Source: Planctopirus ephydatiae (lineage in GTDB: Bacteria; Planctomycetota; Planctomycetia; Planctomycetales; Planctomycetaceae). Taken from it: a stretch of 64,000 nucleotides of DNA. The stretch is from assembly GCF_007752345.1 (NCBI RefSeq), contig NZ_CP036299.1, positions 4,746,001 through 4,810,000 of the forward strand, in the 5' to 3' direction. The notes beneath the pieces were generated by a model. That model ran no database searches, was not told where the DNA came from, and worked only from the letters and a program-made list of their open reading frames with translations. The position numbers were made by a program, and so were the translations under genes. The stretch's first letter is position 1; each line of letters opens with the position of its first letter. Shown in pieces: positions 1-64,000 of this stretch.

Positions 1-519
1 GCCTCGATTTACAGCTCTCGCATCTTCCAGACCGAACTGCAGAACCAGACGCTTTCGGCATTGCTCATGCTCCCCTGCTCCGTAGCATACCTCGGTTATT
101 CGAAAGCGGTGGGTTGCCTGCTGGGACTGGTTCCCACGTTCATCTCGATTTTCTTTGCCTGGGTGGGAATTCTCGCATCCTCGGCGTACGTCGATCGCAC
201 ACTCGAATTGACATTTGAAGTCCTTGGTCAGCCGATTGTCTGGTGTGGGGTGACGTTGGTGGTGATCTTCCTGAATCTCGTCACCACGCTTTCACTCTTC
301 CTCAAATGGGGAGCTCTCCCGTTGAGTTTTGTCATCGTCTTTTTTGGCAGCAGTTGCTGTCCTCTGACATACATTCTCATGGCCTTTGCCGGTGCTGCCA
401 ACGACCCGCTGGGTGCCTCGGCAGGGATTCTGATCAACATCATGGCCATGGCGCTGATCAGTCTGGTCTTCCATGGCGTCATCGCTTCGCGTCTGCAGGC
501 CCTGGGCAGCAAACTTTAA
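1..519 (+). CDS. ABC-2 type permease, C-terminal part (5' end outside window)
   Basis: The reading frame is open from base 1, so only the last ~172 residues of a membrane protein are present. The first visible residues contain the pattern E-L-x-N-x-T-L-S-A-L-L-x-L-P, which in ABC-2 type permeases follows the cytoplasmic loop (E..TLS.LL.LP.S). At least four hydrophobic segments follow, the last near the C-terminus. I infer the membrane subunit of an ABC exporter; its ATPase partner would lie to the left, outside the window. The substrate cannot be inferred. The stop is followed by about 210 bases with no gene before the next start. Confidence 0.6.
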   Translation, partial: ASIYSSRIFQTELQNQTLSALLMLPCSVAYLGYSKAVGCLLGLVPTFISIFFAWVGILASSAYVDRTLELTFEVLGQPIVWCGVTLVVIFLNLVTTLSLFLKWGALPLSFVIVFFGSSCCPLTYILMAFAGAANDPLGASAGILINIMAMALISLVFHGVIASRLQALGSKL

Positions 520-731
520 TCTCTCCGTGTGCCATGCTTTTTGTGCTGTGTGCCATGCTTGCGGCTCTGCGCAAGCATGTTCTGCGACTTTTCGCCCGCC
601 ATTTCCAATTGTGATTCCTCCCAGAACTGTTCGAACCAGGTACTTCGATCTCGTTTCGGCTATACTGCACGAGTGCCCAGTTCTTGTCCGGGTTCAATGC
701 TGATTCCTTCCTGCAGTGACGTTTTCAACCC

Positions 732-2081
732 ATGCCCTCTTTTCTGCACGTAGCCGACCTCCATCTCGACAGTCCGAGAAGTGGACTTTCTCGCGATGCC
801 AGTGCCCCGGTTTCTGAAATTCAGCAGGCTCCTCGCAGAGCACTCGAGCGATTGATTGACGAAGCCCTGAGGCGAAAGGTTTCTGCGGTTGTGATTGCTG
901 GCGATCTTTACGATGGCGACTGGAAAGATCACCAGACGGGTCTCTTCTTCGTGAGGCAGGCCCAGAAGCTGGCCGACGCCAGGATCCCAGTGGTGATGAT
1001 CACCGGCAATCACGATGCCCAGTCAGTCATCACCCAGCAGCTTCCTTTACCCCCCAACGTGAAAGTTTTAAGTGTCGATGCACCTGAGACATTCCTCCTC
1101 GAGGATTGCGGTCTGGCACTGCATGGGCAAGGTTTCAAGAACCGGGCCGTACCGCAAAATCTGTCGGCGAACTATCCCGCTAAAATCAACAGCCTCTTCA
1201 ACGTAGGGCTCCTGCATACGTCGCTGACAGGCTTCGAAGGCCACGAAGTTTATGCCCCCTGCAGCTTGAGTGATCTGGCCCGGACCGGCTACGAATACTG
1301 GGCCCTGGGGCATATTCACAAACGGCAGGAATTCCCGCTGGCCAGTGGCGGGATGGCAGTTTTTCCAGGGAATCTGCAGGGGCGCCATATTCGTGAATGC
1401 GGGCCCAAAGGCTGCGAAGTTATCGAGTATCAACCGAACGGAATTCTCCAGCGAGAGTCAATTGTCCTCGATGTCTTTCGTTGGGAACTGCTTTCGATTT
1501 CAGTGGACGGATTATCTTCCCGAGACGAAATTCTCGCACTGATTGAAGATCACCTGCGCGCTTTTCGCACTTCCGCAGATCCCCAACCACATGCCCTGCG
1601 CATCGAACTGATTGGGGCCACAACTTGTCATGGCCAGCTCATCAACCGCCAGCGAGAACTTCGTGCCGAAATCCAGAGCCTCGTGGTACAGTCAGGAAGT
1701 GGCAACTGGTGGCTCGAAGACCTTTCGCTCCGCACAATCTTTCCAGAGGCATCCATTGATGCTGGTTTAGCCAGTGCTGCCTCTCAGGAATTGCTGGCAT
1801 TGGCCAGCTCTGAACTGCAGGCAACCCATTCCTCTCCCGAATTGCATCGTCTGATGCAAAGCTTGACTGAGGATTTGCGAAAGAAGCTCCCTGCGGAAAT
1901 CTCGTGGAGTGAAGTCCTTGGCCCCACCTCTTCGCCCTCTGCCAGTTCCACAACAAACGAGACATCAGCCACCGCGGGAATCGAGTGGAGTCCGCTTCTG
2001 GAAGAATCTTTAGCACTTCTCTCAGCTCGGCTGGAGCAACCCCAGGCGCAAATCTCCACAGGTCGAAAGGGGCGGTCATGA
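732..2081 (+). CDS. SbcD/YhaO-like metallophosphoesterase (DNA repair exonuclease subunit)
   Basis: A 449-residue protein with the full calcineurin-like phosphoesterase motif series in order: VADLHLD near the N-terminus, GDLYDG, GNHDA, LLHTS and GHIHKRQ. These residues bind the two metal ions in the Mre11/SbcD family. The region after residue ~270 is variable and is probably a linker or capping domain. The stop overlaps the start of the next gene (ATGA), which encodes the matching SMC-like ATPase, so the two are translationally coupled and probably form one complex. The arrangement and the N-terminus (start directly at FLHVADLHLDSP) fit the YhaO branch rather than classical SbcD. Function in double-strand-break or end processing is inferred from family. 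Confidence 0.85.
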   Translation: MPSFLHVADLHLDSPRSGLSRDASAPVSEIQQAPRRALERLIDEALRRKVSAVVIAGDLYDGDWKDHQTGLFFVRQAQKLADARIPVVMITGNHDAQSVITQQLPLPPNVKVLSVDAPETFLLEDCGLALHGQGFKNRAVPQNLSANYPAKINSLFNVGLLHTSLTGFEGHEVYAPCSLSDLARTGYEYWALGHIHKRQEFPLASGGMAVFPGNLQGRHIRECGPKGCEVIEYQPNGILQRESIVLDVFRWELLSISVDGLSSRDEILALIEDHLRAFRTSADPQPHALRIELIGATTCHGQLINRQRELRAEIQSLVVQSGSGNWWLEDLSLRTIFPEASIDAGLASAASQELLALASSELQATHSSPELHRLMQSLTEDLRKKLPAEISWSEVLGPTSSPSASSTTNETSATAGIEWSPLLEESLALLSARLEQPQAQISTGRKGRS

Positions 2082-5000
2082 GGATTGCTTCACTCCACCT
2101 GGAGAACGTCGGCCCCTTCCGCAAGACGACCTGGAACCTCAATCCATCCCGAGGATTTCAATTGTTTATCGGGCCCAATGAGGCGGGCAAAAGTACCGCA
2201 CTCAGGGCCCTGGCTGATGCTCTGTACGGCTTTCCTCACACGTTGCCGGATGGTGAGTCCTTTCAACCTTATCGGGATCGTCGTGTTGGTCTCTCTTTGA
2301 TCAGCGATGATGGCCAGCAGCTCCGTTTTCTCCGCCGCAAGGCAACTAAACAGGCCTTGCGTGGCCTGGATGACAAGACGGTGGTCGATGAAGCCGAATT
2401 GAGCCGGTGGCTGCAACAGGTGGATCGTACCCGCTTTGAACAGTTCTTCGGGCTTGACCACGCCCGGCTGGTTCAAGGTGGTAACGAACTGCTGAACTCG
2501 AAAGGAGATATTGGCACAATCCTCTTTGCAGGTTCTCAATTACAAGGAGCACCGCAGATTCTCGAAGCGCTGTCCCAGGAGGCAGCCAGCCTGTTCGCCC
2601 CCCGAGCACAGAATCCGCCCATCAACAGCCAGATCCGGCAGCATGCCGACCTGATGGCCAAGGTCAATCAGTTGATGGTCAAGCCACAGGCCTGGCGCGA
2701 CGTTCAAACCGAGTTTGATCAGGCAAGTACCACCAAAGACAAGCTGCAGGCGCAACTCAAAGAGCTGGAAAAACGAGTCAGCCATCTGGCGAGGCTCAAT
2801 GCCGCCTGTACTCCGGCCCGGCAACTTCGGCAGATCAGGCAGCAACTGCAAAGCTATGCCGACTTGCCCATGCTCGACGAAGAATTTTTTGAACAGGTCG
2901 AAGCTGTCCGCCAGAAGATTTTTAGCGCTGCCCACGAGCAACGTGTCAAGCAGGACGAATTGCGGCAGTTGAAATCCACCCTCGATCAATTGCCTCCTGT
3001 CGAATCGATCTGGCTGGAACACGAAAGCACCATCCGCGAACTCGTCGAAACTCGCGGATCAATTCAAAAGGCCCGCAAAGACACTCCCAAAGTTCAAAAA
3101 GAGCTGCTTCTGGCAAAAGCCAGACAACAGGCCATCCTCGATCAGTGGAAATGGGCTCCTGCGGATCAATCCGCTTCGATCCCCAGGAAACTTCGCAAAG
3201 AGCTGGAAGCACTTCAGGCCGAGTGGCTCGTGCTGACCGAACGCAAAAAAGCACTGACAGATCGCGCTCAGGCCCTGGCTAGAACCACAGCCAGAATTGC
3301 CAGCGAACCAGTCGATCGCCGAGAGACATTGCGGCAAGAGCTGGCCAAAACTCAGGCTGAGCTGCAAACAGCCACCTCACTGCTCGAAGCCGATCAGAAG
3401 ATCAGAACTCTCCGCATCAGCCAGACAACACTCGAACGAAACGTGGCGCAGGCCTGGCAGAAGCTTGAACCACAGACGCTCATGACTCAGTGGGCGGAAG
3501 CACGCACGCTTTCGGAACAGATCGCACTGCTCTCGTCGACGAACATCCCCCCTCACGACGTGATCGAACAGTTCCGCGAAGAAATCGACACCAGGCACGA
3601 GCAAGTGCTCACAGCAATTGCCGCTCTCGAAAAAGCACAGCTCGAACAGTCCCAGACGCTCGAAGAGCGGCAACGACTGCGCACATTGATTCTGCAAACC
3701 AAGCCCGAAGATCTGGCCAACGCGCGAAGCGAACGCGATCAGCTCTGGGCACAATTCCAGCAACAACTGGGAAACGAAACGCGAGACCATCAGCCACTGA
3801 TCGAACAGGCTCAGCTCGTGCAGCAGTCAATTCAGCAAGCCGATCAACTGGCTGATGCACTCTTCAAGCAGGCGACCAATGTCTATCGCGATCAAGAGCT
3901 CGCCTTACGAACGGAGCAACTTTCAACTTCCATCCAGCAACTGCAAGAGCGACTCACCACCCAGAAAGATCTCGAAAGCCAGGCACTAGATCACTGGGAA
4001 AACTTGTGGCGTTCCACAGGCATCTCCCCCAAATCTCCTCGCGAAATGCTGGTCTGGTCTCGCATGGCACATGAGTTGATCGAACTCGGCGAAAAGCTCG
4101 CGGCAATCAACGACGAACTCACCGCTCACGATCAACAGTGCGAAATCTTCTGCCACCAGTTCGACACTTCACAGAGCATCGAGGCAGATACACCCGTACT
4201 TCAACCTTTACCGACAATTCAAGCACGGCTCAAGATCGACGAACAGAACCTGCTGGAAAAAATTCGTGCTGCGGACCTGCTCGAACTCGACAGGCAACGT
4301 CTGAACGATGATCAGACAGCCTATCAACACGATCTCGAAGCCTGGCAATCGACCAGCCAGGAGTGGGAACAACGGTGGAAAGCCGCCATCCTGGCGACTG
4401 GCTGGGGAGAGTCGACCACACCCGATGAACTCGCGGAGTTGTTAGAACAGTTTCAACTTCTGGAGCAGACCCAGACCTCGGTTCAAAAGCTCGAAGAGAG
4501 ACTCTCGGGTATGGCCGACGATGAATCGACCTTTCAGGAACAGATCTTCGAGTTTGTCCGCACATCGAGTCCTCTTGAAGCCGAGAACCTGATTGCCAGC
4601 TTCCCGCCCGTTGAACTTTCGCAAGCCATCGAGACTCGGCAGAATTCGGCCCGTGTGCAGCAGGCTCAATATCAACAGCAGCAGGCCACTATCGAGCGTC
4701 TGACTGCCGCAGTGGAACAACTGGGTGATGAACTGGAACTTGCCCAGGAACAACTGAACCAGGCTCTCAGGCAGGCCAGCCTCGAAGAACCCTCCGAATT
4801 GACGGCACTGCGAGAGAAATGCCGCCTCCGCAGAAAACTTGCGGAAGATGGTGTCAATCAGGAACTCGAACTGGCCCGGCAATGCGGGACCAATTCTGTA
4901 GAAGAGCTTTTCCAGCAGGCACTCGAAGTCGACCCTGCGACGCTCCCCCCAGAAATTGAATCACTCGGACAGGAAATCAGTTCCTTGAGAGAGCAACTGG

Positions 5001-5632
5001 GGCAAGCCACCGCGCGCCTGGAAGCCGCCCGCCTGGCATTGGCAGGTATGAGTGGAGAATCGAAAGCGGCCGAATTGAATGAAGAGGCCAGTGATCTGCG
5101 CCGGCTGATTATTCAGGATAGCCGGGAGTATCTGCGATTAGTGACTGCCGCCGAGCTGTTACGCTCCGCGATCAAGACCTACCGAGAGCAGCATCAGGGG
5201 CCGGTCTTTGCCCTGGCCGCGTCGATTTTTACGCGCATGACGGGGGGTGTGTTTGAAGGTTTGCAGATTGATTCCGAGGATGGTTCTCAAGAACTGCTGG
5301 TGCGTTGCCACGATGGACGCACGCTGCGAGTGACTGAACTTTCGACAGGCACCGCCGACCAGCTCTTTCTGGCCATCCGGCTGGCGTGGATCGAGGAGTA
5401 TTTGCATCAGCACCCCCCCTTCCCGCTGGTGCTGGATGATGTCCTGGTGCAGTTTGATGATGAGCGCACACGCTACGCCCTGGAAGTGCTGGGTGAACTC
5501 TCTCGCCGCACTCAAATTCTGTGCTTTACGCATCATGAACATCTCAAGGAACTGGTGGAACAGACACTGGAGCCCGACCAATACGAGATCCACTCCCTCC
5601 AGCGACTTCGCACACCTCCATTTAAGAATTGA
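2078..5632 (+). CDS. SbcC/YhaN-like SMC-family ATPase
   Basis: I chose the ATG at 2078 because it overlaps the upstream stop as ATGA and starts exactly at the ATPase domain (MRIASLHLENVGPF); the open frame extends 31 codons further upstream but inside the phosphoesterase gene. Walker A is GPNEAGKST at residues 32-40. A very long Gln/Glu/Leu-rich coiled coil occupies roughly residues 180-1000. The C-terminal half-ATPase has the signature-like ELSTGTADQLF and Walker B LVLDDVLVQFDDER. Architecture and length (1184 aa) match the YhaN group of SbcC/Rad50-like ATPases. With the upstream nuclease it should form an ATP-gated nuclease complex acting on DNA ends. Confidence 0.85.
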   Translation: MRIASLHLENVGPFRKTTWNLNPSRGFQLFIGPNEAGKSTALRALADALYGFPHTLPDGESFQPYRDRRVGLSLISDDGQQLRFLRRKATKQALRGLDDKTVVDEAELSRWLQQVDRTRFEQFFGLDHARLVQGGNELLNSKGDIGTILFAGSQLQGAPQILEALSQEAASLFAPRAQNPPINSQIRQHADLMAKVNQLMVKPQAWRDVQTEFDQASTTKDKLQAQLKELEKRVSHLARLNAACTPARQLRQIRQQLQSYADLPMLDEEFFEQVEAVRQKIFSAAHEQRVKQDELRQLKSTLDQLPPVESIWLEHESTIRELVETRGSIQKARKDTPKVQKELLLAKARQQAILDQWKWAPADQSASIPRKLRKELEALQAEWLVLTERKKALTDRAQALARTTARIASEPVDRRETLRQELAKTQAELQTATSLLEADQKIRTLRISQTTLERNVAQAWQKLEPQTLMTQWAEARTLSEQIALLSSTNIPPHDVIEQFREEIDTRHEQVLTAIAALEKAQLEQSQTLEERQRLRTLILQTKPEDLANARSERDQLWAQFQQQLGNETRDHQPLIEQAQLVQQSIQQADQLADALFKQATNVYRDQELALRTEQLSTSIQQLQERLTTQKDLESQALDHWENLWRSTGISPKSPREMLVWSRMAHELIELGEKLAAINDELTAHDQQCEIFCHQFDTSQSIEADTPVLQPLPTIQARLKIDEQNLLEKIRAADLLELDRQRLNDDQTAYQHDLEAWQSTSQEWEQRWKAAILATGWGESTTPDELAELLEQFQLLEQTQTSVQKLEERLSGMADDESTFQEQIFEFVRTSSPLEAENLIASFPPVELSQAIETRQNSARVQQAQYQQQQATIERLTAAVEQLGDELELAQEQLNQALRQASLEEPSELTALREKCRLRRKLAEDGVNQELELARQCGTNSVEELFQQALEVDPATLPPEIESLGQEISSLREQLGQATARLEAARLALAGMSGESKAAELNEEASDLRRLIIQDSREYLRLVTAAELLRSAIKTYREQHQGPVFALAASIFTRMTGGVFEGLQIDSEDGSQELLVRCHDGRTLRVTELSTGTADQLFLAIRLAWIEEYLHQHPPFPLVLDDVLVQFDDERTRYALEVLGELSRRTQILCFTHHEHLKELVEQTLEPDQYEIHSLQRLRTPPFKN

Positions 5633-5664
5633 AAGTGCCCGATTCGGTTCATGCTGCAGGGTGG

Positions 5665-5690
5665 CCCAGACGTGGCTTTGAACGTCTGGG
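5665..5690. repeat. 9-bp perfect inverted repeat downstream of the SbcC-like gene
   Basis: The arms CCCAGACGT (5665-5673) and ACGTCTGGG (5682-5690) are perfectly complementary around an 8-base loop, 33 bases after the stop of the ATPase gene. No T-run follows on either strand, so it is not a classical intrinsic terminator. It may be an RNA-stabilising hairpin or a dispersed REP-like element. Confidence 0.5.
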
Positions 5691-5868
5691 TGACGACAGT
5701 CACAAGAAACATAGCTTGATCCCGGTCGAGTGCATGAGACAACCCTCCCGTTTCAACCTCTTGTAGTGCCCTCGGAATTGACACAGGCTAACCATCAGCA
5801 CAACCATTCAAAACGAGTCCGGTTCCCTCTGGTTTGCACCGTTTTTCTGAGCTTAAAAGGTTAGCATC

Positions 5869-6120
5869 ATGAAAGATCTTCGCCATCTGATCCCTGAATG
5901 GGTAACTCGCGGGAAGACTATTCGACAGCTGATACAGGAACTGCAGTCTTTCGAGAATCAGGACATGATGGTTCGAATGTCTCTCGACGATGGAGAAAGC
6001 CACTTCGGCATTAGTATCATTGGCAAGATTGACGGGCAGTGTGTGCTAATAAACTGCGAGCATTACCACCGCAATGAGTGGCAAGGCTTCATGGAGGAAC
6101 AGATCCCATCGGATGCTTAA
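5869..6120 (+). CDS. small conserved-looking hypothetical protein (83 aa)
   Basis: Starts with ATG preceded at 9-10 bases by AAAAGG, a good ribosome binding site. The protein has a charged N-terminus containing TIRQLIQELQSF, then alternating strand-like segments (MMVRMSLDDGE, FGISIIGKIDGQCVLINCE), and an acidic tail. No signal peptide or membrane segment. I do not recognise the family. The codon pattern and the RBS make it a believable gene; it stands alone between unrelated neighbours. Confidence 0.55.
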   Translation: MKDLRHLIPEWVTRGKTIRQLIQELQSFENQDMMVRMSLDDGESHFGISIIGKIDGQCVLINCEHYHRNEWQGFMEEQIPSDA

Positions 6121-6354
6121 CATGTTGATCAAGTGGATCGACGCCGCTAACCACTTAGCTTCCAATTCACAGCTCACCTCCAGCATCCCACATCCCAGCG
6201 ATCCCAACTCACTTCCCACAGCGGCCCATCCAGCCAACCCGTGGCATTCCGCTTGCCGAGTACGATATGCTTGGTCTTTCTGAACGGATTGTCATGATGG
6301 GCTGAGCGACTGTTGGTCGTATTCGCAGTGGCTGGATGGTCACGGGAGGGGAGC

Positions 6355-8010
6355 ATGGAGGAGCGTTCGAGGCCGCAGATTGTCATGCCGTCGTTTTTGA
6401 CGGAGTCCCACTTCCTGCCGAATTCCATCGCGGCGGAACAACTCGCCGCCGAACGATTGGCTCAGGAACAATCCCCCGCCCGGCCTGCGGTGACCTGGCG
6501 AGAGCTGTTGGCAGTTCTGCTGCTGGTCGTTCTGGGCGATCTCACCCTTTACTGGGGCCACGGGTTTGGCGGATATGCCCTGCTGCTGGCGGCGGCTCCG
6601 CTGGCGGTGCTCCTCGGTGCCACCCGGCATCAGCGCCTCTGGCAGGTTCTCGCCGCCACGCTGATGATCTGGGGAGCCGCCCTCCGGCTCGCATGGTGCG
6701 GCAACTGGCTCGCCTTCGCACTGGGCGGCGTGCTCCTCATCGGCCTCTCCACCAGTCTCGCCGGTAAAGGGATGTACTTTGGCGATGTCCTCCGGTGGCT
6801 GGCTTCGTTCATTCCCAGTCTCTTTCGCGGCCTGGCCGATTACGAAGCTGCCTTCCGCCGGCGAGTGAGCCTCCGTTGGGGATTGCCGACCCAGGCGATC
6901 CTGTGGGCCTACCTGCTGCCGCCGATTTGCGCCGTGATCTTTCTCGGGCTGTTCATCCAGGCCAACCCCGATATCTCGCTCTGGGTTCAGCAACGCCTGC
7001 TCTCTTTTCGGGAACTCTGGTCGCAGGTCTGGTCAATCATTGGTTCTCCCTATCGCATGGGCTTCTGGCTGATCTGCGGCTGTGTCGCAATTGTCCTGAT
7101 GAGGCCGCACCTGTGGACCCTCTATGAGGTTTTTCAGTTTGAACCATTGGTAGACTTGAAGACTGACAGCACATCGCGGACGGATCTCTACCCCGCCTAT
7201 CGCAATACGATCCTGGTGCTGATTGTCCTCTTCGCGATGTATCTCGTTTTTGAATTCGTGACGATGTGGACGCGGACCTTCCCGCCGGGCTTCCACTATT
7301 CGGGATATGCGCATGAAGGGGCTGCCTGGCTGACCGTGGCCTTGGCGCTGGCGACCATCATGCTGTCGATCATCTTCAACGCCTCGATGATGACCGACCC
7401 GCGCATGCCCGCACTGCGGAATCTGGCGATGATCTGGGCGGCAGAGAACATCCTGCTGGCGCTGGCGGTCTACAACCGGCTCTTCATCTATGTCGGCTTC
7501 AACGGCATGACGCGGATGCGGGTCGTGGGGATATTGGGTGTCACCAGCGTGCTGGCGGGAGTGGTGCTGATGATGATCAAGATCTCGCGGGGGCATAGCT
7601 TCGGCTGGCTGCTCAAGAACCAGATCTTCGTGGTGGCCGTAGCCGCCTATCTGTACGCCGTGCTGCCGGTGGATGGCTGGGTGATGACCTACAACGTGCG
7701 GCAAGTGCTGGCAGGGAATCTTCCGCCCAGCGTGCAGATTGCCCACCATCCCACCACGACCGAAGGCTGGCTGACACTGCTCCCCCTGCAACAGGCCGAG
7801 AACCAAGTCATTCGTGAAGGGGTGGTCGAAATGTTGACCAATCACGAACGCCGCCTCAAAAACGTACCGCCCATCGACTGGACGGCCCGGCAACTGGCCG
7901 ACGAACAGTTCCTGCGAGCCGTGGCACTCCCTGAAAACGATAGCTTGCGAAAGCGAATTAAGCCCGGCGCGGAAGACCGATTTCGATCATTTTCGTTTCA
8001 GTGGTATTAA
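6355..8010 (+). CDS. DUF4173/DUF4153-like polytopic membrane protein
   Basis: The ATG at 6355 is preferred over an upstream TTG (6313) because GGGAGGGG lies just upstream. The 551-residue protein has a ~50-residue soluble N-terminus and about ten hydrophobic segments, followed by a ~90-residue soluble C-terminus. The segments FEFVTMW, HEGAAWLTVALALA and especially YNRLFIYVGFNGMTRMRV resemble the DUF4173 family, whose members are uncharacterised inner-membrane proteins sometimes placed near sensor genes. No catalytic motif is visible. Assignment to DUF4173 is by remembered pattern and not confirmed by a search. Confidence 0.65.
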   Translation: MEERSRPQIVMPSFLTESHFLPNSIAAEQLAAERLAQEQSPARPAVTWRELLAVLLLVVLGDLTLYWGHGFGGYALLLAAAPLAVLLGATRHQRLWQVLAATLMIWGAALRLAWCGNWLAFALGGVLLIGLSTSLAGKGMYFGDVLRWLASFIPSLFRGLADYEAAFRRRVSLRWGLPTQAILWAYLLPPICAVIFLGLFIQANPDISLWVQQRLLSFRELWSQVWSIIGSPYRMGFWLICGCVAIVLMRPHLWTLYEVFQFEPLVDLKTDSTSRTDLYPAYRNTILVLIVLFAMYLVFEFVTMWTRTFPPGFHYSGYAHEGAAWLTVALALATIMLSIIFNASMMTDPRMPALRNLAMIWAAENILLALAVYNRLFIYVGFNGMTRMRVVGILGVTSVLAGVVLMMIKISRGHSFGWLLKNQIFVVAVAAYLYAVLPVDGWVMTYNVRQVLAGNLPPSVQIAHHPTTTEGWLTLLPLQQAENQVIREGVVEMLTNHERRLKNVPPIDWTARQLADEQFLRAVALPENDSLRKRIKPGAEDRFRSFSFQWY

Positions 8011-8228
8011 CCGCAGGCTCAATGAGCGAGACGAACTCTCCCGGCTCGATGTGGGACAAAGTGCGGTCTGCGACTCCACGCACAAGATCGTGTGCCGTTT
8101 GCCAAACGCAGGGGAGTTGACCAATGTCGGCGGTGCTTTTTGGGGGAGTGCTGTCGCCAGTGGTTGAGCGAGTTCTTTGTCGCAAGGCATGCAAGCCCTG
8201 TCAGTTCTTCCCATTAACAATTGGCAAC

Positions 8229-8254
8229 AGCATGTTTCATTTTTGAAACATGCT
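8229..8254. repeat. 11-bp perfect inverted repeat with TTTT loop
   Basis: AGCATGTTTCA (8229-8239), loop TTTT, then TGAAACATGCT (8244-8254). The hairpin is perfect and lies in the 433-base gene-free stretch 8011-8443. No U-tract follows it on either strand, so a terminator role is doubtful. The remainder of the stretch shows no RNA gene or ORF I can support. Confidence 0.55.
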
Positions 8255-8443
8255 CGCTCGTCACTGCGTTCATTCTCCTCCGTAAATCCTCGTGAAATCG
8301 AGTGTTTCCCCTCAACTGGCCCGTTAGGTATGCGAAATGCACTTATTGTGCGTCTGTGACCGGAGCAGGTCTGATGTTTCAAAAGGCGAAGGGAGTCTTT
8401 TGTTTTCTGTGATTGGTTTTCTCTGAGTGAGAAGGTGTTTGCC

Positions 8444-8689
8444 ATGGAACCAATGGCCAACCGGAATGACGGCAACCTCTACGCGTCGAACACCATCGAG
8501 CCCAGCCTCGTCTATCTGCTCGTGGGGATGGGGATCATGTTCTTTCTGGTGCTCACCTTGATTGGTGTGAACAGCCGGGGAGAATCCACGGGTGATAAAG
8601 TCTTCTCGAAGACGAACCCCTCTGCTCAAGTGGAGGAGGTCCCTTCCGAGCCCTCGCCAGAAATTGGCGGCTTGCTTCCCACGAATTGA
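8444..8689 (+). CDS. small single-pass membrane protein (81 aa)
   Basis: The ATG at 8444 has GAAGG at a spacing of about 8 bases; a GTG nine bases upstream (8435) is less likely. Residues ~19-43 form one transmembrane segment (PSLVYLLVGMGIMFFLVLTLIG), followed by a hydrophilic Glu/Pro/Ser tail of about 35 residues. No signal peptidase site is evident, so it is probably a membrane-anchored protein with a cytoplasmic or periplasmic tail. Function unknown; no operon partner is obvious. Confidence 0.5.
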   Translation: MEPMANRNDGNLYASNTIEPSLVYLLVGMGIMFFLVLTLIGVNSRGESTGDKVFSKTNPSAQVEEVPSEPSPEIGGLLPTN

Positions 8690-8860
8690 ATCTGATGGAT
8701 TCATGATAGCTGCGGAGTGGCGTTAAGCCGAATCTTGTGCCTCCCACTGGTGAAAATGTCCTTCAATCTGAGGCATCGCTGGTCAATTGGCTGAAAAATC
8801 GTCAACGTAAAGCGGAGAAGTTTCTCATGTTTTGCGCTGTCCATCTCCCAATGGTTGACC

Positions 8861-10786
8861 ATGAGTCGTCCTGCTGAATCACCCACTCCCGAAGAAATCT
8901 CGCCGGTCTTTCGACTGAGTGACAAGACCACGCTCTTCCCGGTCATACACGAGAGCGGTGATTTCTCCGTCGCTATTCGCCGGTTTTTGTTGCATCACAG
9001 CTTTGATTGCCTGGCTGTGCCGCTGCCACCTTCCTTTGCCGAAGCTGTCGAGCAGGCCATTCTGCAATTGCCTTCGGTTTCGATTGTCCTGCAGCGGGAA
9101 ACCGCCATTCCGACAGTCGCATCGTGGACACCACCTGCTGAGACGCGGGATGACGATGAACAGCCGGAATTTTTTACCCGTGCCGCCAGCTATGTGCCGG
9201 TTGAACCTTGCCAACCAGTCATTGCCGCTCTTCGTGCAGCGATGGAAGAACGGATTCCCCGGGTATTCATCGACCTCGAGACAGATCACTTTGAATGTCA
9301 TACCGCAGTCTATCCCGATCCGTACTCGCTCAAGCATACGACTCCTGAAGCTTTTGCGGCGGCCATACTCCCTGCGATTCCTCCACCACCGGGGGAACAG
9401 GCCTATGCCCGCATTCAGACCATGGCTCATCGCCTGCACGAACTCGAACAGCGGTACAACTCGATTCTCTGTCTCTGTTCACTGACAGATTGGCCATGGA
9501 TTCGCAAAGCGTATCAGGATCGCCTCCCCCCGGTGACAGACGACCAGGTGGAACCGGTCGAAACGTTTGCAGTCACTCCGGAAACACTGCATTTCATGAT
9601 GGGTGAGCTGCCCTATATCACCGGCCTTTATGAGCGGGCACGAGCCGAGTTGGAATCCGATGAGAACCTGAGCATTGACGGCGTCAAAACCATGCTGCTC
9701 GCGACACGCGATGAATATCGCGAAGACCTGGGTTCACGAGCCCGCAAGATTACCCCTAAGCTTCTCAAGACCTACTTTCAATATGTCCGTAATCTCACTT
9801 TGATTCAAAAGCATTTGACTCCCTCACTCTATACGCTGATCTCAGCGGCTCAGCAGATTGCTGGAGATCTGTTTGCCGTGCAACTGGCCGATGTGGCCCA
9901 GCAGTATGGCTATCCACCTCTGGACGGTGTTCCCCCTTTGCGCATGGGAATCAATAAAGCCGCCCTGCCCGATGGAACTTTCTATGGCATGAAAACGCGT
10001 CTGCCTGGTCAGACCCGGCTCTGGTGTACCTTAAAGCTCACACCCAAGCCGCCTCAACTCCAGCAGCAGGATTGGCAGTCGCGATGGAATCCCTTTCGTC
10101 AGTGCAGTTGGCCGCCTGAAGATCTGGCGATCGAAAAATTCCGCACGCATATTAAGGATTCTGCAATCGCGTTAATGGGTGCTGATCTGGCCCGCAGTGA
10201 AAAGTTTACAACCAGTTTGAAGGATGGTCTCGATATGCGCGAGACGCTTCGCAACTGGCATTCGGGAGAGTTATATGTTCGTATTAATCCGCCCGCCCGC
10301 GGAAATCTCGATTGCGTGATTATGCTGTTTGATTCCCCCGCCGACCCGCGCACTTATCCCTGGCGGGTAACGTGGCATGCCGAGCATCACGATGAATCGA
10401 CACTTTCACTCTTTGCGACCGATTACCGGTCCAGTATGCAAGGCCCGGGAATTGGCATGGCGACTTATGGCGGTGCCATGTTTTTATTTCCGCCCCGGCC
10501 GATTCCCGATATCTGGCGCTCGAGGCATTTCGATCATGCCGACACTCTTGAAGAGCGGTTGATTATGGCGGCTTGTCATTACTCGCGGGAAAAGCATATC
10601 GCCATGCTCAGCCCCCTTCCCCCCGGGTTAGCATGGAAGAAGATTGCCCAGCGCTACGGCAAAAAGCTGATCCATCTGCCTCTTTCAAGATTCAGCCAGG
10701 AGACGATCGAAAAGCTCCGCGTGTTCCATGTCCTTAATGGAACCAGCGTTCGCAGTTACGCCGCCCATTTTATCCGTAAGGGCTGA
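8861..10786 (+). CDS. large uncharacterised protein (641 aa)
   Basis: A long, codon-consistent reading frame; I take the ATG at 8861, two codons after a TTG that opens the frame. The protein is soluble with no signal peptide or coiled coil. The N-terminal ~230 residues have a pattern (VIHESGDFSVAIRRFLLHHSFDCLAVPLPPSFAEAVEQAI, given here only as a description of residues ~22-60, then an acidic FIDLETD) that loosely recalls the TraB/ChaN/erythromycin-esterase type fold, in which a His/Glu pair follows each strand; this is a weak resemblance only. The C-terminal part (MGADLARSEKF onward) has no recognised motif. Convergent with the J-protein gene downstream. Confidence 0.6.
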   Translation: MSRPAESPTPEEISPVFRLSDKTTLFPVIHESGDFSVAIRRFLLHHSFDCLAVPLPPSFAEAVEQAILQLPSVSIVLQRETAIPTVASWTPPAETRDDDEQPEFFTRAASYVPVEPCQPVIAALRAAMEERIPRVFIDLETDHFECHTAVYPDPYSLKHTTPEAFAAAILPAIPPPPGEQAYARIQTMAHRLHELEQRYNSILCLCSLTDWPWIRKAYQDRLPPVTDDQVEPVETFAVTPETLHFMMGELPYITGLYERARAELESDENLSIDGVKTMLLATRDEYREDLGSRARKITPKLLKTYFQYVRNLTLIQKHLTPSLYTLISAAQQIAGDLFAVQLADVAQQYGYPPLDGVPPLRMGINKAALPDGTFYGMKTRLPGQTRLWCTLKLTPKPPQLQQQDWQSRWNPFRQCSWPPEDLAIEKFRTHIKDSAIALMGADLARSEKFTTSLKDGLDMRETLRNWHSGELYVRINPPARGNLDCVIMLFDSPADPRTYPWRVTWHAEHHDESTLSLFATDYRSSMQGPGIGMATYGGAMFLFPPRPIPDIWRSRHFDHADTLEERLIMAACHYSREKHIAMLSPLPPGLAWKKIAQRYGKKLIHLPLSRFSQETIEKLRVFHVLNGTSVRSYAAHFIRKG

Positions 10787-10797
10787 AGTGAACTAAG

Positions 10798-10820
10798 TAT
10801 CATACTGGCTTGATATGATA
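10798..10820. repeat. AT-rich inverted repeat between convergent genes
   Basis: TATCATA (10798-10804) and TATGATA (10814-10820) form a short stem between the convergent ends of two genes. The stem is weak and AT-rich; it could be a bidirectional termination signal, but there is no strong U-tract. Confidence 0.25.
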
Positions 10821-10835
10821 GCACTCTTCTCGAAT

Positions 10836-12347
10836 TCAGATACCAATCTGACATGCCTGAATCAGGCAGCGCAGGGGTTTATCTTTCAATAACATGTCTG
10901 CCCGGGGTGTCGTGGCTCTGTTGGCGATTTCGATCATCTGCAGCACAGGGACCAGTTTTGTCATGTCAATACAGTGCACCAGACAGAATCGCAGAACTCG
11001 CCCTCGTAATGAGTTGTAGCTGAATTGTGATACGGACATCAGACCCATAAGAACCGTATCGCGTTGGGCCTCGCTTTTCAGTCCCTCAAATTCAAGGGCT
11101 TCGTACTGTGAGTATTCTTCATACCAGAGTTGATAGATCGCCTGATTGAGGATCTGCAGCCAGGGTGCACCTTTTTTCAACAGTTCATCCAGGCACATTA
11201 ACGAACTCTGCGGGTGATTCACAATCTGATCGATCAGTGGCAACAAAATTTCCCGCCTGCGCGGGCTTTCTATATGTTCCAACTCAGTAGCAACTTCCAA
11301 GCAGCGACGATACAGAAACCGGATCGATTTGGACGTTCTGACCAGTGATGAGGGTGAGCGAAAGAAATCGTGGTAATTCGATATCAGATAGTCCGCCCGA
11401 TCAAACAATTCCTGTTGATGAACCCCTTGTGATTCCAGTTCGTTCAGAAGAGTCTGGCAGCGATCAAACATCGGCTGACGCAAGCGGGGATGATAGACCA
11501 CCACCAGTTCCAGCAGTTGGATGACAATCGTTAACCATTGAGCAGGATCGTCGAAATACTGCGATTCCAGTTCTTCAAATTCCTGCAGCACAACTTCATC
11601 GCCGTCGTCTTTGAGAAGCCCTTTCCACCTCACACGTAATAACGAGAGACGGAAACTCTGGTTGTAGCGGCCTGAGATCAGCTTCCAGATCTGGCTTCTC
11701 ATCGCCAATTCCGGCCGGTTCGACACTTCAGCAAAGAGCAATCGCTCCACCTCATCACTCAATCGATAAGTGATGGCGAAATTTAGAAGTTGATCATAGG
11801 CCGTTGTCGAACGATCCAGCTCGGGATGAAGTGTCAGCAACCAGTAGCGCTGCAGCATTTCCCGTTCAAGATGAGGCCTCGAAAAACGTCTTCTGGCAAG
11901 TTCGGTATACGCCTTTTCATATTCACCCGCCTTCGCCAGTTGCCACGGATCGACATCTCGATGAGCCTGCCGTCGATGGTGAGATCTCTGGGTGGAAGTT
12001 TCATGCCCCACATCATGATGTTCAGATATCTGGACTGAATTGTCTTCTGGCGAAGTGACATCATCTTCGACTGATTTTTCATCCGTGGTTTGAAGATGAT
12101 TCCAGATCAGATGAGCCATGGCGGCAGTTTCCGCATCGGCATCGGCATCGGCGTAATGCTGTAATGTTTCATACGCCTGCCTGACTTTTTGAAATGCTTC
12201 CGGTGCAGAGTCGGGTCGATACCGTTTGATTAACTTCGAGTAAGCCAGCTTTAACTCTTTTTTGGTAAATGATCTTTCCATCCCCAGAATCCGCCAGGGA
12301 TCTTGAGGCCATTGGGAAACATCGTCCGGTAAAGAGTCCATATTCAT
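10836..12347 (-). CDS. J-domain protein with RPD motif, probable HscC co-chaperone (DjlB/DjlC-like)
   Basis: The N-terminus carries a J-domain: WRILGMER, KELKLAYSKLIKRYRPD, then APEAFQKVRQAYETL. The invariant HPD tripeptide between helices II and III is RPD here. J-proteins encoded beside hscC in other bacteria commonly show this x-RP(D/E) variant, as I recall it, so it is probably a family trait rather than decay. The remaining ~430 residues are helical and rich in Leu/Arg/Glu, with no TM segment, and look like solenoid repeats. The frame opens at a TTG (12359); I prefer the ATG at 12347 (another at 12341). It is the third gene of a minus-strand group hscC, membrane protein, J-protein, and should recruit the HscC chaperone. 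Confidence 0.7.
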   Translation of the reverse strand: MNMDSLPDDVSQWPQDPWRILGMERSFTKKELKLAYSKLIKRYRPDSAPEAFQKVRQAYETLQHYADADADAETAAMAHLIWNHLQTTDEKSVEDDVTSPEDNSVQISEHHDVGHETSTQRSHHRRQAHRDVDPWQLAKAGEYEKAYTELARRRFSRPHLEREMLQRYWLLTLHPELDRSTTAYDQLLNFAITYRLSDEVERLLFAEVSNRPELAMRSQIWKLISGRYNQSFRLSLLRVRWKGLLKDDGDEVVLQEFEELESQYFDDPAQWLTIVIQLLELVVVYHPRLRQPMFDRCQTLLNELESQGVHQQELFDRADYLISNYHDFFRSPSSLVRTSKSIRFLYRRCLEVATELEHIESPRRREILLPLIDQIVNHPQSSLMCLDELLKKGAPWLQILNQAIYQLWYEEYSQYEALEFEGLKSEAQRDTVLMGLMSVSQFSYNSLRGRVLRFCLVHCIDMTKLVPVLQMIEIANRATTPRADMLLKDKPLRCLIQACQIGI

Positions 12348-12476
12348 CACTGATTTCAATTGAATTGTTGTAAATCGTCTATATACGATCTGCTGGAAAG
12401 ATATGGATTGTCGATCAATCTTCGCAGATCATTATTTATCGAACTATTTTCATTTATAGACTCCCTGGAGCATCCG

Positions 12477-13283
12477 TTAGCGATTGATCAATACGGAAAT
12501 CAGACTGATAATAAACAGGATCGCGGTGATCAGGCAGCCCCATTGATCAAAAAACGAACCCTTTTGGGGTGTGACCCACTGTAGCCCGGTATCTTTCTCT
12601 GCCAGATCTGGAAAGTGCATGCGGTACCAGTAGTGAGGATCCTGGATGTTGAGTAACTCCTGAAACCAGTTGCCTCCCAGGGAGGCCAGCCTGGGGTCTT
12701 GTCTCTTCAACATCTGCGCAGCAGCATGCCATTCATTCGCTCGATCAAAGAGAATCACAATTTTCTCTCGATAGAAACGTCCTTTTTCGGTAGGCCACGT
12801 GGCATAGGATCTGAGAATACAATCGCCCAGATACCGCTGATACTCTGTTCCCACATGATCGACATTGAGGCTGAGATTCAGCCCACGCTCCAGATGGTTC
12901 AGCAGACGTTTCAGTCGCGGATGGGGTTCGCACAAAGGCTTGAGCCTCTCGTACTCATGCTTTCTCAGTTGCGGCGGAAGGCTGTAGTAGCGGTTGTAAA
13001 ATCTACGCAGGACCTGCTCGGTTTCTTTTTCCGTGAGCTGCTGGGAATGTGCCTCGTCTGCGGCTGTCCATAATGTCTCCGGCCCGCCCGCCAGATATTT
13101 CACGGCTCGGTCAAAATCGGCATGCACTTCAAAATCGGCGGTTTCCAGAGCTTTTAAGGCCCGGGCCTGGCAGGCAGTGGCATCGAGGGATGGTTCCAGA
13201 TCGAGGTAAGTTCTTGCCCAGGCTCGATGATGCTCTTCTACCTGAAGGCGGTTACTCGTCGGATGGAGAGGTTCCGTAGTCAC
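12477..13283 (-). CDS. HscC-associated protein with C-terminal membrane anchor (268 aa)
   Basis: I chose the GTG at 13283: it has GAAGG at about 8 bases and overlaps the end of the hscC gene by ~30 bases, implying coupling. The protein is helical and Arg/Leu/Glu rich, with repeated patterns such as RRFYNRYYSLPP and LKRLLNHLERGL, and ends in one hydrophobic helix (GCLITAILFIISLISVLI) that would anchor it in the membrane by its tail. In E. coli the hscC partners DjlB/DjlC are tail-anchored; here the anchor sits on this separate protein while the J-domain protein is soluble. No catalytic motif. Function inferred only from context. Confidence 0.6.
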   Translation of the reverse strand: MTTEPLHPTSNRLQVEEHHRAWARTYLDLEPSLDATACQARALKALETADFEVHADFDRAVKYLAGGPETLWTAADEAHSQQLTEKETEQVLRRFYNRYYSLPPQLRKHEYERLKPLCEPHPRLKRLLNHLERGLNLSLNVDHVGTEYQRYLGDCILRSYATWPTEKGRFYREKIVILFDRANEWHAAAQMLKRQDPRLASLGGNWFQELLNIQDPHYWYRMHFPDLAEKDTGLQWVTPQKGSFFDQWGCLITAILFIISLISVLINR

Positions 13284-15006
13284 CTTGTTCGCCTTCAAAG
13301 GAATCGAATGCCTTGAGAAATGCTCCCAGCTCTTCAGCAAAGATTTTGATCTGTGCCTGATCCTGAGATTCCAGTACCTCTTCAAACCCGGTGATCAGTT
13401 GATCCAGGCGGTTTCGCTCACGATGGGGAAGTTCCATATAGAGTCGTTCGGCCCATTTGAGCAGCAGCCGGTTTTCTTCTTCATCGCGTGGATGAGCCTT
13501 CAGGGCCTGCATCTTATCGAGAGCCGTTTTCATCTGATTTTCGCTCAGATTTTTCATATGGCGGGTAAAGACCTGGGCAGCCCGCTTTTGTGTCTTCACA
13601 ATCACTGCTTCGGCTTCGAGAATGCCGTTAAGGTCGTAAGTGAATCGAATATCGATTTCCTGTCCCGGTGGGCCGGGGGGAATACCTGTGACTTCAAAGG
13701 ATCCCAAGAGCTGGTTGTCTTTGACCAGTCGTGATTCGCCTTGATAAACCGAAACATTCACTTTGGACTGATTGGCCGCACGGGTGACGACTCGTTCGAC
13801 CCGGCTGACAGGAATCGTTGTATTGCGATTGATGATCGGCAGGTAATAACCATCCCGATCTTCGCCACCAATTTCACGACAGATCTCCACGCCCATGGTA
13901 AAGGGAGCGACATCGGTCACAACGATCTCAGAAAGACTCTCATGCCGATCCAGAATCCCGGCATTGACGGCAGCACCTAAAGCGACCACTTCATCGGGAT
14001 TGATGGTGCAGCGTGTGGGTCTTTCAAACAGTTCTTCAATACGTTTGATAAGACTCGGCATGCGAGACGCACCACCTGCCAGAATGACTTCGTCAATCTC
14101 CTGCCGCTTCAGCCCGGCATCGCCCAGTGCCCTGCGAATTGGGCTCAAAATGCGATCCAGAGTCGATTTCGTCCAGAGGTCGAACGTTTCCCGGGTGATC
14201 GCATAACGCGGCGCATCGGGCTCAATTTCTCCCTGACTGTTCGGCAGGCGAACTTCTGTTGACGCTTCATTCGTCAACCGGCGTTTGGCCTGTTCGCATT
14301 CCCGACGTAAGCGAGAAACTCGCAGTGGCTCCTGCATTTCGGTGTGTTCGAACTTCATCCCGGCCTGATTGAGAATCTGCGAGACGCAGGCGTCGGTGAA
14401 ATCTTCTCCACCTAAAAAGATTTCGCCCGCTGAAGCACGAATTTCGAGCACACCTTCAAACATTTCGACAATCGAAACGTCAAACGTGCCGCCACCTAAA
14501 TCGATAATCACGGCTGTCTTTTGAGAATCGGCTTCGTGGAGACCGTACGCTATGGCTGCAGCCGTGGGCTCGTTGACAATCCGCTCAACCTTGAGACCGG
14601 CCATCTGACCGGCAGCAATCGTGGCTCGCCTCTGCTCTTCATTAAAGTAGGCAGGGACGGTAATCACAGCCGACGTGACTGCCTCGCCCAGATAATGCTC
14701 GGCATCAGCGACCAGCGATCGAAGCACACAACAGGACAGATCGATCGCGGACATCTTGCGGCCAGCCAGAGTCACGCTCCAGTCACTTCCCATGTAGCGT
14801 TTGAAAACACTCGCGCAACGATCCGGATGCGAGACCTGATACTCTTTGGCCGTCATCCCGACCAACAGATGGTCACCCTCGACACCTACGACAGAAGGAG
14901 TCAGCTTCTGGCCCAGAGAATTCGGGATGAGCTTCGGGCCATCCGCTTCCATAATGGCGATGAGCGAATTGGTTGTTCCCAGATCAATGCCAACAATGCG
15001 ACTCAT
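13252..15006 (-). CDS. hscC: HscC-type Hsp70 chaperone
   Basis: A 584-residue Hsp70. ATPase motifs: GIDLGTTNSL at residues 5-14, VPAYFNEEQRRAT, NEPTAAAIAYGL, DLGGGTFDVS and the adenosine motif GGASRMPS. The substrate-binding half follows (SLGVEV-like TMGVEICREIGG, then RNTTIPVSR and VYQGES) with a short lid. The sequence after the start (LIPNSLGQKLTPSVV, SHPDRCASVFKRYMGS, LRSLVADAEHYLGE) aligns closely with my recollection of E. coli HscC rather than DnaK, and the protein is shorter than DnaK and lacks an acidic EEVD-like or DnaK tail. HscC is a specialised Hsp70 working with J-proteins of the DjlB/DjlC type; the two downstream genes fit this. Confidence 0.85.
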   Translation of the reverse strand: MSRIVGIDLGTTNSLIAIMEADGPKLIPNSLGQKLTPSVVGVEGDHLLVGMTAKEYQVSHPDRCASVFKRYMGSDWSVTLAGRKMSAIDLSCCVLRSLVADAEHYLGEAVTSAVITVPAYFNEEQRRATIAAGQMAGLKVERIVNEPTAAAIAYGLHEADSQKTAVIIDLGGGTFDVSIVEMFEGVLEIRASAGEIFLGGEDFTDACVSQILNQAGMKFEHTEMQEPLRVSRLRRECEQAKRRLTNEASTEVRLPNSQGEIEPDAPRYAITRETFDLWTKSTLDRILSPIRRALGDAGLKRQEIDEVILAGGASRMPSLIKRIEELFERPTRCTINPDEVVALGAAVNAGILDRHESLSEIVVTDVAPFTMGVEICREIGGEDRDGYYLPIINRNTTIPVSRVERVVTRAANQSKVNVSVYQGESRLVKDNQLLGSFEVTGIPPGPPGQEIDIRFTYDLNGILEAEAVIVKTQKRAAQVFTRHMKNLSENQMKTALDKMQALKAHPRDEEENRLLLKWAERLYMELPHRERNRLDQLITGFEEVLESQDQAQIKIFAEELGAFLKAFDSFEGEQGDYGTSPSDE

Positions 15007-15293
15007 ATCGTCTCTATCTGATCCTGTCAGTACTCACCACAGCCTTGAATCTCACGAGATTCTGCTGCAAAGGACACACTGGCAGGCAACAGGTTCCAGA
15101 AGAAACGGTGTCTCGAAGTCGACTGGCGACTGACCCTGCGCCCACTTGTTACTTGAGGCTAATCTTCAGAGAACGGTCATCGCAAGAAGCTTTTGATTCC
15201 TCCGGCCTCGAAGTTGAACATCAGTGATTTTGAATGCATGGGAGCAATAGAATCGACTTGTGAACTCCAGCGGTTTAATGGATGCGGTCGAGA

Positions 15294-16616
15294 TCAGGCA
15301 ATCCAATCAAAAGAGTGGAGTTCTTCGCCCTGCCTGTTGATCCAGGTGGCGGTAAGTTTGGGTTGGCTTTCCAGGTTGCTGGCAACGAGCTTGAGGAACA
15401 CATTTGGAGCGGGTTTGCTCCAGACACGGGCTGGATGCTGCACATCGAGCGAAGGATTGACCGAGGCATGCATCGGCGAAACAACGCATTCGTGGAGTGG
15501 ATAACCAACTCGCTCCGGCCCATAGACATGATGCCGGCTGACATGAATATCTCCCGAGATCAGCATGACGCCGCTGATCTGCTGCTGCTTGATCCAGGCA
15601 AAGAGTGCATCGCGTTCGGCACTGTAGGTTTCCCAGTGATCTTTTTCTTTGTTCCCCTTGGGATACCAGACCATGCCGGTACAGAGAATTTTGAATGGGG
15701 CCGTCGAAGCTTTCAAAGTTCGCTGGAGCCAATCCCACTGCGCTTGGCCCAGGCAGGTCTTTTGTGCCGGGTCAGCCCAGGAACTGGCTGTCTGTGAGAA
15801 CCAGCGGTCGTCGATCAGCCAGACTTCAACAGGCCCTCGGTGGAACGAGGTATAGATCCCCTCGTTGTTTTCTCCGAAGTTTGCCAAAGCGTTGTATTCG
15901 AGGAACGCCTGGCGAATGTCTTCTTTTTTCGGCATCAGTCCATCGGAATCGTTCTTGCCGAAATCGTGATCATCCCACGTGTTCCAGAAAGGGATTTTCG
16001 TAGCGAGCATTCTCAGGGTGGGGAGTGTCCCCCAGAACTTTCGCCGGGCGAGTCGGTTCCTGCTGAGGTCGTTGGTATCGATGTAAGGCGTATCGCCCAA
16101 CAGGCAGAAGCCATCAACTTTATGAGCGGCGATCTGGTTCCATAAATCGTCAAACTCGGTGCTCGACACACAGGAACCAAGTCCCAGCGTGATTGTGGCA
16201 GGCGTTTCGGGTGCGGCGGGTGTCGTGAAGGTGAACTTCCCATCAAAGTTATCAGCACCGAAAAGTGAGGTTGAACCCGTGGTCACCAACTGGCCGCGAT
16301 AGGATGTACCTGGTTGGAGGTTCTGCAGGGAGAAGGTCACACAATCATCGTGAGCTTTCTCAGGAGCCGATTCCAATTGCAGTATCCTTTGCCCTTGTCC
16401 ATTCTCGAGGCTCAGGCGTACGGATGTCGCACCAGGCGCCCGGCAGAACAGATAGGCCTGTTGATGATCGACATGCCCCAGCACTGGCCCGATCACTTCT
16501 CGAACAGGCTGATCGGCAGCCAGCAAAGGATTGGCGCCAGTGGCCATCACCAGAGTGCCCGCAGCGGTCATAAACTCCCGGCGATTCCACCCGGCTGAAA
16601 TTGTTACATTCGTCAT
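15294..16616 (-). CDS. exported PhoD-like alkaline phosphatase / metallophosphoesterase
   Basis: The frame opens far upstream, but I place the start at ATG 16616, which gives a twin-arginine-type signal: NRREFMTAAGTLVMATGANPLLA. After an N-terminal Ig-like PhoD_N region come the metal-binding motifs of the PhoD family: GSCVSSTEFDDLW, LLGDTPYID, WDDHDFGKND and SGDIHVSRHH. The protein is 440 residues, shorter than Bacillus PhoD. It probably hydrolyses phosphodiesters or monoesters in the periplasm for phosphate scavenging. No Pho box was recognised upstream. It stands alone, 287 bases beyond the hscC start. Confidence 0.8.
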   Translation of the reverse strand: MTNVTISAGWNRREFMTAAGTLVMATGANPLLAADQPVREVIGPVLGHVDHQQAYLFCRAPGATSVRLSLENGQGQRILQLESAPEKAHDDCVTFSLQNLQPGTSYRGQLVTTGSTSLFGADNFDGKFTFTTPAAPETPATITLGLGSCVSSTEFDDLWNQIAAHKVDGFCLLGDTPYIDTNDLSRNRLARRKFWGTLPTLRMLATKIPFWNTWDDHDFGKNDSDGLMPKKEDIRQAFLEYNALANFGENNEGIYTSFHRGPVEVWLIDDRWFSQTASSWADPAQKTCLGQAQWDWLQRTLKASTAPFKILCTGMVWYPKGNKEKDHWETYSAERDALFAWIKQQQISGVMLISGDIHVSRHHVYGPERVGYPLHECVVSPMHASVNPSLDVQHPARVWSKPAPNVFLKLVASNLESQPKLTATWINRQGEELHSFDWIA

Positions 16617-16767
16617 TAGTGAATCCCGATCTTGTGCGAGCAGTGACCACGCGATGCTTGAGAGTGCCAATTTACCCGTCATTCTGACAGCGATCATGCT
16701 CGAGGAGGAATAAAAATCGATTAAAGAGAAACAAAATTTCTTAAAAATCACAGACCGGCCATTCATC

Positions 16768-17097
16768 ATGCGATTTGAAGATTGGGATTTTGCAGTACTG
16801 ATCAATGCCTGCGAAGTAATGATCTGGGTGGGGCTGGCGGTAGTCGTCGCCTTGAGGCCGCTGTTTCCGCCTGTTCAACCCGCGCAATTGCTGAAAGAGG
16901 CCCGACTTCGCCGGTGGATGGCGATTGCATTGGTGCTGTTTGGCTTATCAGACGCCGTGGAAATCGGGTCGGGAGCGTGGTGGCGGCCCTGGTGGCTACT
17001 GGCCTGGAAAGCCACCTGCGTGATCGCGATCAGCGTGATCGGGTCAGTGCTTTACCTCCGCAGTCGGGAACGGGACGAAAAAGATCTATCCGCATGA
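16768..17097 (+). CDS. small membrane protein (109 aa, three predicted TM helices)
   Basis: Starts at ATG in an AT-rich leader. Hydrophobic segments at about residues 10-30, 50-68 and 74-95 are separated by short charged loops; the tail is Arg/Glu/Asp rich (LRSRERDEKDLS). A Trp-rich stretch (SGAWWRPWWLLAWK) precedes the third helix. No family recognised. Divergent from the phosphatase gene, separated by about 150 bases. Confidence 0.55.
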   Translation: MRFEDWDFAVLINACEVMIWVGLAVVVALRPLFPPVQPAQLLKEARLRRWMAIALVLFGLSDAVEIGSGAWWRPWWLLAWKATCVIAISVIGSVLYLRSRERDEKDLSA

Positions 17098-17334
17098 TCA
17101 CTGCTCAAACACACCCCGACTCATCAAATTGTACTTGAATCTCGATGGAATCTCATTTAGCTTTTCAAATGTCCATCTATTGAGATCGGTCGGAAAAATC
17201 TCCAATTCCATCATGTTCCCACTTAACCAATTAAGTGCTCGACATGCTGCGAGGGTTTCACAGGACATCGCCCGTGATTTTCTGTTCAGCCTGACGCGAT
17301 GAACGTCAGCTTGATCCATATCTCTGTTCAGCAA
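17098..17334 (-). CDS. possible small protein or gene fragment (78 aa)
   Basis: This frame fills most of the 296-base gap between the small membrane protein and the DUF1559 gene. Its C-terminal half (ELEIFPTDLNRWTFEKLNEI) looks protein-like, and base composition is more AT-rich than the neighbours. There is no clear ribosome binding site at the first ATG, and several internal Met codons could be the start. It may be a residue of a degraded gene. Low confidence. Confidence 0.2.
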   Translation of the reverse strand: MLNRDMDQADVHRVRLNRKSRAMSCETLAACRALNWLSGNMMELEIFPTDLNRWTFEKLNEIPSRFKYNLMSRGVFEQ

Positions 17335-17393
17335 TTTTCTCGATCGCGAATCATTTCTTGTTTTTGTTTTCTCATCTCAATCTGGAGCAAGTC

Positions 17394-18422
17394 ATGTCTC
17401 GCGTTCAAGGTCACCAGAGGGGCTTTACCCTGATTGAACTTCTCGTCGTGATTGCAATCATTGCCATTCTAATTGCATTGCTGCTGCCCGCTGTTCAGCA
17501 AGCTCGTGAGGCAGCCCGACGTACTCAATGTCGGAACAATCTCAAGCAGATTGGTCTGGCACTGCACAATTACCTTGATACCCACCGGGTTTTCCCGCCG
17601 GCCTACGTCGATTTGCGAGGGAATTCTGGATCTCTGGCCACACTGGCAGATAACCATGGTCATTGGTCGTGGTCGGTCTTCATTCTGCCGTTTGTCGACC
17701 AGACACCACTCTACACGCGATTGAATCCCGGGAATCAAACACCGACTCAGGCAGCCAGTAGCCAGTTGTCGGCTTTGCAAACGACGCTGCCAGCATTCAA
17801 GTGTCCTTCGGATACCGGGCCGCTAATGCACAATCCTGCAGATTCCGCAGGCTTCTGCATTATTGATCAGGGCGGAACCGAACGAGGTCTGCCAGTGACC
17901 AATTACGTTGCTTCTGGAAATACGAAGCAGGTTCGACAGTTTCGCGCGACGAATCCCTCTGATGGCACAACCGGTTCAACCGGGATGTTCTATCGCGATA
18001 GCAGGCTATCGATGGCGGAACTGACGGATGGTTCCAGCAATACAATTCTGGTTGGGGAAAGGGCACATACACGTGGTGGATTCCAGCAGAAAGCCGGGAC
18101 ACTCTACGCAGTGCGCGATCGCGATCTGCAAGGCCCTGAACATCAGAACCATGCCTCGACGCCCCGCTACTACGATCAAGGGTTACATACGATTGCTGCG
18201 AGTTGTCACTGGGGAATCAATGCCGTCCTGACGACGAGTGCCAGTAATGATCGCACTCCCTCTTACAGCAGTCTGCACACCGGAGGATCGCACTTTGTGA
18301 TGGCTGATGGCGCCGTTCGATTTATCAGCGAGAACATCAGCAATGATCAATCCAACGCCACAGACAGTACGTTAGAGCGTCTGGTTTCAATTTCTGATGG
18401 CGGTGTAGTGGGCGAGTTTTAG
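17394..18422 (+). CDS. DUF1559 protein with prepilin-type N-terminus
   Basis: The ATG at 17394 places a type IV pilin-like leader right after the start: QRGFTLIELLVVIAIIAI, with the prepilin peptidase site G|FTLIE. It is followed by LPAVQQAREAARRTQCRNNLKQIGLA, the diagnostic start of the DUF1559 (SBP_bac_10) domain, and ends with the H-X9-DG type motif HTGGSHFVMADGAVRF. Such proteins are present in tens to hundreds of copies in planctomycete genomes and are thought to be pseudopilin-like surface or secretion components; their precise role is unknown. The next gene is a small lipoprotein, the usual partner. Confidence 0.9.
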   Translation: MSRVQGHQRGFTLIELLVVIAIIAILIALLLPAVQQAREAARRTQCRNNLKQIGLALHNYLDTHRVFPPAYVDLRGNSGSLATLADNHGHWSWSVFILPFVDQTPLYTRLNPGNQTPTQAASSQLSALQTTLPAFKCPSDTGPLMHNPADSAGFCIIDQGGTERGLPVTNYVASGNTKQVRQFRATNPSDGTTGSTGMFYRDSRLSMAELTDGSSNTILVGERAHTRGGFQQKAGTLYAVRDRDLQGPEHQNHASTPRYYDQGLHTIAASCHWGINAVLTTSASNDRTPSYSSLHTGGSHFVMADGAVRFISENISNDQSNATDSTLERLVSISDGGVVGEF

Positions 18423-18558
18423 TTGACATATTCGCATGGTGATCGACAACCAGGGTTGAAGGTTCTTGTGGGCCGGACTTGCTCATCAGCCACTTGGCAG
18501 GTGCCCTGCCTATTCCACTCATGTAATCATTTGAGACTTGATCTCTAGGAGTTCAGTG

Positions 18559-19002
18559 ATGAGCCAGCGGCAGCTATCGCACACGTTTCGCATCAGTCTA
18601 GGGATATATTTACTGTTTGGATCCCTGGGATTGGTCGGCTGTGGCGGGGGTGGCGATACTCCACCGCTGGGGCTGGTCAGTGGCAAAATCACTTTTGATG
18701 ATCAGCCGCTGGATGATGCTGAGGTGATCTTTCAACCTGCCGATGGGCGGGCCTCAGCGGGTAAGACCAATTCCAGCGGACTCTATTCACTGGCCTATAC
18801 CATGGAAGCGAAGGGAGCACGTATTGGTTCGCATAAAGTCACGATTACTTCTGCGCGAAATGCGAGTGGTGGAGAGGGGCCCGATACTCCCGTAGCTGAA
18901 AGAAAAGAACTCCTGCCAGCGAAGTATCATTCCAAAAGTGAGCTGACTGCTGAAGTCAAAAGTGGATCTAACACAATTAACTTTGATCTGAAATCCAAGT
19001 AA
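18559..19002 (+). CDS. carboxypeptidase-regulatory-like lipoprotein
   Basis: The ATG at 18559 has AGGAG seven bases upstream. A short signal peptide ends in a lipobox-like LVGCGGGG (Cys at about residue 29), so the mature protein is lipid-anchored after a Gly-rich linker. The rest ([38 protein letters not shown]) is a single carboxypeptidase-regulatory-like beta-sandwich. This small lipoprotein commonly follows a DUF1559 gene in planctomycetes, and the two probably work together at the cell envelope. Function unknown. Confidence 0.8.
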
Positions 19003-19594
19003 CACAAATCGAGTACTATTGTGAGGCTCGATTGAATCAGGATCTGGCCGTCAGTGCCCGATGACTGATCGACTTATGGCGCACAAAGCTCACTCCCATG
19101 AGTTGCCCCAAGAACTTGTCAATCGTTCACGATCTGTGGTGGATGCTCTGAGCCAAAGTGCGCTGGCGACGAGAGCCGGTTAACGGTCTGTTTTCTCAAC
19201 TTCGCCTACCGACCGCTCGTACTGGTTTGAATTCGATTTAGGTACCTGTTGCAGTCACTCTCCGCGAAGCTGGTGAACGGTGCAGCCCTCTATTCTCGCC
19301 TCCAGTGACCACCAGCATTAAAGCGAGGCAGTTGTCAGGCAGCAGGATTCGACAATCCTGACGAAACAACTCACGCATTCGTCACTCATTGAAGGTCAGA
19401 AAAATCGCGAGATTTGGCAGAAAATGTGGATTCTGAGTTGGAATCAATCAACAGACTTGTTTTGATTTTGCGTACATTGTTGTGATATGCGATGAGTTCA
19501 GCTCGGAAAACGAGTGGTTTCGTGAAGAGCTTTCCTGCAGCTCGATCGCTCAATGGTTGAAAACAAACCTGCCAGAAGTCGTCGGGAGTGGTGA
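19003..19594. other. 592-base intergenic region with a compound hairpin
   Basis: No ORF is supported here. A nested inverted repeat lies at about 19334-19368: GTCAGG...CCTGAC enclosing AGGATT-CGAC-AATCCT. The last ~100 bases before the S9 peptidase are AT-rich (TTGATTTTGCG..TGTTGTGATATG) and probably carry its promoter, but I cannot define -35/-10 boxes convincingly. Confidence 0.35.
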
Positions 19595-21946
19595 ATGAAA
19601 CCTTATGTCTGGTTGATGGTCATGGCGTGGTCTCTGCCCTGCCTTGGGGGCTCATTATTGATCAGTGAGGACCAACCACCACAAACCTCGCCCGAGGCGA
19701 AAATCTACCGTGATCGGATTTCGCCCACCTGGCTGACAGATGAATCGGCCCTGTGGTATCGCGTTGAGGTGGCTCCGAAGAAGGAAGAGTACATTCGCAT
19801 CGAAGCAGCGACTGGCCGCCGGAGCGTTCACAAAGATTTCAAATCGATGAATCTGCCAGGCCCTGCGGAGATTCGCACCTCGACACTCACGACCAGCAGA
19901 CGCAAAGGCCCTGCGGAATCGGAGATTTCCTGCCATCTGGAGTTTAAAAATCAGCTGGATGAACCAGTCAAACTCGCCTGGGTAAAAGCTGAAGGGGAGT
20001 CGATTCCGTATGCAGTGATCGAGCCAAACGCCAGCCACACCCAGCACACCTATCAGACACACCAGTGGATCATCACAAAGCAGAATGGCGATCAAATCGC
20101 CACAATTTATGCGGAGCCTGCCACCTCACGCATATTGATCGATGGTCCGTCAGGAAAAGCACCGAGGAATTCTCCCCCCAAAAGGCCCAGATCTTCTGCT
20201 CAAGGGTTCTCTCCCGACGGAAAATGGTGTGCTCGCGGATCAGGGAATCAGGTCATTCTCACAAACCGCCAGATGCAGGATGAAGTTCGCATTTCTCCGC
20301 CCATCCCGGCAGATGCCAAAATCTTTGGGACAGCCTCTTGGTCGCCAAATTCTGAGGCCTTTGTGTTTTCGTCAGCCATACCTGTCAAGGTGCGGCAAAT
20401 CTCGATTGTCGAGACCTCACCCAAAGATCAACTGCAACCCAAGGTACGTCAGTTGAACTATGCCAAACCAGGCGATGAACTGGACCAGCCAGTCCCCGTG
20501 CTCTTCCGTCTCGAGAACGGCTCCTTTCAGCCAGTCGTGCTGGATTCGACGCTCTTTACCAATCAGTTTACCAGTTCCCCTTTGATGAATTTTCAGTGGT
20601 CGGAAGATGGCCGCGAGTTTTACTTCGATTTTAATCAGCGGGGACATCAGTGCTATCGAATTCTCGCCGTTGATGTGAAGACCGGGCAGGTTCGTCCTGT
20701 CGTCGAAGAGGTAAGCCAAACGTTTGTCGACTACCGCAATCTCTCATGGCGACATTGGCTGCCGAAGACGAATGAACTCCTCTGCAAGAGCGAGCGAGAT
20801 GGATGGAGTCATCTTTGGAAATTTGATGTTTCCGGGCAGAAATCACCACAACAGCTGGCGTCTGGCCCATGGGTCGTTCGAGATATTCAGCGAGTCGACG
20901 AAGCCTCACAAACGATCTGGTTCACAGCCAATGGGTTGCGTCCTGAAGAAGATCCTTACCATCTCCATCTCTGTAAAGTCTCGTTCGATGGCACGGGTTT
21001 TCAACAGCTCACACAAGGCGATGGGACTCACGAAATTCAGTTCTCTCCTCAATCGACCTACTTTGTCGATACCTGGTCGCGGATCGATCATCCTCCTGTG
21101 GTCGAACTTCGGAAGAGTGCTGACAGCCAGTTGATCTGTGAAATGGAGCGTGCCGACGCAACGGCGTATTTAGCCGCAGGCCACGCCTTTCCCGAAAGGT
21201 TTGTAGCCACAGGACGAGACGAGAAGACCAACATTTATGGAGTGATCTTTAAGCCTACAAAATTCGACCCAGCCAAGAAGTATCCTGTCTTGGAAAATAT
21301 CTACGCTGGCCCTCACGGGGCTTTTGCACCGAAACGGTTTGTAGCAGCCAGGCAGATGCAATCGTTTGCCGATCTAGGCTTTATCGTGGTGCAGGCCGAT
21401 GGCATGGGCACCAACTATCGAGGCAAGGCGTTTCATGATGTCGCCTGGAAGAATCTGAAAGACTCCGGCTTCCCGGATCGTATCCGGTGGATCGAAGCCG
21501 CCGCTACAACCCGTCCTTGGATGGATTTAACCCGCGTGGGAATTTACGGCGGAAGTGCTGGCGGGCAATCGGCGATGAGAGCACTTTTGGATTACTCGGA
21601 TTTTTATCACGTCGCAGTCGCGGATTGCGGCTGCCACGACAACCGCATGGATAAAATCTGGTGGAATGAACTCTGGATGGGCTGGCCTGTCGACGAAAGT
21701 TATGCAGCCAGTTCGAACGCAGTCGATGCCCACAAACTCAAAGGCAAACTGCTGTTGATTGTCGGTGAACTCGATTCCAACGTCGATCCTGCCAGTACGA
21801 TGCAGGTGGTGGCGGCATTGCAGAAAGCAGGAAAGTCGTTCGACTTCCAACCCATCATCAACGCCAACCACGGGGCCGCAGAAACACCCGCAGGCAGCCG
21901 GGCCCGCAAAGAGTTTCTCATCCGCCACTTGAAGCCAGAACTTTAA
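19595..21946 (+). CDS. exported S9 family peptidase (dipeptidyl-peptidase IV-like)
   Basis: ATG at 19595 with GGGAGTGGTGA upstream. An N-terminal signal peptide (YVWLMVMAWSLPCLGGSLL) is followed by a beta-propeller-like region (residues ~150-510, with repeats such as SPDGKWCARG, WSPNSEAFVF, WSEDGREFYF). The C-terminal alpha/beta-hydrolase domain has nucleophile Ser654 in YGGSAGGQSA, a probable Asp in VGELDSNVDP and His in NANHGAAE. The length (783 aa) fits the DPP-IV/acylaminoacyl peptidase group of S9. It likely trims peptides after Pro or Ala in the periplasm. The Cys pair in ADCGCHD is unusual but outside the triad. Confidence 0.85.
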   Translation: MKPYVWLMVMAWSLPCLGGSLLISEDQPPQTSPEAKIYRDRISPTWLTDESALWYRVEVAPKKEEYIRIEAATGRRSVHKDFKSMNLPGPAEIRTSTLTTSRRKGPAESEISCHLEFKNQLDEPVKLAWVKAEGESIPYAVIEPNASHTQHTYQTHQWIITKQNGDQIATIYAEPATSRILIDGPSGKAPRNSPPKRPRSSAQGFSPDGKWCARGSGNQVILTNRQMQDEVRISPPIPADAKIFGTASWSPNSEAFVFSSAIPVKVRQISIVETSPKDQLQPKVRQLNYAKPGDELDQPVPVLFRLENGSFQPVVLDSTLFTNQFTSSPLMNFQWSEDGREFYFDFNQRGHQCYRILAVDVKTGQVRPVVEEVSQTFVDYRNLSWRHWLPKTNELLCKSERDGWSHLWKFDVSGQKSPQQLASGPWVVRDIQRVDEASQTIWFTANGLRPEEDPYHLHLCKVSFDGTGFQQLTQGDGTHEIQFSPQSTYFVDTWSRIDHPPVVELRKSADSQLICEMERADATAYLAAGHAFPERFVATGRDEKTNIYGVIFKPTKFDPAKKYPVLENIYAGPHGAFAPKRFVAARQMQSFADLGFIVVQADGMGTNYRGKAFHDVAWKNLKDSGFPDRIRWIEAAATTRPWMDLTRVGIYGGSAGGQSAMRALLDYSDFYHVAVADCGCHDNRMDKIWWNELWMGWPVDESYAASSNAVDAHKLKGKLLLIVGELDSNVDPASTMQVVAALQKAGKSFDFQPIINANHGAAETPAGSRARKEFLIRHLKPEL

Positions 21947-22050
21947 CCTCAAACCAGAGATCCAACCTTTAAAATCGCTTGGCTCGATTTCCGCAGAAAC
22001 AATCCACCGGGGCGATGATCCGTCATTGCCCTTGTTCGCATTTTTTCGAA

Positions 22051-22176
22051 CGAGCCGGAAGCGTCAGCGGCGGACATTTTCCTATTCCTCTTGACAATCA
22101 AGTTTGGCCATCAAATCGACTTGTCATTGTTCTTGCGGTGAAAATGAGAGTGCCCGTCGCTGACGCTTCCGGCTCG
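22051..22176. repeat. REP/MITE-like element with 19-bp perfect terminal inverted repeats
   Basis: CGAGCCGGAAGCGTCAGCG (22051-22069) is repeated exactly in reverse complement at 22158-22176, and the match continues a few bases inward with one mismatch. The 126-base unit contains no ORF and lies between the peptidase and tRNA-Gln. The arrangement resembles a REP pair or miniature inverted-repeat element. Confidence 0.6.
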
Positions 22177-22211
22177 TGAATGGCGACCTGCGTTCAAGAG
22201 GCCCAAAACAC

Positions 22212-22235
22212 AAAAACCCCTGTCAGGCAGGGGTT
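22212..22235 (-). terminator. intrinsic terminator after tRNA-Gln
   Basis: On the minus strand AACCCCTG, loop CCTGA, CAGGGGTT, then TTTGTGTTTT. The 8-bp stem plus U-rich tail sits 37 bases past the 3' end of the tRNA, on the same strand. Confidence 0.75.
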
Positions 22236-22271
22236 ATGAAAGCTGATGATGATTTTTGAAGATCAAGGAAG

Positions 22272-22342
22272 TTACCCCGCCAGGATTCGAACCTGAACGT
22301 GCAGGACCAAAACCTGCTGTGCTACCGTTACACTACGGGGTA
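22272..22342 (-). tRNA. tRNA-Gln (anticodon TTG)
   Basis: On the minus strand the acceptor stem TACCCCG pairs with CGGGGTA, followed by discriminator A. The D-arm region GTGTAACGGTAGCAC, the anticodon stem GCAGG/CCTGC with loop TTTTGGT (anticodon TTG), and the T-arm CAGG-TTCGAAT-CCTG are all present. It is 71 nt long without an encoded CCA. It decodes CAA (and CAG by wobble). A terminator follows. Confidence 0.93.
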
Positions 22343-22505
22343 CCTGAAGTGAGGAATCACCTCTGAAATGAGTGTAGTGCCCTCTGGCGAGAGCGGCAAG
22401 CCATCAATCCTCGACTGCAGGGAGCAATCAAGTTTTTGCCGCAACCCCAATCCTTGTGAGGATTTTTGCGCTGGTGTTCATGCTGGCATCAATGAGAAAT
22501 CACTT

Positions 22506-22545
22506 AAAAAAACGGGAGCGACAGGCTATCCACCCATCGCTCCCG
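22506..22545 (-). terminator. strong intrinsic terminator
   Basis: On the minus strand, CGGGAGCGA (22545-22537) pairs perfectly with TCGCTCCCG (22521-22513) and is followed directly by seven T residues. It lies 30 bases past the stop of the CnaB-like protein gene and surely ends that transcript. Confidence 0.9.
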
Positions 22546-22574
22546 GAATATTCATTCTCTGAGAACCACTTGGA

Positions 22575-23234
22575 TTATGGTGTCTTGGGAATCTGATTCA
22601 GCTGATTCAGAATCTGGTTGTTCTGGTTCTTGATATCGTCATTCTGGCTGACAGCCACAGCGCCCAGCACCACACCGGCAATCACACCCGAGGTGAGCAG
22701 CACCATGCCGGGAGTGACACCACCAAATTGTCCACGCACTGCTGGCGACTGGGCCACCATGGTGAAGCCGGTTTTCGCTGCAGGTGGTGCCGTTCGCTCT
22801 GTCCAGGCACGCACGGTCCGAGTTTCATTCCCGGCAGCAATCCGGTAAGTACCACCTTTCAACCCTTTGACGGCAAACTGTCCCTGGGCATCAGTGTTGG
22901 TCTGAGCAATCGAATTGTTTCCAGCCTGAATATCCACGACGGCCCCAGCAAGAGGTTGTCCCTGGGTATCGACCAGGCGACCTTGGAGTTCACCGCCGAC
23001 GAGCGTTACATCCACAACGGGAGCAACTTCCTTGGCAGGAGCCTGAATAGCACGAGCCTGAGCAGCAGGTGCAGGTGCCGCTGCGGGGAGGGAATTTTCC
23101 AGAGCCGGTGCTGCGGGTGCTGAGAAACCTGCACCGGGTGCCTGATTGCCAGCCAGTGCCAGGCTGTGTGGGCAGAGAATTCCGCCAGCAACCAATGCCA
23201 CCAGAGCAGCACGGTAAAATTTCATTGTTCGCAT
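22575..23234 (-). CDS. exported carboxypeptidase-regulatory-like (CnaB-type) protein (219 aa)
   Basis: The ATG at 23234 has AAGGA at 8 bases; a second ATG lies three codons in. Signal peptide: FYRAALVALVAGGILCPHSLALA. Then comes an Ala/Pro-rich linker (residues ~30-75), a single regulatory-like beta-sandwich (GELQGRLVDTQGQPLAGAVV, TDAQGQFAVKGLKGGTYRI), and a C-terminal hydrophobic helix (GMVLLTSGVIAGVVLGAVAV) followed by an Asn/Gln-rich tail. It is thus an envelope protein anchored near its C-terminus. Monocistronic: own leader and a perfect terminator. Function unknown. Confidence 0.75.
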   Translation of the reverse strand: MRTMKFYRAALVALVAGGILCPHSLALAGNQAPGAGFSAPAAPALENSLPAAAPAPAAQARAIQAPAKEVAPVVDVTLVGGELQGRLVDTQGQPLAGAVVDIQAGNNSIAQTNTDAQGQFAVKGLKGGTYRIAAGNETRTVRAWTERTAPPAAKTGFTMVAQSPAVRGQFGGVTPGMVLLTSGVIAGVVLGAVAVSQNDDIKNQNNQILNQLNQIPKTP

Positions 23235-23869
23235 GACATCGATCCTTGTGAGAACAAAACGGGCGAAAAGAGCGATCTCAGAGAAATTTCAGTATTGAAA
23301 CTTCAGAACCACGGAATGGACAGACCACCCTGAACGGGTAGCTTTCGCAGGCCAGAATCCTTGGGTTGAAATCGCCAGGGGGGTAACAAAATGTGAGATC
23401 AGGGAAATCGCAGCGTTCATTCCGAATGAGTCAGACTCACTCAGAAGCACACGGATTTACAGTGAAACTGGGAGAACTTAGTGGAAGGGTATTGAATCGA
23501 GGTATCTTGGGAATTTAGCCGTGCACTCTGGGACAAATCGATGGGGGCAGTACTATCGAGTAGTGACTCTCAAGGAATGCCCTTGAAGCAGACTGTGCCG
23601 AAACAACACGGACAGAATTCACTCAAGAGCACGGAATCTGCTGCAAGATGGTTTTTTCGTCAACCACAATTTCCTGAAAAAATCGAACCCGCGAGGTTTC
23701 TCTCAAGTCTTTCTCACTCTTCTGAGTGAATCGCCGAAATCCGATCTCGACAGAACCGGGCTCGATTCGGTACACCACGCGATGACCGCCTGCAATTCCC
23801 GCCTCCTGGCAATCGCCTGCTCCTCTCTGTTTCCAACGTGCCCTTCCTTCCTACAGCACGATTTTTCCT
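23235..23869. other. 635-base region between divergent envelope gene and flagellar operon
   Basis: This stretch should contain the promoters for the minus-strand CnaB-like gene and for fliF. Short palindromes such as TGAGT-CAG-ACTCA (~23427) and TCACTC-TTCT-GAGTGA (~23714) are visible. I found no convincing sigma-54 (-24/-12) or sigma-28 promoter. An ORF of 62 codons at 23541 lacks an RBS and is not supported. Confidence 0.35.
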
Positions 23870-25519
23870 ATGAATTTCCTTCAATCACTGCAGCAGCAGT
23901 TCAGTTCACTGTGGAGTTCGATGAACTCGGCACAGCGAATTTCGTTAATCGTTGCGCCCCTGATTCTGCTGGCCGGTTTTGGTTTTCTTTACTGGTCGAA
24001 CAACACGTCTGGGATGGTCGCACTCTCGTGGGGCAAAGTCTTTACCACCGAAGAACTGATTGCCGCCGAACATGCTCTGATGGAAGCTGGCCTCACAGAT
24101 TTTCAGAGACAGGGCCGCATGCTGCTGGTTCCAGCGGCTGAAAAAGACCGCTACAACGCGGCTCTGCTCGAATTCGATGCCATGCCCGAAGATCTCGGGT
24201 CTCAGTTACTCAAGCATTATGAATCGCTGAGCCCGTTCATCACGGAAAAGCAGCGTCATGAGATGCGCGAAGCGATGCTGCTGAAAGAAGTCGCTCAGAC
24301 GCTTAAAGCGATTCCCAATGTGGAAGATGCCCGCGTGGTGATTGCCAATCCTAATCGCAGAAACTCATGGAGTCAGAAAGGAACCGTCACAGCCAACGTG
24401 ACGATCACTCCCAAAAAAGGACGCGAGCTTTCGACCCGGCTGGTGGCTTCGATTCGTGCAGCAGTGGCCAGCATGGTTCCAGATCTGAAGACCTCCGATG
24501 TCACTGTGTTCGATCCCGTGAATGAAGTGACATATGCCGGTGATGCGGCGGACGATCCTCTCAGCAGCCAACTGGTTCAGAGAATTCGCGAACTGACGAA
24601 ACAGTACGAATCGCAGATCTCGAAAAGCCTGTCTTACATTCCAGGTGTGAATGTGACTGTGCATGTTGATATCGAGAACCTGAAATCATCAGTCATTCGG
24701 ACTCAGCAGATCGATCCCAAAAAATCGGCTCCTGTGATTTCCAATGAGTTCACTGTTAACGATACACAAACCCAGAGGGCACCGCGTGGTGAACCCGGGC
24801 AGGTGGCCAATCGTCCTGCCAGTGTGGGTGGCAGTGCCGGCAGTGACCGCAATCGCCAGATGACAGAATCCGATAACCGGGTTGTGAATGGTGTGAGTTT
24901 TGAGATCAGCGAAAAGCAGCTTCTGGCTGCCATGCCGAAAGCTGTGCAGGTGAGTATCAGTGTGCCGCGTGATTACTACCGCGGGATTGCTGCCCAGCGT
25001 ACTGCCGCCGGTGAGAAGGATCCGGCACTGACGGAAATCCCGGCCATTGAAAAAGAAGTGCTCGCCTCGGTCTCAAAAAGTGTCAACCGCCTGATCCCGG
25101 CAGATTCTCCCGATGATGCCATAGTTGTCAGTACCGTTGATACACTCGCAAAGGAACTTCCGACAGTCACCATCCCGTGGACTGAAACCGCGTGGCAATT
25201 CTTCCGTGAATATGGCAGCACGATGGCTCTGGGAGCCTTTGCCATCTATGTCGCCATGATGCTGCGGAAATCGATGGGAAGCCTGGCTCAGGCGAATGCC
25301 TCGCCAGGCGATAGCCGCACAGATAATGCAAATGGCATGAATCCTTCGAGTCCGGGAGGCGGCCCGGAAGCTGCGATGGCGATGAATGCACTTCAGGGTG
25401 CCAGCGCTGCCTTACCCCCCAAACCTGCCACACGGCGTGATCAGTTACAGGCGATTGTTCGCGATAATCCGGAAGCCACGGCGGCCCTGTTAGGAAAATG
25501 GATTCAGGCTGCCAAGTAG
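23870..25519 (+). CDS. fliF: flagellar MS-ring protein FliF
   Basis: A 549-residue protein with an N-terminal TM helix (ISLIVAPLILLAGFGFLYW), followed by the YscJ/FliF ring-building motif (AEHALMEAGLTDFQRQG, then LLKEVAQTLKAIPNVEDARVVIANP) and the FliF C-terminal region with a second TM helix near residues 445-465 and a short cytoplasmic tail ending in the FliG-binding pattern (AIVRDNPEATAALLGKWI). It builds the MS ring in the inner membrane. First gene of the fli operon. No strong Shine-Dalgarno is seen before its ATG. Confidence 0.93.
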   Translation: MNFLQSLQQQFSSLWSSMNSAQRISLIVAPLILLAGFGFLYWSNNTSGMVALSWGKVFTTEELIAAEHALMEAGLTDFQRQGRMLLVPAAEKDRYNAALLEFDAMPEDLGSQLLKHYESLSPFITEKQRHEMREAMLLKEVAQTLKAIPNVEDARVVIANPNRRNSWSQKGTVTANVTITPKKGRELSTRLVASIRAAVASMVPDLKTSDVTVFDPVNEVTYAGDAADDPLSSQLVQRIRELTKQYESQISKSLSYIPGVNVTVHVDIENLKSSVIRTQQIDPKKSAPVISNEFTVNDTQTQRAPRGEPGQVANRPASVGGSAGSDRNRQMTESDNRVVNGVSFEISEKQLLAAMPKAVQVSISVPRDYYRGIAAQRTAAGEKDPALTEIPAIEKEVLASVSKSVNRLIPADSPDDAIVVSTVDTLAKELPTVTIPWTETAWQFFREYGSTMALGAFAIYVAMMLRKSMGSLAQANASPGDSRTDNANGMNPSSPGGGPEAAMAMNALQGASAALPPKPATRRDQLQAIVRDNPEATAALLGKWIQAAK

Positions 25520-25578
25520 CTGTTTGGTGTTCCCATTCGATTTAGTCATGGTCATTTGGTTTACGAGGTCACCACATA

Positions 25579-26571
25579 ATGGACGCCATACGCAAAGCTG
25601 CCATTCTGCTGCTCAGCATGGAAAAGCCATTGGCTGCCGAGGTGCTCGCCAGCATGACCCGTGAGCAGGTCGAGCGTGTGACTTTGGAAATTGCGAAAGT
25701 CGATGATGTCACTCGCGAGCAGCAGGAAAGTGTTTTTGATGAGTTCTTTCAGGGCGTCAATGAGCTCACACCAATTGAACGGGGTGGCTTAGGCGCTGCG
25801 AACGAACTACTCGAACAATCGCTGGGGAAAGAACATGCCGGGCAGATTCTCGAGAATGTCCGGCAATCGATGAACTCAGTTCCGTTCTCATTTCTGCATA
25901 AAGTGGGTGCCGAGAACTTGCTGACGTTTATCTCGGAAGAGCATCCGCAGACGATTGCACTGATCATGTCTCACCTGCCGGCTGCACTGGCGGCAGAAGT
26001 TCTCAGTGGTTTGCCATCACTCCGGCAACTGGAAGTAATTCGGCGAATTGCCGGTATGGAGCAAACCAGTCCGGAAGTGATTGCCACGATCGAGAAGTCG
26101 TTGCAGAGCCGCATGACGAGCATGTTCAACCAGCAATTGGAAAATGCCGGGGGCGTGCCAATGGTGGCCCAGATCTTGAACGTGACTGACCGGATGACGA
26201 ACAAAGGGATTCTGGAAAGCCTCGATCAGGAAGACAGTGAACTGGCCGACGAAATCCGCCGACTGATGTTCGTCTTCGACGACTTGCTCAAGCTCGATAA
26301 CAAGTCGATCCAGGCACTGCTCAAAGAAGTGGATAACAGTCAGTGGGCTCTGGCACTCAAGGGAGCTTCCGAAGAAATCAAGCAGAAGATCTTTGGCAAC
26401 CTTTCCCAACGGGCGGCGGAAATGCTCAAGGAAGAAATCGAGTATCTGGGTGCCGTTCGACTCTCCGATGTCGAACAGATGCAGCAGCAGATTGTCGATG
26501 CGGTGCGGCGATTGGAAGACGCGGGCGAAATCGTGGTCGCAGCCGGCGGCGGAGAACAGTTTGTGAGTTAG
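25579..26571 (+). CDS. fliG: flagellar motor switch protein FliG
   Basis: ATG preceded by GAGGT. 330 residues with FliG N-terminal (RKAAILLLSMEKPLAAEVLASM), middle (EHPQTIALIMSHLPAALAAEVL, the EHPQ motif) and C-terminal domains (FVFDDLLKLDNKSIQALLKEV with the charged torque residues, then SQRAAEMLKEEIEYLGAV). It binds FliF and converts stator force into rotation. Length is standard. Confidence 0.95.
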   Translation: MDAIRKAAILLLSMEKPLAAEVLASMTREQVERVTLEIAKVDDVTREQQESVFDEFFQGVNELTPIERGGLGAANELLEQSLGKEHAGQILENVRQSMNSVPFSFLHKVGAENLLTFISEEHPQTIALIMSHLPAALAAEVLSGLPSLRQLEVIRRIAGMEQTSPEVIATIEKSLQSRMTSMFNQQLENAGGVPMVAQILNVTDRMTNKGILESLDQEDSELADEIRRLMFVFDDLLKLDNKSIQALLKEVDNSQWALALKGASEEIKQKIFGNLSQRAAEMLKEEIEYLGAVRLSDVEQMQQQIVDAVRRLEDAGEIVVAAGGGEQFVS

Positions 26572-26653
26572 GGACGTTTGGCATTGGGTCTTTGGTTTTT
26601 GTCCTTTGAATTTCAAATACCCAACACCTAACGCCCAACACCAAGGCTTTGAT

Positions 26654-27421
26654 ATGTTGACGGGTTCTCGAGTTCTGAAAGCTGGCATGGCTCCTGGCAG
26701 CCAAGGCCCCGTCGTCTTCAATTACGACGACCTTCAGGCTCAAGGTGAGAGCTATCTGGCCCGTGTGCGGGAACAAGCGGCCAAGTTGATTGATGATGCC
26801 CGAAAGCAGGCGGATGAGCTGGTGAAAAACGCCCACTCGAAGGCAGAACAAGCCGGCTATCAGGCTGGCCAGGCAATGGCATTGCGCGAGATGGATCAGC
26901 GGCTGCAGACGAACGTCGACCATCAGGTGAAGGAGCGAATTGGTCAATTGCTGCCTGCCCTGGAGCAGCTTTCTCGACAGATTGAACAACTCAAAGCCGA
27001 CTGGATTGCTCGCTGGGAGACTTTGGCAGTTGAGCTTTCGCTCGCGATTGCCGAGCGACTGATGGGACAGAAAATTGCGGCCGACCCGGAAGCGGTGAAG
27101 CCCATGATTCAGAGCGCGCTCGAACTGGCCTCGCGAGAAGAGATTGTCCTGGCAATTCATCCCACCGATTGGGAAGTCCTGGGGCACGACGAGGGGCTGC
27201 GCCTGCTGGCTTCAATGGCTGGTTGCGGTGAGGTTTCGATTCAACACGATGCGTCGCTTTCACGCGGCAGTTGCATCGTTTCGACCCGGCATGGCGAAAT
27301 CGACGCCCGTCTGGAAACCATGCTCGACCGCATGACGAGTGAACTTTTGGGTACAGCCCATCGACTGCTCCCGCACCAGCAGGCCGCCTGCAGCACATCG
27401 ATTTCGGGAAACTCGCCATGA
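26654..27421 (+). CDS. fliH: flagellar export apparatus regulator FliH
   Basis: I place the start at ATG 26654 (AAGG upstream); the frame begins at a TTG 16 codons earlier inside a repetitive leader. The 255-residue protein has an Ala/Lys/Glu-rich coiled coil (YLARVREQAAKLIDDARKQADELVKNA) and a C-terminal FliH/HrpE-type domain (LAIAERLMGQKIA, EEIVLAIHPTDWEVL, GSCIVSTRHGEIDARLETML). It overlaps fliI by 4 bases. FliH holds the FliI ATPase in check and docks it at the export gate. Confidence 0.85.
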   Translation: MLTGSRVLKAGMAPGSQGPVVFNYDDLQAQGESYLARVREQAAKLIDDARKQADELVKNAHSKAEQAGYQAGQAMALREMDQRLQTNVDHQVKERIGQLLPALEQLSRQIEQLKADWIARWETLAVELSLAIAERLMGQKIAADPEAVKPMIQSALELASREEIVLAIHPTDWEVLGHDEGLRLLASMAGCGEVSIQHDASLSRGSCIVSTRHGEIDARLETMLDRMTSELLGTAHRLLPHQQAACSTSISGNSP

Positions 27422-28749
27422 CCACACTTGTCGAACATGCCCGACAGGTACTCCCTTTGGGCCTGACTGGTCGCATTGACCGGGTCGTGGGGCTCACAGC
27501 TGCCGTAGTCGGTTTTCCGGCTCCATTGGGATCACGCTGTACGATTGATCGCGATCATGGATTGCCGATTGAAGCCGATGTTGTGGGCTTTCGTGGAGAT
27601 GAAACATTACTCATGCCATTAGGAGAACTCACTGGTGTTCGCCGGGGTGCGCGAGTGCGGCTGGTGGAATCCGTGCCTTGTGTCAATGTGGGGGCTGGGC
27701 TGCTGGGGCGCATTATTGGCAGCCGGGGAGAATTCCTCGACGAAGGCCCGAAGCCACTTCTGGCTCATCGAGCTGATCTGCATGGCAAGCCTCCGGGGCC
27801 TCTCGAACGACCACGTATTGCCAAAATCTGGCAGACTGGAGTCAGGGCGATTGATGGCCTGCTGACGTTGGGCGAGGGCCAGCGGATGGGGATCTTTGCT
27901 GGCAGTGGTGTCGGCAAAAGTACGCTGCTGGGTCAGATCGCCAGGCATAGTTCAGCGGATATCAACGTCGTCGCACTGATTGGTGAACGAGGCCGTGAAG
28001 TGCGTGAGTTTCTCGATCGCGACCTGGGGCCGGAAGGACTGAAACGAAGTGTGGTAATTGTGGCCACAGGTGATGAACCGGCCATTTTGCGACTACGGGC
28101 CGCGTGGATGGCGACCGCGATTGCCGAACATTTCCGCGATCTGGGCCAGCATGTCGTGTTGATGATGGATAGTGTGACCCGTTTTGCGCTGGCTCAGCGT
28201 GAGATCGGCCTGGCGGCGGGCGAACCCCCCGCAACGCGTGGCTATCCACCCAGTGTGTTCGCCTTGTTGCCTCGCTTACTCGAACGCAGTGGCTGCTCGC
28301 CAGCAGGAAGTATTACCGGGTTGTATACCGTGCTTGTCGATGGTGACGACACGAACGAACCCATTTCGGATTCCGTCCGTGGGATTCTGGACGGGCATAT
28401 TGTGCTCTCGCGAAAGCTGGCTCAACAGGGGCAGTTCCCGGCGATTGATGTCCTGCAGAGTATTTCGCGATCGATGAACGACATTACGACGACTGAACAT
28501 CGCCAGTGGGCCCTGACTGTTCGTCAACTGCTGTCATCCTACCAGCAGAACGAAGATCTCATCTCAATTGGCGCCTATCAGAATGGATCGAACGCTCTCA
28601 TTGATTCGGCGATTCAGGCAAGGCCGCAGATTCTTGGATATCTGGGACAGAAACCTCAGGAACAGACCACTTTCCCGGAAAGCCTCTCGATGCTCGAACG
28701 ACTGGCCCGATTAAAAGATCTCCTGGCCCGCAAACCGGCACCAACCTAA
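27418..28749 (+). CDS. fliI: flagellum-specific ATPase FliI
   Basis: Start ATG overlaps the fliH stop (ATGA). 443 residues. Walker A GSGVGKST at about residues 162-169, the following GLIGERGREVREF-type segment (VVALIGERGREVREFL), Walker B VVLMMDSVTRFA, and the AGEPPATRGYPPSVFALLPRLLERSG segment typical of FliI/YscN. It powers type III export of flagellar substrates. After its stop there is a 169-base gap with the small palindrome CATGTA-GGG-TACATG (28752-28766). Confidence 0.96.
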   Translation: MTTLVEHARQVLPLGLTGRIDRVVGLTAAVVGFPAPLGSRCTIDRDHGLPIEADVVGFRGDETLLMPLGELTGVRRGARVRLVESVPCVNVGAGLLGRIIGSRGEFLDEGPKPLLAHRADLHGKPPGPLERPRIAKIWQTGVRAIDGLLTLGEGQRMGIFAGSGVGKSTLLGQIARHSSADINVVALIGERGREVREFLDRDLGPEGLKRSVVIVATGDEPAILRLRAAWMATAIAEHFRDLGQHVVLMMDSVTRFALAQREIGLAAGEPPATRGYPPSVFALLPRLLERSGCSPAGSITGLYTVLVDGDDTNEPISDSVRGILDGHIVLSRKLAQQGQFPAIDVLQSISRSMNDITTTEHRQWALTVRQLLSSYQQNEDLISIGAYQNGSNALIDSAIQARPQILGYLGQKPQEQTTFPESLSMLERLARLKDLLARKPAPT

Positions 28750-28918
28750 TCATGTAGGGTACATGCCAATACACCAATTGTTAACTCAATTTTTAATCGA
28801 TATTCCTCTAAAGAATTTTGCTGATTTAAGACTCGTACATTCCGTAAGAACTTCATGCACCCTGCCGAATTCATGCATCCTCCGTCAGGCCTGCTCATAA
28901 CTCTTCTGGCAAGACAAG

Positions 28919-29362
28919 ATGGCCGCTTCCCGATTTTCACTTCAAAGTGTGTTGCTGCTGCGTGACCGCGAGCGAGACCAGGCCAGGCAGCAGATGGCTC
29001 AGGCGATTCAGGTGATCGAACAAATCGAGCAGGAATTACAGACTTCTATTGATGTCCACTCGCTATACTCACAAGAGCTGAATGATTTATTAAGGCACAA
29101 CCCGATCTCTATTGAAGCGGTGAATCTCCGTCGTTATCACCTCACGCGAACGGAAATCGAAATTCAGGTTATTAAGTCGCGCCTCGCTACAGGGCGTGAA
29201 ATTCTGGAAAAGTGTCGAAAGCTGCTGGTGCTTGCCGATCAAAAGGTCAAAGCGATCGAGCAGATTCGTGATCGACGAGAGCAGGAAGCTCTTGAGGAGG
29301 CGATCAAAAAAGAGACCTTTGAACAGCAGGAAGCCTGGCAGGCGGGACAGTTCTCACCATGA
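28919..29362 (+). CDS. fliJ: FliJ-like flagellar export chaperone
   Basis: A 147-residue all-helical coiled-coil protein beginning FSLQSVLLLRDRERDQARQQMA, the typical FliJ N-terminal pattern (F.L..vL..R...e......l). Two long antiparallel helices follow. Position right after fliI and 4-base overlap with the next gene support the call. FliJ stabilises the FliI hexamer and escorts export chaperones. Confidence 0.8.
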   Translation: MAASRFSLQSVLLLRDRERDQARQQMAQAIQVIEQIEQELQTSIDVHSLYSQELNDLLRHNPISIEAVNLRRYHLTRTEIEIQVIKSRLATGREILEKCRKLLVLADQKVKAIEQIRDRREQEALEEAIKKETFEQQEAWQAGQFSP

Positions 29363-30036
29363 TGCGTCTGATCAAAACACTGTTGTTTCTGGGTGGCGCT
29401 TTGTCGCTGATCATTGTTCTGGGCGAACTGGCCATGCTGGCTGTTCTCTGGCGACAAGGGAACCTCTCGGCACGCACACTGGCAGAGATTCGACTGGCTG
29501 TCTCCGGGCAATCGCTGATCGATACTCCTGCCGTCGAAACACCGGAAGGACCACCGGCAGTTTCTACCGATGAAGTGCAAACGGCCCGTGTCATGCGAGT
29601 TCTCAATCTGGAAGCCCGGGAGAAAGAACTCGATGTCGTGAAGGAAGCCATTGCCGCTTCGATGAATCAGCTCTCGCAAGAACGAGATGCATTTCAGCAA
29701 TTGAAATCCAGATTTACGAATGAACTCCTGGCACAAGGCAAACAGCGGCAAAGTGATGCGACCGAACAGGCCAGAGCAGTCCTGCTGGCCTCGCCTCCAG
29801 AAGTCGCAGCCTCCCGTTTGATGGAACTCTCGCTGGATGAATCGATTGTGCTCACTCGCGGCATGCCTGAAAAGCAGATTGCCAAAATTCTGCAGCAATT
29901 CACCGGGGCTCCCGAAAGAGAAAAACGGGGGCGAGAAATTTTCGAAGCGTTGGCGGAGGGACGACCTGAGCGTGAACTGATCGATCAGGCCAGACAAGCT
30001 CTAACGCCGAACCCTGACAGTTCTAGCGGCCTTTAG
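29359..30036 (+). CDS. MotE/YlxF-like flagellar membrane protein (225 aa)
   Basis: Starts at ATG 29359 overlapping the fliJ stop (a second ATG is the next codon). One N-terminal TM helix (LLFLGGALSLIIVLGELAMLAVLW), an acidic coiled coil (residues ~75-130, EKELDVVKEAIAASMNQLSQERDAFQQLK region), and a C-terminal helical module (AASRLMELSLDESIVLTRGMPEKQIAKILQQF) resembling the MgtE-N/FliG-middle-like fold of MotE proteins. In many bacteria a motE/ylxF gene sits exactly between fliJ and fliK, as here; MotE acts as chaperone for the PomB/MotC stator. Assignment rests on architecture and position. Confidence 0.65.
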   Translation: MMRLIKTLLFLGGALSLIIVLGELAMLAVLWRQGNLSARTLAEIRLAVSGQSLIDTPAVETPEGPPAVSTDEVQTARVMRVLNLEAREKELDVVKEAIAASMNQLSQERDAFQQLKSRFTNELLAQGKQRQSDATEQARAVLLASPPEVAASRLMELSLDESIVLTRGMPEKQIAKILQQFTGAPEREKRGREIFEALAEGRPERELIDQARQALTPNPDSSSGL

Positions 30037-30053
30037 GTTTGTGGCCGATAATC

Positions 30054-30061
30054 CTCATACG
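30054..30061 (+). promoter_or_regulatory. GCCGATAA-type box (sigma-28 -10-like), weak
   Basis: GGCCGATAATCC just after the MotE-like stop contains an exact GCCGATAA match to the sigma-28 -10 box, but the matching TAAAGTTT-like -35 is not at the expected distance. Position within a few bases; may be chance. Confidence 0.2.
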
Positions 30062-30133
30062 ACACTTTTGCAGCAATTTCCTTAAGCTCAAGATGCTTCA
30101 GATTGCTGGCAAGTCGTTATTGAGGGATGAGAA

Positions 30134-32599
30134 ATGGAAATCCGCGATCCTCGACGATGGACTGCTCCAGGATTGGCAGGATTCCTCGCGACACCCGCCA
30201 ATTCTGCCGAAAGCGACTCGCTCAAGGCAGAGCGTTCCCAAGCATCGTCTTCTTCCGAATTCAGTGCCAATCTGCTCCGGCAATACCTGCTGAATCAGGG
30301 AACCCTTGCTGAGACTCTCACGAGCCAGAAAAGTCTGACCGGCGCGAAAGGTCTAACCAGCGACAAAAGTGAGACCAGCAAACAATTCGATCGCAGATCT
30401 CAATTATCTGACAGCTCGCGGTCAAGCTTAAGAAGTCTCTCACAAGCAAATCGCGAGTCTCAGCCGGAGCCGTCAAAAAGATCGGAGGATTCCAGGCCAT
30501 CGTTCATGGATCGACTCAACGATCGTCGCACGGAAGAAACACAGCGTAACGACAAATCGACAGCACGTTCATCCACACTCCAAGAACAACTGAGCAGGAA
30601 TGAACGCAAGGCTTTACCTGTAGATCGCGAACGGGATCTGCTGGATCAGGATCAAACAGCCACTACCACTTCGCAGGAGAATTCTCAGACGCAGGTTGAG
30701 CGAGCAGAGCCACTCCCGCAAAGCCATGCCGATGTCTCTTCTGCCGGAGTTGAGGCAAATCTAGCTGAAGAGTACAGGATTGCCGAAAAACAGACAGTTG
30801 AAGCTGGAGAATCGTTCTCTGTGTTCGACGAGGAGCACCTGACGCACGCCAATTCCAACAGTTCTGACTTTGCTGCGGAAAATGCCGCTCTAAACGTCTC
30901 TAACAGCTTCGCGGGATCCGAAATTCAGGTTCCATCGAGCGGAATCGTTCCAGTCGATGACGAGCTTAACCTCGTCACACAGGAACCGGATTCTGTGCCC
31001 GCAAACGTCGCCAGTCCTGCTGCTGCCAATCAATATCACCACATCGCCTCCCGGCTGGTGAGCACAAAATCCACTGATGCAGCATCGATTCGCTCACTGC
31101 AATCTTTCCAGCAACTCCTGGCTCAAGATCCATCATCGCAGTCAATTTCTGGCAACACCTCGTCTGCTGTCACAAGCGATGAGACGAATTCCGCGACGGC
31201 TGGAGAAGTGCAACCAGCGGTCAATGATCAATCGTCTCAATCGACAGCAAACCATGACGATGTGACGATCGATTCCACGTCAACAGATCTGACGTCGAGC
31301 GATACCACTTCGATTTCATTAGCCGGTCTCTCTGCCGGAGTATTGCCAACCGCAATGACCCCTCCGGCAATGATCACTCACGAACAGCGATCAAATCCTC
31401 AAGGTGCAAATGACGAACTGGTAGCAGGACAGGTTCCAGGGAATCGTCAGGCGGATGTTGGAACACTACTCCTGAAGACGACGCCGAGTGACGAAACCTC
31501 GCTGGCAACCTCAAACTCGATTCCAGCGGGCACCAACCAGGATCCACAGATCGCAGCCACAACCAGTTTGCAGACTCAGTCCGAATCGATCATCAACCAG
31601 CGGTCGGCTACGGGCGACGCTTCCCGTTCCCCGAATTCCGGGGCTCGGAATGGCAACCAGTCTTCCAGTCAGCGGCACACTTCATGGAGTGCCGTGGGCG
31701 GAGTACCACCGTGGAGTTCTTTGCCCGGACTTGGCGATGCTTTTACAGGCTCTTCAATCAGTGCGAGTCTGAATCTCTCATCCCGCGCCGGTGCATCCCC
31801 TGGCACATTCGCGGCAGCTCTGGCAGGTTCCCAAAATCCCGCCATAGGCCAGATCGCAGAAGCATCTCCCGCAACGCTGGCTGATGCGGAAACCACGATA
31901 CAAATAGCCGCCAAACATCCAGGAGCCGGTGGGCCGACAGCAAGTCTCATAGCAAATAATGACTCTCTGACTCGCCAGATAAGCTCCGCGACATCGAACG
32001 GTACACAACCACCCCTTGCGCAGAGAGTTGTCGTCGATGGCATCTTGAACATGACGGCCAGCCATATTCTGAACTCGGCACGAACCGAGCAAACTTTTTC
32101 GATTGTCCTCACCCCTGAAAGTTATGGCGAATTGTCGATCGATGTCCGCCAGAATGAAAAGGGAGTGATGGTGCGGCTGGAAGCGGCCACATCGGCGGGG
32201 CATGAATTATTGAGCGAGCATCTTTCAGAGCTGCGCGAAATACTTGACCAGCGTGGGCTGGATGTTGATCAGATCTCGCTTGAACGCGTCGAAGCCCCCC
32301 GAGAAGTCCTCGCGAGCAGCGATCCTGCGAACGATCGATCATCGAATCGTGAACAACCGGATGCCAATAGCCAGAATCTCCTGACCGGCCAGGAAGGTTC
32401 TTCGAGTTCAGGCAGCGATCGTCAACCAGATTCTGGCACTCCTCGCGAAAACTGGAACCGACTCGATCCACAGGAAGAGCCTCGTGCCGACCATCTGGCC
32501 GGGAACATTCAGGAAGCCAGATCGACACAAACTTCCGGATTTGCTAATGAAGGCTCTGCGAGACCTGTCCGCTGGGATCACGTGAATATCCAGATTTGA
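30134..32599 (+). CDS. fliK: flagellar hook-length control protein FliK
   Basis: ATG with GAGGGATGAG upstream. An 821-residue protein: about 640 residues of low-complexity Ser/Thr/Gln/Asn-rich sequence (the disordered ruler), then the conserved Flg_hook C-terminal domain at ~residues 640-720 (ILNSARTEQTFSIVLTPESYG, ELSIDVRQNEKGVMVRLEA, LLSEHLSELREILDQRGLDV). The tail is again disordered. It measures hook length and switches export specificity. It is about twice the length of enterobacterial FliK, consistent with variable hook length in this group. Confidence 0.88.
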   Translation: MEIRDPRRWTAPGLAGFLATPANSAESDSLKAERSQASSSSEFSANLLRQYLLNQGTLAETLTSQKSLTGAKGLTSDKSETSKQFDRRSQLSDSSRSSLRSLSQANRESQPEPSKRSEDSRPSFMDRLNDRRTEETQRNDKSTARSSTLQEQLSRNERKALPVDRERDLLDQDQTATTTSQENSQTQVERAEPLPQSHADVSSAGVEANLAEEYRIAEKQTVEAGESFSVFDEEHLTHANSNSSDFAAENAALNVSNSFAGSEIQVPSSGIVPVDDELNLVTQEPDSVPANVASPAAANQYHHIASRLVSTKSTDAASIRSLQSFQQLLAQDPSSQSISGNTSSAVTSDETNSATAGEVQPAVNDQSSQSTANHDDVTIDSTSTDLTSSDTTSISLAGLSAGVLPTAMTPPAMITHEQRSNPQGANDELVAGQVPGNRQADVGTLLLKTTPSDETSLATSNSIPAGTNQDPQIAATTSLQTQSESIINQRSATGDASRSPNSGARNGNQSSSQRHTSWSAVGGVPPWSSLPGLGDAFTGSSISASLNLSSRAGASPGTFAAALAGSQNPAIGQIAEASPATLADAETTIQIAAKHPGAGGPTASLIANNDSLTRQISSATSNGTQPPLAQRVVVDGILNMTASHILNSARTEQTFSIVLTPESYGELSIDVRQNEKGVMVRLEAATSAGHELLSEHLSELREILDQRGLDVDQISLERVEAPREVLASSDPANDRSSNREQPDANSQNLLTGQEGSSSSGSDRQPDSGTPRENWNRLDPQEEPRADHLAGNIQEARSTQTSGFANEGSARPVRWDHVNIQI

Positions 32600-32696
32600 A
32601 ATCGATCCGGGCCTGATTCTCGCTAGTATTGTACTGGTATGGTGGCGTCTGCTCGGGCATGAACAGCCCACGGCTCAAATCATAGAGAGGGATTTC

Positions 32697-33116
32697 ATGT
32701 CGAGCATCGATCCAGTCACTGGCAAACCCAGAGAAGTCCCAGTCATTCCGTTGGATAAACAAGGCTTCAATGCTCTGGATACCGAAGCCTTCATGAAGCT
32801 GCTCATTACCCAGCTTCAGAATCAGGATCCTTCCAACCCGATGTCCAACGAGGAACTCCTCTCCCAGATTTCGCAAATGCGCAATCTAACATCGGATCTT
32901 GAACTAACCGATGCACTGGAAGGCCTGACTTTGAGCCAGCAGCTCAACAGTTCGACAGCCTTTCTGGGCAAGTCGATCAAAGGCACGACGGCTAATGGAA
33001 CGGAAGTGAGCGGAGTCGTTGAGCGCGTTTACGTGAAAGATAAGGCGTCGTTTCTGGTCGTCGGGGACAAAGAAGTCCCGCTCACAAACGTCACAGATGT
33101 CACCAACGAGTCCTGA
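32697..33116 (+). CDS. flgD: flagellar hook capping protein FlgD (short form)
   Basis: ATG preceded by GAGAGGGA. 139 residues; the N-terminal FlgD signature LDTEAFMKLLITQLQNQDPSNPMSNEELLSQ and then ISQMRNLTSDLELTDAL are clear. A short C-terminal beta-domain (FLGKSIKGTTANGTEVSGVVERVYV) follows, but the Ig-like FlgD C-terminal region of longer homologues is absent. It caps the growing hook. It is the last flagellar gene here; flgE, expected next, is missing. Confidence 0.9.
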   Translation: MSSIDPVTGKPREVPVIPLDKQGFNALDTEAFMKLLITQLQNQDPSNPMSNEELLSQISQMRNLTSDLELTDALEGLTLSQQLNSSTAFLGKSIKGTTANGTEVSGVVERVYVKDKASFLVVGDKEVPLTNVTDVTNES

Positions 33117-33136
33117 TCGTTTGGGCAAACTCCTCA

Positions 33137-33352
33137 TTGACAGACTTCCCCACTCCGGGTGGAACGCTGTTAGGCACAGGCGGGGATCTCCTGCCCCAAA
33201 CTGCCATGATGCCCCCTGAACTGCTCGATGTGCAGAACAAAACAAACCCAGTGATTCAGACCACTCGTCGCGTTTGGGATGATCTGAAAGTCCTGGATCA
33301 TCGACCGTCAAAGCGACTTGGGAAGGATCCTGTCCTATCAACCAGGCCGTGA
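33137..33352 (+). CDS. possible ORF fragment downstream of flgD (71 aa)
   Basis: The frame opens at TTG 33137 without a clear ribosome binding site. Its first ~50 residues (FPTPGGTLLGTGGDLLPQTA...) look like Pro/Gly-rich coding sequence; the rest reads through the antisense of the integrase remnant. It could be a flagellar-operon gene whose 3' part was lost when the mobile element inserted. Speculative. Confidence 0.2.
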   Translation: MTDFPTPGGTLLGTGGDLLPQTAMMPPELLDVQNKTNPVIQTTRRVWDDLKVLDHRPSKRLGKDPVLSTRP

Positions 33353-33488
33353 CCTGTTCCTCGTACCGTTCGCGGCTTTCGGGCGTGCCGAACCTGCCAA
33401 GGTACGCGTCTTTTCCCGCGATACGGACTCGAGCTTTTCCCGTGGGACGGTGCAGAAGGTAAGCCGGTTTTCGTTTACTGTGTGACAT
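33287..33488 (-). pseudogene. integrase (tyrosine recombinase) N-terminal remnant
   Basis: On the minus strand from ATG 33488: SKRKPAYLLHRPTGKARVRI followed by GKDAYLGRFGTPESRERYEE. This is the AT-hook-like/arm-binding N-terminus I associate with planctomycete phage-type integrases (Y.LH..tG.a.v...G...YLG.fgs..S...Y). The frame then runs on only as antisense of upstream sequence, and no catalytic R-H-R-Y domain exists, so only ~65 codons remain. It faces away from the tRNA 3' half next to it, as in integrative elements at tRNA genes. Confidence 0.6.
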
Positions 33489-33515
33489 CGCAGCAGCCAC
33501 CTCAAAAAGAGTGGT

Positions 33516-33542
33516 AGAAAAGTGGTAGTCACCCACTTTTCT
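33516..33542. repeat. 10-bp inverted repeat beside the integrase remnant
   Basis: AGAAAAGTGG (33516-33525) and CCACTTTTCT (33533-33542) are perfectly complementary with a 7-base loop. It lies between the integrase start and the tRNA half, where arm-type binding sites or the integrase promoter would be expected. Confidence 0.45.
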
Positions 33543-33590
33543 GCTGCACCGCCGAGCATGGCGGGTAGTCGCAAGCAAGGACTTACAGGA

Positions 33591-33632
33591 TTGGTCATAC
33601 CGGATTCGAACCTGTGACTTCCACCGTGTGAA
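33591..33632 (-). other. attachment-site scar: 3' half of a tRNA-Val (CAC)
   Basis: On the minus strand from 33632: loop TTCACAC (anticodon CAC at 33630-33628), 3' anticodon stem GGTGG, five-base variable loop, T-arm ACAGG-TTCGAAT-CCGGT and acceptor strand ATGACCA. Positions fit a tRNA exactly from the anticodon loop to the 3' end. Upstream, the matching 5' anticodon stem and acceptor strand are absent. A break at the anticodon loop is typical of integrase crossover, so I read this as an att site half. Confidence 0.6.
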
Positions 33633-33762
33633 GCCCTTCTTAGCCACTAGGACTATAGCATTAAGTAAATGACGCTATTAATTTTAAACAAACTAAATAC
33701 TATTTCAATAGCGATCATTTGCTTCCGCTGGATTTCAGCGACTTTCACTCACGTGTGGTAGT

Positions 33763-33783
33763 CCGATGGTAGTCGGTTTTTTT
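33763..33783 (+). terminator. possible weak terminator
   Basis: CCGA-TGGTAG-TCGG followed by seven T. The stem is only 4 bp, so it is marginal; it may end read-through from the flagellar operon. Confidence 0.3.
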
Positions 33784-34085
33784 GTAGTGCCGGTTCATAG
33801 TCAGGTTGAGGAAATTGCGATATGTAAATAGCGTCAGTCAGAAACAACAGGCCATCTCTGGCGACCAAGACAGGACGGACAGCCCAAAAGGGGTGTGCGT
33901 TTAGTGCTGACCATCGGGTTACACAATTTCTGGCGATCAAAGCACTCTCCGACACAATGCGACTCCTGGAAGAATTCGGAGGAGATGGCTTTTCGGATCA
34001 TCTCTGGCCCCATAGGCCGCCTGTCCAAAACTCCCGTTGCAACGAGATTCACTCGCCGATGGAACAGTTTGGGGATTGTTTCTGT

Positions 34086-34487
34086 TTATTGCTCTTCGCC
34101 ATCAACCCAATCAGGAGCATCGTCCATTGAGGATGTCTTGGCCGATGCGGGAGCTTCCCATTTGGATAATAACTCTTGAAGCTTCTGAGAATGCTGAACC
34201 ATGTGCCGCTTCATTGTGGGAGTTCGCACCAAGTCAACAATCACATCTTTCGTGCACGCTTTGTAGCGAGACATGATCCAGACGAATTCCAGGGTGTATT
34301 CAGGAGTCAATTTCACCAATGATCGGCGTGCATCGGAGATCAGTTGTGCTTCCTGCGGACACCAACGTGCACCAGACTTGGCAAGGAGATGAATGGCCTT
34401 CATCTTCTGGTGAGCTGCCGACGAATCGATCTTTCCTGCCTTTGGAAGCAGCAGACTGTGGCTTCCCCACGACCAGGACCATGACAT
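34086..34487 (-). CDS. hypothetical protein (133 aa) in island border
   Basis: From ATG 34487. The frame encodes a helical, positively charged protein (MKAIHLLAKSGARWCPQEAQ, LTPEYTLEFVWIMSRYKACTK, MKRHMVQHSQKLQELLSKWE). It has no signal peptide and no recognised domain. The first ATG gives a Trp/Ser-rich N-terminus that may be non-coding; the Met at about residue 29 is an alternative start. It lies in the ill-defined stretch between the att scar and the sulfur operon. Possibly an accessory gene of the integrated element, possibly decayed. Confidence 0.35.
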   Translation of the reverse strand: MSWSWSWGSHSLLLPKAGKIDSSAAHQKMKAIHLLAKSGARWCPQEAQLISDARRSLVKLTPEYTLEFVWIMSRYKACTKDVIVDLVRTPTMKRHMVQHSQKLQELLSKWEAPASAKTSSMDDAPDWVDGEEQ

Positions 34488-34511
34488 CGAGTTGAGATAC
34501 TGAGAAAAGAA

Positions 34512-34745
34512 GGGGTCAAGGGGTCAGGACTCTTTTTGGTCCGCGCGCCATTTCAGGAACTGGGCGCAAGTGCGAGCACTTCGGAGCTGGCGGTGGCGTA
34601 GTCGAATGTTGTGGACGTCACCAGAAATGGCAAGAAACGGCGTGGGCCGCAAGGGGAATTCCTCTGCGGCCTTGTCTCGCCCCTTTTTAGCCATCGGCCG
34701 GGTGCTTTTAACGTCTAAATTTTTCATCCCCATACATGAGTCCTG
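34512..34745 (-). repeat. RAYT/REP-like remnant with GGGGTCAGGACTC end
   Basis: The string AAGGGGTCAAGGGGTCAGGACTC (34509 onward) resembles the ends of REP-associated (IS200-like) transposase units. A minus-strand frame next to it (KKGRDKAAEEFPLRPTPFLA.., ending RADQKES at 34524) reads like a dispersed planctomycete ORF. No transposase HUH or Tyr motif is visible. Weak support. Confidence 0.25.
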
Positions 34746-34782
34746 CGATCTTGGCATAACTCTGCTTGCCATTGTGATTCGC

Positions 34783-36432
34783 TTAATTGGACGGATGAAA
34801 GAGCCTGTAGGTCTTGAAGCCGCCTCCCACGTTCGCGGCAGAGTAACCCGATTGTAGAAGAACGCGTGTCGCCAAATAGCCACGCTGACCCACTTGACAG
34901 TACGTGGCAATCATCCGATGACGTGGTAGTTCGCCCAGGCGGGACCGGAGTTCATCAACCGGCATACTCATTGCTCCAGGAATATGGCCGGTTGCAAATT
35001 CCTGCGGCGTGCGAACGTCCAGTAACAACGGTTGCTCGACAGCAGGAGTCGCCAGGACTGCCTCAACATCGACCTGCGGATGGTCGCCACGCAGCAACCC
35101 ACTCGCCACGAAGCCAGCCATGTTGACGGGGTCCTTCGCCGAACCATACTGCGGTGCGTAGGACAGTTCCATTTCTTCCAGATCGAACACTGTCATTCCC
35201 GCCTGGATCGCCACGGACAGCACGTCGATTCGCTTATCGATGCCGACCCCACCCACGGCCTGTGCCCCCAATACCTGGCCGGTTGTCGGATCGAACAGGA
35301 GCTTTAGCGTCATCGCTTCCGCACCGGGGTAGTAACCGGCGTGGTGTGTTGGATGAACGTAGATTTTTCGGAAGGGGCGTTGGTCTCGGCGTAGAACTTT
35401 CTCGGATGCTCCGGTTATCGCGGCCGTTTTGTCAAACACACCCAGAATGGCAGTTCCTTGGGTTCCCCGGTAAGTCATTGAGCGACCAAACACATTGTCG
35501 GCGGCGATCCGGCCTTGGCGGTTAGCGGGTCCGGCGAGTGGAACCTGAGTCAGGTTGCCCGATACAAAGTCCGTAACCTCGATGGCATCTCCAACCGCAT
35601 AAATGTTCGGGTCGGTTGTCTGCAGGTAACTATTGACCTGAATTCCGCCACGTGGTCCGACTTCCAACCCCGCGTCAATGGCCAGTTTGTTTTCCGGTCG
35701 CACGCCCACCCCCAATATGACCAGTTGGGCTGACAGCCGCTGACCGGAATTCAGACATACGGTCAAGCCGTCCGCAGACGGCTCAAACGATTCCGCGAAT
35801 TGGTCAAGCAATATCGTGACACCCCTGGCAGCCAATTCTTGAACGATCGGCGTGGTCATCTCCTTGTCAAAGGGTGTCAGGATTTGTCCATTCTTCTCAA
35901 CCACGGTGGTCGCGATGCCACGTCGAACGAAATTCTCCGCAAGTTCCAGAGAAATGAAGCCGCCCCCGAGGAGAACGGCTTGCTTTACATCATGGTCGAC
36001 CCGTGCCTTGATCTGATCGGTGTCATGTAGATTCCGCAAGGTGAAGATGCCGGGCAAGTCAATGCCGGGAATTGACGGCCGAAAGGGAGCCGCGCCGGTG
36101 GCGAGAATCAGCTTGTCGTAGGCTTCTTCGTATTCCCGTCCCGATTCGAGGTCGCGGACTCGAATCTTCTTGGCCGTTCGGTCAATGGCTTCGACCGACG
36201 ACCGGGTTCTCACGTCGAGTTGGAAGCGGGATCGTAACAATTCCGGTGTGGTGACGATCAGTTTTTTTCGCTCAGTGATCTCACCTCCGATGTAGTACGG
36301 CAAGCCACAGTTGGCAAACGACACATCTGGTCCCCGTTCGAACACCACAATCTCGGCGTCTTCCGATAAACGACGGGCACGAGCGGCTGCCGAGGCACCT
36401 CCTGCCACTCCACCAACGATGAGTAATTTCAC
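34783..36432 (-). CDS. CoA-disulfide reductase / rhodanese fusion (CoADR-Rhd)
   Basis: I prefer GTG 36432 (AAAGGA nine bases upstream) over TTG 36438. About 549 residues. FAD-binding GGVAGGASAAARARRL, then the redox Cys in SFANCGLPYYIGG (position ~41-43, as in CoA-disulfide reductase), NAD(P)-binding VLLGGGFISLELAE, FAD motif IYAVGDAIE, and the dimerisation domain. The last ~100 residues are a rhodanese domain (LLDVRTPQEFATGHIPGA) with active Cys in YCQVGQRG. Such fusions reduce CoA persulfides and polysulfides. It is the last gene of the sulfur operon, adding persulfide reduction to the oxidation enzymes upstream. Confidence 0.88.
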   Translation of the reverse strand: MKLLIVGGVAGGASAAARARRLSEDAEIVVFERGPDVSFANCGLPYYIGGEITERKKLIVTTPELLRSRFQLDVRTRSSVEAIDRTAKKIRVRDLESGREYEEAYDKLILATGAAPFRPSIPGIDLPGIFTLRNLHDTDQIKARVDHDVKQAVLLGGGFISLELAENFVRRGIATTVVEKNGQILTPFDKEMTTPIVQELAARGVTILLDQFAESFEPSADGLTVCLNSGQRLSAQLVILGVGVRPENKLAIDAGLEVGPRGGIQVNSYLQTTDPNIYAVGDAIEVTDFVSGNLTQVPLAGPANRQGRIAADNVFGRSMTYRGTQGTAILGVFDKTAAITGASEKVLRRDQRPFRKIYVHPTHHAGYYPGAEAMTLKLLFDPTTGQVLGAQAVGGVGIDKRIDVLSVAIQAGMTVFDLEEMELSYAPQYGSAKDPVNMAGFVASGLLRGDHPQVDVEAVLATPAVEQPLLLDVRTPQEFATGHIPGAMSMPVDELRSRLGELPRHRMIATYCQVGQRGYLATRVLLQSGYSAANVGGGFKTYRLFHPSN

Positions 36433-36544
36433 AGTCAAGAATCCTTTGGCAATGACGGAGGATCTTTCGGGGAGCGAAACAGAGAGTTCTGGACGGAATA
36501 TACAGGTTCAACAAGACCCACACGTGGGTCACACCGGAAGTGGG

Positions 36545-37393
36545 CTATCTGCCTGCATCCGCTTCTTCCATTTTCAGTTCGGAATTGAAGGTTCCAAGCT
36601 GCTCTTTCGGTGGGAGATGCTCGCTCAATTGAAACTTGGGGCGCTCATGGGAGTTGACGAAGGCTGCCAGGTCGAGAGCTTCCTGTTCAGTGAGGTCGGT
36701 TTCGTCCAATGGCATCGCGACTTTCAGCCACGAAGCCAGCTGGACGACATTTGCTAATCCTGCCCCGTCGTTAAACGACCGAGCGCCCCAGACTGGCGGA
36801 TTCTCCTTATCACCTTGTCCATTCTTGGCATGGCAGCTTGCACAGCGAACTGAATACAGTCCTTCCCCTCGCTGACGGTTGGCTTGAGTGATATCCACTT
36901 TCAGTTGCGGGACCGCGTGGGGACCGGCGGGCCGTTCTGGGTTCATGCGGATCGGCTGGTCTGTGGATAGCCAGGTGATGTAGGCCGAAATGGAGACTGA
37001 CACTTCACTCCCCAGTGGCGGGCGGATGCCGTTGCAGCTTCGCATGAAGCAGTTGAGGATGCGGTCTTCGAGCGTGATGACGGTCTTCTCGCGCGGCGAC
37101 CACGCGGGATAGGCGGTCGCGACCCCAAGAAACGAAGCCGCCTGCGGATCGGTCCCATTCTTCAGGTGACAGGATGTGCAGTTGAGAGCGTTGCCGACAA
37201 ACGGCTGGGACAAGCGATGACTCGTCGTGTTCTCGACGAGATCCCTGCCCAGTCGGATTGCATCGCCCAATGGTCCCTCAGGAATCGAACGCAGGATGCT
37301 TGATGACTTCTGATCCTCGGCTTGCCCAACCCACGACATTCCGCCGAAGGCGACGATGAGTCCGCAAATCGCCAGCAAAAGATTGCGTTGCAT
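36545..37393 (-). CDS. TsdA-like diheme cytochrome c (thiosulfate dehydrogenase family)
   Basis: 282 residues with signal peptide (LLLAICGLIVAFGGMSWVGQA). Two haem-binding motifs, CTSCH at 72-76 and CASCH at 184-188. The spacing motifs GRDLVENT, FVGNALNCTSCHLKNG, RILNCFMRSCNGIRPP, YITWLS and the late PVWGARSFNDGAGL and NSHERPKF follow the TsdA family pattern. TsdA converts thiosulfate to tetrathionate (or the reverse) in the periplasm. In this operon thiosulfate is the expected product of persulfide oxidation plus rhodanese, so this enzyme would dispose of it. Direction of catalysis cannot be told from sequence. Confidence 0.78.
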   Translation of the reverse strand: MQRNLLLAICGLIVAFGGMSWVGQAEDQKSSSILRSIPEGPLGDAIRLGRDLVENTTSHRLSQPFVGNALNCTSCHLKNGTDPQAASFLGVATAYPAWSPREKTVITLEDRILNCFMRSCNGIRPPLGSEVSVSISAYITWLSTDQPIRMNPERPAGPHAVPQLKVDITQANRQRGEGLYSVRCASCHAKNGQGDKENPPVWGARSFNDGAGLANVVQLASWLKVAMPLDETDLTEQEALDLAAFVNSHERPKFQLSEHLPPKEQLGTFNSELKMEEADAGR

Positions 37394-37412
37394 GTCGACG
37401 ATGTTCCTTGAT

Positions 37413-39050
37413 CTATTGAACTGGAATGTAGGAGTAGCCGTCGGTTTGTTTGTTGATGACCGCGGTCAGGGCGGCAGCGGCAATGGGAACCCCGTCAGTG
37501 ACTTCGCCATCTGGGAAACCTTTGTAGTTGAGGGCCTGGCCGCACACGAGGACTTCCACGCCCGCCTTCTGGAGTTCGCGGATCAACGGGAGATTGGGGT
37601 TCTGCTCAACCTGAAAACGCTCCTTGTAGGCTGCGTCATTCAAGACGGACTTGGTGGCTTCGCCGTGCAGCACAATCGTGATCTTCACGTCCTGGGCTTT
37701 CAGTCCGGCCACCCCGTAGAGATTGAGCAGTCGGGCGACGCGATCGAGCCCTTTGTTGACATCGGCGGGCTTGGCATCAGCGGTGGCATCGAACACCACC
37801 TTGGCACCTGCCCGTGGTTGTTCGACTGCTTTAGGACGGGGCAGAACCCCGCCGTGCTTCGGAATGATCGGAAACTCCAGCTTCGGAGCGGCTGGCAGAA
37901 CGGCCGGCACGGGATGATTCTTGTGCGCCTCATCGAATCCATGAGCGACAAACTGACTGACGACCTCGGCATGAGCCTGGATCAATCTGACTACCGCTTT
38001 GTCATCAGACGTTTCGACGACCTTGACGCCTTGCTCGGTCTTTTCGACCGTCATCTTGATGCTGGCGTGCTTCTGGAAGATCGCGACGAACAATTCATCC
38101 CAGAATCGGAGCCCGCGCCCGTCCTTAATCCGCTGGTGCATGGACGCGACATGCTCCTGGATTTTTGTGGCAACTTCCTTGTTGTCGGACTCCGTCAGCG
38201 TTTCGACACCGTTGTCGAGCCGTTTGACCGAGCGGCGAATCTCCTTATGGTGATCGAGAAGGAAATGGAACACGTCCTGATCCGCCCGCATCTCCGGGCC
38301 AGGGCCACGGCCCATTCCCCGACCGCGTCCTGGGCGAGGTTCTGTGGCCGTGTTGGCGGGAGTGGGCTTTTCAAAGACGACGAAATAGTTCTCCTTGAGC
38401 AGTTCCCGCTCTTCGTAGACCTTCTTGAGACCCGTTTGAAGGATCTCCGCCTCGAAGACTTCCTGTCCCGCCCGCACGTGGTTCATGACCCAGTCGGTGC
38501 TCGACCCATCAACACGACGAAAGTCCACCAGAATGACCCGTCCGCCCGGTTTCAATGCCCGGTGCAGCGACGCCATCGTCTTGAGTGGAAACTCGAAATG
38601 GTGGTAGGTATCGCAGATGAACGCGACATCGACCGATTCAGGCGGCAGTTCCGTCGAATCGGCTTTGCTGAGCAATGTTTCCACATTCCGTTGTCCCGCA
38701 TCACGGCTGGTTGCCAGAATGTGATCGAGAAACTTCTGCGCGATATCGACGGCAATCACCTTTCCGTCTTTTCCCACAGCTTCTGAAAACAACCGAGTGA
38801 ACAGGCCGGTTCCTGCCCCGATGTCGGCCACCGTCTGCCCTGGCTGAATCTCGCAGGCCGCCACGATCTCTTTACGGTGGGAGAAGACCTCGCGACTCTC
38901 GACCTCAAACTTGCCGAGAAACTCTTTCGGGTCGGGTTCGCGAAAGGAGTCATTGATGCCGGGCTTCACGCTTTTCTCTTGCGCTACGCCGACTGCAACG
39001 CAAGAAGCGGCGCATGCCAGAACGCCGAACATGTGAACAATACGATTCAT
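37413..39050 (-). CDS. exported three-domain fusion: SAM methyltransferase + helical domain + DsrE-like
   Basis: A 545-residue protein with a signal peptide (VHMFGVLACAASCVAVGVA). Residues ~50-225 are a class I methyltransferase: motif I VADIGAGTGLFTRLF, acidic VIAVDIA, then GGRVILVDF. A Pro/Gly/Arg linker (RPGRGRGMGRGPGP) leads to an alpha-helical domain (~255-385, HHKEIRRSVKRLDNGVETL and a second similar half ASIKMTVEKTEQGVKVVE). Residues ~415-545 resemble the DsrE/DsrF-like fold (AKVVFDATADAKP, ITIVLHGEAT, LIRELQKAGVEVLVCGQAL with Cys in the DsrE position). Signal peptide on a SAM-dependent domain is odd. Lies between the sulfide oxidoreductase and the TsdA-like gene. Function unknown. Confidence 0.7.
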   Translation of the reverse strand: MNRIVHMFGVLACAASCVAVGVAQEKSVKPGINDSFREPDPKEFLGKFEVESREVFSHRKEIVAACEIQPGQTVADIGAGTGLFTRLFSEAVGKDGKVIAVDIAQKFLDHILATSRDAGQRNVETLLSKADSTELPPESVDVAFICDTYHHFEFPLKTMASLHRALKPGGRVILVDFRRVDGSSTDWVMNHVRAGQEVFEAEILQTGLKKVYEERELLKENYFVVFEKPTPANTATEPRPGRGRGMGRGPGPEMRADQDVFHFLLDHHKEIRRSVKRLDNGVETLTESDNKEVATKIQEHVASMHQRIKDGRGLRFWDELFVAIFQKHASIKMTVEKTEQGVKVVETSDDKAVVRLIQAHAEVVSQFVAHGFDEAHKNHPVPAVLPAAPKLEFPIIPKHGGVLPRPKAVEQPRAGAKVVFDATADAKPADVNKGLDRVARLLNLYGVAGLKAQDVKITIVLHGEATKSVLNDAAYKERFQVEQNPNLPLIRELQKAGVEVLVCGQALNYKGFPDGEVTDGVPIAAAALTAVINKQTDGYSYIPVQ

Positions 39051-39107
39051 GACAGAGTGCTCCTTAGCGATGAGAAGAGAATTCAGTTCCGGATTCCGAA
39101 TTTTGAT

Positions 39108-40304
39108 CTACATGCGGCCTTTCAGCATTCCGTGCCAATAGAAGACGGGCAGCAGATATCGCTTAAGAATCCACATGCTCCAGCGTTCTTTCGATTGGTC
39201 GACCGGGAATGTCTCGGCGGGTTGCTTGTCGTAGTCGAATTCGGCCAGCACCAGCTTGCCGATGCCCGTCACCACGGGACACGAGGTATAGCCATCGTAC
39301 TTCGTACTCAGTGGTTGGCCTTGCATCGCTGCAAGAAGGTTTTTGACGACGACCGGTGCCTGCTTGCGGATAGCGGCACCGGTTTTGGATGTCGGCAGAT
39401 TGCTGCAATCGCCCAGGGCGAAGACATTCGCGAACCGGACGTGGCGAAGTGAGTCTTTATCGATCTCGACCCATCCCTGCTTGTCCGCGATCGCGCTCCT
39501 CGCGATGAAGCCGGGCGGCCCCATGGGTGGGGTCACGTGCAAGAGGTCGAACGGAATGGTTACCGTCTCCTGCGTCTCGAGGTTGATGAAATCCGCCTCT
39601 TGGGACTCGGCTCGAATGGCAACGAGTTCGTGGCGGAAACGACATTCGATCTGCTTTCGGGCGATCACCTTGAGCAGGGTCGCCCGGTACTTTTCGACGG
39701 CGAATATGTTTTGTAGTGCCGAGGCGTAGATGATCTTCGTCTTATCCCGGACACCCGCTTCGCGGAACCGATCATCGGCCAGATACATGATTTTCTGCGG
39801 TGCACCGCCGCACTTGACTGCGCCGGAGGGATTAGTGAAGACCGCGTTGCCACCGCGAAAGTTGCGAATGGCCTCCCAGGTCGAATCGACGGTTGAATAC
39901 GAGTAGTTACTGCAGACACCATGTTTGCCGATCGACTCTCGCAGGCCGGGAATCTGGTCCCAATTGACCTGCAATCCAGCAGCGACCACCAGCCAATCGT
40001 AGGTGACGGTTTTGCCGTCCTGCGTCCGAATCGTGTTCTGTTCGGGGAGAAATTCGGAGACGGCGTCCCTAATCCAAGTCACGCCGCGCGGAATGACCGA
40101 GGCTTCCGTGTGTTCGGTGGCCTCTTTCTTTGCCAATCCGGCTCCCACCATCGTCCAGAGCGGCTGGTAGTAATGTTTGTCCGATGGCTCGATGACCGCC
40201 ACATCGCGGGAATTGAACCAGCCCCTCGTCAGTTGAGCGGCCACTGTAATGCCGGCTGTGCCGCCGCCGACGATGACGATTTGATGGTGAATGGTTTCAG
40301 ACAT
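39108..40304 (-). CDS. sqr: sulfide:quinone oxidoreductase
   Basis: ATG 40304 gives a 398-residue flavoprotein starting HHQIVIVGGGTAGITVAAQL. The pattern matches SQR of the eukaryotic/type II kind: HYYQPLWTMVGAGL, CSNYSYSTVDSTWEAI, TNPSGAVKCGGAPQKIMYLA (redox Cys), TPPMGPPGF, NVFALGDCSNLPTSKTGAAIRKQAPVV and TSCPVVTGIGKLVLAEFDY, ending with the amphipathic KRYLLPVFYWHGMLKG tail that attaches to the membrane. It oxidises sulfide to sulfane sulfur, passing electrons to quinone; the persulfide product feeds the dioxygenase and rhodaneses of this operon. Confidence 0.9.
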   Translation of the reverse strand: MSETIHHQIVIVGGGTAGITVAAQLTRGWFNSRDVAVIEPSDKHYYQPLWTMVGAGLAKKEATEHTEASVIPRGVTWIRDAVSEFLPEQNTIRTQDGKTVTYDWLVVAAGLQVNWDQIPGLRESIGKHGVCSNYSYSTVDSTWEAIRNFRGGNAVFTNPSGAVKCGGAPQKIMYLADDRFREAGVRDKTKIIYASALQNIFAVEKYRATLLKVIARKQIECRFRHELVAIRAESQEADFINLETQETVTIPFDLLHVTPPMGPPGFIARSAIADKQGWVEIDKDSLRHVRFANVFALGDCSNLPTSKTGAAIRKQAPVVVKNLLAAMQGQPLSTKYDGYTSCPVVTGIGKLVLAEFDYDKQPAETFPVDQSKERWSMWILKRYLLPVFYWHGMLKGRM

Positions 40305-40326
40305 GAGGTGATTCTTTACTCGGGGT

Positions 40327-41145
40327 TCAGGCACTGAGATTTTGAACGATGACAAAGACGGCCACCGCGAGGATGGCGATTACAAAGACTTTCTGGAGCG
40401 CGGGGCCGGACAACCGACGACCGATCTGCTGACCGGCAAATAACCCTGCAATCCCTCCAATGACGAACAGGACCGTGACCACCGGAGAGATGGCATGGCC
40501 GGCCCACAGTTGCGATGCGACGCCTGACACACTGACCAGCGCAATCACCATCAGGGACGTGCCGACAGCGCGGTGAATCGACATGCCGCTGAAAAGCACC
40601 AGGGCGGGGACAATGACGAAGCCACCCCCAACACCGAAGATTCCCGACAACACGCCGGTTAACACGCCCACGATGAGCAGCAACACGGCGCACCGCGAGT
40701 TCAAGATCAGAACCCCGGCAGCGTCACGCTGGCAGGTGGGACCATCCACCTGTTCCGGGGCCGGACAAGCTGGTCCAGGAATGACCGGATGCGAAGCCTG
40801 TTGCCAGAGTCGTATAGCGACAATCACCATCAGGCCGGCGAATGACAACAGCAGCACTGTCTCGGGCAGGAATCCAGCGATCCAGGTGCCCACCGGAGCG
40901 CCCACCATGCCTGCGGCTGCGAACAACAATCCGGTGCGGATCTCGACCTGACCCAGCTTCCAGCGATGTAGAAAACCAACGAATGAAGTCGCGCCAACAG
41001 CCGCGAGCGAGATCCCGACCGCTTCTCGTGCATCCACACCCAGTCCGTACACCAGCAACGGAACCGCGAAGATCGCTCCACCGCCACCGGTCAGTCCCAG
41101 CGATAAACCAACCACCATTCCGAAAATCAAGCTCAATGGTGCCAT
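40327..41145 (-). CDS. TauE/SafE family sulfite/organosulfur exporter
   Basis: The frame opens 49 codons upstream but ATG 41145 has AGGAAGG before it and starts a TM helix. 272 residues; about eight TM helices with the family motif GLSLGLTGGGGAIFAVPLLVYGLGVDAREAVG and a second copy GVLSGIFGVGGGFVIVPALVLF. TauE/SafE proteins export sulfite or sulfoacetate; in sulfide operons they probably remove sulfite made by persulfide dioxygenase. A His/Pro-rich loop with Cys (VIPGPACPAPEQ) lies between the halves. Confidence 0.85.
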   Translation of the reverse strand: MAPLSLIFGMVVGLSLGLTGGGGAIFAVPLLVYGLGVDAREAVGISLAAVGATSFVGFLHRWKLGQVEIRTGLLFAAAGMVGAPVGTWIAGFLPETVLLLSFAGLMVIVAIRLWQQASHPVIPGPACPAPEQVDGPTCQRDAAGVLILNSRCAVLLLIVGVLTGVLSGIFGVGGGFVIVPALVLFSGMSIHRAVGTSLMVIALVSVSGVASQLWAGHAISPVVTVLFVIGGIAGLFAGQQIGRRLSGPALQKVFVIAILAVAVFVIVQNLSA

Positions 41146-41191
41146 GATGCCTTCCTGAATCTCGTCGACTTTGCGATTGACCGACTTTCGA

Positions 41192-41446
41192 TCAATCCGC
41201 CGACTCCGACTTCTCGGGAATGCACAGTTTGTCTGCCGATTCGCGACACGCACCTCGCTGGGCGGTGACTCGCTTCCAGACGCCATAGCCAATCAAGGCT
41301 GGTGCGATCATGAAGCACAGGGGGCAGGTCACCCCCGCCAAGAATGCTGTGCCCGTCCCCACGGCTCCCAGCCCAGCACCGAGTGCCATGCAGGAGTTCG
41401 CTTCTCGGATTTCTGCGTTGCGGTCAGGTTGAAAAGAGTTAGTCAT
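41192..41446 (-). CDS. small membrane protein with CPLC motif (84 aa)
   Basis: ATG 41446 (GGGAGA upstream) is chosen instead of the frame opening at 41536. It overlaps the stop of the 57-aa gene (ATGA). Two hydrophobic segments (ALGAGLGAVGTGTAFLAG and FMIAPALIGYGVW) flank a CPLC motif (VTCPLCFM), reminiscent of the CxxC in small metal or mercury transporters. A Cys-containing tail follows (RGACRESADKLCIPEK). Probably a thiol- or metal-handling membrane protein serving the sulfide operon; family not recognised. Confidence 0.65.
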   Translation of the reverse strand: MTNSFQPDRNAEIREANSCMALGAGLGAVGTGTAFLAGVTCPLCFMIAPALIGYGVWKRVTAQRGACRESADKLCIPEKSESAD

Positions 41447-41616
41447 TGGAGTGTCTCCCACAAGGCACTGGCGATCAGCCAGACGACGACCAGCCCCCAG
41501 ACAATTACGCATGGGGAACAGATACCCGTTCGACAACCCCGTTCGTCACAGGCAGCTCCCGTTGCTGTCGGAACAGTGCTGGAATCCGGGACAATTTTGT
41601 GTCGTTCGATACTCAT
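41443..41616 (-). CDS. 57-residue Cys-rich tail-anchored membrane peptide
   Basis: Below the usual ORF size cutoffs but well supported: ATG 41616 has AGGGG seven bases upstream, and the stop overlaps the next start by ATGA. Sequence features: a polar N-terminus, four Cys in CDERGCRTGICSPC (residues 23, 28, 33, 36; spacing C-x4-C-x4-C-x2-C), then one TM helix (VIVWGLVVVWLIASALW). Both it and the next gene carry Cys near the membrane, so they may form a pair that binds metal or sulfane sulfur. Family not recognised. Confidence 0.7.
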   Translation of the reverse strand: MSIERHKIVPDSSTVPTATGAACDERGCRTGICSPCVIVWGLVVVWLIASALWETLQ

Positions 41617-41647
41617 AAGTTCGCCCCTATGCTTGGTCTATGGATAC

Positions 41648-43051
<1,404 letters not shown>

Positions 43052-43106
43052 GATCTTTTTCCTTCAGAGCAGGGGATGCGAGATGAGTGCAACGGTTCGC
43101 TTCCAC

Positions 43107-43700
43107 TTATCCGCAGCAGGATGACTTCGGGGCACAGGCGGCCCCGCTGCTCGGGGTTCCGACCGTCGGCGCTTTCGGAACTTGATTCCAAGGCATGCGG
43201 GCGAGAATCATCCCCATGCCACACGTGTCAGTGATTCCGGCGAACGTGAGACCCGCTCCGACGAAGGCCGACAATCCAATCCAGTACGGGCTGACGAACG
43301 CGCCGAGCACCGATCCGACCAGCACCAGCAAGCCCGCGGCGATCCGCACTTGCCGTTCGAGGGAAATGGCCTTCTGGCCACGGACGACAGGCAACCCCGC
43401 CTGATCCCACGCCTGCGTGCCGCCTTCGACGTTCACGACATTCGTGTAGCCCGCCGCGAGAAACTTCTCGCAAGCCTGCTTCCCGCGACTGCCCGAGCGA
43501 CAAATGACATACAGCGGCGCCGAGCCATTTCGACCGGAGGCAAGCTCCGTCGCGTTCAGCTGATCAAGTGGCACGTTGCGGGCGAAGTCTACGTGGACTT
43601 CGCGATACTCGACCGGCGTCCGAACATCGATCAGTTCGACCGACTGGCCCGATTGGACGAGGTCGTGCAGTTGCTTCGGAGACATCGTCGTGACGTTCAT
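43107..43700 (-). CDS. membrane rhodanese (rhodanese + DUF2892, YgaP-like)
   Basis: 197 residues. An N-terminal rhodanese domain (ELIDVRTPVEYREVHVDFARN, catalytic Cys in VICRSGSRGKQA) followed by the DUF2892 pair of TM helices (VRIAAGLLVLVGSVLGAFVS, GLSAFVGAGLTFAGITDTCGMGMIL) and a Cys-rich tail (ACAPKSSCCG). Matches E. coli YgaP, a membrane sulfurtransferase. First structural gene of the sulfur operon, behind a candidate ArsR operator. Confidence 0.9.
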   Translation of the reverse strand: MNVTTMSPKQLHDLVQSGQSVELIDVRTPVEYREVHVDFARNVPLDQLNATELASGRNGSAPLYVICRSGSRGKQACEKFLAAGYTNVVNVEGGTQAWDQAGLPVVRGQKAISLERQVRIAAGLLVLVGSVLGAFVSPYWIGLSAFVGAGLTFAGITDTCGMGMILARMPWNQVPKAPTVGTPSSGAACAPKSSCCG

Positions 43701-43730
43701 GTTGGACTCCCCATCTGGTGGTACTTGCCA

Positions 43731-43751
43731 ATAATAGACAGTTCGGGAACT
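43731..43751 (-). promoter_or_regulatory. candidate ArsR operator and -10 box before the sulfur operon
   Basis: AGTTC-GG-GAACT (43740-43751) is a perfect palindrome. On the minus strand it is followed by TATTAT at 43736-43731, 30 bases before the start of the rhodanese gene. A clear -35 is not seen. The left flank GATAGTTC is shared with the box in front of arsR. Confidence 0.6.
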
Positions 43752-43778
43752 ATCGACCTGTTGTGTTAAAAAAAGAGA

Positions 43779-44093
43779 CTACTTGCCTTTGCCGGAATCA
43801 AATCGGTCTTCAATGCACTTGAGAATGTGCTTCAAGTGCGGCTCAATAACGTGATAGTAAACCTTCCGCCCGTCCTTCTCGCTGGACAGGAATCCGCAGC
43901 GCTGCATCAGCCGCAAGTGCTCCGACGCCATCGCCGTGGGAAGCTCGCAGGCTTCCGCCAGTTCAGTAACGGTATGGTCGCCCTGCAGGAGCATCTGAAC
44001 CATCCGCAACCGGTGCGGGTGAGCCAGAACGCGGAGACACTCTGCTGCCTGCCCTAAGGCTTCCAAATTGGTCAATCGCTGTGTCGTGCTCAA
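43779..44093 (-). CDS. ArsR-family transcriptional repressor, sulfur-operon regulator
   Basis: 104 residues: LRVLAHPHRLRMVQMLLQGDHTV, then the winged helix TELAEACELPTAMASEHLRLMQRCGFL with recognition helix TAMASEHLRLM, and wing KDGRKVYYHV. Four Cys occur (in AAECLR, EACELP, QRCGF and LKCIED), allowing a metal- or persulfide-sensing disulfide as in SqrR/BigR, though positions differ from those I recall. It precedes the sulfur operon in the same direction and its own promoter has a palindrome. I infer derepression by sulfide or persulfide. Confidence 0.85.
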   Translation of the reverse strand: MSTTQRLTNLEALGQAAECLRVLAHPHRLRMVQMLLQGDHTVTELAEACELPTAMASEHLRLMQRCGFLSSEKDGRKVYYHVIEPHLKHILKCIEDRFDSGKGK

Positions 44094-44120
44094 GACTCTC
44101 TCTCCTCTCCTCGATGCTCA

Positions 44121-44148
44121 ATTATATCGGAAACTTCCGAACTATCAA
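44121..44148 (-). promoter_or_regulatory. arsR promoter with embedded palindromic operator
   Basis: On the minus strand: TTGATA (44148-44143), 16-base spacer, TATAAT (44126-44121). The spacer holds the perfect palindrome CGGAA-AC-TTCCG (44128-44139). The start codon is 28 bases beyond the -10. A repressor bound here would block RNA polymerase, so this is autoregulation. It shares GATAGTTC with the other box. Confidence 0.75.
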
Positions 44149-44513
44149 GTAGTCTTTCTGGAGAGGATCTCGATTTCTTCGGAATCGATGGGTCAACGTG
44201 AAAAAATGACAGAAGAAAATCGCGGAAGCGATCCGCGACCGACAAAGCAGCGTTCGACGTGGGGAGAGTCTCAAGTAGCGTCCGGGAGGCTTGCATTCGC
44301 CGGACTCGGCAAGCACTTCGAGTGCCGTCCTGAGTTTTGGAGTTCTCGTCTCGGCCCGGCTACGATGTCTTCGTCGCTCGACCGTGTCGAGGTGCCCGTC
44401 TAGCACCGCGCGAAACAATCAGTTGTCTCGTCGTCTCGCCCCGTTCTGGGTTAGAGACGACTGAGTGGGCTCGACCGGTCGCCGAGGACATGTTTGTGAG
44501 CTGCAGGACGCAA
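44149..44513. other. gap upstream of arsR, no gene seen
   Basis: Two short hairpins are visible, e.g. TCGCGG-AAGCGAT-CCGCGA (about 44219-44237). No coding frame with an RBS is supported. It separates the 3' end of the large EF-hand protein gene from the arsR promoter. Confidence 0.35.
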
Positions 44514-46778
44514 TCAGTTCCGCAGACGTTTTGCCTCTTCCAGCGTGATCGCACCGTCTTTGTCGACGTCAAGCCGCATCAGGTTTTCGCGTTGAGCCTC
44601 GGGAATCTCATCGCCCTTCAGTTTGCCATCGCTGTTTCGGTCGAGACGTTTGAAGATCGCTTCGAGGTCGAAGCCAGGGCGTCCCCCGCCAGCGACTCCG
44701 CGCCGACCGTATAAGGAAAGCGAATCGCCGGGCTTGGCACCGGGGATGTAGTATTCGACGTAACCCAAGTGCATTTCGTCGAACGTCTGTGCCCCCCAGC
44801 GGACCGTCTTGGTGGGGTCGGGGTTGGCGGGATTCTTATCACTGTTGTCGTACCACACCGTGAAGCGAATCGTATCGCCAGCATGCAGCGACAGCGGTTC
44901 AAAGTAGCGGTAGAGCAATTGCCAGTTGAAGTCGTAGCGGGGGATGTCCAGCAGCGTCCTGATCTGGCCATCGGACTTAGTCACTTCGTATTTGCACGCC
45001 TTGCCGCGCAGGTGCATGTGAGGCAGAAAGCCCGTGATCTGTGCGTCCATCGGGAGTCGCAGAACGGCCTCTTCTCGATGGTTCTCAGCCCCCGGCGGGA
45101 TGCTGATCCGGGCATTGACAATCCCGGCCACGCGGATTTCGTGCTGGGGCGGTTCTTTAGCCCAGATTAAACCGATGCGCGTCTGGTCCGAAGTGGCAGT
45201 ACCGTTCGGTGTGTAGTGCATCTGGAATTTGAGTTTCGCTCCCTCCGGGATACGTTTCGCGAACCCTTGGGGATAAACCAGCGTGCTGTTACCTGGCACG
45301 TAGATGCCCCAGAACCCGCCCCGCTCGGCAGCGGCATCGTCGACTGGTTCTTCACCCTCGGCATCCCCCCCTTGGACGAACACCAGCACATGATGGACGA
45401 CGCCCCGGTCGCCCGGCTGCACTTCGATGGCCTGCACCCATTTGTCTTCGGTGAGATTCGTTTCGACGATGATGTTCTGATAGGGCATTACGCCGGTCGC
45501 CTTGATCGGCACCGGCTTGGCGAACTGAAAGACGGCATCCGGCTTGCCGATCAGCCAGCCCTCATCAAACTTGAGTGGCTGGGGAGCGTCGCGGCGATCC
45601 CCAGCCGGCTTGCCTCCGGCGATCCAGTCGAGCAGGTCTTTTTTCTCAGAATCAGCCAGGGAACGGTCATTCGCCCAGGGAGTGTGGACCGCCTGTGATT
45701 TGGCGTCCGGTTTCGGCTCGACCGCGAACCACGGCGGCATGATCCCGCGCTCGACGACCTGCTTCACCATACCGGCATGGGCGACGAGATCGTCGTACGT
45801 GTCCAGGGCGAACGGCCCCACGCCTCCCTCGCGATGACATTCGACGCAGTGCCGCTGCATGATCCGTGAAATGCGATTGTGATACGTCACGCCGGAGGTT
45901 TGCGGCCCTTTCGATGGTTGCTCCAGTGTGCAGCCCGGCGCTTCCGTGGCGGAAACAAGTGGCTGTCTTCCGGCGGTGATCGCTGCGAGCGCGTCGGCCA
46001 GATACCTATAGCGTGGAGAGTCGATGGAGTAACCAAAACCGTACTGATCGTCGATGGCTCCGTGATAGACGACGGTTCGGGCCGCATCGAGGACAATGAC
46101 ATCGGTTGTCGTTAGTGCTCCGAGCGTCGCCGCCAGTTGACCGTCCTTATCGTGAACGTAGATCGCGCGGTCACCGAACTGACCGGTCGCAGTCTGCATG
46201 TCGGCCAGTTTGTCGGTGGCCAGAGGATTGACGAGCACCCACGTGACGTCTTGGCCCGAACTTTTCACCAGCTCGACGAGAGTCGGTAGATACTTCTTGC
46301 TCAACGGACAGCTGGTACTCGTCATGGCGAACACAGTCACGCGTGCTTTCGCAAACTCACTGAGCTTATGTGACATGCCCGGCAGATCCACGAACGAAAC
46401 TTCTGGGACAAAACGACCGATCCCGTGATCGCCCGGACGAACCGGCTGCGGTCCCTGTCGAACCGGAGCTTCGGCTGGCGTTGGACCCGTGGGAGCGGAA
46501 GTCGCGGGCTTCGGCTTGAGCAGATCGTTCTTCCCGCCGCGGGCCAGCGCCTTGGCTGCCTCAGGCTTGGTGATCTCACCGTTGCCATCGAGGTCAAGTC
46601 GTTTGAAGAACTCGGCGGCGGGCAGTTCGTCCGGCGTGATATTGCCGTCGCTGTTCTTGTCGAGCTGGTCGAACCGCTTCTCGACGGCTCCCTGCGCCCA
46701 GACGCGACGAGCAAGCGGAATGACGCAGACGGCAACAGCAAACAGCGCGATGATGATCGCAAACCGACGACGCTTCAT
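44514..46778 (-). CDS. multidomain exported protein: EF-hands, redoxin, cytochrome, monooxygenase-like
   Basis: 754 residues with an N-terminal signal/anchor (FAIIIALFAVAVCVIPLA). Two EF-hands follow (DKNSDGNITPDEL, DLDGNGEITKPEA). Residues ~125-270 are a thioredoxin-fold redoxin (TSTSCPLSKKYLPTLVELV) with only the first Cys. A cytochrome c motif CVECH lies near residue 315. Next comes a copper type II monooxygenase-like (PHM-like) region: GVVHHVLVFV, KFQMHYTPNG, HMHLRGKACKYEV. The C-terminus has two more EF-hands (DRNSDGKLKGDEI, DVDKDGAITLEEA). Planctomycetes encode several such proteins; activity is unknown. It lies upstream of the sulfur operon on the same strand but is separated by 420 bases. 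Confidence 0.7.
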   Translation of the reverse strand: MKRRRFAIIIALFAVAVCVIPLARRVWAQGAVEKRFDQLDKNSDGNITPDELPAAEFFKRLDLDGNGEITKPEAAKALARGGKNDLLKPKPATSAPTGPTPAEAPVRQGPQPVRPGDHGIGRFVPEVSFVDLPGMSHKLSEFAKARVTVFAMTSTSCPLSKKYLPTLVELVKSSGQDVTWVLVNPLATDKLADMQTATGQFGDRAIYVHDKDGQLAATLGALTTTDVIVLDAARTVVYHGAIDDQYGFGYSIDSPRYRYLADALAAITAGRQPLVSATEAPGCTLEQPSKGPQTSGVTYHNRISRIMQRHCVECHREGGVGPFALDTYDDLVAHAGMVKQVVERGIMPPWFAVEPKPDAKSQAVHTPWANDRSLADSEKKDLLDWIAGGKPAGDRRDAPQPLKFDEGWLIGKPDAVFQFAKPVPIKATGVMPYQNIIVETNLTEDKWVQAIEVQPGDRGVVHHVLVFVQGGDAEGEEPVDDAAAERGGFWGIYVPGNSTLVYPQGFAKRIPEGAKLKFQMHYTPNGTATSDQTRIGLIWAKEPPQHEIRVAGIVNARISIPPGAENHREEAVLRLPMDAQITGFLPHMHLRGKACKYEVTKSDGQIRTLLDIPRYDFNWQLLYRYFEPLSLHAGDTIRFTVWYDNSDKNPANPDPTKTVRWGAQTFDEMHLGYVEYYIPGAKPGDSLSLYGRRGVAGGGRPGFDLEAIFKRLDRNSDGKLKGDEIPEAQRENLMRLDVDKDGAITLEEAKRLRN

Positions 46779-46781
46779 GTT

Positions 46782-47773
46782 CTAGGGCCTATGGACATTC
46801 GATCTTGTTGTGGAACCGCATATTTTGCGAGGATGAAACCCTCATGGAGGAGGAAGTATACTCAATTGAAACGCACTTTCCGATGAGCTTTGGAATCGCA
46901 TCGAGCAATTTTGCCCCGACAAGTCCAGCGATCCCGGACGCACAGCGGCCGATCATAAGCTCTTCATCAATGCGGTGATTTTCACGCTGAAAGCTGGGAT
47001 TACCAGGCAAGATCCGCCCGAGAGATTTGGGTGATACAAATCAATTTGGAGGCGATCTGGCCGCTGGTGCAACAGAGGTGCTTGGCAGACGATTGTTCGG
47101 GCGCTGGAGGATCCGGAACTGGAATAAGTTCTGATCGTCTCGACGACGGTGAAGGCCCATCACATGACGGCGACGGGCCGCCACCAGGCCGGGGAAAAAG
47201 AGGCGCGGCGGACGATCGCGGTTGCCAGGGTTCCGGTCGTAGTGGATTGACGATGAAAATGCCTGTGGTAGTGGATGGCCGAGGATGACTGTTGAAGTTG
47301 ATCCTCACACCGGGACAGATCGGCGACCCCCTCGTGAGTGAGAAGTTGCTGGAGGGTCTTTGTGCCATCCATGTGTGGCAGACGCGAACTCCGACAGTGA
47401 CGCGATCCGCCGGCGTGTGAAGAAGATGTGGGCCAAGGCCTGCATCAAAGCCGAAGGCGAACCAAAAATGAGGAAGCCCGAAAGGGTGCGGCCTCCTAGG
47501 GAATCCGGTTGGAGGTGGTGAGGCACACCAAAGCCAAGAAAGGATTCTCGCTCCTGCCCCGGCGCTGGGTGGTTGAGCGGACCTTCGCCTGGCTGGGCCG
47601 CTCGAGACGACTGGCCCGAGACTACGAACGGTTGGCCAAGGTTCTGGCCGGATGGCACTGGGTCGCGATGGTGGCGCTACTCGTCAAATGCATCCCAGAG
47701 ATCATCCGGAAAAATCCATAACAGGCTCTCGGGCCTATGGACCATTCAGAGCGGCTTTGTCTTCAGGCCCTAG
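46782..47773 (+). mobile_element. decayed IS5-family (IS427-like) insertion sequence
   Basis: The segment is bounded by CTAGGGCCT at 46782-46790 and its reverse complement AGGCCCTAG at 47765-47773; just inside, both ends share a further partly matching ACA at the same distance. Size (~990 bp) suits IS5-type elements. CTAG may be the target duplication. A near-copy GGGCCTATGGAC also occurs at both 46785 and 47731 in the same orientation. Internal sequence is transposase debris. Confidence 0.65.
46870..47721 (+). pseudogene. IS5-type transposase, broken by stops and frameshifts
   Basis: Fragments in three frames keep family order. N-terminal: LSDELWNRIEQF..DPGRTAADHKLFINAVIFTLKAGI..PPERFG then stop at 47032. 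Middle: HHMTATGRHQAGEKEARR, GRSGLTMKMPVVVDGRG and LLKLILTPGQIGDP. C-terminal: SDAIRRRVKKM, then [29 protein letters not shown] with the E of the DDE triad (ERTFAWL). At least three shifts separate these. It cannot make an active enzyme. Confidence 0.75.
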
Positions 47774-47848
47774 CACAAAACCCTGCAGATCATAAACCTC
47801 CGAAGGAGACCCATGCGGCTGGAAAGGTAGAAGCGTGCAACACGCATA

Positions 47849-49012
47849 CTACCAACGGAACACTGCCGTACCCCACGTCAAGCCAGCGCCGAAGCCACTG
47901 AACACAAGGGGATCGCCGCGGCGGATCAATCCTTTCTGAAAGGCTTCATCAAGAGCTATCGGAATGGAACCAGCAGAAGTATTTCCGTACTCCTGAAGAT
48001 TGTTATACATCTGACTGGGCTTGACCCCTAGATGCTGTGTGGCGTGATTGATGATTCGCATGTTCGCCTGATGCAGTATGAACAAGGCCACATCTTCAAC
48101 ACTTAGCCCGCTCTTTCCGAGAACCAGTTCGACAGTTTGCGTCAGAGCATTGACGGCCCATTTGAAGACGCTTCTGCCATCCATCTGGAGAAAGTGCTCG
48201 CCCTCTGCGACAGCATCTGGGGTGAACGGAAATCGTGAGCCACCACACTTGCGGTCCAAAAGATCGCTGCCACTTCCGTCGGAACCAATCTGGTAACAGA
48301 GAAACCCCTGCTCTGCATCACCCTTTGTCAGCAGTACGGCCCCTGCCCCGTCTCCAAACAGGGGAGCAACTTTCTGGTCGTAAGGATTAACGATCCGGCT
48401 ATTACAGTCACCACCAATTACCAGTGCCATCTTGCTGTTGCCGGTGGCGATGTACTGAGCCGCAGTGGTTAGTGCATAAACAAAACCTGAACACGCAGCC
48501 TGAACATCCATAGCAGCAGCATCAAGCCCAAGTGCATGCTGCACCAGATTCGCGGTTGTTGGACAAAGATAGTCGGGGGAGAATGTCCCCACTACGACAA
48601 GATCAATCGACTGAGGGTCGATATTGCCAGAAAAAATCGCCCGCTTGGCGGCCTCAATACACAAATCGCTGGTAGCCTGATCGGATGCGGCATAACGCCG
48701 ACGCAGAATCCCCGTACGCTGCTCGATCCACCCGGGATCACAGCCATAGAGATTCTGCAAGTCGCTATTTGTGACGATCTGATCAGGAACATACGAGCCC
48801 GTCGAAACGATCTGCACTCCGAGCAGCGAACTGGTACGTTGACTCCAGGCAGTCGTTGCTCGCCCTTCGCTCATCGGCCTGCCGGATAGCGCCTGCGACA
48901 AGACGTTTGATGTGGACTCAGTCTGGGTCCGAGAAACTCCACCAGTCACCTTCGAAAAGGCAGTGGCCGAGGAGGCTTCAAGTGTACTGGGAGCGGCCTG
49001 CAACGGTTCCAT
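47849..49012 (-). CDS. 3-oxoacyl-ACP synthase III (FabH-like), cluster-associated
   Basis: The frame opens at 49060; I take ATG 49012 (387 aa), though ATG further in (residue MSEGRATTAW) is possible. The FabH core begins at LLGVQIVSTGSYVPDQIVTN, so there is a ~60-residue Ser/Thr-rich N-terminal extension not found in housekeeping FabH. Catalytic Cys in QAACSGFVYAL, His in LHQANMRI, Asn in GNTSAGSIP; loop GDGAGAVLL is standard. Transcribed divergently from the PKS cluster. It probably primes the pathway with a short or unusual acyl-CoA. Confidence 0.85.
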   Translation of the reverse strand: MEPLQAAPSTLEASSATAFSKVTGGVSRTQTESTSNVLSQALSGRPMSEGRATTAWSQRTSSLLGVQIVSTGSYVPDQIVTNSDLQNLYGCDPGWIEQRTGILRRRYAASDQATSDLCIEAAKRAIFSGNIDPQSIDLVVVGTFSPDYLCPTTANLVQHALGLDAAAMDVQAACSGFVYALTTAAQYIATGNSKMALVIGGDCNSRIVNPYDQKVAPLFGDGAGAVLLTKGDAEQGFLCYQIGSDGSGSDLLDRKCGGSRFPFTPDAVAEGEHFLQMDGRSVFKWAVNALTQTVELVLGKSGLSVEDVALFILHQANMRIINHATQHLGVKPSQMYNNLQEYGNTSAGSIPIALDEAFQKGLIRRGDPLVFSGFGAGLTWGTAVFRW

Positions 49013-50811
49013 AATGCCTGCAATGGTGCGAGGGTGTCTGATCCCAGATGCGTTTGGCACAAAGCTTCAATCGACGCTGGCATTTGCAACAACATGGTAT
49101 TTACACCATGCAGGTAACTATACCAAGGTATGGTACCAAACCAGTATTGTCGCAATCCATCAACGGTATGGGGTACAATGCGCTGCAGTGAGAAGTATAA
49201 AGACTAGCAACGGGTTCGAGAGAGGGCAACAAATAAATTCGAACAGCAGATCATGTCGTGCGGATCACGCGCGAGGATCTTGAACTTCAGGCCAATGGTG
49301 GGAATCTGATGGCGCTTCTGCTGCCATCACCATCGTTGCCGCATCATGAACATGACTCCTTCCTGAAAAGTCGGCACTGTGTGGTCAGTTTTTAGGCAAC
49401 CCCTCAATGACTTTGACAAAGGAACATTCATACACATGCCACTCAGTGCAACAACAGTAACAATTAGGGCCGACAACAAATATAACGCACTCTTTTGCGG
49501 TGCTTTTGCCACCACCGGCGGAAATGATTAGCCGCCACCTCTTTATTACTCTGAGGGTGGCGAAACCATCCAAGTGCGGCCCGAATCATGGTGCGAGATT
49601 TGCACTAAACAGTGGATGGGTTAATTCCAGCATCCTGAGAATCGATCATGGTTGGAGATCCGGCGGATTTCCGACTTTGACTGACCGCCGGCACGGGAAT
49701 CCCGAGCAATTCTCAACAACATCCGTTGGGGCCCCCGATGTCCTATTTTTCACGACCGCTTACCGAAGGCCACTTGGTTCGTTCTGGCCCTTTTTCATTC
49801 TGTCAAACAGCTCAGACTGACGGAACAACCTTTGTGACATTGATCATTCCGTCGCGAAGACCCGGCAGCGAGTGGTTTATTTGGAATAATCGAATGCTTC
49901 GCAAGATTATTGGCAGGAGTTGCCAGCGAGACTCCAGAAGAGGTGGAATTTGATTCGACAAGTGGTAATCGTCAATTCTACACTTCTCCTTTCCCTCCCT
50001 GGTGGTGCTGATACCAACTCCAACCCCTTAAACCGCGGGCCATTTGGGACAGATCGCACATGGATCATGAATGGCCCCTTGCCGTGGTCTCGACCTAGCG
50101 CTCACCAGCAACGATCCTTGTCCGCTTCTGGGAATGAATTTCTGTCACAATGCAGTGGTATTCCTGAAAGGCTGATGGTGCAGGCGCGACACCTGAAGAA
50201 GGAGGCTGGCCGAATCCGCAAAGCAACTTTCATTAAGTCTAGATCCTCTCTTTTCATCCCAGAGGATGCAAAAAAGGGCAGACTGGGCGAGTTCCTTGGA
50301 TTGTGGAGCGGACACTCCAGTTAACTAGCGGCCTTCATTGATTCAAAACCCATACGATCCCGACAAGGTCATCTACACCTCTTTGCAACCAAGCAGTCTT
50401 TTTAACGACCTAAAGAAGCTCTCTCACGAGACTAGCGACATGGAAATTAAATATTAAAGAGTTTTTAACAGGCATTCAATGTGGATTTTCGATGACATTA
50501 CGGTTTGTGAATCGGCGGAATGTTTTGAAAACATGGTATCGTTGCGTCGGCGGCTTGGTTACGATTACGTTTGAAATCTGCCGAAGATCCGCTTTCGGTG
50601 TAACCCACAATTGGCACAGCAGCAATCTGTTGTAACACGCAACTCTTCGGATTAGGTGTTTCTACTTATCCGCTCGGCTTCAGCAATTGATAATGCAGCT
50701 TGTAGATCGATTAGTCCAGTTGATTCTCGATAGCATTTGCATACTTTCTCGTGACTTTTTTTGCATTCCATTTGCTTTTAGTCACTTCGGCTTTCGGGGC
50801 TTTGCGATTCA
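49013..50811. other. 1.8-kb divergent intergenic region with TACC/GGTA palindromes
   Basis: Between fabH and the PKS there is no supported gene; several 60-130-codon frames exist but lack RBS and recognisable content. At about 49096-49165 half-sites cluster: CATGGT-ATTTAC-ACCATG, TACC-AA-GGTA overlapping GGTA-TGG-TACC, ACCAGTAT and GGTATGGGGTAC. These look like operator sites for a dimeric regulator that controls fabH and perhaps the cluster. The 300 bases before the PKS start are AT-rich. Confidence 0.5.
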
Positions 50812-53800
50812 ATGTTGACACCATCACTTATCACAACGAACGATCGACTTTGCCTGGCTGAGGTGCTGGCTTGGCGGGCCGAGCACTTTGGTGATCGAAG
50901 GGCGTTTTCGTTCTTCCGACGGCTGGAGGATGGCTGCATTTCCATCACATATGCCGAGCTTTATGCGAGAGCTCGGGCAGTCGCCTCTTTGCTCTCGAGC
51001 CACGGCATCAGCGGCGAGCGAGCCGTGTTGTTGTTCGACTCGGGCTTTGAGTTTATCGAAGCACTTTTGGGATGCTGGCTCGCAGGCGTGATCGCGGTTC
51101 CCGCACCCTTGCCCGCACCGAACAAACGGAGTTCCCGACTTGAGGGCATTCTTCTCGACTGTGATTCGAAGACCATCCTCTGCACGGCAGCAACACGGGA
51201 AGAACTTCGATTACCTGCGATGGATGAACGCTTCGAAGTGATAGCGATTGGTGGCTCAGAAGGGTTTTCGACTGATCGACCAGACATTGCTCGCTTTGAG
51301 CGGCCGCTCGACAGCCATCTAGTGACCACAAGTCCATACGCCACCAATCCCGAAAGCGTTGCGCTGTTGCAATACACTTCAGGCTCAACCGGCACACCGA
51401 AAGGTGTGCGGGTGACCCACGGGAATATCTTGGCGAATGTCGCAGCGATGAGCGACCGCCTGGGGTGTACACCCGCCGACACGGGGTTGAGCTGGCTGCC
51501 AATGTTTCACGACATGGGACTCATCGGCGGCGTTCTACTTCCTCTATACGCCGGCTTTGAGACCGTATTGTTTCCTCCGGTATCGTTCATTGAACGCCCA
51601 CTCGCTTGGCTACACGCAATCTCCTGCCTGGATGTGACGATTACAGGTGGCCCGAACTTCGCTTACAACATTTGTTCACGCCGGGCCGCGGCACAAGGGA
51701 CAGCAGGGCTCGACCTAAGCTCATGGCGTGTCGCCTTTTGTGGCTCGGAACATGTTTGCGTGGAAACACTCCAGCAGTTTGCCCAAGATTTTTCCAAGGT
51801 CGGTTTCCACAAAGAGGCCCTGTTACCGTGTTACGGACTGGCCGAAGCAACGCTGTTTGTCAGCGGCCGCGGTCGCGGGGAACTGTTTGGCACCATTCAG
51901 GTTGATCGTGAGCATTTGAGTCATGGCCGGATCGTCATCAAGGAAGCCGATCAAACAACTCTTGGTACAGAGCCACACGGGGATCTCGCGCCCAAAAACT
52001 TCAAAACGCTCATGTCGTGCGGATCGGCGGCAAGCGGGCACGACATCGTAATCTGCGATCCCAAAGAAGACCGCTTGGCCCCCGCTCGCTCCGAAGGAGA
52101 GATCTGCGTTGCAGGACCAAGTGTCACACCCGGATATTGGAGTTCGGAGCATAAATTTGTCACATTGCCAGTGCAGGATGGCCAAGCCCAAGAGGGCCAG
52201 ATTTCAAACCGACCAGGGAATTCTACACGTCAATACCTGCGGACAGGTGACCTCGGTTTCATGCACGGCGGAGAATTATTTGTCACTGGCCGGTTGAAAG
52301 ATCTGATCATCGTGAGGGGCGTGAACATCTGCCCTCACGATATCGAGGAAGCTGTGGCTGGGGCACACGCTGCAGTGCGTGCTGGCGGCATCGTGGCGTT
52401 CTCGGTTGGTGAACATGGCCACGAGCAGGGAGCCGTAGCATTTGAACTTGAGCGATCATTTATCAATAGGGTTGATCTGGATACTCTATTCAATGCCATT
52501 CATGCAACTGTCGCTGAAGAAACGGGAGTCGTACTTGATACGATCGTGGCCTTAAAGCCGCATCGAATTCCACGAACCTCCAGTGGTAAACTTCAGCGCA
52601 GCCTGTGTCGAAGGCTATATACTGAGAGCCGCCTTGAAGGGATTTTGGGGCAATCGCGGCGACGGAGTGCTTCGACTTCAGAGAAGCTAAGCCCAAAACG
52701 GACGCACATCAGCGGACATATTGCGACAAAGTCACAGATTGACGCCGATCCGATTGCGGTTGTGGGGATGGCATGCCGCTTTCCTCAAGCTGATTCGATC
52801 GACGATTTCGACAGGTTGCTGAGCGAGTCGCGGGACGCGATTACAAGTGTCGGCTCGAATCGCTGGGATCCGGCGGACTACCAGGCCGCCGATGGGAAGG
52901 AACTGCCGATTCGGTTTGGTGGCTTCTGCGAAGGTATCGATCAGTTTGATGCAAGCTATTTTGGCATAACTCCCCGTGAAGCCGAGAAAATGGATCCTCA
53001 GCAGCGAATGCTGCTAGAAGTGAGCTGGAACGCCCTGCTGGATGCAGGATTGGGAGGTCCGCAGCTGAATGGCACCAACATGGGTGTGTTTGTCGGTGTC
53101 GGGAATAGTGACTACTCCAAGCTAAATGTACTTGCATCGCCCAATTATGGGGCCGTCGATGCCTATTCAGGGACAGGCAACGCGCACAGCCTTGCGGCCA
53201 ATCGATTGTCTTACACCTACGGCTTAAGGGGGCCCAGTCTGTCGATTGATACGGCTTGCTCGTCGTCGCTCGTGGCGCTGCATTATGCCTGCCAGAGCTT
53301 GCGGACCCATGAATGCGAATCTGCTCTGGTGGGCGGTGTCAATGCACTCCTTTCCCCAGCCGTTTCAATTGCGTTCTCCCATGCGAGAATGCTGTCTCCT
53401 GATGGACAGTGCTTTGCATTCGATACCCGAGCAAATGGCTACGTTCGTGGCGAAGGCTGTGGCGTAGTTGTATTGAAACGCCTTTCCGATGCGGAACGAA
53501 ATGGCGATCGAGTCTTGGGGATCATTCGTGGGACAGCCGTCAATCATGTCGGACGCAGTCGAAGTATCACGGTTCCGGATGCTGAGGCACAACGCCAGGT
53601 GATATTGACCGCGCTCGCAGCTTCGGGATTGCAACCCGATGATTTGGACTACATCGAAGCTCACGGGACTGGTACTCCCCTGGGCGATCCAGTGGAAATG
53701 GACGCGATTAAGAGTGTCTTTGGACATCGCGAGGAGAGCCGTCCCTGCTATTTCGGCTCGGTGAAATCAAACATCGGTCACCTCGAGACTGCGGCGGGAA

Positions 53801-56800
53801 TCGCCAGCCTCATCAAAGTACTGATGATGTTCGGACGTGAGCAGCTGTATCCACAGCGTAATCTGAAGTCGCTCAATCCTGAATGCGACCTGTACGGAAC
53901 CTGTCTGCAACCAGCTTTGGAGGTATGCACGTGGCCACTGCCGGCACGCACGCGGCGCGCTGGAATCAACTCATTCGGGTTTGGCGGCACGAATGCACAT
54001 GCGATACTGGAAGGCCCGGACTCATCTGCGAAGCCAGATATTTTTGCAAAGCCTGAGATCGCAAATCCGTTGACCGTTGGGCCGGTTCTTGAGCCGCAGA
54101 CTTCCAATCGGCCAGTTCATCTGCTGCGTGTATCCGCATATTCAGAAGTGGCCGCTCGCAAAGCAGCAGCGGATAACGCGGCATGGCTTGCACGCCACGT
54201 CACCGATGAGACCTTGGCTGATTTCTGCTATACAATCAATACGGCAAGCGATATGGAGGAGTATCGCGAAGTGGCGATTGCCAGCGACGTGGCATCGATG
54301 CAGGCCAACCTTTCGCTGCTGTCGAGCCAGGAAGGGTCTTTTGCCGTCTCGAAACGATTGACTGGGGACGCTCCCAAGATCGCTTTTCTGTGTACCGGCC
54401 AGGGATCACAGTATCTCGGTATGGGTCGCGAACTTTACAGAAGTCAACCGGTGTTTCGGGACCGTATCAACTGCTGTGACAGAATTCTTCGAGGGCATCT
54501 TGACCGTTCGCTGATTTCGATTCTCTTTGGCGATAAAGACGGTCAATCTGAGATCGGTCTGACGCAGTACGCGCAACCGGCGCTGTTTTCCATCGAGTGG
54601 GCCTTGGGAGAACTATGGCAGAACTGGGGCATTCGTCCAGCAGCGATGATGGGACACAGTGTCGGGGAGTATGCCGCCGCGTGTCTCGCGGGCGTTCTCT
54701 CTGTCGAAGACGCACTGCTGTTGGTTGCTGAGCGCGGCCGACTGATGGCCACCCTGCCTACGCGAGGCGGAATGATCAGCGTAATGGCCTCTGCGGAGGT
54801 CGTTCGAGAATTATTGGCGAACTCTGGCTTGGAAATTTCGATCGCCGCTGAGAACGGTCCGCGGATGTGTGTGATTTCCGGCACTCAGGCCGATCTGCAT
54901 GAGATCACAGCGCAGCTTCGCGGCAAGCGCATCGCGACCCAGGTTCTCTCTTGTTCCGAAGGGTTTCACTCGCATCTGGTAGATCCGATCCTGCCTCAGC
55001 TTGGCTTGGCAGCTTCACGCGTGCAGCATGCAGCAGCGCGAGTCCCTCTGGTGTCGAATCTGACGGGAGCACTGCTGGCAGAAGGTCAAGTGCTGGACGC
55101 TGGGTATTGGCAAGAGCACGCGCGTGAGGCGGTTTTGTTCGAGAAGGGCATGCGGACGCTGGTCGATATGGGCATCGATTGCTTCCTGGAAATTGGCCCT
55201 TCGCCGACCCTGCTGGCACTGGGTCGCACCTGCGTTTCCTCCACCCGCCTGCGGTGGCTGGCATCGTTACGTACTGGCCAACCCGATTGGCAGGTCATTG
55301 CCAAGACGCTCGAAGGCCTGGTGTCGCTCGGTGCTCCGATTGACTGGCGTGCGTTCGACAAACCCTATGCCCGGCGGCGTGTGCGCGTTCCCAGTTATCC
55401 GTTTGAGCGGCAGAGGTACTGGTTACCGGAGACGACCCCCTCGGCTGCCACTTCTGGATCAGCCTCGGTCAACCATCCATCGCTGGGAAAACGAGTCTCG
55501 CTGACTGATTCGAGTGTCGTGTTTGAAGCACGACTGAACTCCACAATGGGTGATCAGGCCAACGAACATCGACTGTTGGGAACGCCGATCTTGCCGGCAT
55601 CGGCGGTCATTAGTATGGGATTCGCTGCGTGTCGAGCCGCTGGACAGTTAGGACCACTGGCAATATCCGATTTGTCGATTGAAAAGCCAGTCGGCTGGGA
55701 CAATTCAGCGGATCGCGTGCTGCGTACTGAAATCGCGGCCAAGGATAGCAGCGTGTTGTCGATTGTCATCAGTAGCCACGAACCGAATGGAATCGCACCT
55801 CTGGTTCACGCCACCGCGAACAGGTCTTGCGCACTGCCGCCGCACTCACCGGAGGGACCGCTGGAATTGGCGGCAATCACCTCACGCTGTGAAGACGCAG
55901 TCGAAGCTGATCAGTTTTACACAAGCCTACGGCAGTTCGGAGTGGACTACCGACTCGAAGCACGACATTTGACGGGAATTCGAGCTGGTCAGATCGAGCG
56001 ACTGGCCTGCTATCAGTTCGATTCGGCATTCGGTACTGCCAAGACGCTCTCTCCGGTGATGATCGACACCGGATTGCAGTTGTTGCTGAGCACGGCAGCT
56101 TCCAACGACGATGCGACCGTCCATTCGCCCTATGTTGCAACTCGCATCGGTCAAGCTTTCCTCGAGTGCCGTTCGAGCAATCAAGTTTGGATTCATGCCA
56201 CCGTCGATCACGCGACAGCCACGACGGGAATGGTGTCGTTGCTGGAACAGCCACTGCGGGGTCATGTTTCCTTCGTCGACGAAAACGGTCATGCATTGTT
56301 GCGGCTCGTCGATGTGGAACTTCAGCCCATCGCTCAGAAATTTCCCACTGAGCCGCAGTCGGTTTTGAATCCTTCTCTAAGTCGCGAGATCCGGCAACCG
56401 GTCAATTCGCTTCTCCAGAGTGAGATCGATCGGCCACCTGCCAGGTGGATCCTTGTTTGCGATCGAGGAGGGTTGGCAGAGTCCTTGGCTTATCAACTCC
56501 GCGAACTGGACAACGAGGTTAGCCTGATCGAACTTGCGGGCCATTACGGCCACAATTCAAAAGCTGCGGAGTGTGCCCTGACCGCATGTGGAAGTCCTCT
56601 GCCAAAGGCTCCTATTGGTCTCAAAGAGCACTTGGCAGCGTTGGTGGCCTCCCTCCCGAAAGCATCCGTCAGAACTCACCTGATCGACTTTCGATCGCTG
56701 GATTTGCCTGCCAATGAAATCGCTCCATCGTCCCAAAGATCAAATCCCGATTGGCCTGACGACCAGACAATGAACGAACTCGCGATCCTTCGAGAGAAAT

Positions 56801-57642
56801 TGGATGGCGAGCATCAATTGGCCGGAATGCTGGCTGTCGTTACACGCTGCACGCTCAACTCCAAGGTGGCTTCACCCACGAACACCAGATGTTCTCACGA
56901 TGGGTTGCCGAGTATCGAATCACATTACCCGCAGATTTTGTCGCAGGCTGATCTGCGACTGATCCAGATTGGTGCGGACGGAAATGCCGATCTCCCCTCG
57001 CTGCTGGCAGAACTTGTATTCGGCGAGCCACGGCGAGTTGTCTGTCTATGTGGATCGGGCCGCCGGAAGTCGTCGAGACCACTCGCCGAAAATGGTGTGG
57101 GAGTCGTTGTTCCCATCCAATTGGAAGTTGGGGTATTCGAGACCACCTCGAATGGATCTCCAATACGAGAGGCATCCGGGCGATCACTCTCGGAGAGTGC
57201 CCTCGGCGGTTCGCAGACCCGACACGGTCTATCCCACGGTTCGCGGCTGGCGATCTCCCCATCGACGGTGGAGGTGAACGGCGATGCAGGATGGCTCGAC
57301 CGTCTGCTCAGTAACGAAGTGCCGGAGAAGCGACACGCGTTGTTGCAAACGCACTTCCTCGACATGCTTACCCGGGTAACGGGCCAGGATCGGCGTCTGA
57401 TCAAGCCTGCTGACAACATTCGTCGTCTCGGCCTCGATTCGTTGATGATGATGGAGTTGAAGAACTCAATTGAGATGAGCCTCGGCATTACTCTGAATCT
57501 GACGCTTCTGTTCCAAGACCCGTCGATCGAACGGCTGGTCAGTTTTTCGATCGATTTGTGGAATCAATCCAAAGGCAATGACCGAAAATCGTCCCATCCA
57601 CGACCGTCGAAGAAACCTGTTGCACAGGGGGCATCAGAGTGA
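50812..57642 (+). CDS. FAAL-KS-AT-DH-ACP polyketide synthase
   Basis: 2276 residues. Residues 1-620: fatty-acyl-AMP ligase (LLQYTSGSTGTPKGV at ~185, PMFHDMGL, FCGSEHV, YLRTGDLGF). No ACP follows. KS ~645-1065 with Cys816 (DTACSSS), His951 (EAHGTGT), His990 (NIGHLE). AT ~1190-1490 with Ser1283 (GHSVGEY) and GFHS (1384-1387), pointing to malonyl-CoA. DH ~1580-1790 with His1586 (HRLLGTPILP) and Asp1752. Residues ~1800-2150 hold only a KR-structural-like half (WILVCDRGGLAESLAYQLRE) without a KR catalytic tetrad. ACP with Ser2210 (GLDSLMMMELKN). It activates a fatty acid and extends it once; ketoreduction must come in trans. Overlaps the next gene by GTGA. Confidence 0.93.
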   Translation: MLTPSLITTNDRLCLAEVLAWRAEHFGDRRAFSFFRRLEDGCISITYAELYARARAVASLLSSHGISGERAVLLFDSGFEFIEALLGCWLAGVIAVPAPLPAPNKRSSRLEGILLDCDSKTILCTAATREELRLPAMDERFEVIAIGGSEGFSTDRPDIARFERPLDSHLVTTSPYATNPESVALLQYTSGSTGTPKGVRVTHGNILANVAAMSDRLGCTPADTGLSWLPMFHDMGLIGGVLLPLYAGFETVLFPPVSFIERPLAWLHAISCLDVTITGGPNFAYNICSRRAAAQGTAGLDLSSWRVAFCGSEHVCVETLQQFAQDFSKVGFHKEALLPCYGLAEATLFVSGRGRGELFGTIQVDREHLSHGRIVIKEADQTTLGTEPHGDLAPKNFKTLMSCGSAASGHDIVICDPKEDRLAPARSEGEICVAGPSVTPGYWSSEHKFVTLPVQDGQAQEGQISNRPGNSTRQYLRTGDLGFMHGGELFVTGRLKDLIIVRGVNICPHDIEEAVAGAHAAVRAGGIVAFSVGEHGHEQGAVAFELERSFINRVDLDTLFNAIHATVAEETGVVLDTIVALKPHRIPRTSSGKLQRSLCRRLYTESRLEGILGQSRRRSASTSEKLSPKRTHISGHIATKSQIDADPIAVVGMACRFPQADSIDDFDRLLSESRDAITSVGSNRWDPADYQAADGKELPIRFGGFCEGIDQFDASYFGITPREAEKMDPQQRMLLEVSWNALLDAGLGGPQLNGTNMGVFVGVGNSDYSKLNVLASPNYGAVDAYSGTGNAHSLAANRLSYTYGLRGPSLSIDTACSSSLVALHYACQSLRTHECESALVGGVNALLSPAVSIAFSHARMLSPDGQCFAFDTRANGYVRGEGCGVVVLKRLSDAERNGDRVLGIIRGTAVNHVGRSRSITVPDAEAQRQVILTALAASGLQPDDLDYIEAHGTGTPLGDPVEMDAIKSVFGHREESRPCYFGSVKSNIGHLETAAGIASLIKVLMMFGREQLYPQRNLKSLNPECDLYGTCLQPALEVCTWPLPARTRRAGINSFGFGGTNAHAILEGPDSSAKPDIFAKPEIANPLTVGPVLEPQTSNRPVHLLRVSAYSEVAARKAAADNAAWLARHVTDETLADFCYTINTASDMEEYREVAIASDVASMQANLSLLSSQEGSFAVSKRLTGDAPKIAFLCTGQGSQYLGMGRELYRSQPVFRDRINCCDRILRGHLDRSLISILFGDKDGQSEIGLTQYAQPALFSIEWALGELWQNWGIRPAAMMGHSVGEYAAACLAGVLSVEDALLLVAERGRLMATLPTRGGMISVMASAEVVRELLANSGLEISIAAENGPRMCVISGTQADLHEITAQLRGKRIATQVLSCSEGFHSHLVDPILPQLGLAASRVQHAAARVPLVSNLTGALLAEGQVLDAGYWQEHAREAVLFEKGMRTLVDMGIDCFLEIGPSPTLLALGRTCVSSTRLRWLASLRTGQPDWQVIAKTLEGLVSLGAPIDWRAFDKPYARRRVRVPSYPFERQRYWLPETTPSAATSGSASVNHPSLGKRVSLTDSSVVFEARLNSTMGDQANEHRLLGTPILPASAVISMGFAACRAAGQLGPLAISDLSIEKPVGWDNSADRVLRTEIAAKDSSVLSIVISSHEPNGIAPLVHATANRSCALPPHSPEGPLELAAITSRCEDAVEADQFYTSLRQFGVDYRLEARHLTGIRAGQIERLACYQFDSAFGTAKTLSPVMIDTGLQLLLSTAASNDDATVHSPYVATRIGQAFLECRSSNQVWIHATVDHATATTGMVSLLEQPLRGHVSFVDENGHALLRLVDVELQPIAQKFPTEPQSVLNPSLSREIRQPVNSLLQSEIDRPPARWILVCDRGGLAESLAYQLRELDNEVSLIELAGHYGHNSKAAECALTACGSPLPKAPIGLKEHLAALVASLPKASVRTHLIDFRSLDLPANEIAPSSQRSNPDWPDDQTMNELAILREKLDGEHQLAGMLAVVTRCTLNSKVASPTNTRCSHDGLPSIESHYPQILSQADLRLIQIGADGNADLPSLLAELVFGEPRRVVCLCGSGRRKSSRPLAENGVGVVVPIQLEVGVFETTSNGSPIREASGRSLSESALGGSQTRHGLSHGSRLAISPSTVEVNGDAGWLDRLLSNEVPEKRHALLQTHFLDMLTRVTGQDRRLIKPADNIRRLGLDSLMMMELKNSIEMSLGITLNLTLLFQDPSIERLVSFSIDLWNQSKGNDRKSSHPRPSKKPVAQGASE

Positions 57643-58883
57643 CACCAGCCCGACGAGTCGTGGTAACTGGCCAAGGCGCGGTGACTCCCTTCGGGATGAA
57701 TGCCGATTCGCTTTGGGCGGGAGTCAGTCAAGGCCGAAGTTCGATCCGGACCATTACCGGTTTCGAGACATCGGGCATGCCGGTAACCTTTGCAGGAGAG
57801 ATGGACGATTTCGATCCTTGCGAAGTACTGGGACGTACTTTACCCGCGACTGGCGACAAGCCACTGAAAATGGTGTTTGTCGCCGCCGACGAGGCACTCC
57901 GGCAGGCCCAATTGCTCAGCTCAAACAAATGCCTCGAAGACCTACTCGTCCATACGGTTCTGGGTACCGCGCTGGGGGCTTGCTTTGAGCTGGAATACTC
58001 ATATGGCTGTTTTCACAAGCTGGGCTGGAAGGGCATTCGTCCGACGGCCGTCCCCAAAAGCATGTTCAACACCTATGCCAGCCAGTTGTCAATCGAATTT
58101 GGCTTGAAGGGCATGAATCAAACAATTGCGTGCGCGTGCGCATCGGGAGCTGCAGCGATTGGCCATGCTTACCAACTCATCAAGCATGGCATGGCAGATA
58201 TCATCCTGACAGGAGGAGTTGACTCGCCATTGTGCCCCAGCATGTTTGGCGCGTGGACCAACATGCGGGTATTAGCCCGTCACGAAGAACCGGAAAGTGC
58301 CAGCCGTCCGTTTGACCGCGACCGGGGCGGACTGGTACTTAGCGAAGGTGCCGGAATGCTCGTCCTGGAAGCTGAGGACCACGCTCTGAAGCGAGGCGTG
58401 GCTCCGCTCGCCGAGATTCGCGGCTACGGTGCGACGAGTGATTCGGCTCATCTGACAGCACCGACCATCGAAGGCCCTGTTCGTGCAATGCGAGCTGCGA
58501 TCCTCGATGCCGGATTGCGGCCGGAAGATATCCAATACGTCAATGCCCACGGGACGGCCACCCAGGCTAATGACGAAAACGAGGCGAGAGCCCTTCATGA
58601 TGTGTTTGGTAATCGCGGATGGACTTTGCCGATCAGTTCCACCAAATCGATGCTCGGGCATAGCATGGGTGCCAGTAGTGCGTTGGAGGCCTTGATATGT
58701 ATCAACACGCTGCGGTATCAATGGGTTCCCCCAACATTAAATTGTGAACACCCTGAGTGGCCCGAGTTCGAGTTCGATTTTGTCCCCGGCCAAGGGCGCG
58801 AGCATCGCGTGCAGAACACGCTTTCAAATTCCTTTGGCTTCGGCGGCACCAACTGTGTTCTTGTGATGAGTAGACCGGAATGA
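57639..58883 (+). CDS. KAS II (FabF-like) ketosynthase, copy 1
   Basis: GTG 57639 overlaps the PKS stop. 414 residues; VVVTGQGAVTPFG start typical of FabF. Catalytic Cys167 (ACACASGA), His304 (NAHGTAT), His341 (GHSMGAS) and the end motif SNSFGFGGTNCVL are intact. The insertion around residues 105-145 (ELEYSYGCFHKLGWKGIRPT) is unusual. Translationally coupled with the following ACP. Likely an elongation ketosynthase of the cluster. Confidence 0.9.
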   Translation: MTPARRVVVTGQGAVTPFGMNADSLWAGVSQGRSSIRTITGFETSGMPVTFAGEMDDFDPCEVLGRTLPATGDKPLKMVFVAADEALRQAQLLSSNKCLEDLLVHTVLGTALGACFELEYSYGCFHKLGWKGIRPTAVPKSMFNTYASQLSIEFGLKGMNQTIACACASGAAAIGHAYQLIKHGMADIILTGGVDSPLCPSMFGAWTNMRVLARHEEPESASRPFDRDRGGLVLSEGAGMLVLEAEDHALKRGVAPLAEIRGYGATSDSAHLTAPTIEGPVRAMRAAILDAGLRPEDIQYVNAHGTATQANDENEARALHDVFGNRGWTLPISSTKSMLGHSMGASSALEALICINTLRYQWVPPTLNCEHPEWPEFEFDFVPGQGREHRVQNTLSNSFGFGGTNCVLVMSRPE

Positions 58884-59158
58884 GCATCCCCACTCGAATC
58901 GCTATCATTGAACAAATGCATCAATCGCTTCAACGCCTGCGCGGGCGCCGTGTCGCGGTGGATCAATTTACGGAGGAGGCGAGGCTTAGTGAGGAACTGA
59001 GTCTTGATTCACTCGATCTATTGGAGATCCGCTTCGACATCGAGGAAAAGTGGAAGGTGGAACTGGAAGACAAAGAAGCCGCGGCTCTGGTGACGGTGAA
59101 AGATGTCATCGACCTCATCCAATCCAAGATGTCGACAAATCTGGATGAGAAGCCGTGA
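58880..59158 (+). CDS. discrete acyl carrier protein
   Basis: 92 residues; ATG overlaps the previous stop (ATGA) and its stop overlaps the next start region by 4 bases. Phosphopantetheine Ser lies in ELSLDSLDLLEIRFDIEE, followed by the acidic helix and TVKDVIDLIQSKM. Probably carries the growing chain for the free-standing KAS enzymes and may be the acceptor for the FAAL product, since the FAAL lacks a cis ACP. Confidence 0.9.
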   Translation: MSIPTRIAIIEQMHQSLQRLRGRRVAVDQFTEEARLSEELSLDSLDLLEIRFDIEEKWKVELEDKEAAALVTVKDVIDLIQSKMSTNLDEKP

Positions 59159-60183
59159 CAATTGCCTATCCGTCTCCGAATCCCCCGCTGCAGAGCAAGG
59201 TCTGCCATTCACCGCCTCGGCATGTGCTGGCGATTTGCTACTCTCAGAGTGGAGATGCCGCCCGCTGTGCGAAGGCCTTTCTGACACCACTGAAAGAGGC
59301 GGGAGCTGTCGTTGATGAGGAGTGGATTAAGCCGATTCCCGCCTATCCATTTCCCTGGAAGAGCGTGCTGCGGTTTTTCGATGTGATGCCCGATTGCATT
59401 CTTGGTAAGGCACCCAGCATCGAAGAACCCCAGTTTGATCCCGATTTGCCCTACGATCTGGTGATTCTCTTCTATCAGGTGTGGTTTCTCGCTCCGTCAC
59501 TTCCCCTGGTCGGATTCTTCAATCATCCAAAGTCCCGAGTGCTCAATGGTCGGGCAACGATTACGGTCGTGGTCTGCCGCAACATGTGGATGGTGGCCAC
59601 GGCCGAAGTCAATCGCTGGCTGGCGAAACTCAAGGCGACTCACCTCGATAATCTAGTGGTGACCCATCAAGGTCCAATTTGGGCGACATTTATCACGACG
59701 CCCCGCTACTTACTGTTCGGCCGCCGCGATCGACTCTGGAATCTCTTTCCAGAACCGGGAGTTGGTGAGTCTGAACTCGGACGCGTTCGGGAGTTTGGAA
59801 ATACTCTTGCCAAACAGCTTGACCAACTGGTACCGGGACGGACTCAGCCGTTCTTCACGGGACTCGATGCGACGCGGATCGAAGACAAATACATTCTACC
59901 CGAACTCATTGGCAGCCGTTTGTTTCGCTTTTGGGCGAGCGTGATTCTGGCGATGGGGCGTCTTGGCGGACGCTATTTGCGATCTGTTGCGGTCGGATTG
60001 TTCGTTTTAAACCTTGTCTGCGGGATCGTGCTCGGAATTCCGATCCTCTTCGTCTTTCGAATACTGGCATACCCGTTGCTTCGTCCGGTGCTGCAAAGCT
60101 ATAAGATGGAGATGCGGGCCCCTTCCGAACCGCGGCCAGTGGATGCTGCAAAACATCCTGAGACGATCGATGTTATCGGCTAA
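59155..60183 (+). CDS. darA: DarA-like dialkylresorcinol condensing/cyclising protein
   Basis: 342 residues; GTG start overlapping the ACP stop. Flavodoxin-like N-terminus (LAICYSQSGDAARCAKAFLTPL), then KPIPAYPFPWKSVLRFFDVMPDC, YDLVILFYQVWFLAPSLPL, VVVCRNMWMVA and LFPEPGVGESELGRVREFG. This string of motifs matches my memory of the 'dialkylrecorsinol condensing enzyme' DarA of flexirubin and DAR clusters in Bacteroidetes. The C-terminal ~70 residues contain TM helices (VAVGLFVLNLVCGIVLGIPI), so the reaction takes place at the membrane. In DAR pathways it aromatises the condensed 1,3-dione. Confidence 0.75.
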   Translation: MTIAYPSPNPPLQSKVCHSPPRHVLAICYSQSGDAARCAKAFLTPLKEAGAVVDEEWIKPIPAYPFPWKSVLRFFDVMPDCILGKAPSIEEPQFDPDLPYDLVILFYQVWFLAPSLPLVGFFNHPKSRVLNGRATITVVVCRNMWMVATAEVNRWLAKLKATHLDNLVVTHQGPIWATFITTPRYLLFGRRDRLWNLFPEPGVGESELGRVREFGNTLAKQLDQLVPGRTQPFFTGLDATRIEDKYILPELIGSRLFRFWASVILAMGRLGGRYLRSVAVGLFVLNLVCGIVLGIPILFVFRILAYPLLRPVLQSYKMEMRAPSEPRPVDAAKHPETIDVIG

Positions 60184-60302
60184 GCAATTCAGGCAGCCCG
60201 CCCCTACATTTGAAACCGGTCGTCATCGAAGAGACCAACCCCGAAATCCCACGCGTGCAATGGCCGAGTCCTTCAGGTCTTTCTTAGAGTGCGAGTGAAC
60301 CG

Positions 60303-61451
60303 ATGTCCGACGTATACATCAGCGGGGTCAGCTCTTTTCTTCCCAACGATCCCGTAGATAACGAGAATATTGAAAACGTCCTTGGCCGAATCAACGGGCG
60401 TTCTTCGAAGGTAAAGGACTGGGTGCTTGACTATAATGGAATACGGACGCGGCATTACGCGCTCAATCCGCAGACCATGCAACCGACACATACCAATGCA
60501 GAAATGACGGCACTGGCGGTCCGCCAGCTGCTAACGAACCATAATCTGTCACTCAGTGACATCGAGTGTCTTGCCTGTGGGACCTCCAGTGCTGACCAGA
60601 TCATTCCCAATCATGCGGCCATGGTGCATGGTGAACTGGGATGTCCTCCCTGCGAGATCGCCTCGACAACGGGAGTGTGCTGTTCGGGCATGACCGCGAT
60701 GAAGTATGCCATCATGAATGTTAAGAGCGGACTGGCAAAAATGTCCGTCGCAACCGGTTCGGAATTGGCGTCGCTTTCGTTTCGGGCTTCGAGATTCACA
60801 CCACAGATTGATCGGCAGATCACTGAATTCAATCAGGAGCCAATGCTGGCTTTCGAGAACGACTTTCTGCGGTGGATGTTGTCTGATGGTGCCGGTGCCG
60901 TGCTGGTGACCCCCCAACCGAGTGCTGAAGGTTGCTCGTTGCGGGTTGACTGGATCGAATTTCGAAGCTTTGCAAACGACTTCGAAACCTGCATGTATTT
61001 CGGAGGGATCAAGACCCCCGACGGCAACCTTGAAGGATTTCGCATCGTTGATGACCCTCTCGAGCTGGTAGGCCGCGGGTATCTTAGCCTCGCACAGGAT
61101 GTACGGGTGCTGCGTTCCAATCTGCCCAAGACAGTACGAGATACATTCGTGCACTGCCAATCCAAATATGGATTGGAAGAGGACGAAGTCGATTGGATCC
61201 TGCCGCATTATTCCTCGGAAGGATTTCGCGAGCCGCTGCAAAAGGGGTTGAAAGAAGTCGGCTTCAATCTGCCTGAGGATCGCTGGTTCACCAATTTGCA
61301 TACCAAAGGGAACACAGGTTCGGCGTCGATTTATATCATTTTGGACGAATTTATATCTTCCGGGCGTGCACAGCCCGGCGATCGAGTGCTCTGTTTCATC
61401 CCGGAGAGTGCCCGCTTCACCATGTGCTTCATGCATCTAACCGTTGTGTAA
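60303..61451 (+). CDS. darB: DarB-like KAS III, DAR-forming ketosynthase
   Basis: 382 residues. The start YISGVSSFLPNDPVDNENIENVLGRINGRSSK, RTRHYALNP, THTNAEMTALAV, CGTSSADQIIPNHAAMVHGEL and FLRWMLSDGAGAVLV follow the DarB family rather than FabH. Catalytic Cys is 126 or 127 in GVCCSGM, His in ILPHYSSEGF, Asn in KGNTGSASIY. DarB joins two 3-oxoacyl/2-enone chains head to head to give the cyclohexanedione that becomes a dialkylresorcinol. Stands behind darA with a 119-base gap. Confidence 0.82.
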   Translation: MSDVYISGVSSFLPNDPVDNENIENVLGRINGRSSKVKDWVLDYNGIRTRHYALNPQTMQPTHTNAEMTALAVRQLLTNHNLSLSDIECLACGTSSADQIIPNHAAMVHGELGCPPCEIASTTGVCCSGMTAMKYAIMNVKSGLAKMSVATGSELASLSFRASRFTPQIDRQITEFNQEPMLAFENDFLRWMLSDGAGAVLVTPQPSAEGCSLRVDWIEFRSFANDFETCMYFGGIKTPDGNLEGFRIVDDPLELVGRGYLSLAQDVRVLRSNLPKTVRDTFVHCQSKYGLEEDEVDWILPHYSSEGFREPLQKGLKEVGFNLPEDRWFTNLHTKGNTGSASIYIILDEFISSGRAQPGDRVLCFIPESARFTMCFMHLTVV

Positions 61452-61522
61452 GTGTCAGGCGGACTCACTCATCACTTGTCACGGCTGCTGTTGACGCCGG
61501 TCACCCGTCGTAGGAACTTACC

Positions 61523-62743
61523 ATGCGCCGCGTCGTAGTCACCGGATGCGGAATCGTCTCTTCCATCGGGATTGGAAACAAGACCGTTGCTACATCACTT
61601 CGCGAAGGTCGCTCGGGGCTCCAGTTCGTCCCGGAAATGAAAGCTTATGGCTTACGCTGCAATGTCGCCGCGCCGATTGTTGGATTCGATGAAGCGATCT
61701 TTCAAGAAGACGGTAAACCACGGTTGAGTAGAGCGGCACAGTACGGCTTAACCGCAGTATTTGAGGCAATTGCCGAGGCTGGGCTGATGCCGCATTCGGA
61801 GCCGCTCAACAGTGCTGCGGTGATCTTGGGAAGCGGTGGAGGCGGCCAGAGCTGCTTGCCGGAAACCGCCTTGCGAAGCGACGCCAATCCGATCGACGAA
61901 CCAGGAATCTATGAACTGCGGCGACAGATGAACGAGACCGCTGCAGTCGCTGTCGCTCAGAGACTGGGTGCTGAAGGACGGGTCTCATCAAACTCCGCTG
62001 CGTGCGCGACAGGGCTATATAATATTGGGTTTGGATACGAATTGGTTGCTGCCGGCCTGCACGACTGCTGCATTTGCGGAGGTGTCGAAGAGCAAAGCTG
62101 GCAGCGTGTAGGGGTCAGCGCCGACAATTCCCTGGGGATGCCGACGACCTTCAATGAAACACCCAAGGCCGCTTGCCGCCCGTTCGACCGTGACCGCCAA
62201 GGGTTTATCATTTCTGAGGGCAGCGCGGCCGTGGTGCTCGAGTCTTATGACGCCGCAATGGCTCGGGGCGCGCCGATCTATGCAGAGATCGTCGGCTACG
62301 CGGCCGCAAATGACGGACACGATTTGTATGTGGCCAATGGCGATGCGATGCGTCGCGTTGTGCTGAGCGCGCTCTCGGATGCCGCGAAGCTTGGAGTCGC
62401 GAATATCGATTATATCAACGCCCATGCAACCGGCACGCCGATCGGTGATGCAATCGAAGCTGGTGTGATCCGTGAGATTTTTGGAACTGGTCCAGCCGTC
62501 AGTTCCTGTAAAGGTGTGACCGGCCATTCGCAAGGAGCCGTTGGCGCTCAGGAAGTCGTTTACACCGTACTGATGCTGAGAAACGAATTTCTTGCGGCGA
62601 CAGCGAATCTCGAGCATCCGTCGGACGACTGTGGTGGGATTGATCATGTCCGTACCCGGCGCGATGTCAGGATCGACACTGCTCTTACCATGAATAATGG
62701 ACTCGGTGGAACCAACGCCGCCATGATTCTTCGAGCCCTCTAA
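61523..62743 (+). CDS. KAS II (FabF-like) ketosynthase, copy 2
   Basis: ATG with AGGA at 8 bases. 406 residues starting VVVTGCGIVSSIGIG. Cys161 (SAACATGLY), His301 (NAHATGTP) and His335 (TGHSQGAVG) complete the triad. A Gly-rich segment (ILGSGGGGQS) precedes the active site. Closest in style to the KAS enzymes of aryl polyene/flexirubin clusters. It and copy 3 are 17 bases apart and likely co-translated; one of the two could be a chain-length partner. Confidence 0.9.
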   Translation: MRRVVVTGCGIVSSIGIGNKTVATSLREGRSGLQFVPEMKAYGLRCNVAAPIVGFDEAIFQEDGKPRLSRAAQYGLTAVFEAIAEAGLMPHSEPLNSAAVILGSGGGGQSCLPETALRSDANPIDEPGIYELRRQMNETAAVAVAQRLGAEGRVSSNSAACATGLYNIGFGYELVAAGLHDCCICGGVEEQSWQRVGVSADNSLGMPTTFNETPKAACRPFDRDRQGFIISEGSAAVVLESYDAAMARGAPIYAEIVGYAAANDGHDLYVANGDAMRRVVLSALSDAAKLGVANIDYINAHATGTPIGDAIEAGVIREIFGTGPAVSSCKGVTGHSQGAVGAQEVVYTVLMLRNEFLAATANLEHPSDDCGGIDHVRTRRDVRIDTALTMNNGLGGTNAAMILRAL

Positions 62744-62760
62744 GAGCGAAGGAACCGAAA

Positions 62761-63978
62761 ATGTTTCGACGAATTGCCATTACTGGCATGGGTATAGTCA
62801 ACAGCTTGGGCAATAGCGTACCAGAAGTTCTGGGATCGCTTCGAGCAGGCAAGTCGGGCGTAAGCATTGTCGATGAGTATCGTGAACTTGGATTTCGAAG
62901 CGCACTGGCTGGAACGCTGAAAGACTTTCAGCCGCCTGAGATCGACCGCATCTATCTCCGGCAAATGGGCGACAACGGAGTCCTCACCACGGCGGCCACT
63001 TTCGAGGCGATCCGCGATGCCAATCTGAGCGACGAACTCATTCAGCATTCGAGAACCGGTGTCATCGTCGGGAATTCGGGAACGTACAAAGAAACCTATC
63101 AGCTCTGCCATCAACGGCGCGATTTGGGAAAGAAAATCACAGGCTTGGCTCTGCCTCGAGCCATGGCATCAACAGTGTCAGCCAATCTTTCGGTGTTGCT
63201 CAAGACCAAAGGACATTGCTTCACGGTTAATGGCGCCTGTGCCGGGGCCGCTGTTGCAATTGTGCAGGCCGCCTGGGCAATTCGCCTGGGTCTTCAGGAT
63301 CGCATGATCACCGGGGGCGTTCACTGGGGATCATGGGAATTTGACTGCTTGTTCGACGCCCTGCGGGTCTTTTCACGACGTGAAGACAATCCTACGGCGG
63401 CTTCGCGTCCATTCGACGCCGATCGGGATGGGCTGGTTCCTTCCACCGCAGCGGGTATGGTCGTCTTAGAGGACTGGGAACATGCCATCGACCGCGGTGC
63501 GAAGATTCATGGCGAATTGATCGGCATCGCCGTGAACTCCGATGGCCAAGAGATGACCACTCCCTCCGGCGAAGGAAGTGGCAGATGCATCAGGCTGGCA
63601 CTTGACGACGCGGGCATCGGTCCTGGCGATATCCAATACATTAATGCCCATGCAACCGGAACAAAGCTGGGTGATGAAATCGAAGCCCGCACGATTGGCG
63701 AGATCTTTGGCCAGACGCCGTATGTGAGTTCGACCAAGTCTGGAACAGGCCACGAAGTCAGCGCTGGCGGTGCCACCGAGCTCATCTACACCCTGCTGAT
63801 GATGAAGCACGGCTTCATTGCGCCCACGCTGAATTTGGAGCGGATCGATGACCAATGTGCCATGATTCGACATGTCCCCTGCCATCCGATTGAAGCCGAT
63901 ATCCAGCTGGCGATGAGCAATTCGTTTGGATTTGGGGGAGTGAACGCTGTCTTGCTTGTACGGAGAGTCGAAACATGA
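62761..63978 (+). CDS. KAS II (FabF-like) ketosynthase, copy 3
   Basis: ATG with AAGGA at 8 bases. 405 residues. Cys160 in NGACAGAAVA, His297 (NAHATGT), His331 (TGHEVSAGG) are present, so it is probably active. It differs from copy 2 in most loops, so it is not a recent duplication. The stop overlaps the next start (ATGA) by 4 bases. Confidence 0.9.
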   Translation: MFRRIAITGMGIVNSLGNSVPEVLGSLRAGKSGVSIVDEYRELGFRSALAGTLKDFQPPEIDRIYLRQMGDNGVLTTAATFEAIRDANLSDELIQHSRTGVIVGNSGTYKETYQLCHQRRDLGKKITGLALPRAMASTVSANLSVLLKTKGHCFTVNGACAGAAVAIVQAAWAIRLGLQDRMITGGVHWGSWEFDCLFDALRVFSRREDNPTAASRPFDADRDGLVPSTAAGMVVLEDWEHAIDRGAKIHGELIGIAVNSDGQEMTTPSGEGSGRCIRLALDDAGIGPGDIQYINAHATGTKLGDEIEARTIGEIFGQTPYVSSTKSGTGHEVSAGGATELIYTLLMMKHGFIAPTLNLERIDDQCAMIRHVPCHPIEADIQLAMSNSFGFGGVNAVLLVRRVET

Positions 63979-64000
63979 CGCAGCTCCCTCACTCAGCCGC
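63975..64000 (+). CDS. start of next cluster gene (cut by window end)
   Basis: ATG at 63975 overlaps the stop of the third KAS gene (ATGA) and opens MTQLPHSA.. to the end of the window. The 4-base overlap seen repeatedly in this cluster makes it a believable start. Its product cannot be told from eight codons; a trans-acting reductase or dehydratase is what the pathway still lacks. Confidence 0.5.

Follow-up and report, generated by a model that had tools for sequence, protein, structure and literature searches.

The gene on the minus strand at 37413-39050 of the window (the whole stretch of 64,000 nucleotides that was analysed) is real and encodes a protein in which a leader is followed by a UbiE-type class I methyltransferase domain (MT), a duplicated domain (HD) and a DsrE-like domain. 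As far as can be read from the sequence, it brings together known domain families in an exported combination with an undescribed domain, and it is not unique to the window. The protein is very probably exported from the cytoplasm, and its gene belongs to a co-directional run that reads as a planctomycete sulfide-oxidation operon. Among candidate substrates of MT, thiols or persulfides have the strongest backing, which comes by association. Export and the sulfur linkage are supported by the comparisons set out below, whereas S-methylation and the loading of a persulfide on Cys503 of the DsrE-like domain are steps that we infer. The parts of the gene are as follows, with the evidence for each in brackets.

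37413..39050, minus strand: whole fusion gene, 545 aa (open reading frame, Pfam, orthologues)
38979..39050, minus strand: signal-peptide-like leader, aa 1-24 (hydrophobic stretch, fast drift, N-side charge)
38355..38978, minus strand: class I methyltransferase domain, aa 25-232 (Pfam, 65-row conservation, 3dh0 fold match)
38289..38354, minus strand: Gly/Arg-rich linker, aa 233-254 (sequence)
37893..38288, minus strand: HD domain, aa 255-386, duplicated (self-alignment, AlphaFold2, invariant His)
37416..37892, minus strand: DsrE-like domain, aa 387-545 (Pfam, alignments, PDB profile matches 2pd2 and 1l1s)

An open reading frame on the opposite strand (37356-38786, plus) is taken to be a shadow of the fusion gene on the basis of their overlap.

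The leader and the three mature domains

The N-terminus of the fusion, MNRIVHMFGVLACAASCVAVGVAQ followed by EKS, resembles a Sec leader, with MNR ahead of an uncharged stretch and a cleavage site, judged by eye, after VAQ. Of 65 related MT rows, 58 have a hydrophobic stretch ahead of the conserved start of the mature protein, which reads SVxPGIN in this exported planctomycete family. Six of the seven rows without the stretch carry another domain or extension ahead of MT, and the remaining one, L157, has a hydrophobicity of 1.63 against the cut of 1.8 used for calling a leader. Among the leader-bearing rows 11 have a lipobox-like site. It is very improbable that the leader is an anchor leaving MT in the cytoplasm, or that the true start lies downstream and nothing is exported. 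Export is predicted here from sequence, and when the genome's four other MT proteins were taken as controls, one (L003) also had a hydrophobic N-terminus that passes the leader measure, so that hydrophobicity by itself is non-specific; against this, an AxA-like site follows the stretch in 55 of the 58 rows, and the next Met downstream falls inside the MT domain. Furthermore, the N flank is the more positive in 50 of the 58 rows and the C flank in 3, which would place MT outside even if the segment were retained, and stand-alone HD and DsrE relatives, inspected by eye, bear leaders too. The claim of the earlier note that this is an exported signal-peptide protein is thus upheld at the level of sequence, and the inward-facing membrane anchor that it had set against export was not found.

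Purifying selection acts on the mature domains, whose dN/dS lies between 0.055 and 0.139 against G320 and G325 (0.129 and 0.065, respectively, for MT, 0.139 and 0.055 for HD, and 0.074 and 0.135 for DsrE), the comparisons with G332 and L084 being mostly saturated at synonymous sites. The leader has a pN/pS of 0.54 to 0.78 in four comparisons, 0.54 being the value against both G320 and G325. Conserved mature domains beside a drifting leader indicate that the three domains are kept and that the leader evolves as leaders do.

The methyltransferase domain recognised in the earlier note is clear, matching PF08241 at aa 76-174 (E 7.1e-17, 62.3 bits against a cut-off of 21.2) and Ubie_methyltran PF01209 with 50.5 bits (cut-off 20.1). 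Its motifs comprise D76xG78xG80xG82, the acidic residue D102 after strand 2, and a block resembling an active site, C146-D147-x-Y149-H150-H151-F152-E153. In an alignment of 65 distinct best matches of at least 40% identity, a selection that inflates conservation, D76, G78, G80 and G82 occur in 65 of 65 rows and D102 in 63, and C146, D147, H150, H151, F152, E153, H191, R193, E202 and Y222 are likewise present in every row. The absence of SAM-binding residues, which the same note had named as evidence against the domain, is therefore not what the alignment reveals, and a degenerate MT finds no support, given the conservation of the SAM motifs together with the low dN/dS. The best PDB match of the fusion model is the Aquifex SAM methyltransferase 3dh0, and the models and structures closest to MT are of the UbiE-like, plant phosphoethanolamine MT and PmtA-like kinds. 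Among NCBIfam models, MT scores under the cut-offs of the UbiE/MenG equivalog NF001240 (56.8 bits against 378) and the ArsM arsenite methyltransferase NF008823 (49.7 bits against 263). The exported planctomycete family has the same MT, 45-92% identical to that of the fusion and with a leader in 58 of 65 rows; unlike the fusion, rows below 59% identity carry neither HD nor DsrE within the same protein.

HD, by its sequence, is an undescribed duplicated domain. Self-comparison gives 15 of 60 identities at an offset of 60, a value reached by a fraction of 5e-5 of 20,000 shuffles, and a 48-row alignment has a mean identity of 23% at offset 60 against 5-10% at the other offsets from 57 to 63. The duplication proposed earlier therefore stands, whereas the helical character proposed with it does not, as AlphaFold2 predicts an alpha-beta-beta-alpha unit that occurs twice (48 rows, mean pLDDT 94.9). 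Alignment A3 contains three invariant residues, His45, His105 and His124 in the numbering of the window row, of which the first two lie 60 apart at equivalent places in both repeats. HD has no family match in Pfam or among the best 25 of 52 NCBIfam matches, the whole of aa 233-386 giving just chance-level matches below cut-off in the same two sources, and a profile search of PDB sequences likewise returned chance-level matches only (best E 0.23). No Foldseek match to PDB folds reached E <= 0.001 and the best VIA match had a Z of 5.8 with an rmsd of 2.9 over 75 residues, which does not make the fold new. The predicted model of the full-length fusion has a pLDDT of 88.4, and the placement of its domains is not fixed because the pTM is only 0.45. 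To the eye, the Gly/Arg-rich linker ahead of HD resembles the leaders of many stand-alone HD proteins.

The C-terminal domain matches PF02635 in Pfam at aa 446-542 (E 3.8e-13, 50.1 bits against a cut-off of 22.7) and has the motifs VCGQ, containing Cys503, and HGxAT, containing His462. Cys503 is invariant in the 15-row DsrE alignment A6 and aligns with a Cys of 1l1s and 2pd2 in the PDB profile search, which bears out the earlier description of a DsrE-like domain with a Cys. The above-cut-off match and the conserved Cys are shared with the DsrE/DsrF-like family (PF02635) of the MTH1491/ST0148 type, from which the fusion differs in that its DsrE domain is of exported type and joined to MT.

The sulfide run and the relatives of the fusion

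The genes around the fusion are, in their order along the minus strand, as follows.

43779..44093, minus strand: ArsR-family regulator (NF033788, 80.1 bits, cut-off 55)
43107..43700, minus strand: rhodanese with YgaP-like membrane domain (Pfam)
41648..43051, minus strand: metallo-beta-lactamase (MBL) plus rhodanese protein (Pfam)
41192..41536, minus strand: 114 aa protein between the TauE and dioxygenase-like genes (open reading frame)
40327..41292, minus strand: TauE/SafE permease (PF01925)
39108..40355, minus strand: type III sulfide:quinone reductase (SQR)-like protein (NF049943, 250 bits, below the cut-off of 525)
36545..37393, minus strand: c-type cytochrome with SoxA/TsdA-like domain (PF21342)
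34783..36438, minus strand: CoA-disulfide reductase-like plus rhodanese protein (TIGR03385, 473 bits, below the cut-off of 578.8)

The fusion gene stands between the SQR-like and cytochrome genes, with gaps of 57 bases before it and 19 after it. It is thus co-directional with CstB-like, TauE and SQR-like genes, in agreement with its earlier placement within a sulfur operon. Functions in the run are family-level assignments, and the matches to the models for SQR and CoA-disulfide reductase fall under the respective cut-offs. From its domain order the protein at 41648..43051 appears CstB/persulfide-dioxygenase-like. Its other matches in the genome are restricted to the rhodanese part, and the sole other match of the SQR-like protein is 26% identical; a second full-length close match of either protein was not found in the genome. 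The 114 aa protein has no family match in Pfam or among the best 25 of 52 NCBIfam matches, and no DsrF/DsrH partner was seen among the Pfam and NCBIfam matches listed for the ten proteins scanned at the locus. With Blh (DUF442-ETHE1), CstB and the bigR/cst-type operons the locus shares an ArsR-type regulator, the family to which the repressor BigR belongs, as well as TauE, MBL-rhodanese and SQR-like genes; unlike this run, those operons contain, to our knowledge, no MT-HD-DsrE gene. At the upstream end of the run, a 754 aa protein (44514-46778, minus strand) has Pfam matches to EF-hand repeats and redoxin and weak ones to cytochrome and copper monooxygenase C-terminal domains.

Some match to the fusion occurs in at least 266 of 294 Planctomycetota genomes and in at least 149 of 150 genomes of the same family, many of these being general MT matches. 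The relatives comprise MT, HD or DsrE on its own and the combinations MT-DsrE (21 distinct rows), HD-DsrE and MT-HD-DsrE. The three-domain order is found in one frame in the window, G320 (91% identical), G325/L079 (81%), G332/L085/L147 (67%) and L084, where the last residues are lost at the contig end, and L086/G423 has the three domains with DsrE in another frame. The same one-frame order at other loci, together with the low dN/dS of the mature domains, places the observation beyond chance. A unique architecture is ruled out, since other genomes carry the whole order and sub-sets of it. No description of the exact fusion was found in the literature (open-licence PMC papers), so that the statement of the earlier note that it knew of no described protein of this kind holds for the exact architecture; it does not extend to the MT-DsrE fusion, with its 21 rows, or to an MT bearing a predicted Sec signal, of which MddM2 is a published example.

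HD is present in 15 of 294 Planctomycetota genomes and is sporadic elsewhere. In the phylum to which L116 (an Acidobacteriota record) belongs, 8 of 149 genomes have it, three of them as weak partial matches, and in that of L123 (a Sorangium record) 1 of 112 does. In trees of 65 MT rows and 60 DsrE rows, proteins that share an architecture do not group into one clade, modules having been gained or lost more than once. That the three-domain order arose only once is not supported: its label takes 3 changes in the tree of MT and 4 in that of DsrE, and starred branches force at least two in each. In the DsrE tree the domain of L098 (Emcibacter, Pseudomonadota) adjoins that of Gimesia with 93/79 support, and this record is possibly a misplaced contig.

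Linkage to sulfur metabolism was counted with tblastn, a locus scoring as linked when any of six core sulfide genes lay no more than 5 kb away in the same orientation; several loci have less than 5 kb on one side. Such a gene lies near 15 of 21 MT-DsrE loci, 15 of 26 HD-DsrE loci and 3 of the 5 further three-domain loci, of which one is broken, and near 9 of 27 HD-only, 2 of 4 DsrE-only and 4 of 21 MT-only loci. The count omits the window itself, L085 (which repeats L147), L107 (which repeats L036) and any module match with a coverage below 70%; it takes L086 as three-domain though its DsrE is in another frame and L104 as HD-DsrE though the genes are separate neighbours, and it enters L118 and L082 in two groups each. 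A count based on open reading frames gives a similar picture (MT-DsrE 14/21, HD-DsrE 13/25, three-domain 2/4, HD-only 8/20, DsrE-only 3/3, MT-only 4/18), overlooking loci whose genes the ORF picker displaced, and the tblastn count is the one used. Across these groups linkage tracks DsrE rather than MT alone, and three of the four MT-only loci near sulfide genes come from one tight clade. In the same-genus strain G321, the MT-DsrE locus L145 has TauE, dioxygenase-like and rhodanese genes next to it. No core sulfide gene is nearby at 6 of 21 MT-DsrE and 2 of 5 other three-domain loci, and at four of these eight loci one side extends for under 5 kb. DsrE and HD are encoded by separate, adjoining genes at L104, and separate HD and MT genes adjoin inside a sulfide cluster at L118.

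The same exported MT is joined to three Cys-based sulfur-transfer families, namely DsrE, rhodanese and the BLH/DUF442 type. A leader-MT-rhodanese fusion with the rhodanese C-terminal is encoded at L158:4905-5951 (PF00581, E 6e-13), a similar one by sequence lies at L159:5320-6393, and both rhodanese fusions have an HCARG loop. At L019 a BLH/DUF442-type domain is N-terminal to MT, with an E of 3.9e-4 and a score under the curated cut-off for PF04273, which we take to be the former DUF442; its HCASA(N/S)RVG loop is also found, by sequence, in L030 and L118. In the available text of PMC5823870, DUF442 is described as a sulfurtransferase in Blh. Elsewhere, at L151:4737-6455, the same MT is followed by a C-terminal half of glycoside-hydrolase-like character (GH130/43/32 matches), a partner at odds with a purely sulfur role.

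Possible roles of the fused methyltransferase

A sulfur role for the fusion is suggested by its operon position, by the sulfide-gene linkage at other loci and by the fusions to three sulfur-transfer families. In the reading that we favor, plausible though somewhat short of probable, it is an extracytoplasmic enzyme in which the Cys domain loads sulfane sulfur and MT S-methylates sulfide, a thiol or a persulfide. Cys503 would take up the sulfane sulfur, and MT would methylate the sulfide, thiol or persulfide offered by DsrE, in the manner of MddM2-type enzymes acting on H2S and methanethiol, yielding a less reactive methylated product. HD would be a binding or docking module, perhaps with a metal or ligand bound by the two His at equivalent places of its repeats. 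SAM is not known to be available outside the cytoplasm. The export of a SAM enzyme, earlier called a paradox, is indeed unusual; it is not unprecedented, since the UbiE-family S-methyltransferase MddM2 has a predicted Sec signal, and this precedent makes the export of a UbiE-type S-methyltransferase less paradoxical (PMC12904073, in the text available). According to the same portion of PMC12904073, the T. bispora homologue of MddM2 uses SAM in vitro to methylate H2S and MeSH, activity in the host of MddM2 resides in both the membrane fraction and the cytosol, and MddM1 and MddM2 measure 210 and 204 aa. MddM2 is the closest analogue with experimental tests that was found. MddM2 and MddH are SAM-dependent MTs of the UbiE type, the type to which the MT of the fusion is assigned by Pfam match, motif and fold, and the predicted Sec signal peptide of MddM2 is paralleled by the signal-peptide-like leader. 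Relative to MddM1 and MddM2, and also to MddH and human TMT1A/B, the fusion adds HD and DsrE and sits in a sulfide-oxidation run.

Several observations, besides the matter of SAM, count against S-methylation. No core sulfide genes are near 17 of 21 MT-only loci, and MT may therefore have another substrate; some MT-DsrE and three-domain loci likewise lack such genes nearby, HD-DsrE proteins serve similar operons with no MT in the same protein, and one MT relative has the glycoside-hydrolase-like partner (L151). In another reading the MT fold is kept outside for binding, for structure or for another ligand, and DsrE and HD do the work, the protein being a carrier of sulfane sulfur in the periplasm that hands it on to the adjacent cytochrome c or back to the dioxygenase route. 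This is possible, though somewhat doubtful. HD-DsrE (15/26) and DsrE-only (2/4) proteins do lie beside the same kind of genes, Cys503 is invariant in 15 rows and no supply of SAM is known outside, whereas SAM motifs and a C146-D147...H150-H151 block retained in 65 of 65 rows, along with MT dN/dS values of 0.129 and 0.065, are hard to reconcile with a mere scaffold.

An extracytoplasmic target other than sulfur, such as a quinone, lipid, protein or glycan, with the gene having joined the sulfur operon for a side reason, is unlikely. Its attraction lies in the UbiE-like, plant phosphoethanolamine MT and PmtA-like character of the nearest models and structures, in the varied neighbours of MT-only genes and in the glycoside-hydrolase-like partner at L151; it accounts poorly for the fusions to three sulfur-transfer families, for the sulfide genes near 15 of 21 MT-DsrE loci and for the missed UbiE equivalog cut-off. 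Quite improbable is the methylation of a metalloid (As, Se or Te), to which an ArsR-type regulator at the head of the run, the invariant Cys146 and weak arsenite-methyltransferase model matches might point. The arsenic methylation raised as an option in the earlier note finds little support, as NF008823 is matched with 49.7 bits against a cut-off of 263, and the matches listed for the ten scanned proteins include none to arsenic resistance, weak MT ones aside. The similar repressor BigR senses sulfide, according to the available text of PMC5823870. The part of PMC6620896 available concerns DsrE genes under arsenite stress and not the fusion gene.

Extracytoplasmic S-methylation, if true, would imply a SAM supply beyond those known, or an enzyme already charged with SAM when exported, and would give bacterial sulfide disposal a new branch leading to methylated sulfur compounds. 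Planctomycetes could then be producers of methanethiol or dimethyl sulfide, and the question arises of whether SAM is present outside the cytoplasm of these bacteria. Extended to planctomycetes, with SAM-dependent S-methylation outside the cytoplasm, fused DsrE, rhodanese or DUF442 domains presenting the persulfide and HD providing a docking or metal site, the proposal is distinctly doubtful. An exported MT family with three sulfur-transfer partners is a useful lead for substrate assignment, and HD is of interest as an undescribed domain often found beside sulfide-oxidation genes.

HD also occurs alone, with leaders that by eye are rich in Gly/Arg, Met/His or Cys. Besides the window, HD loci include L035, L036, L037, L104, L118, L121 and L123. 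A weak YHS/TRASH-like match, below cut-off, lies at the end of HD in L117, and L041 encodes an HD protein with a Tll0287 domain. The HD proteins at L120:5680-6390 and L124:2385-3023 have an RRSF motif in the leader, which resembles a Tat signal and may point to export in folded form.
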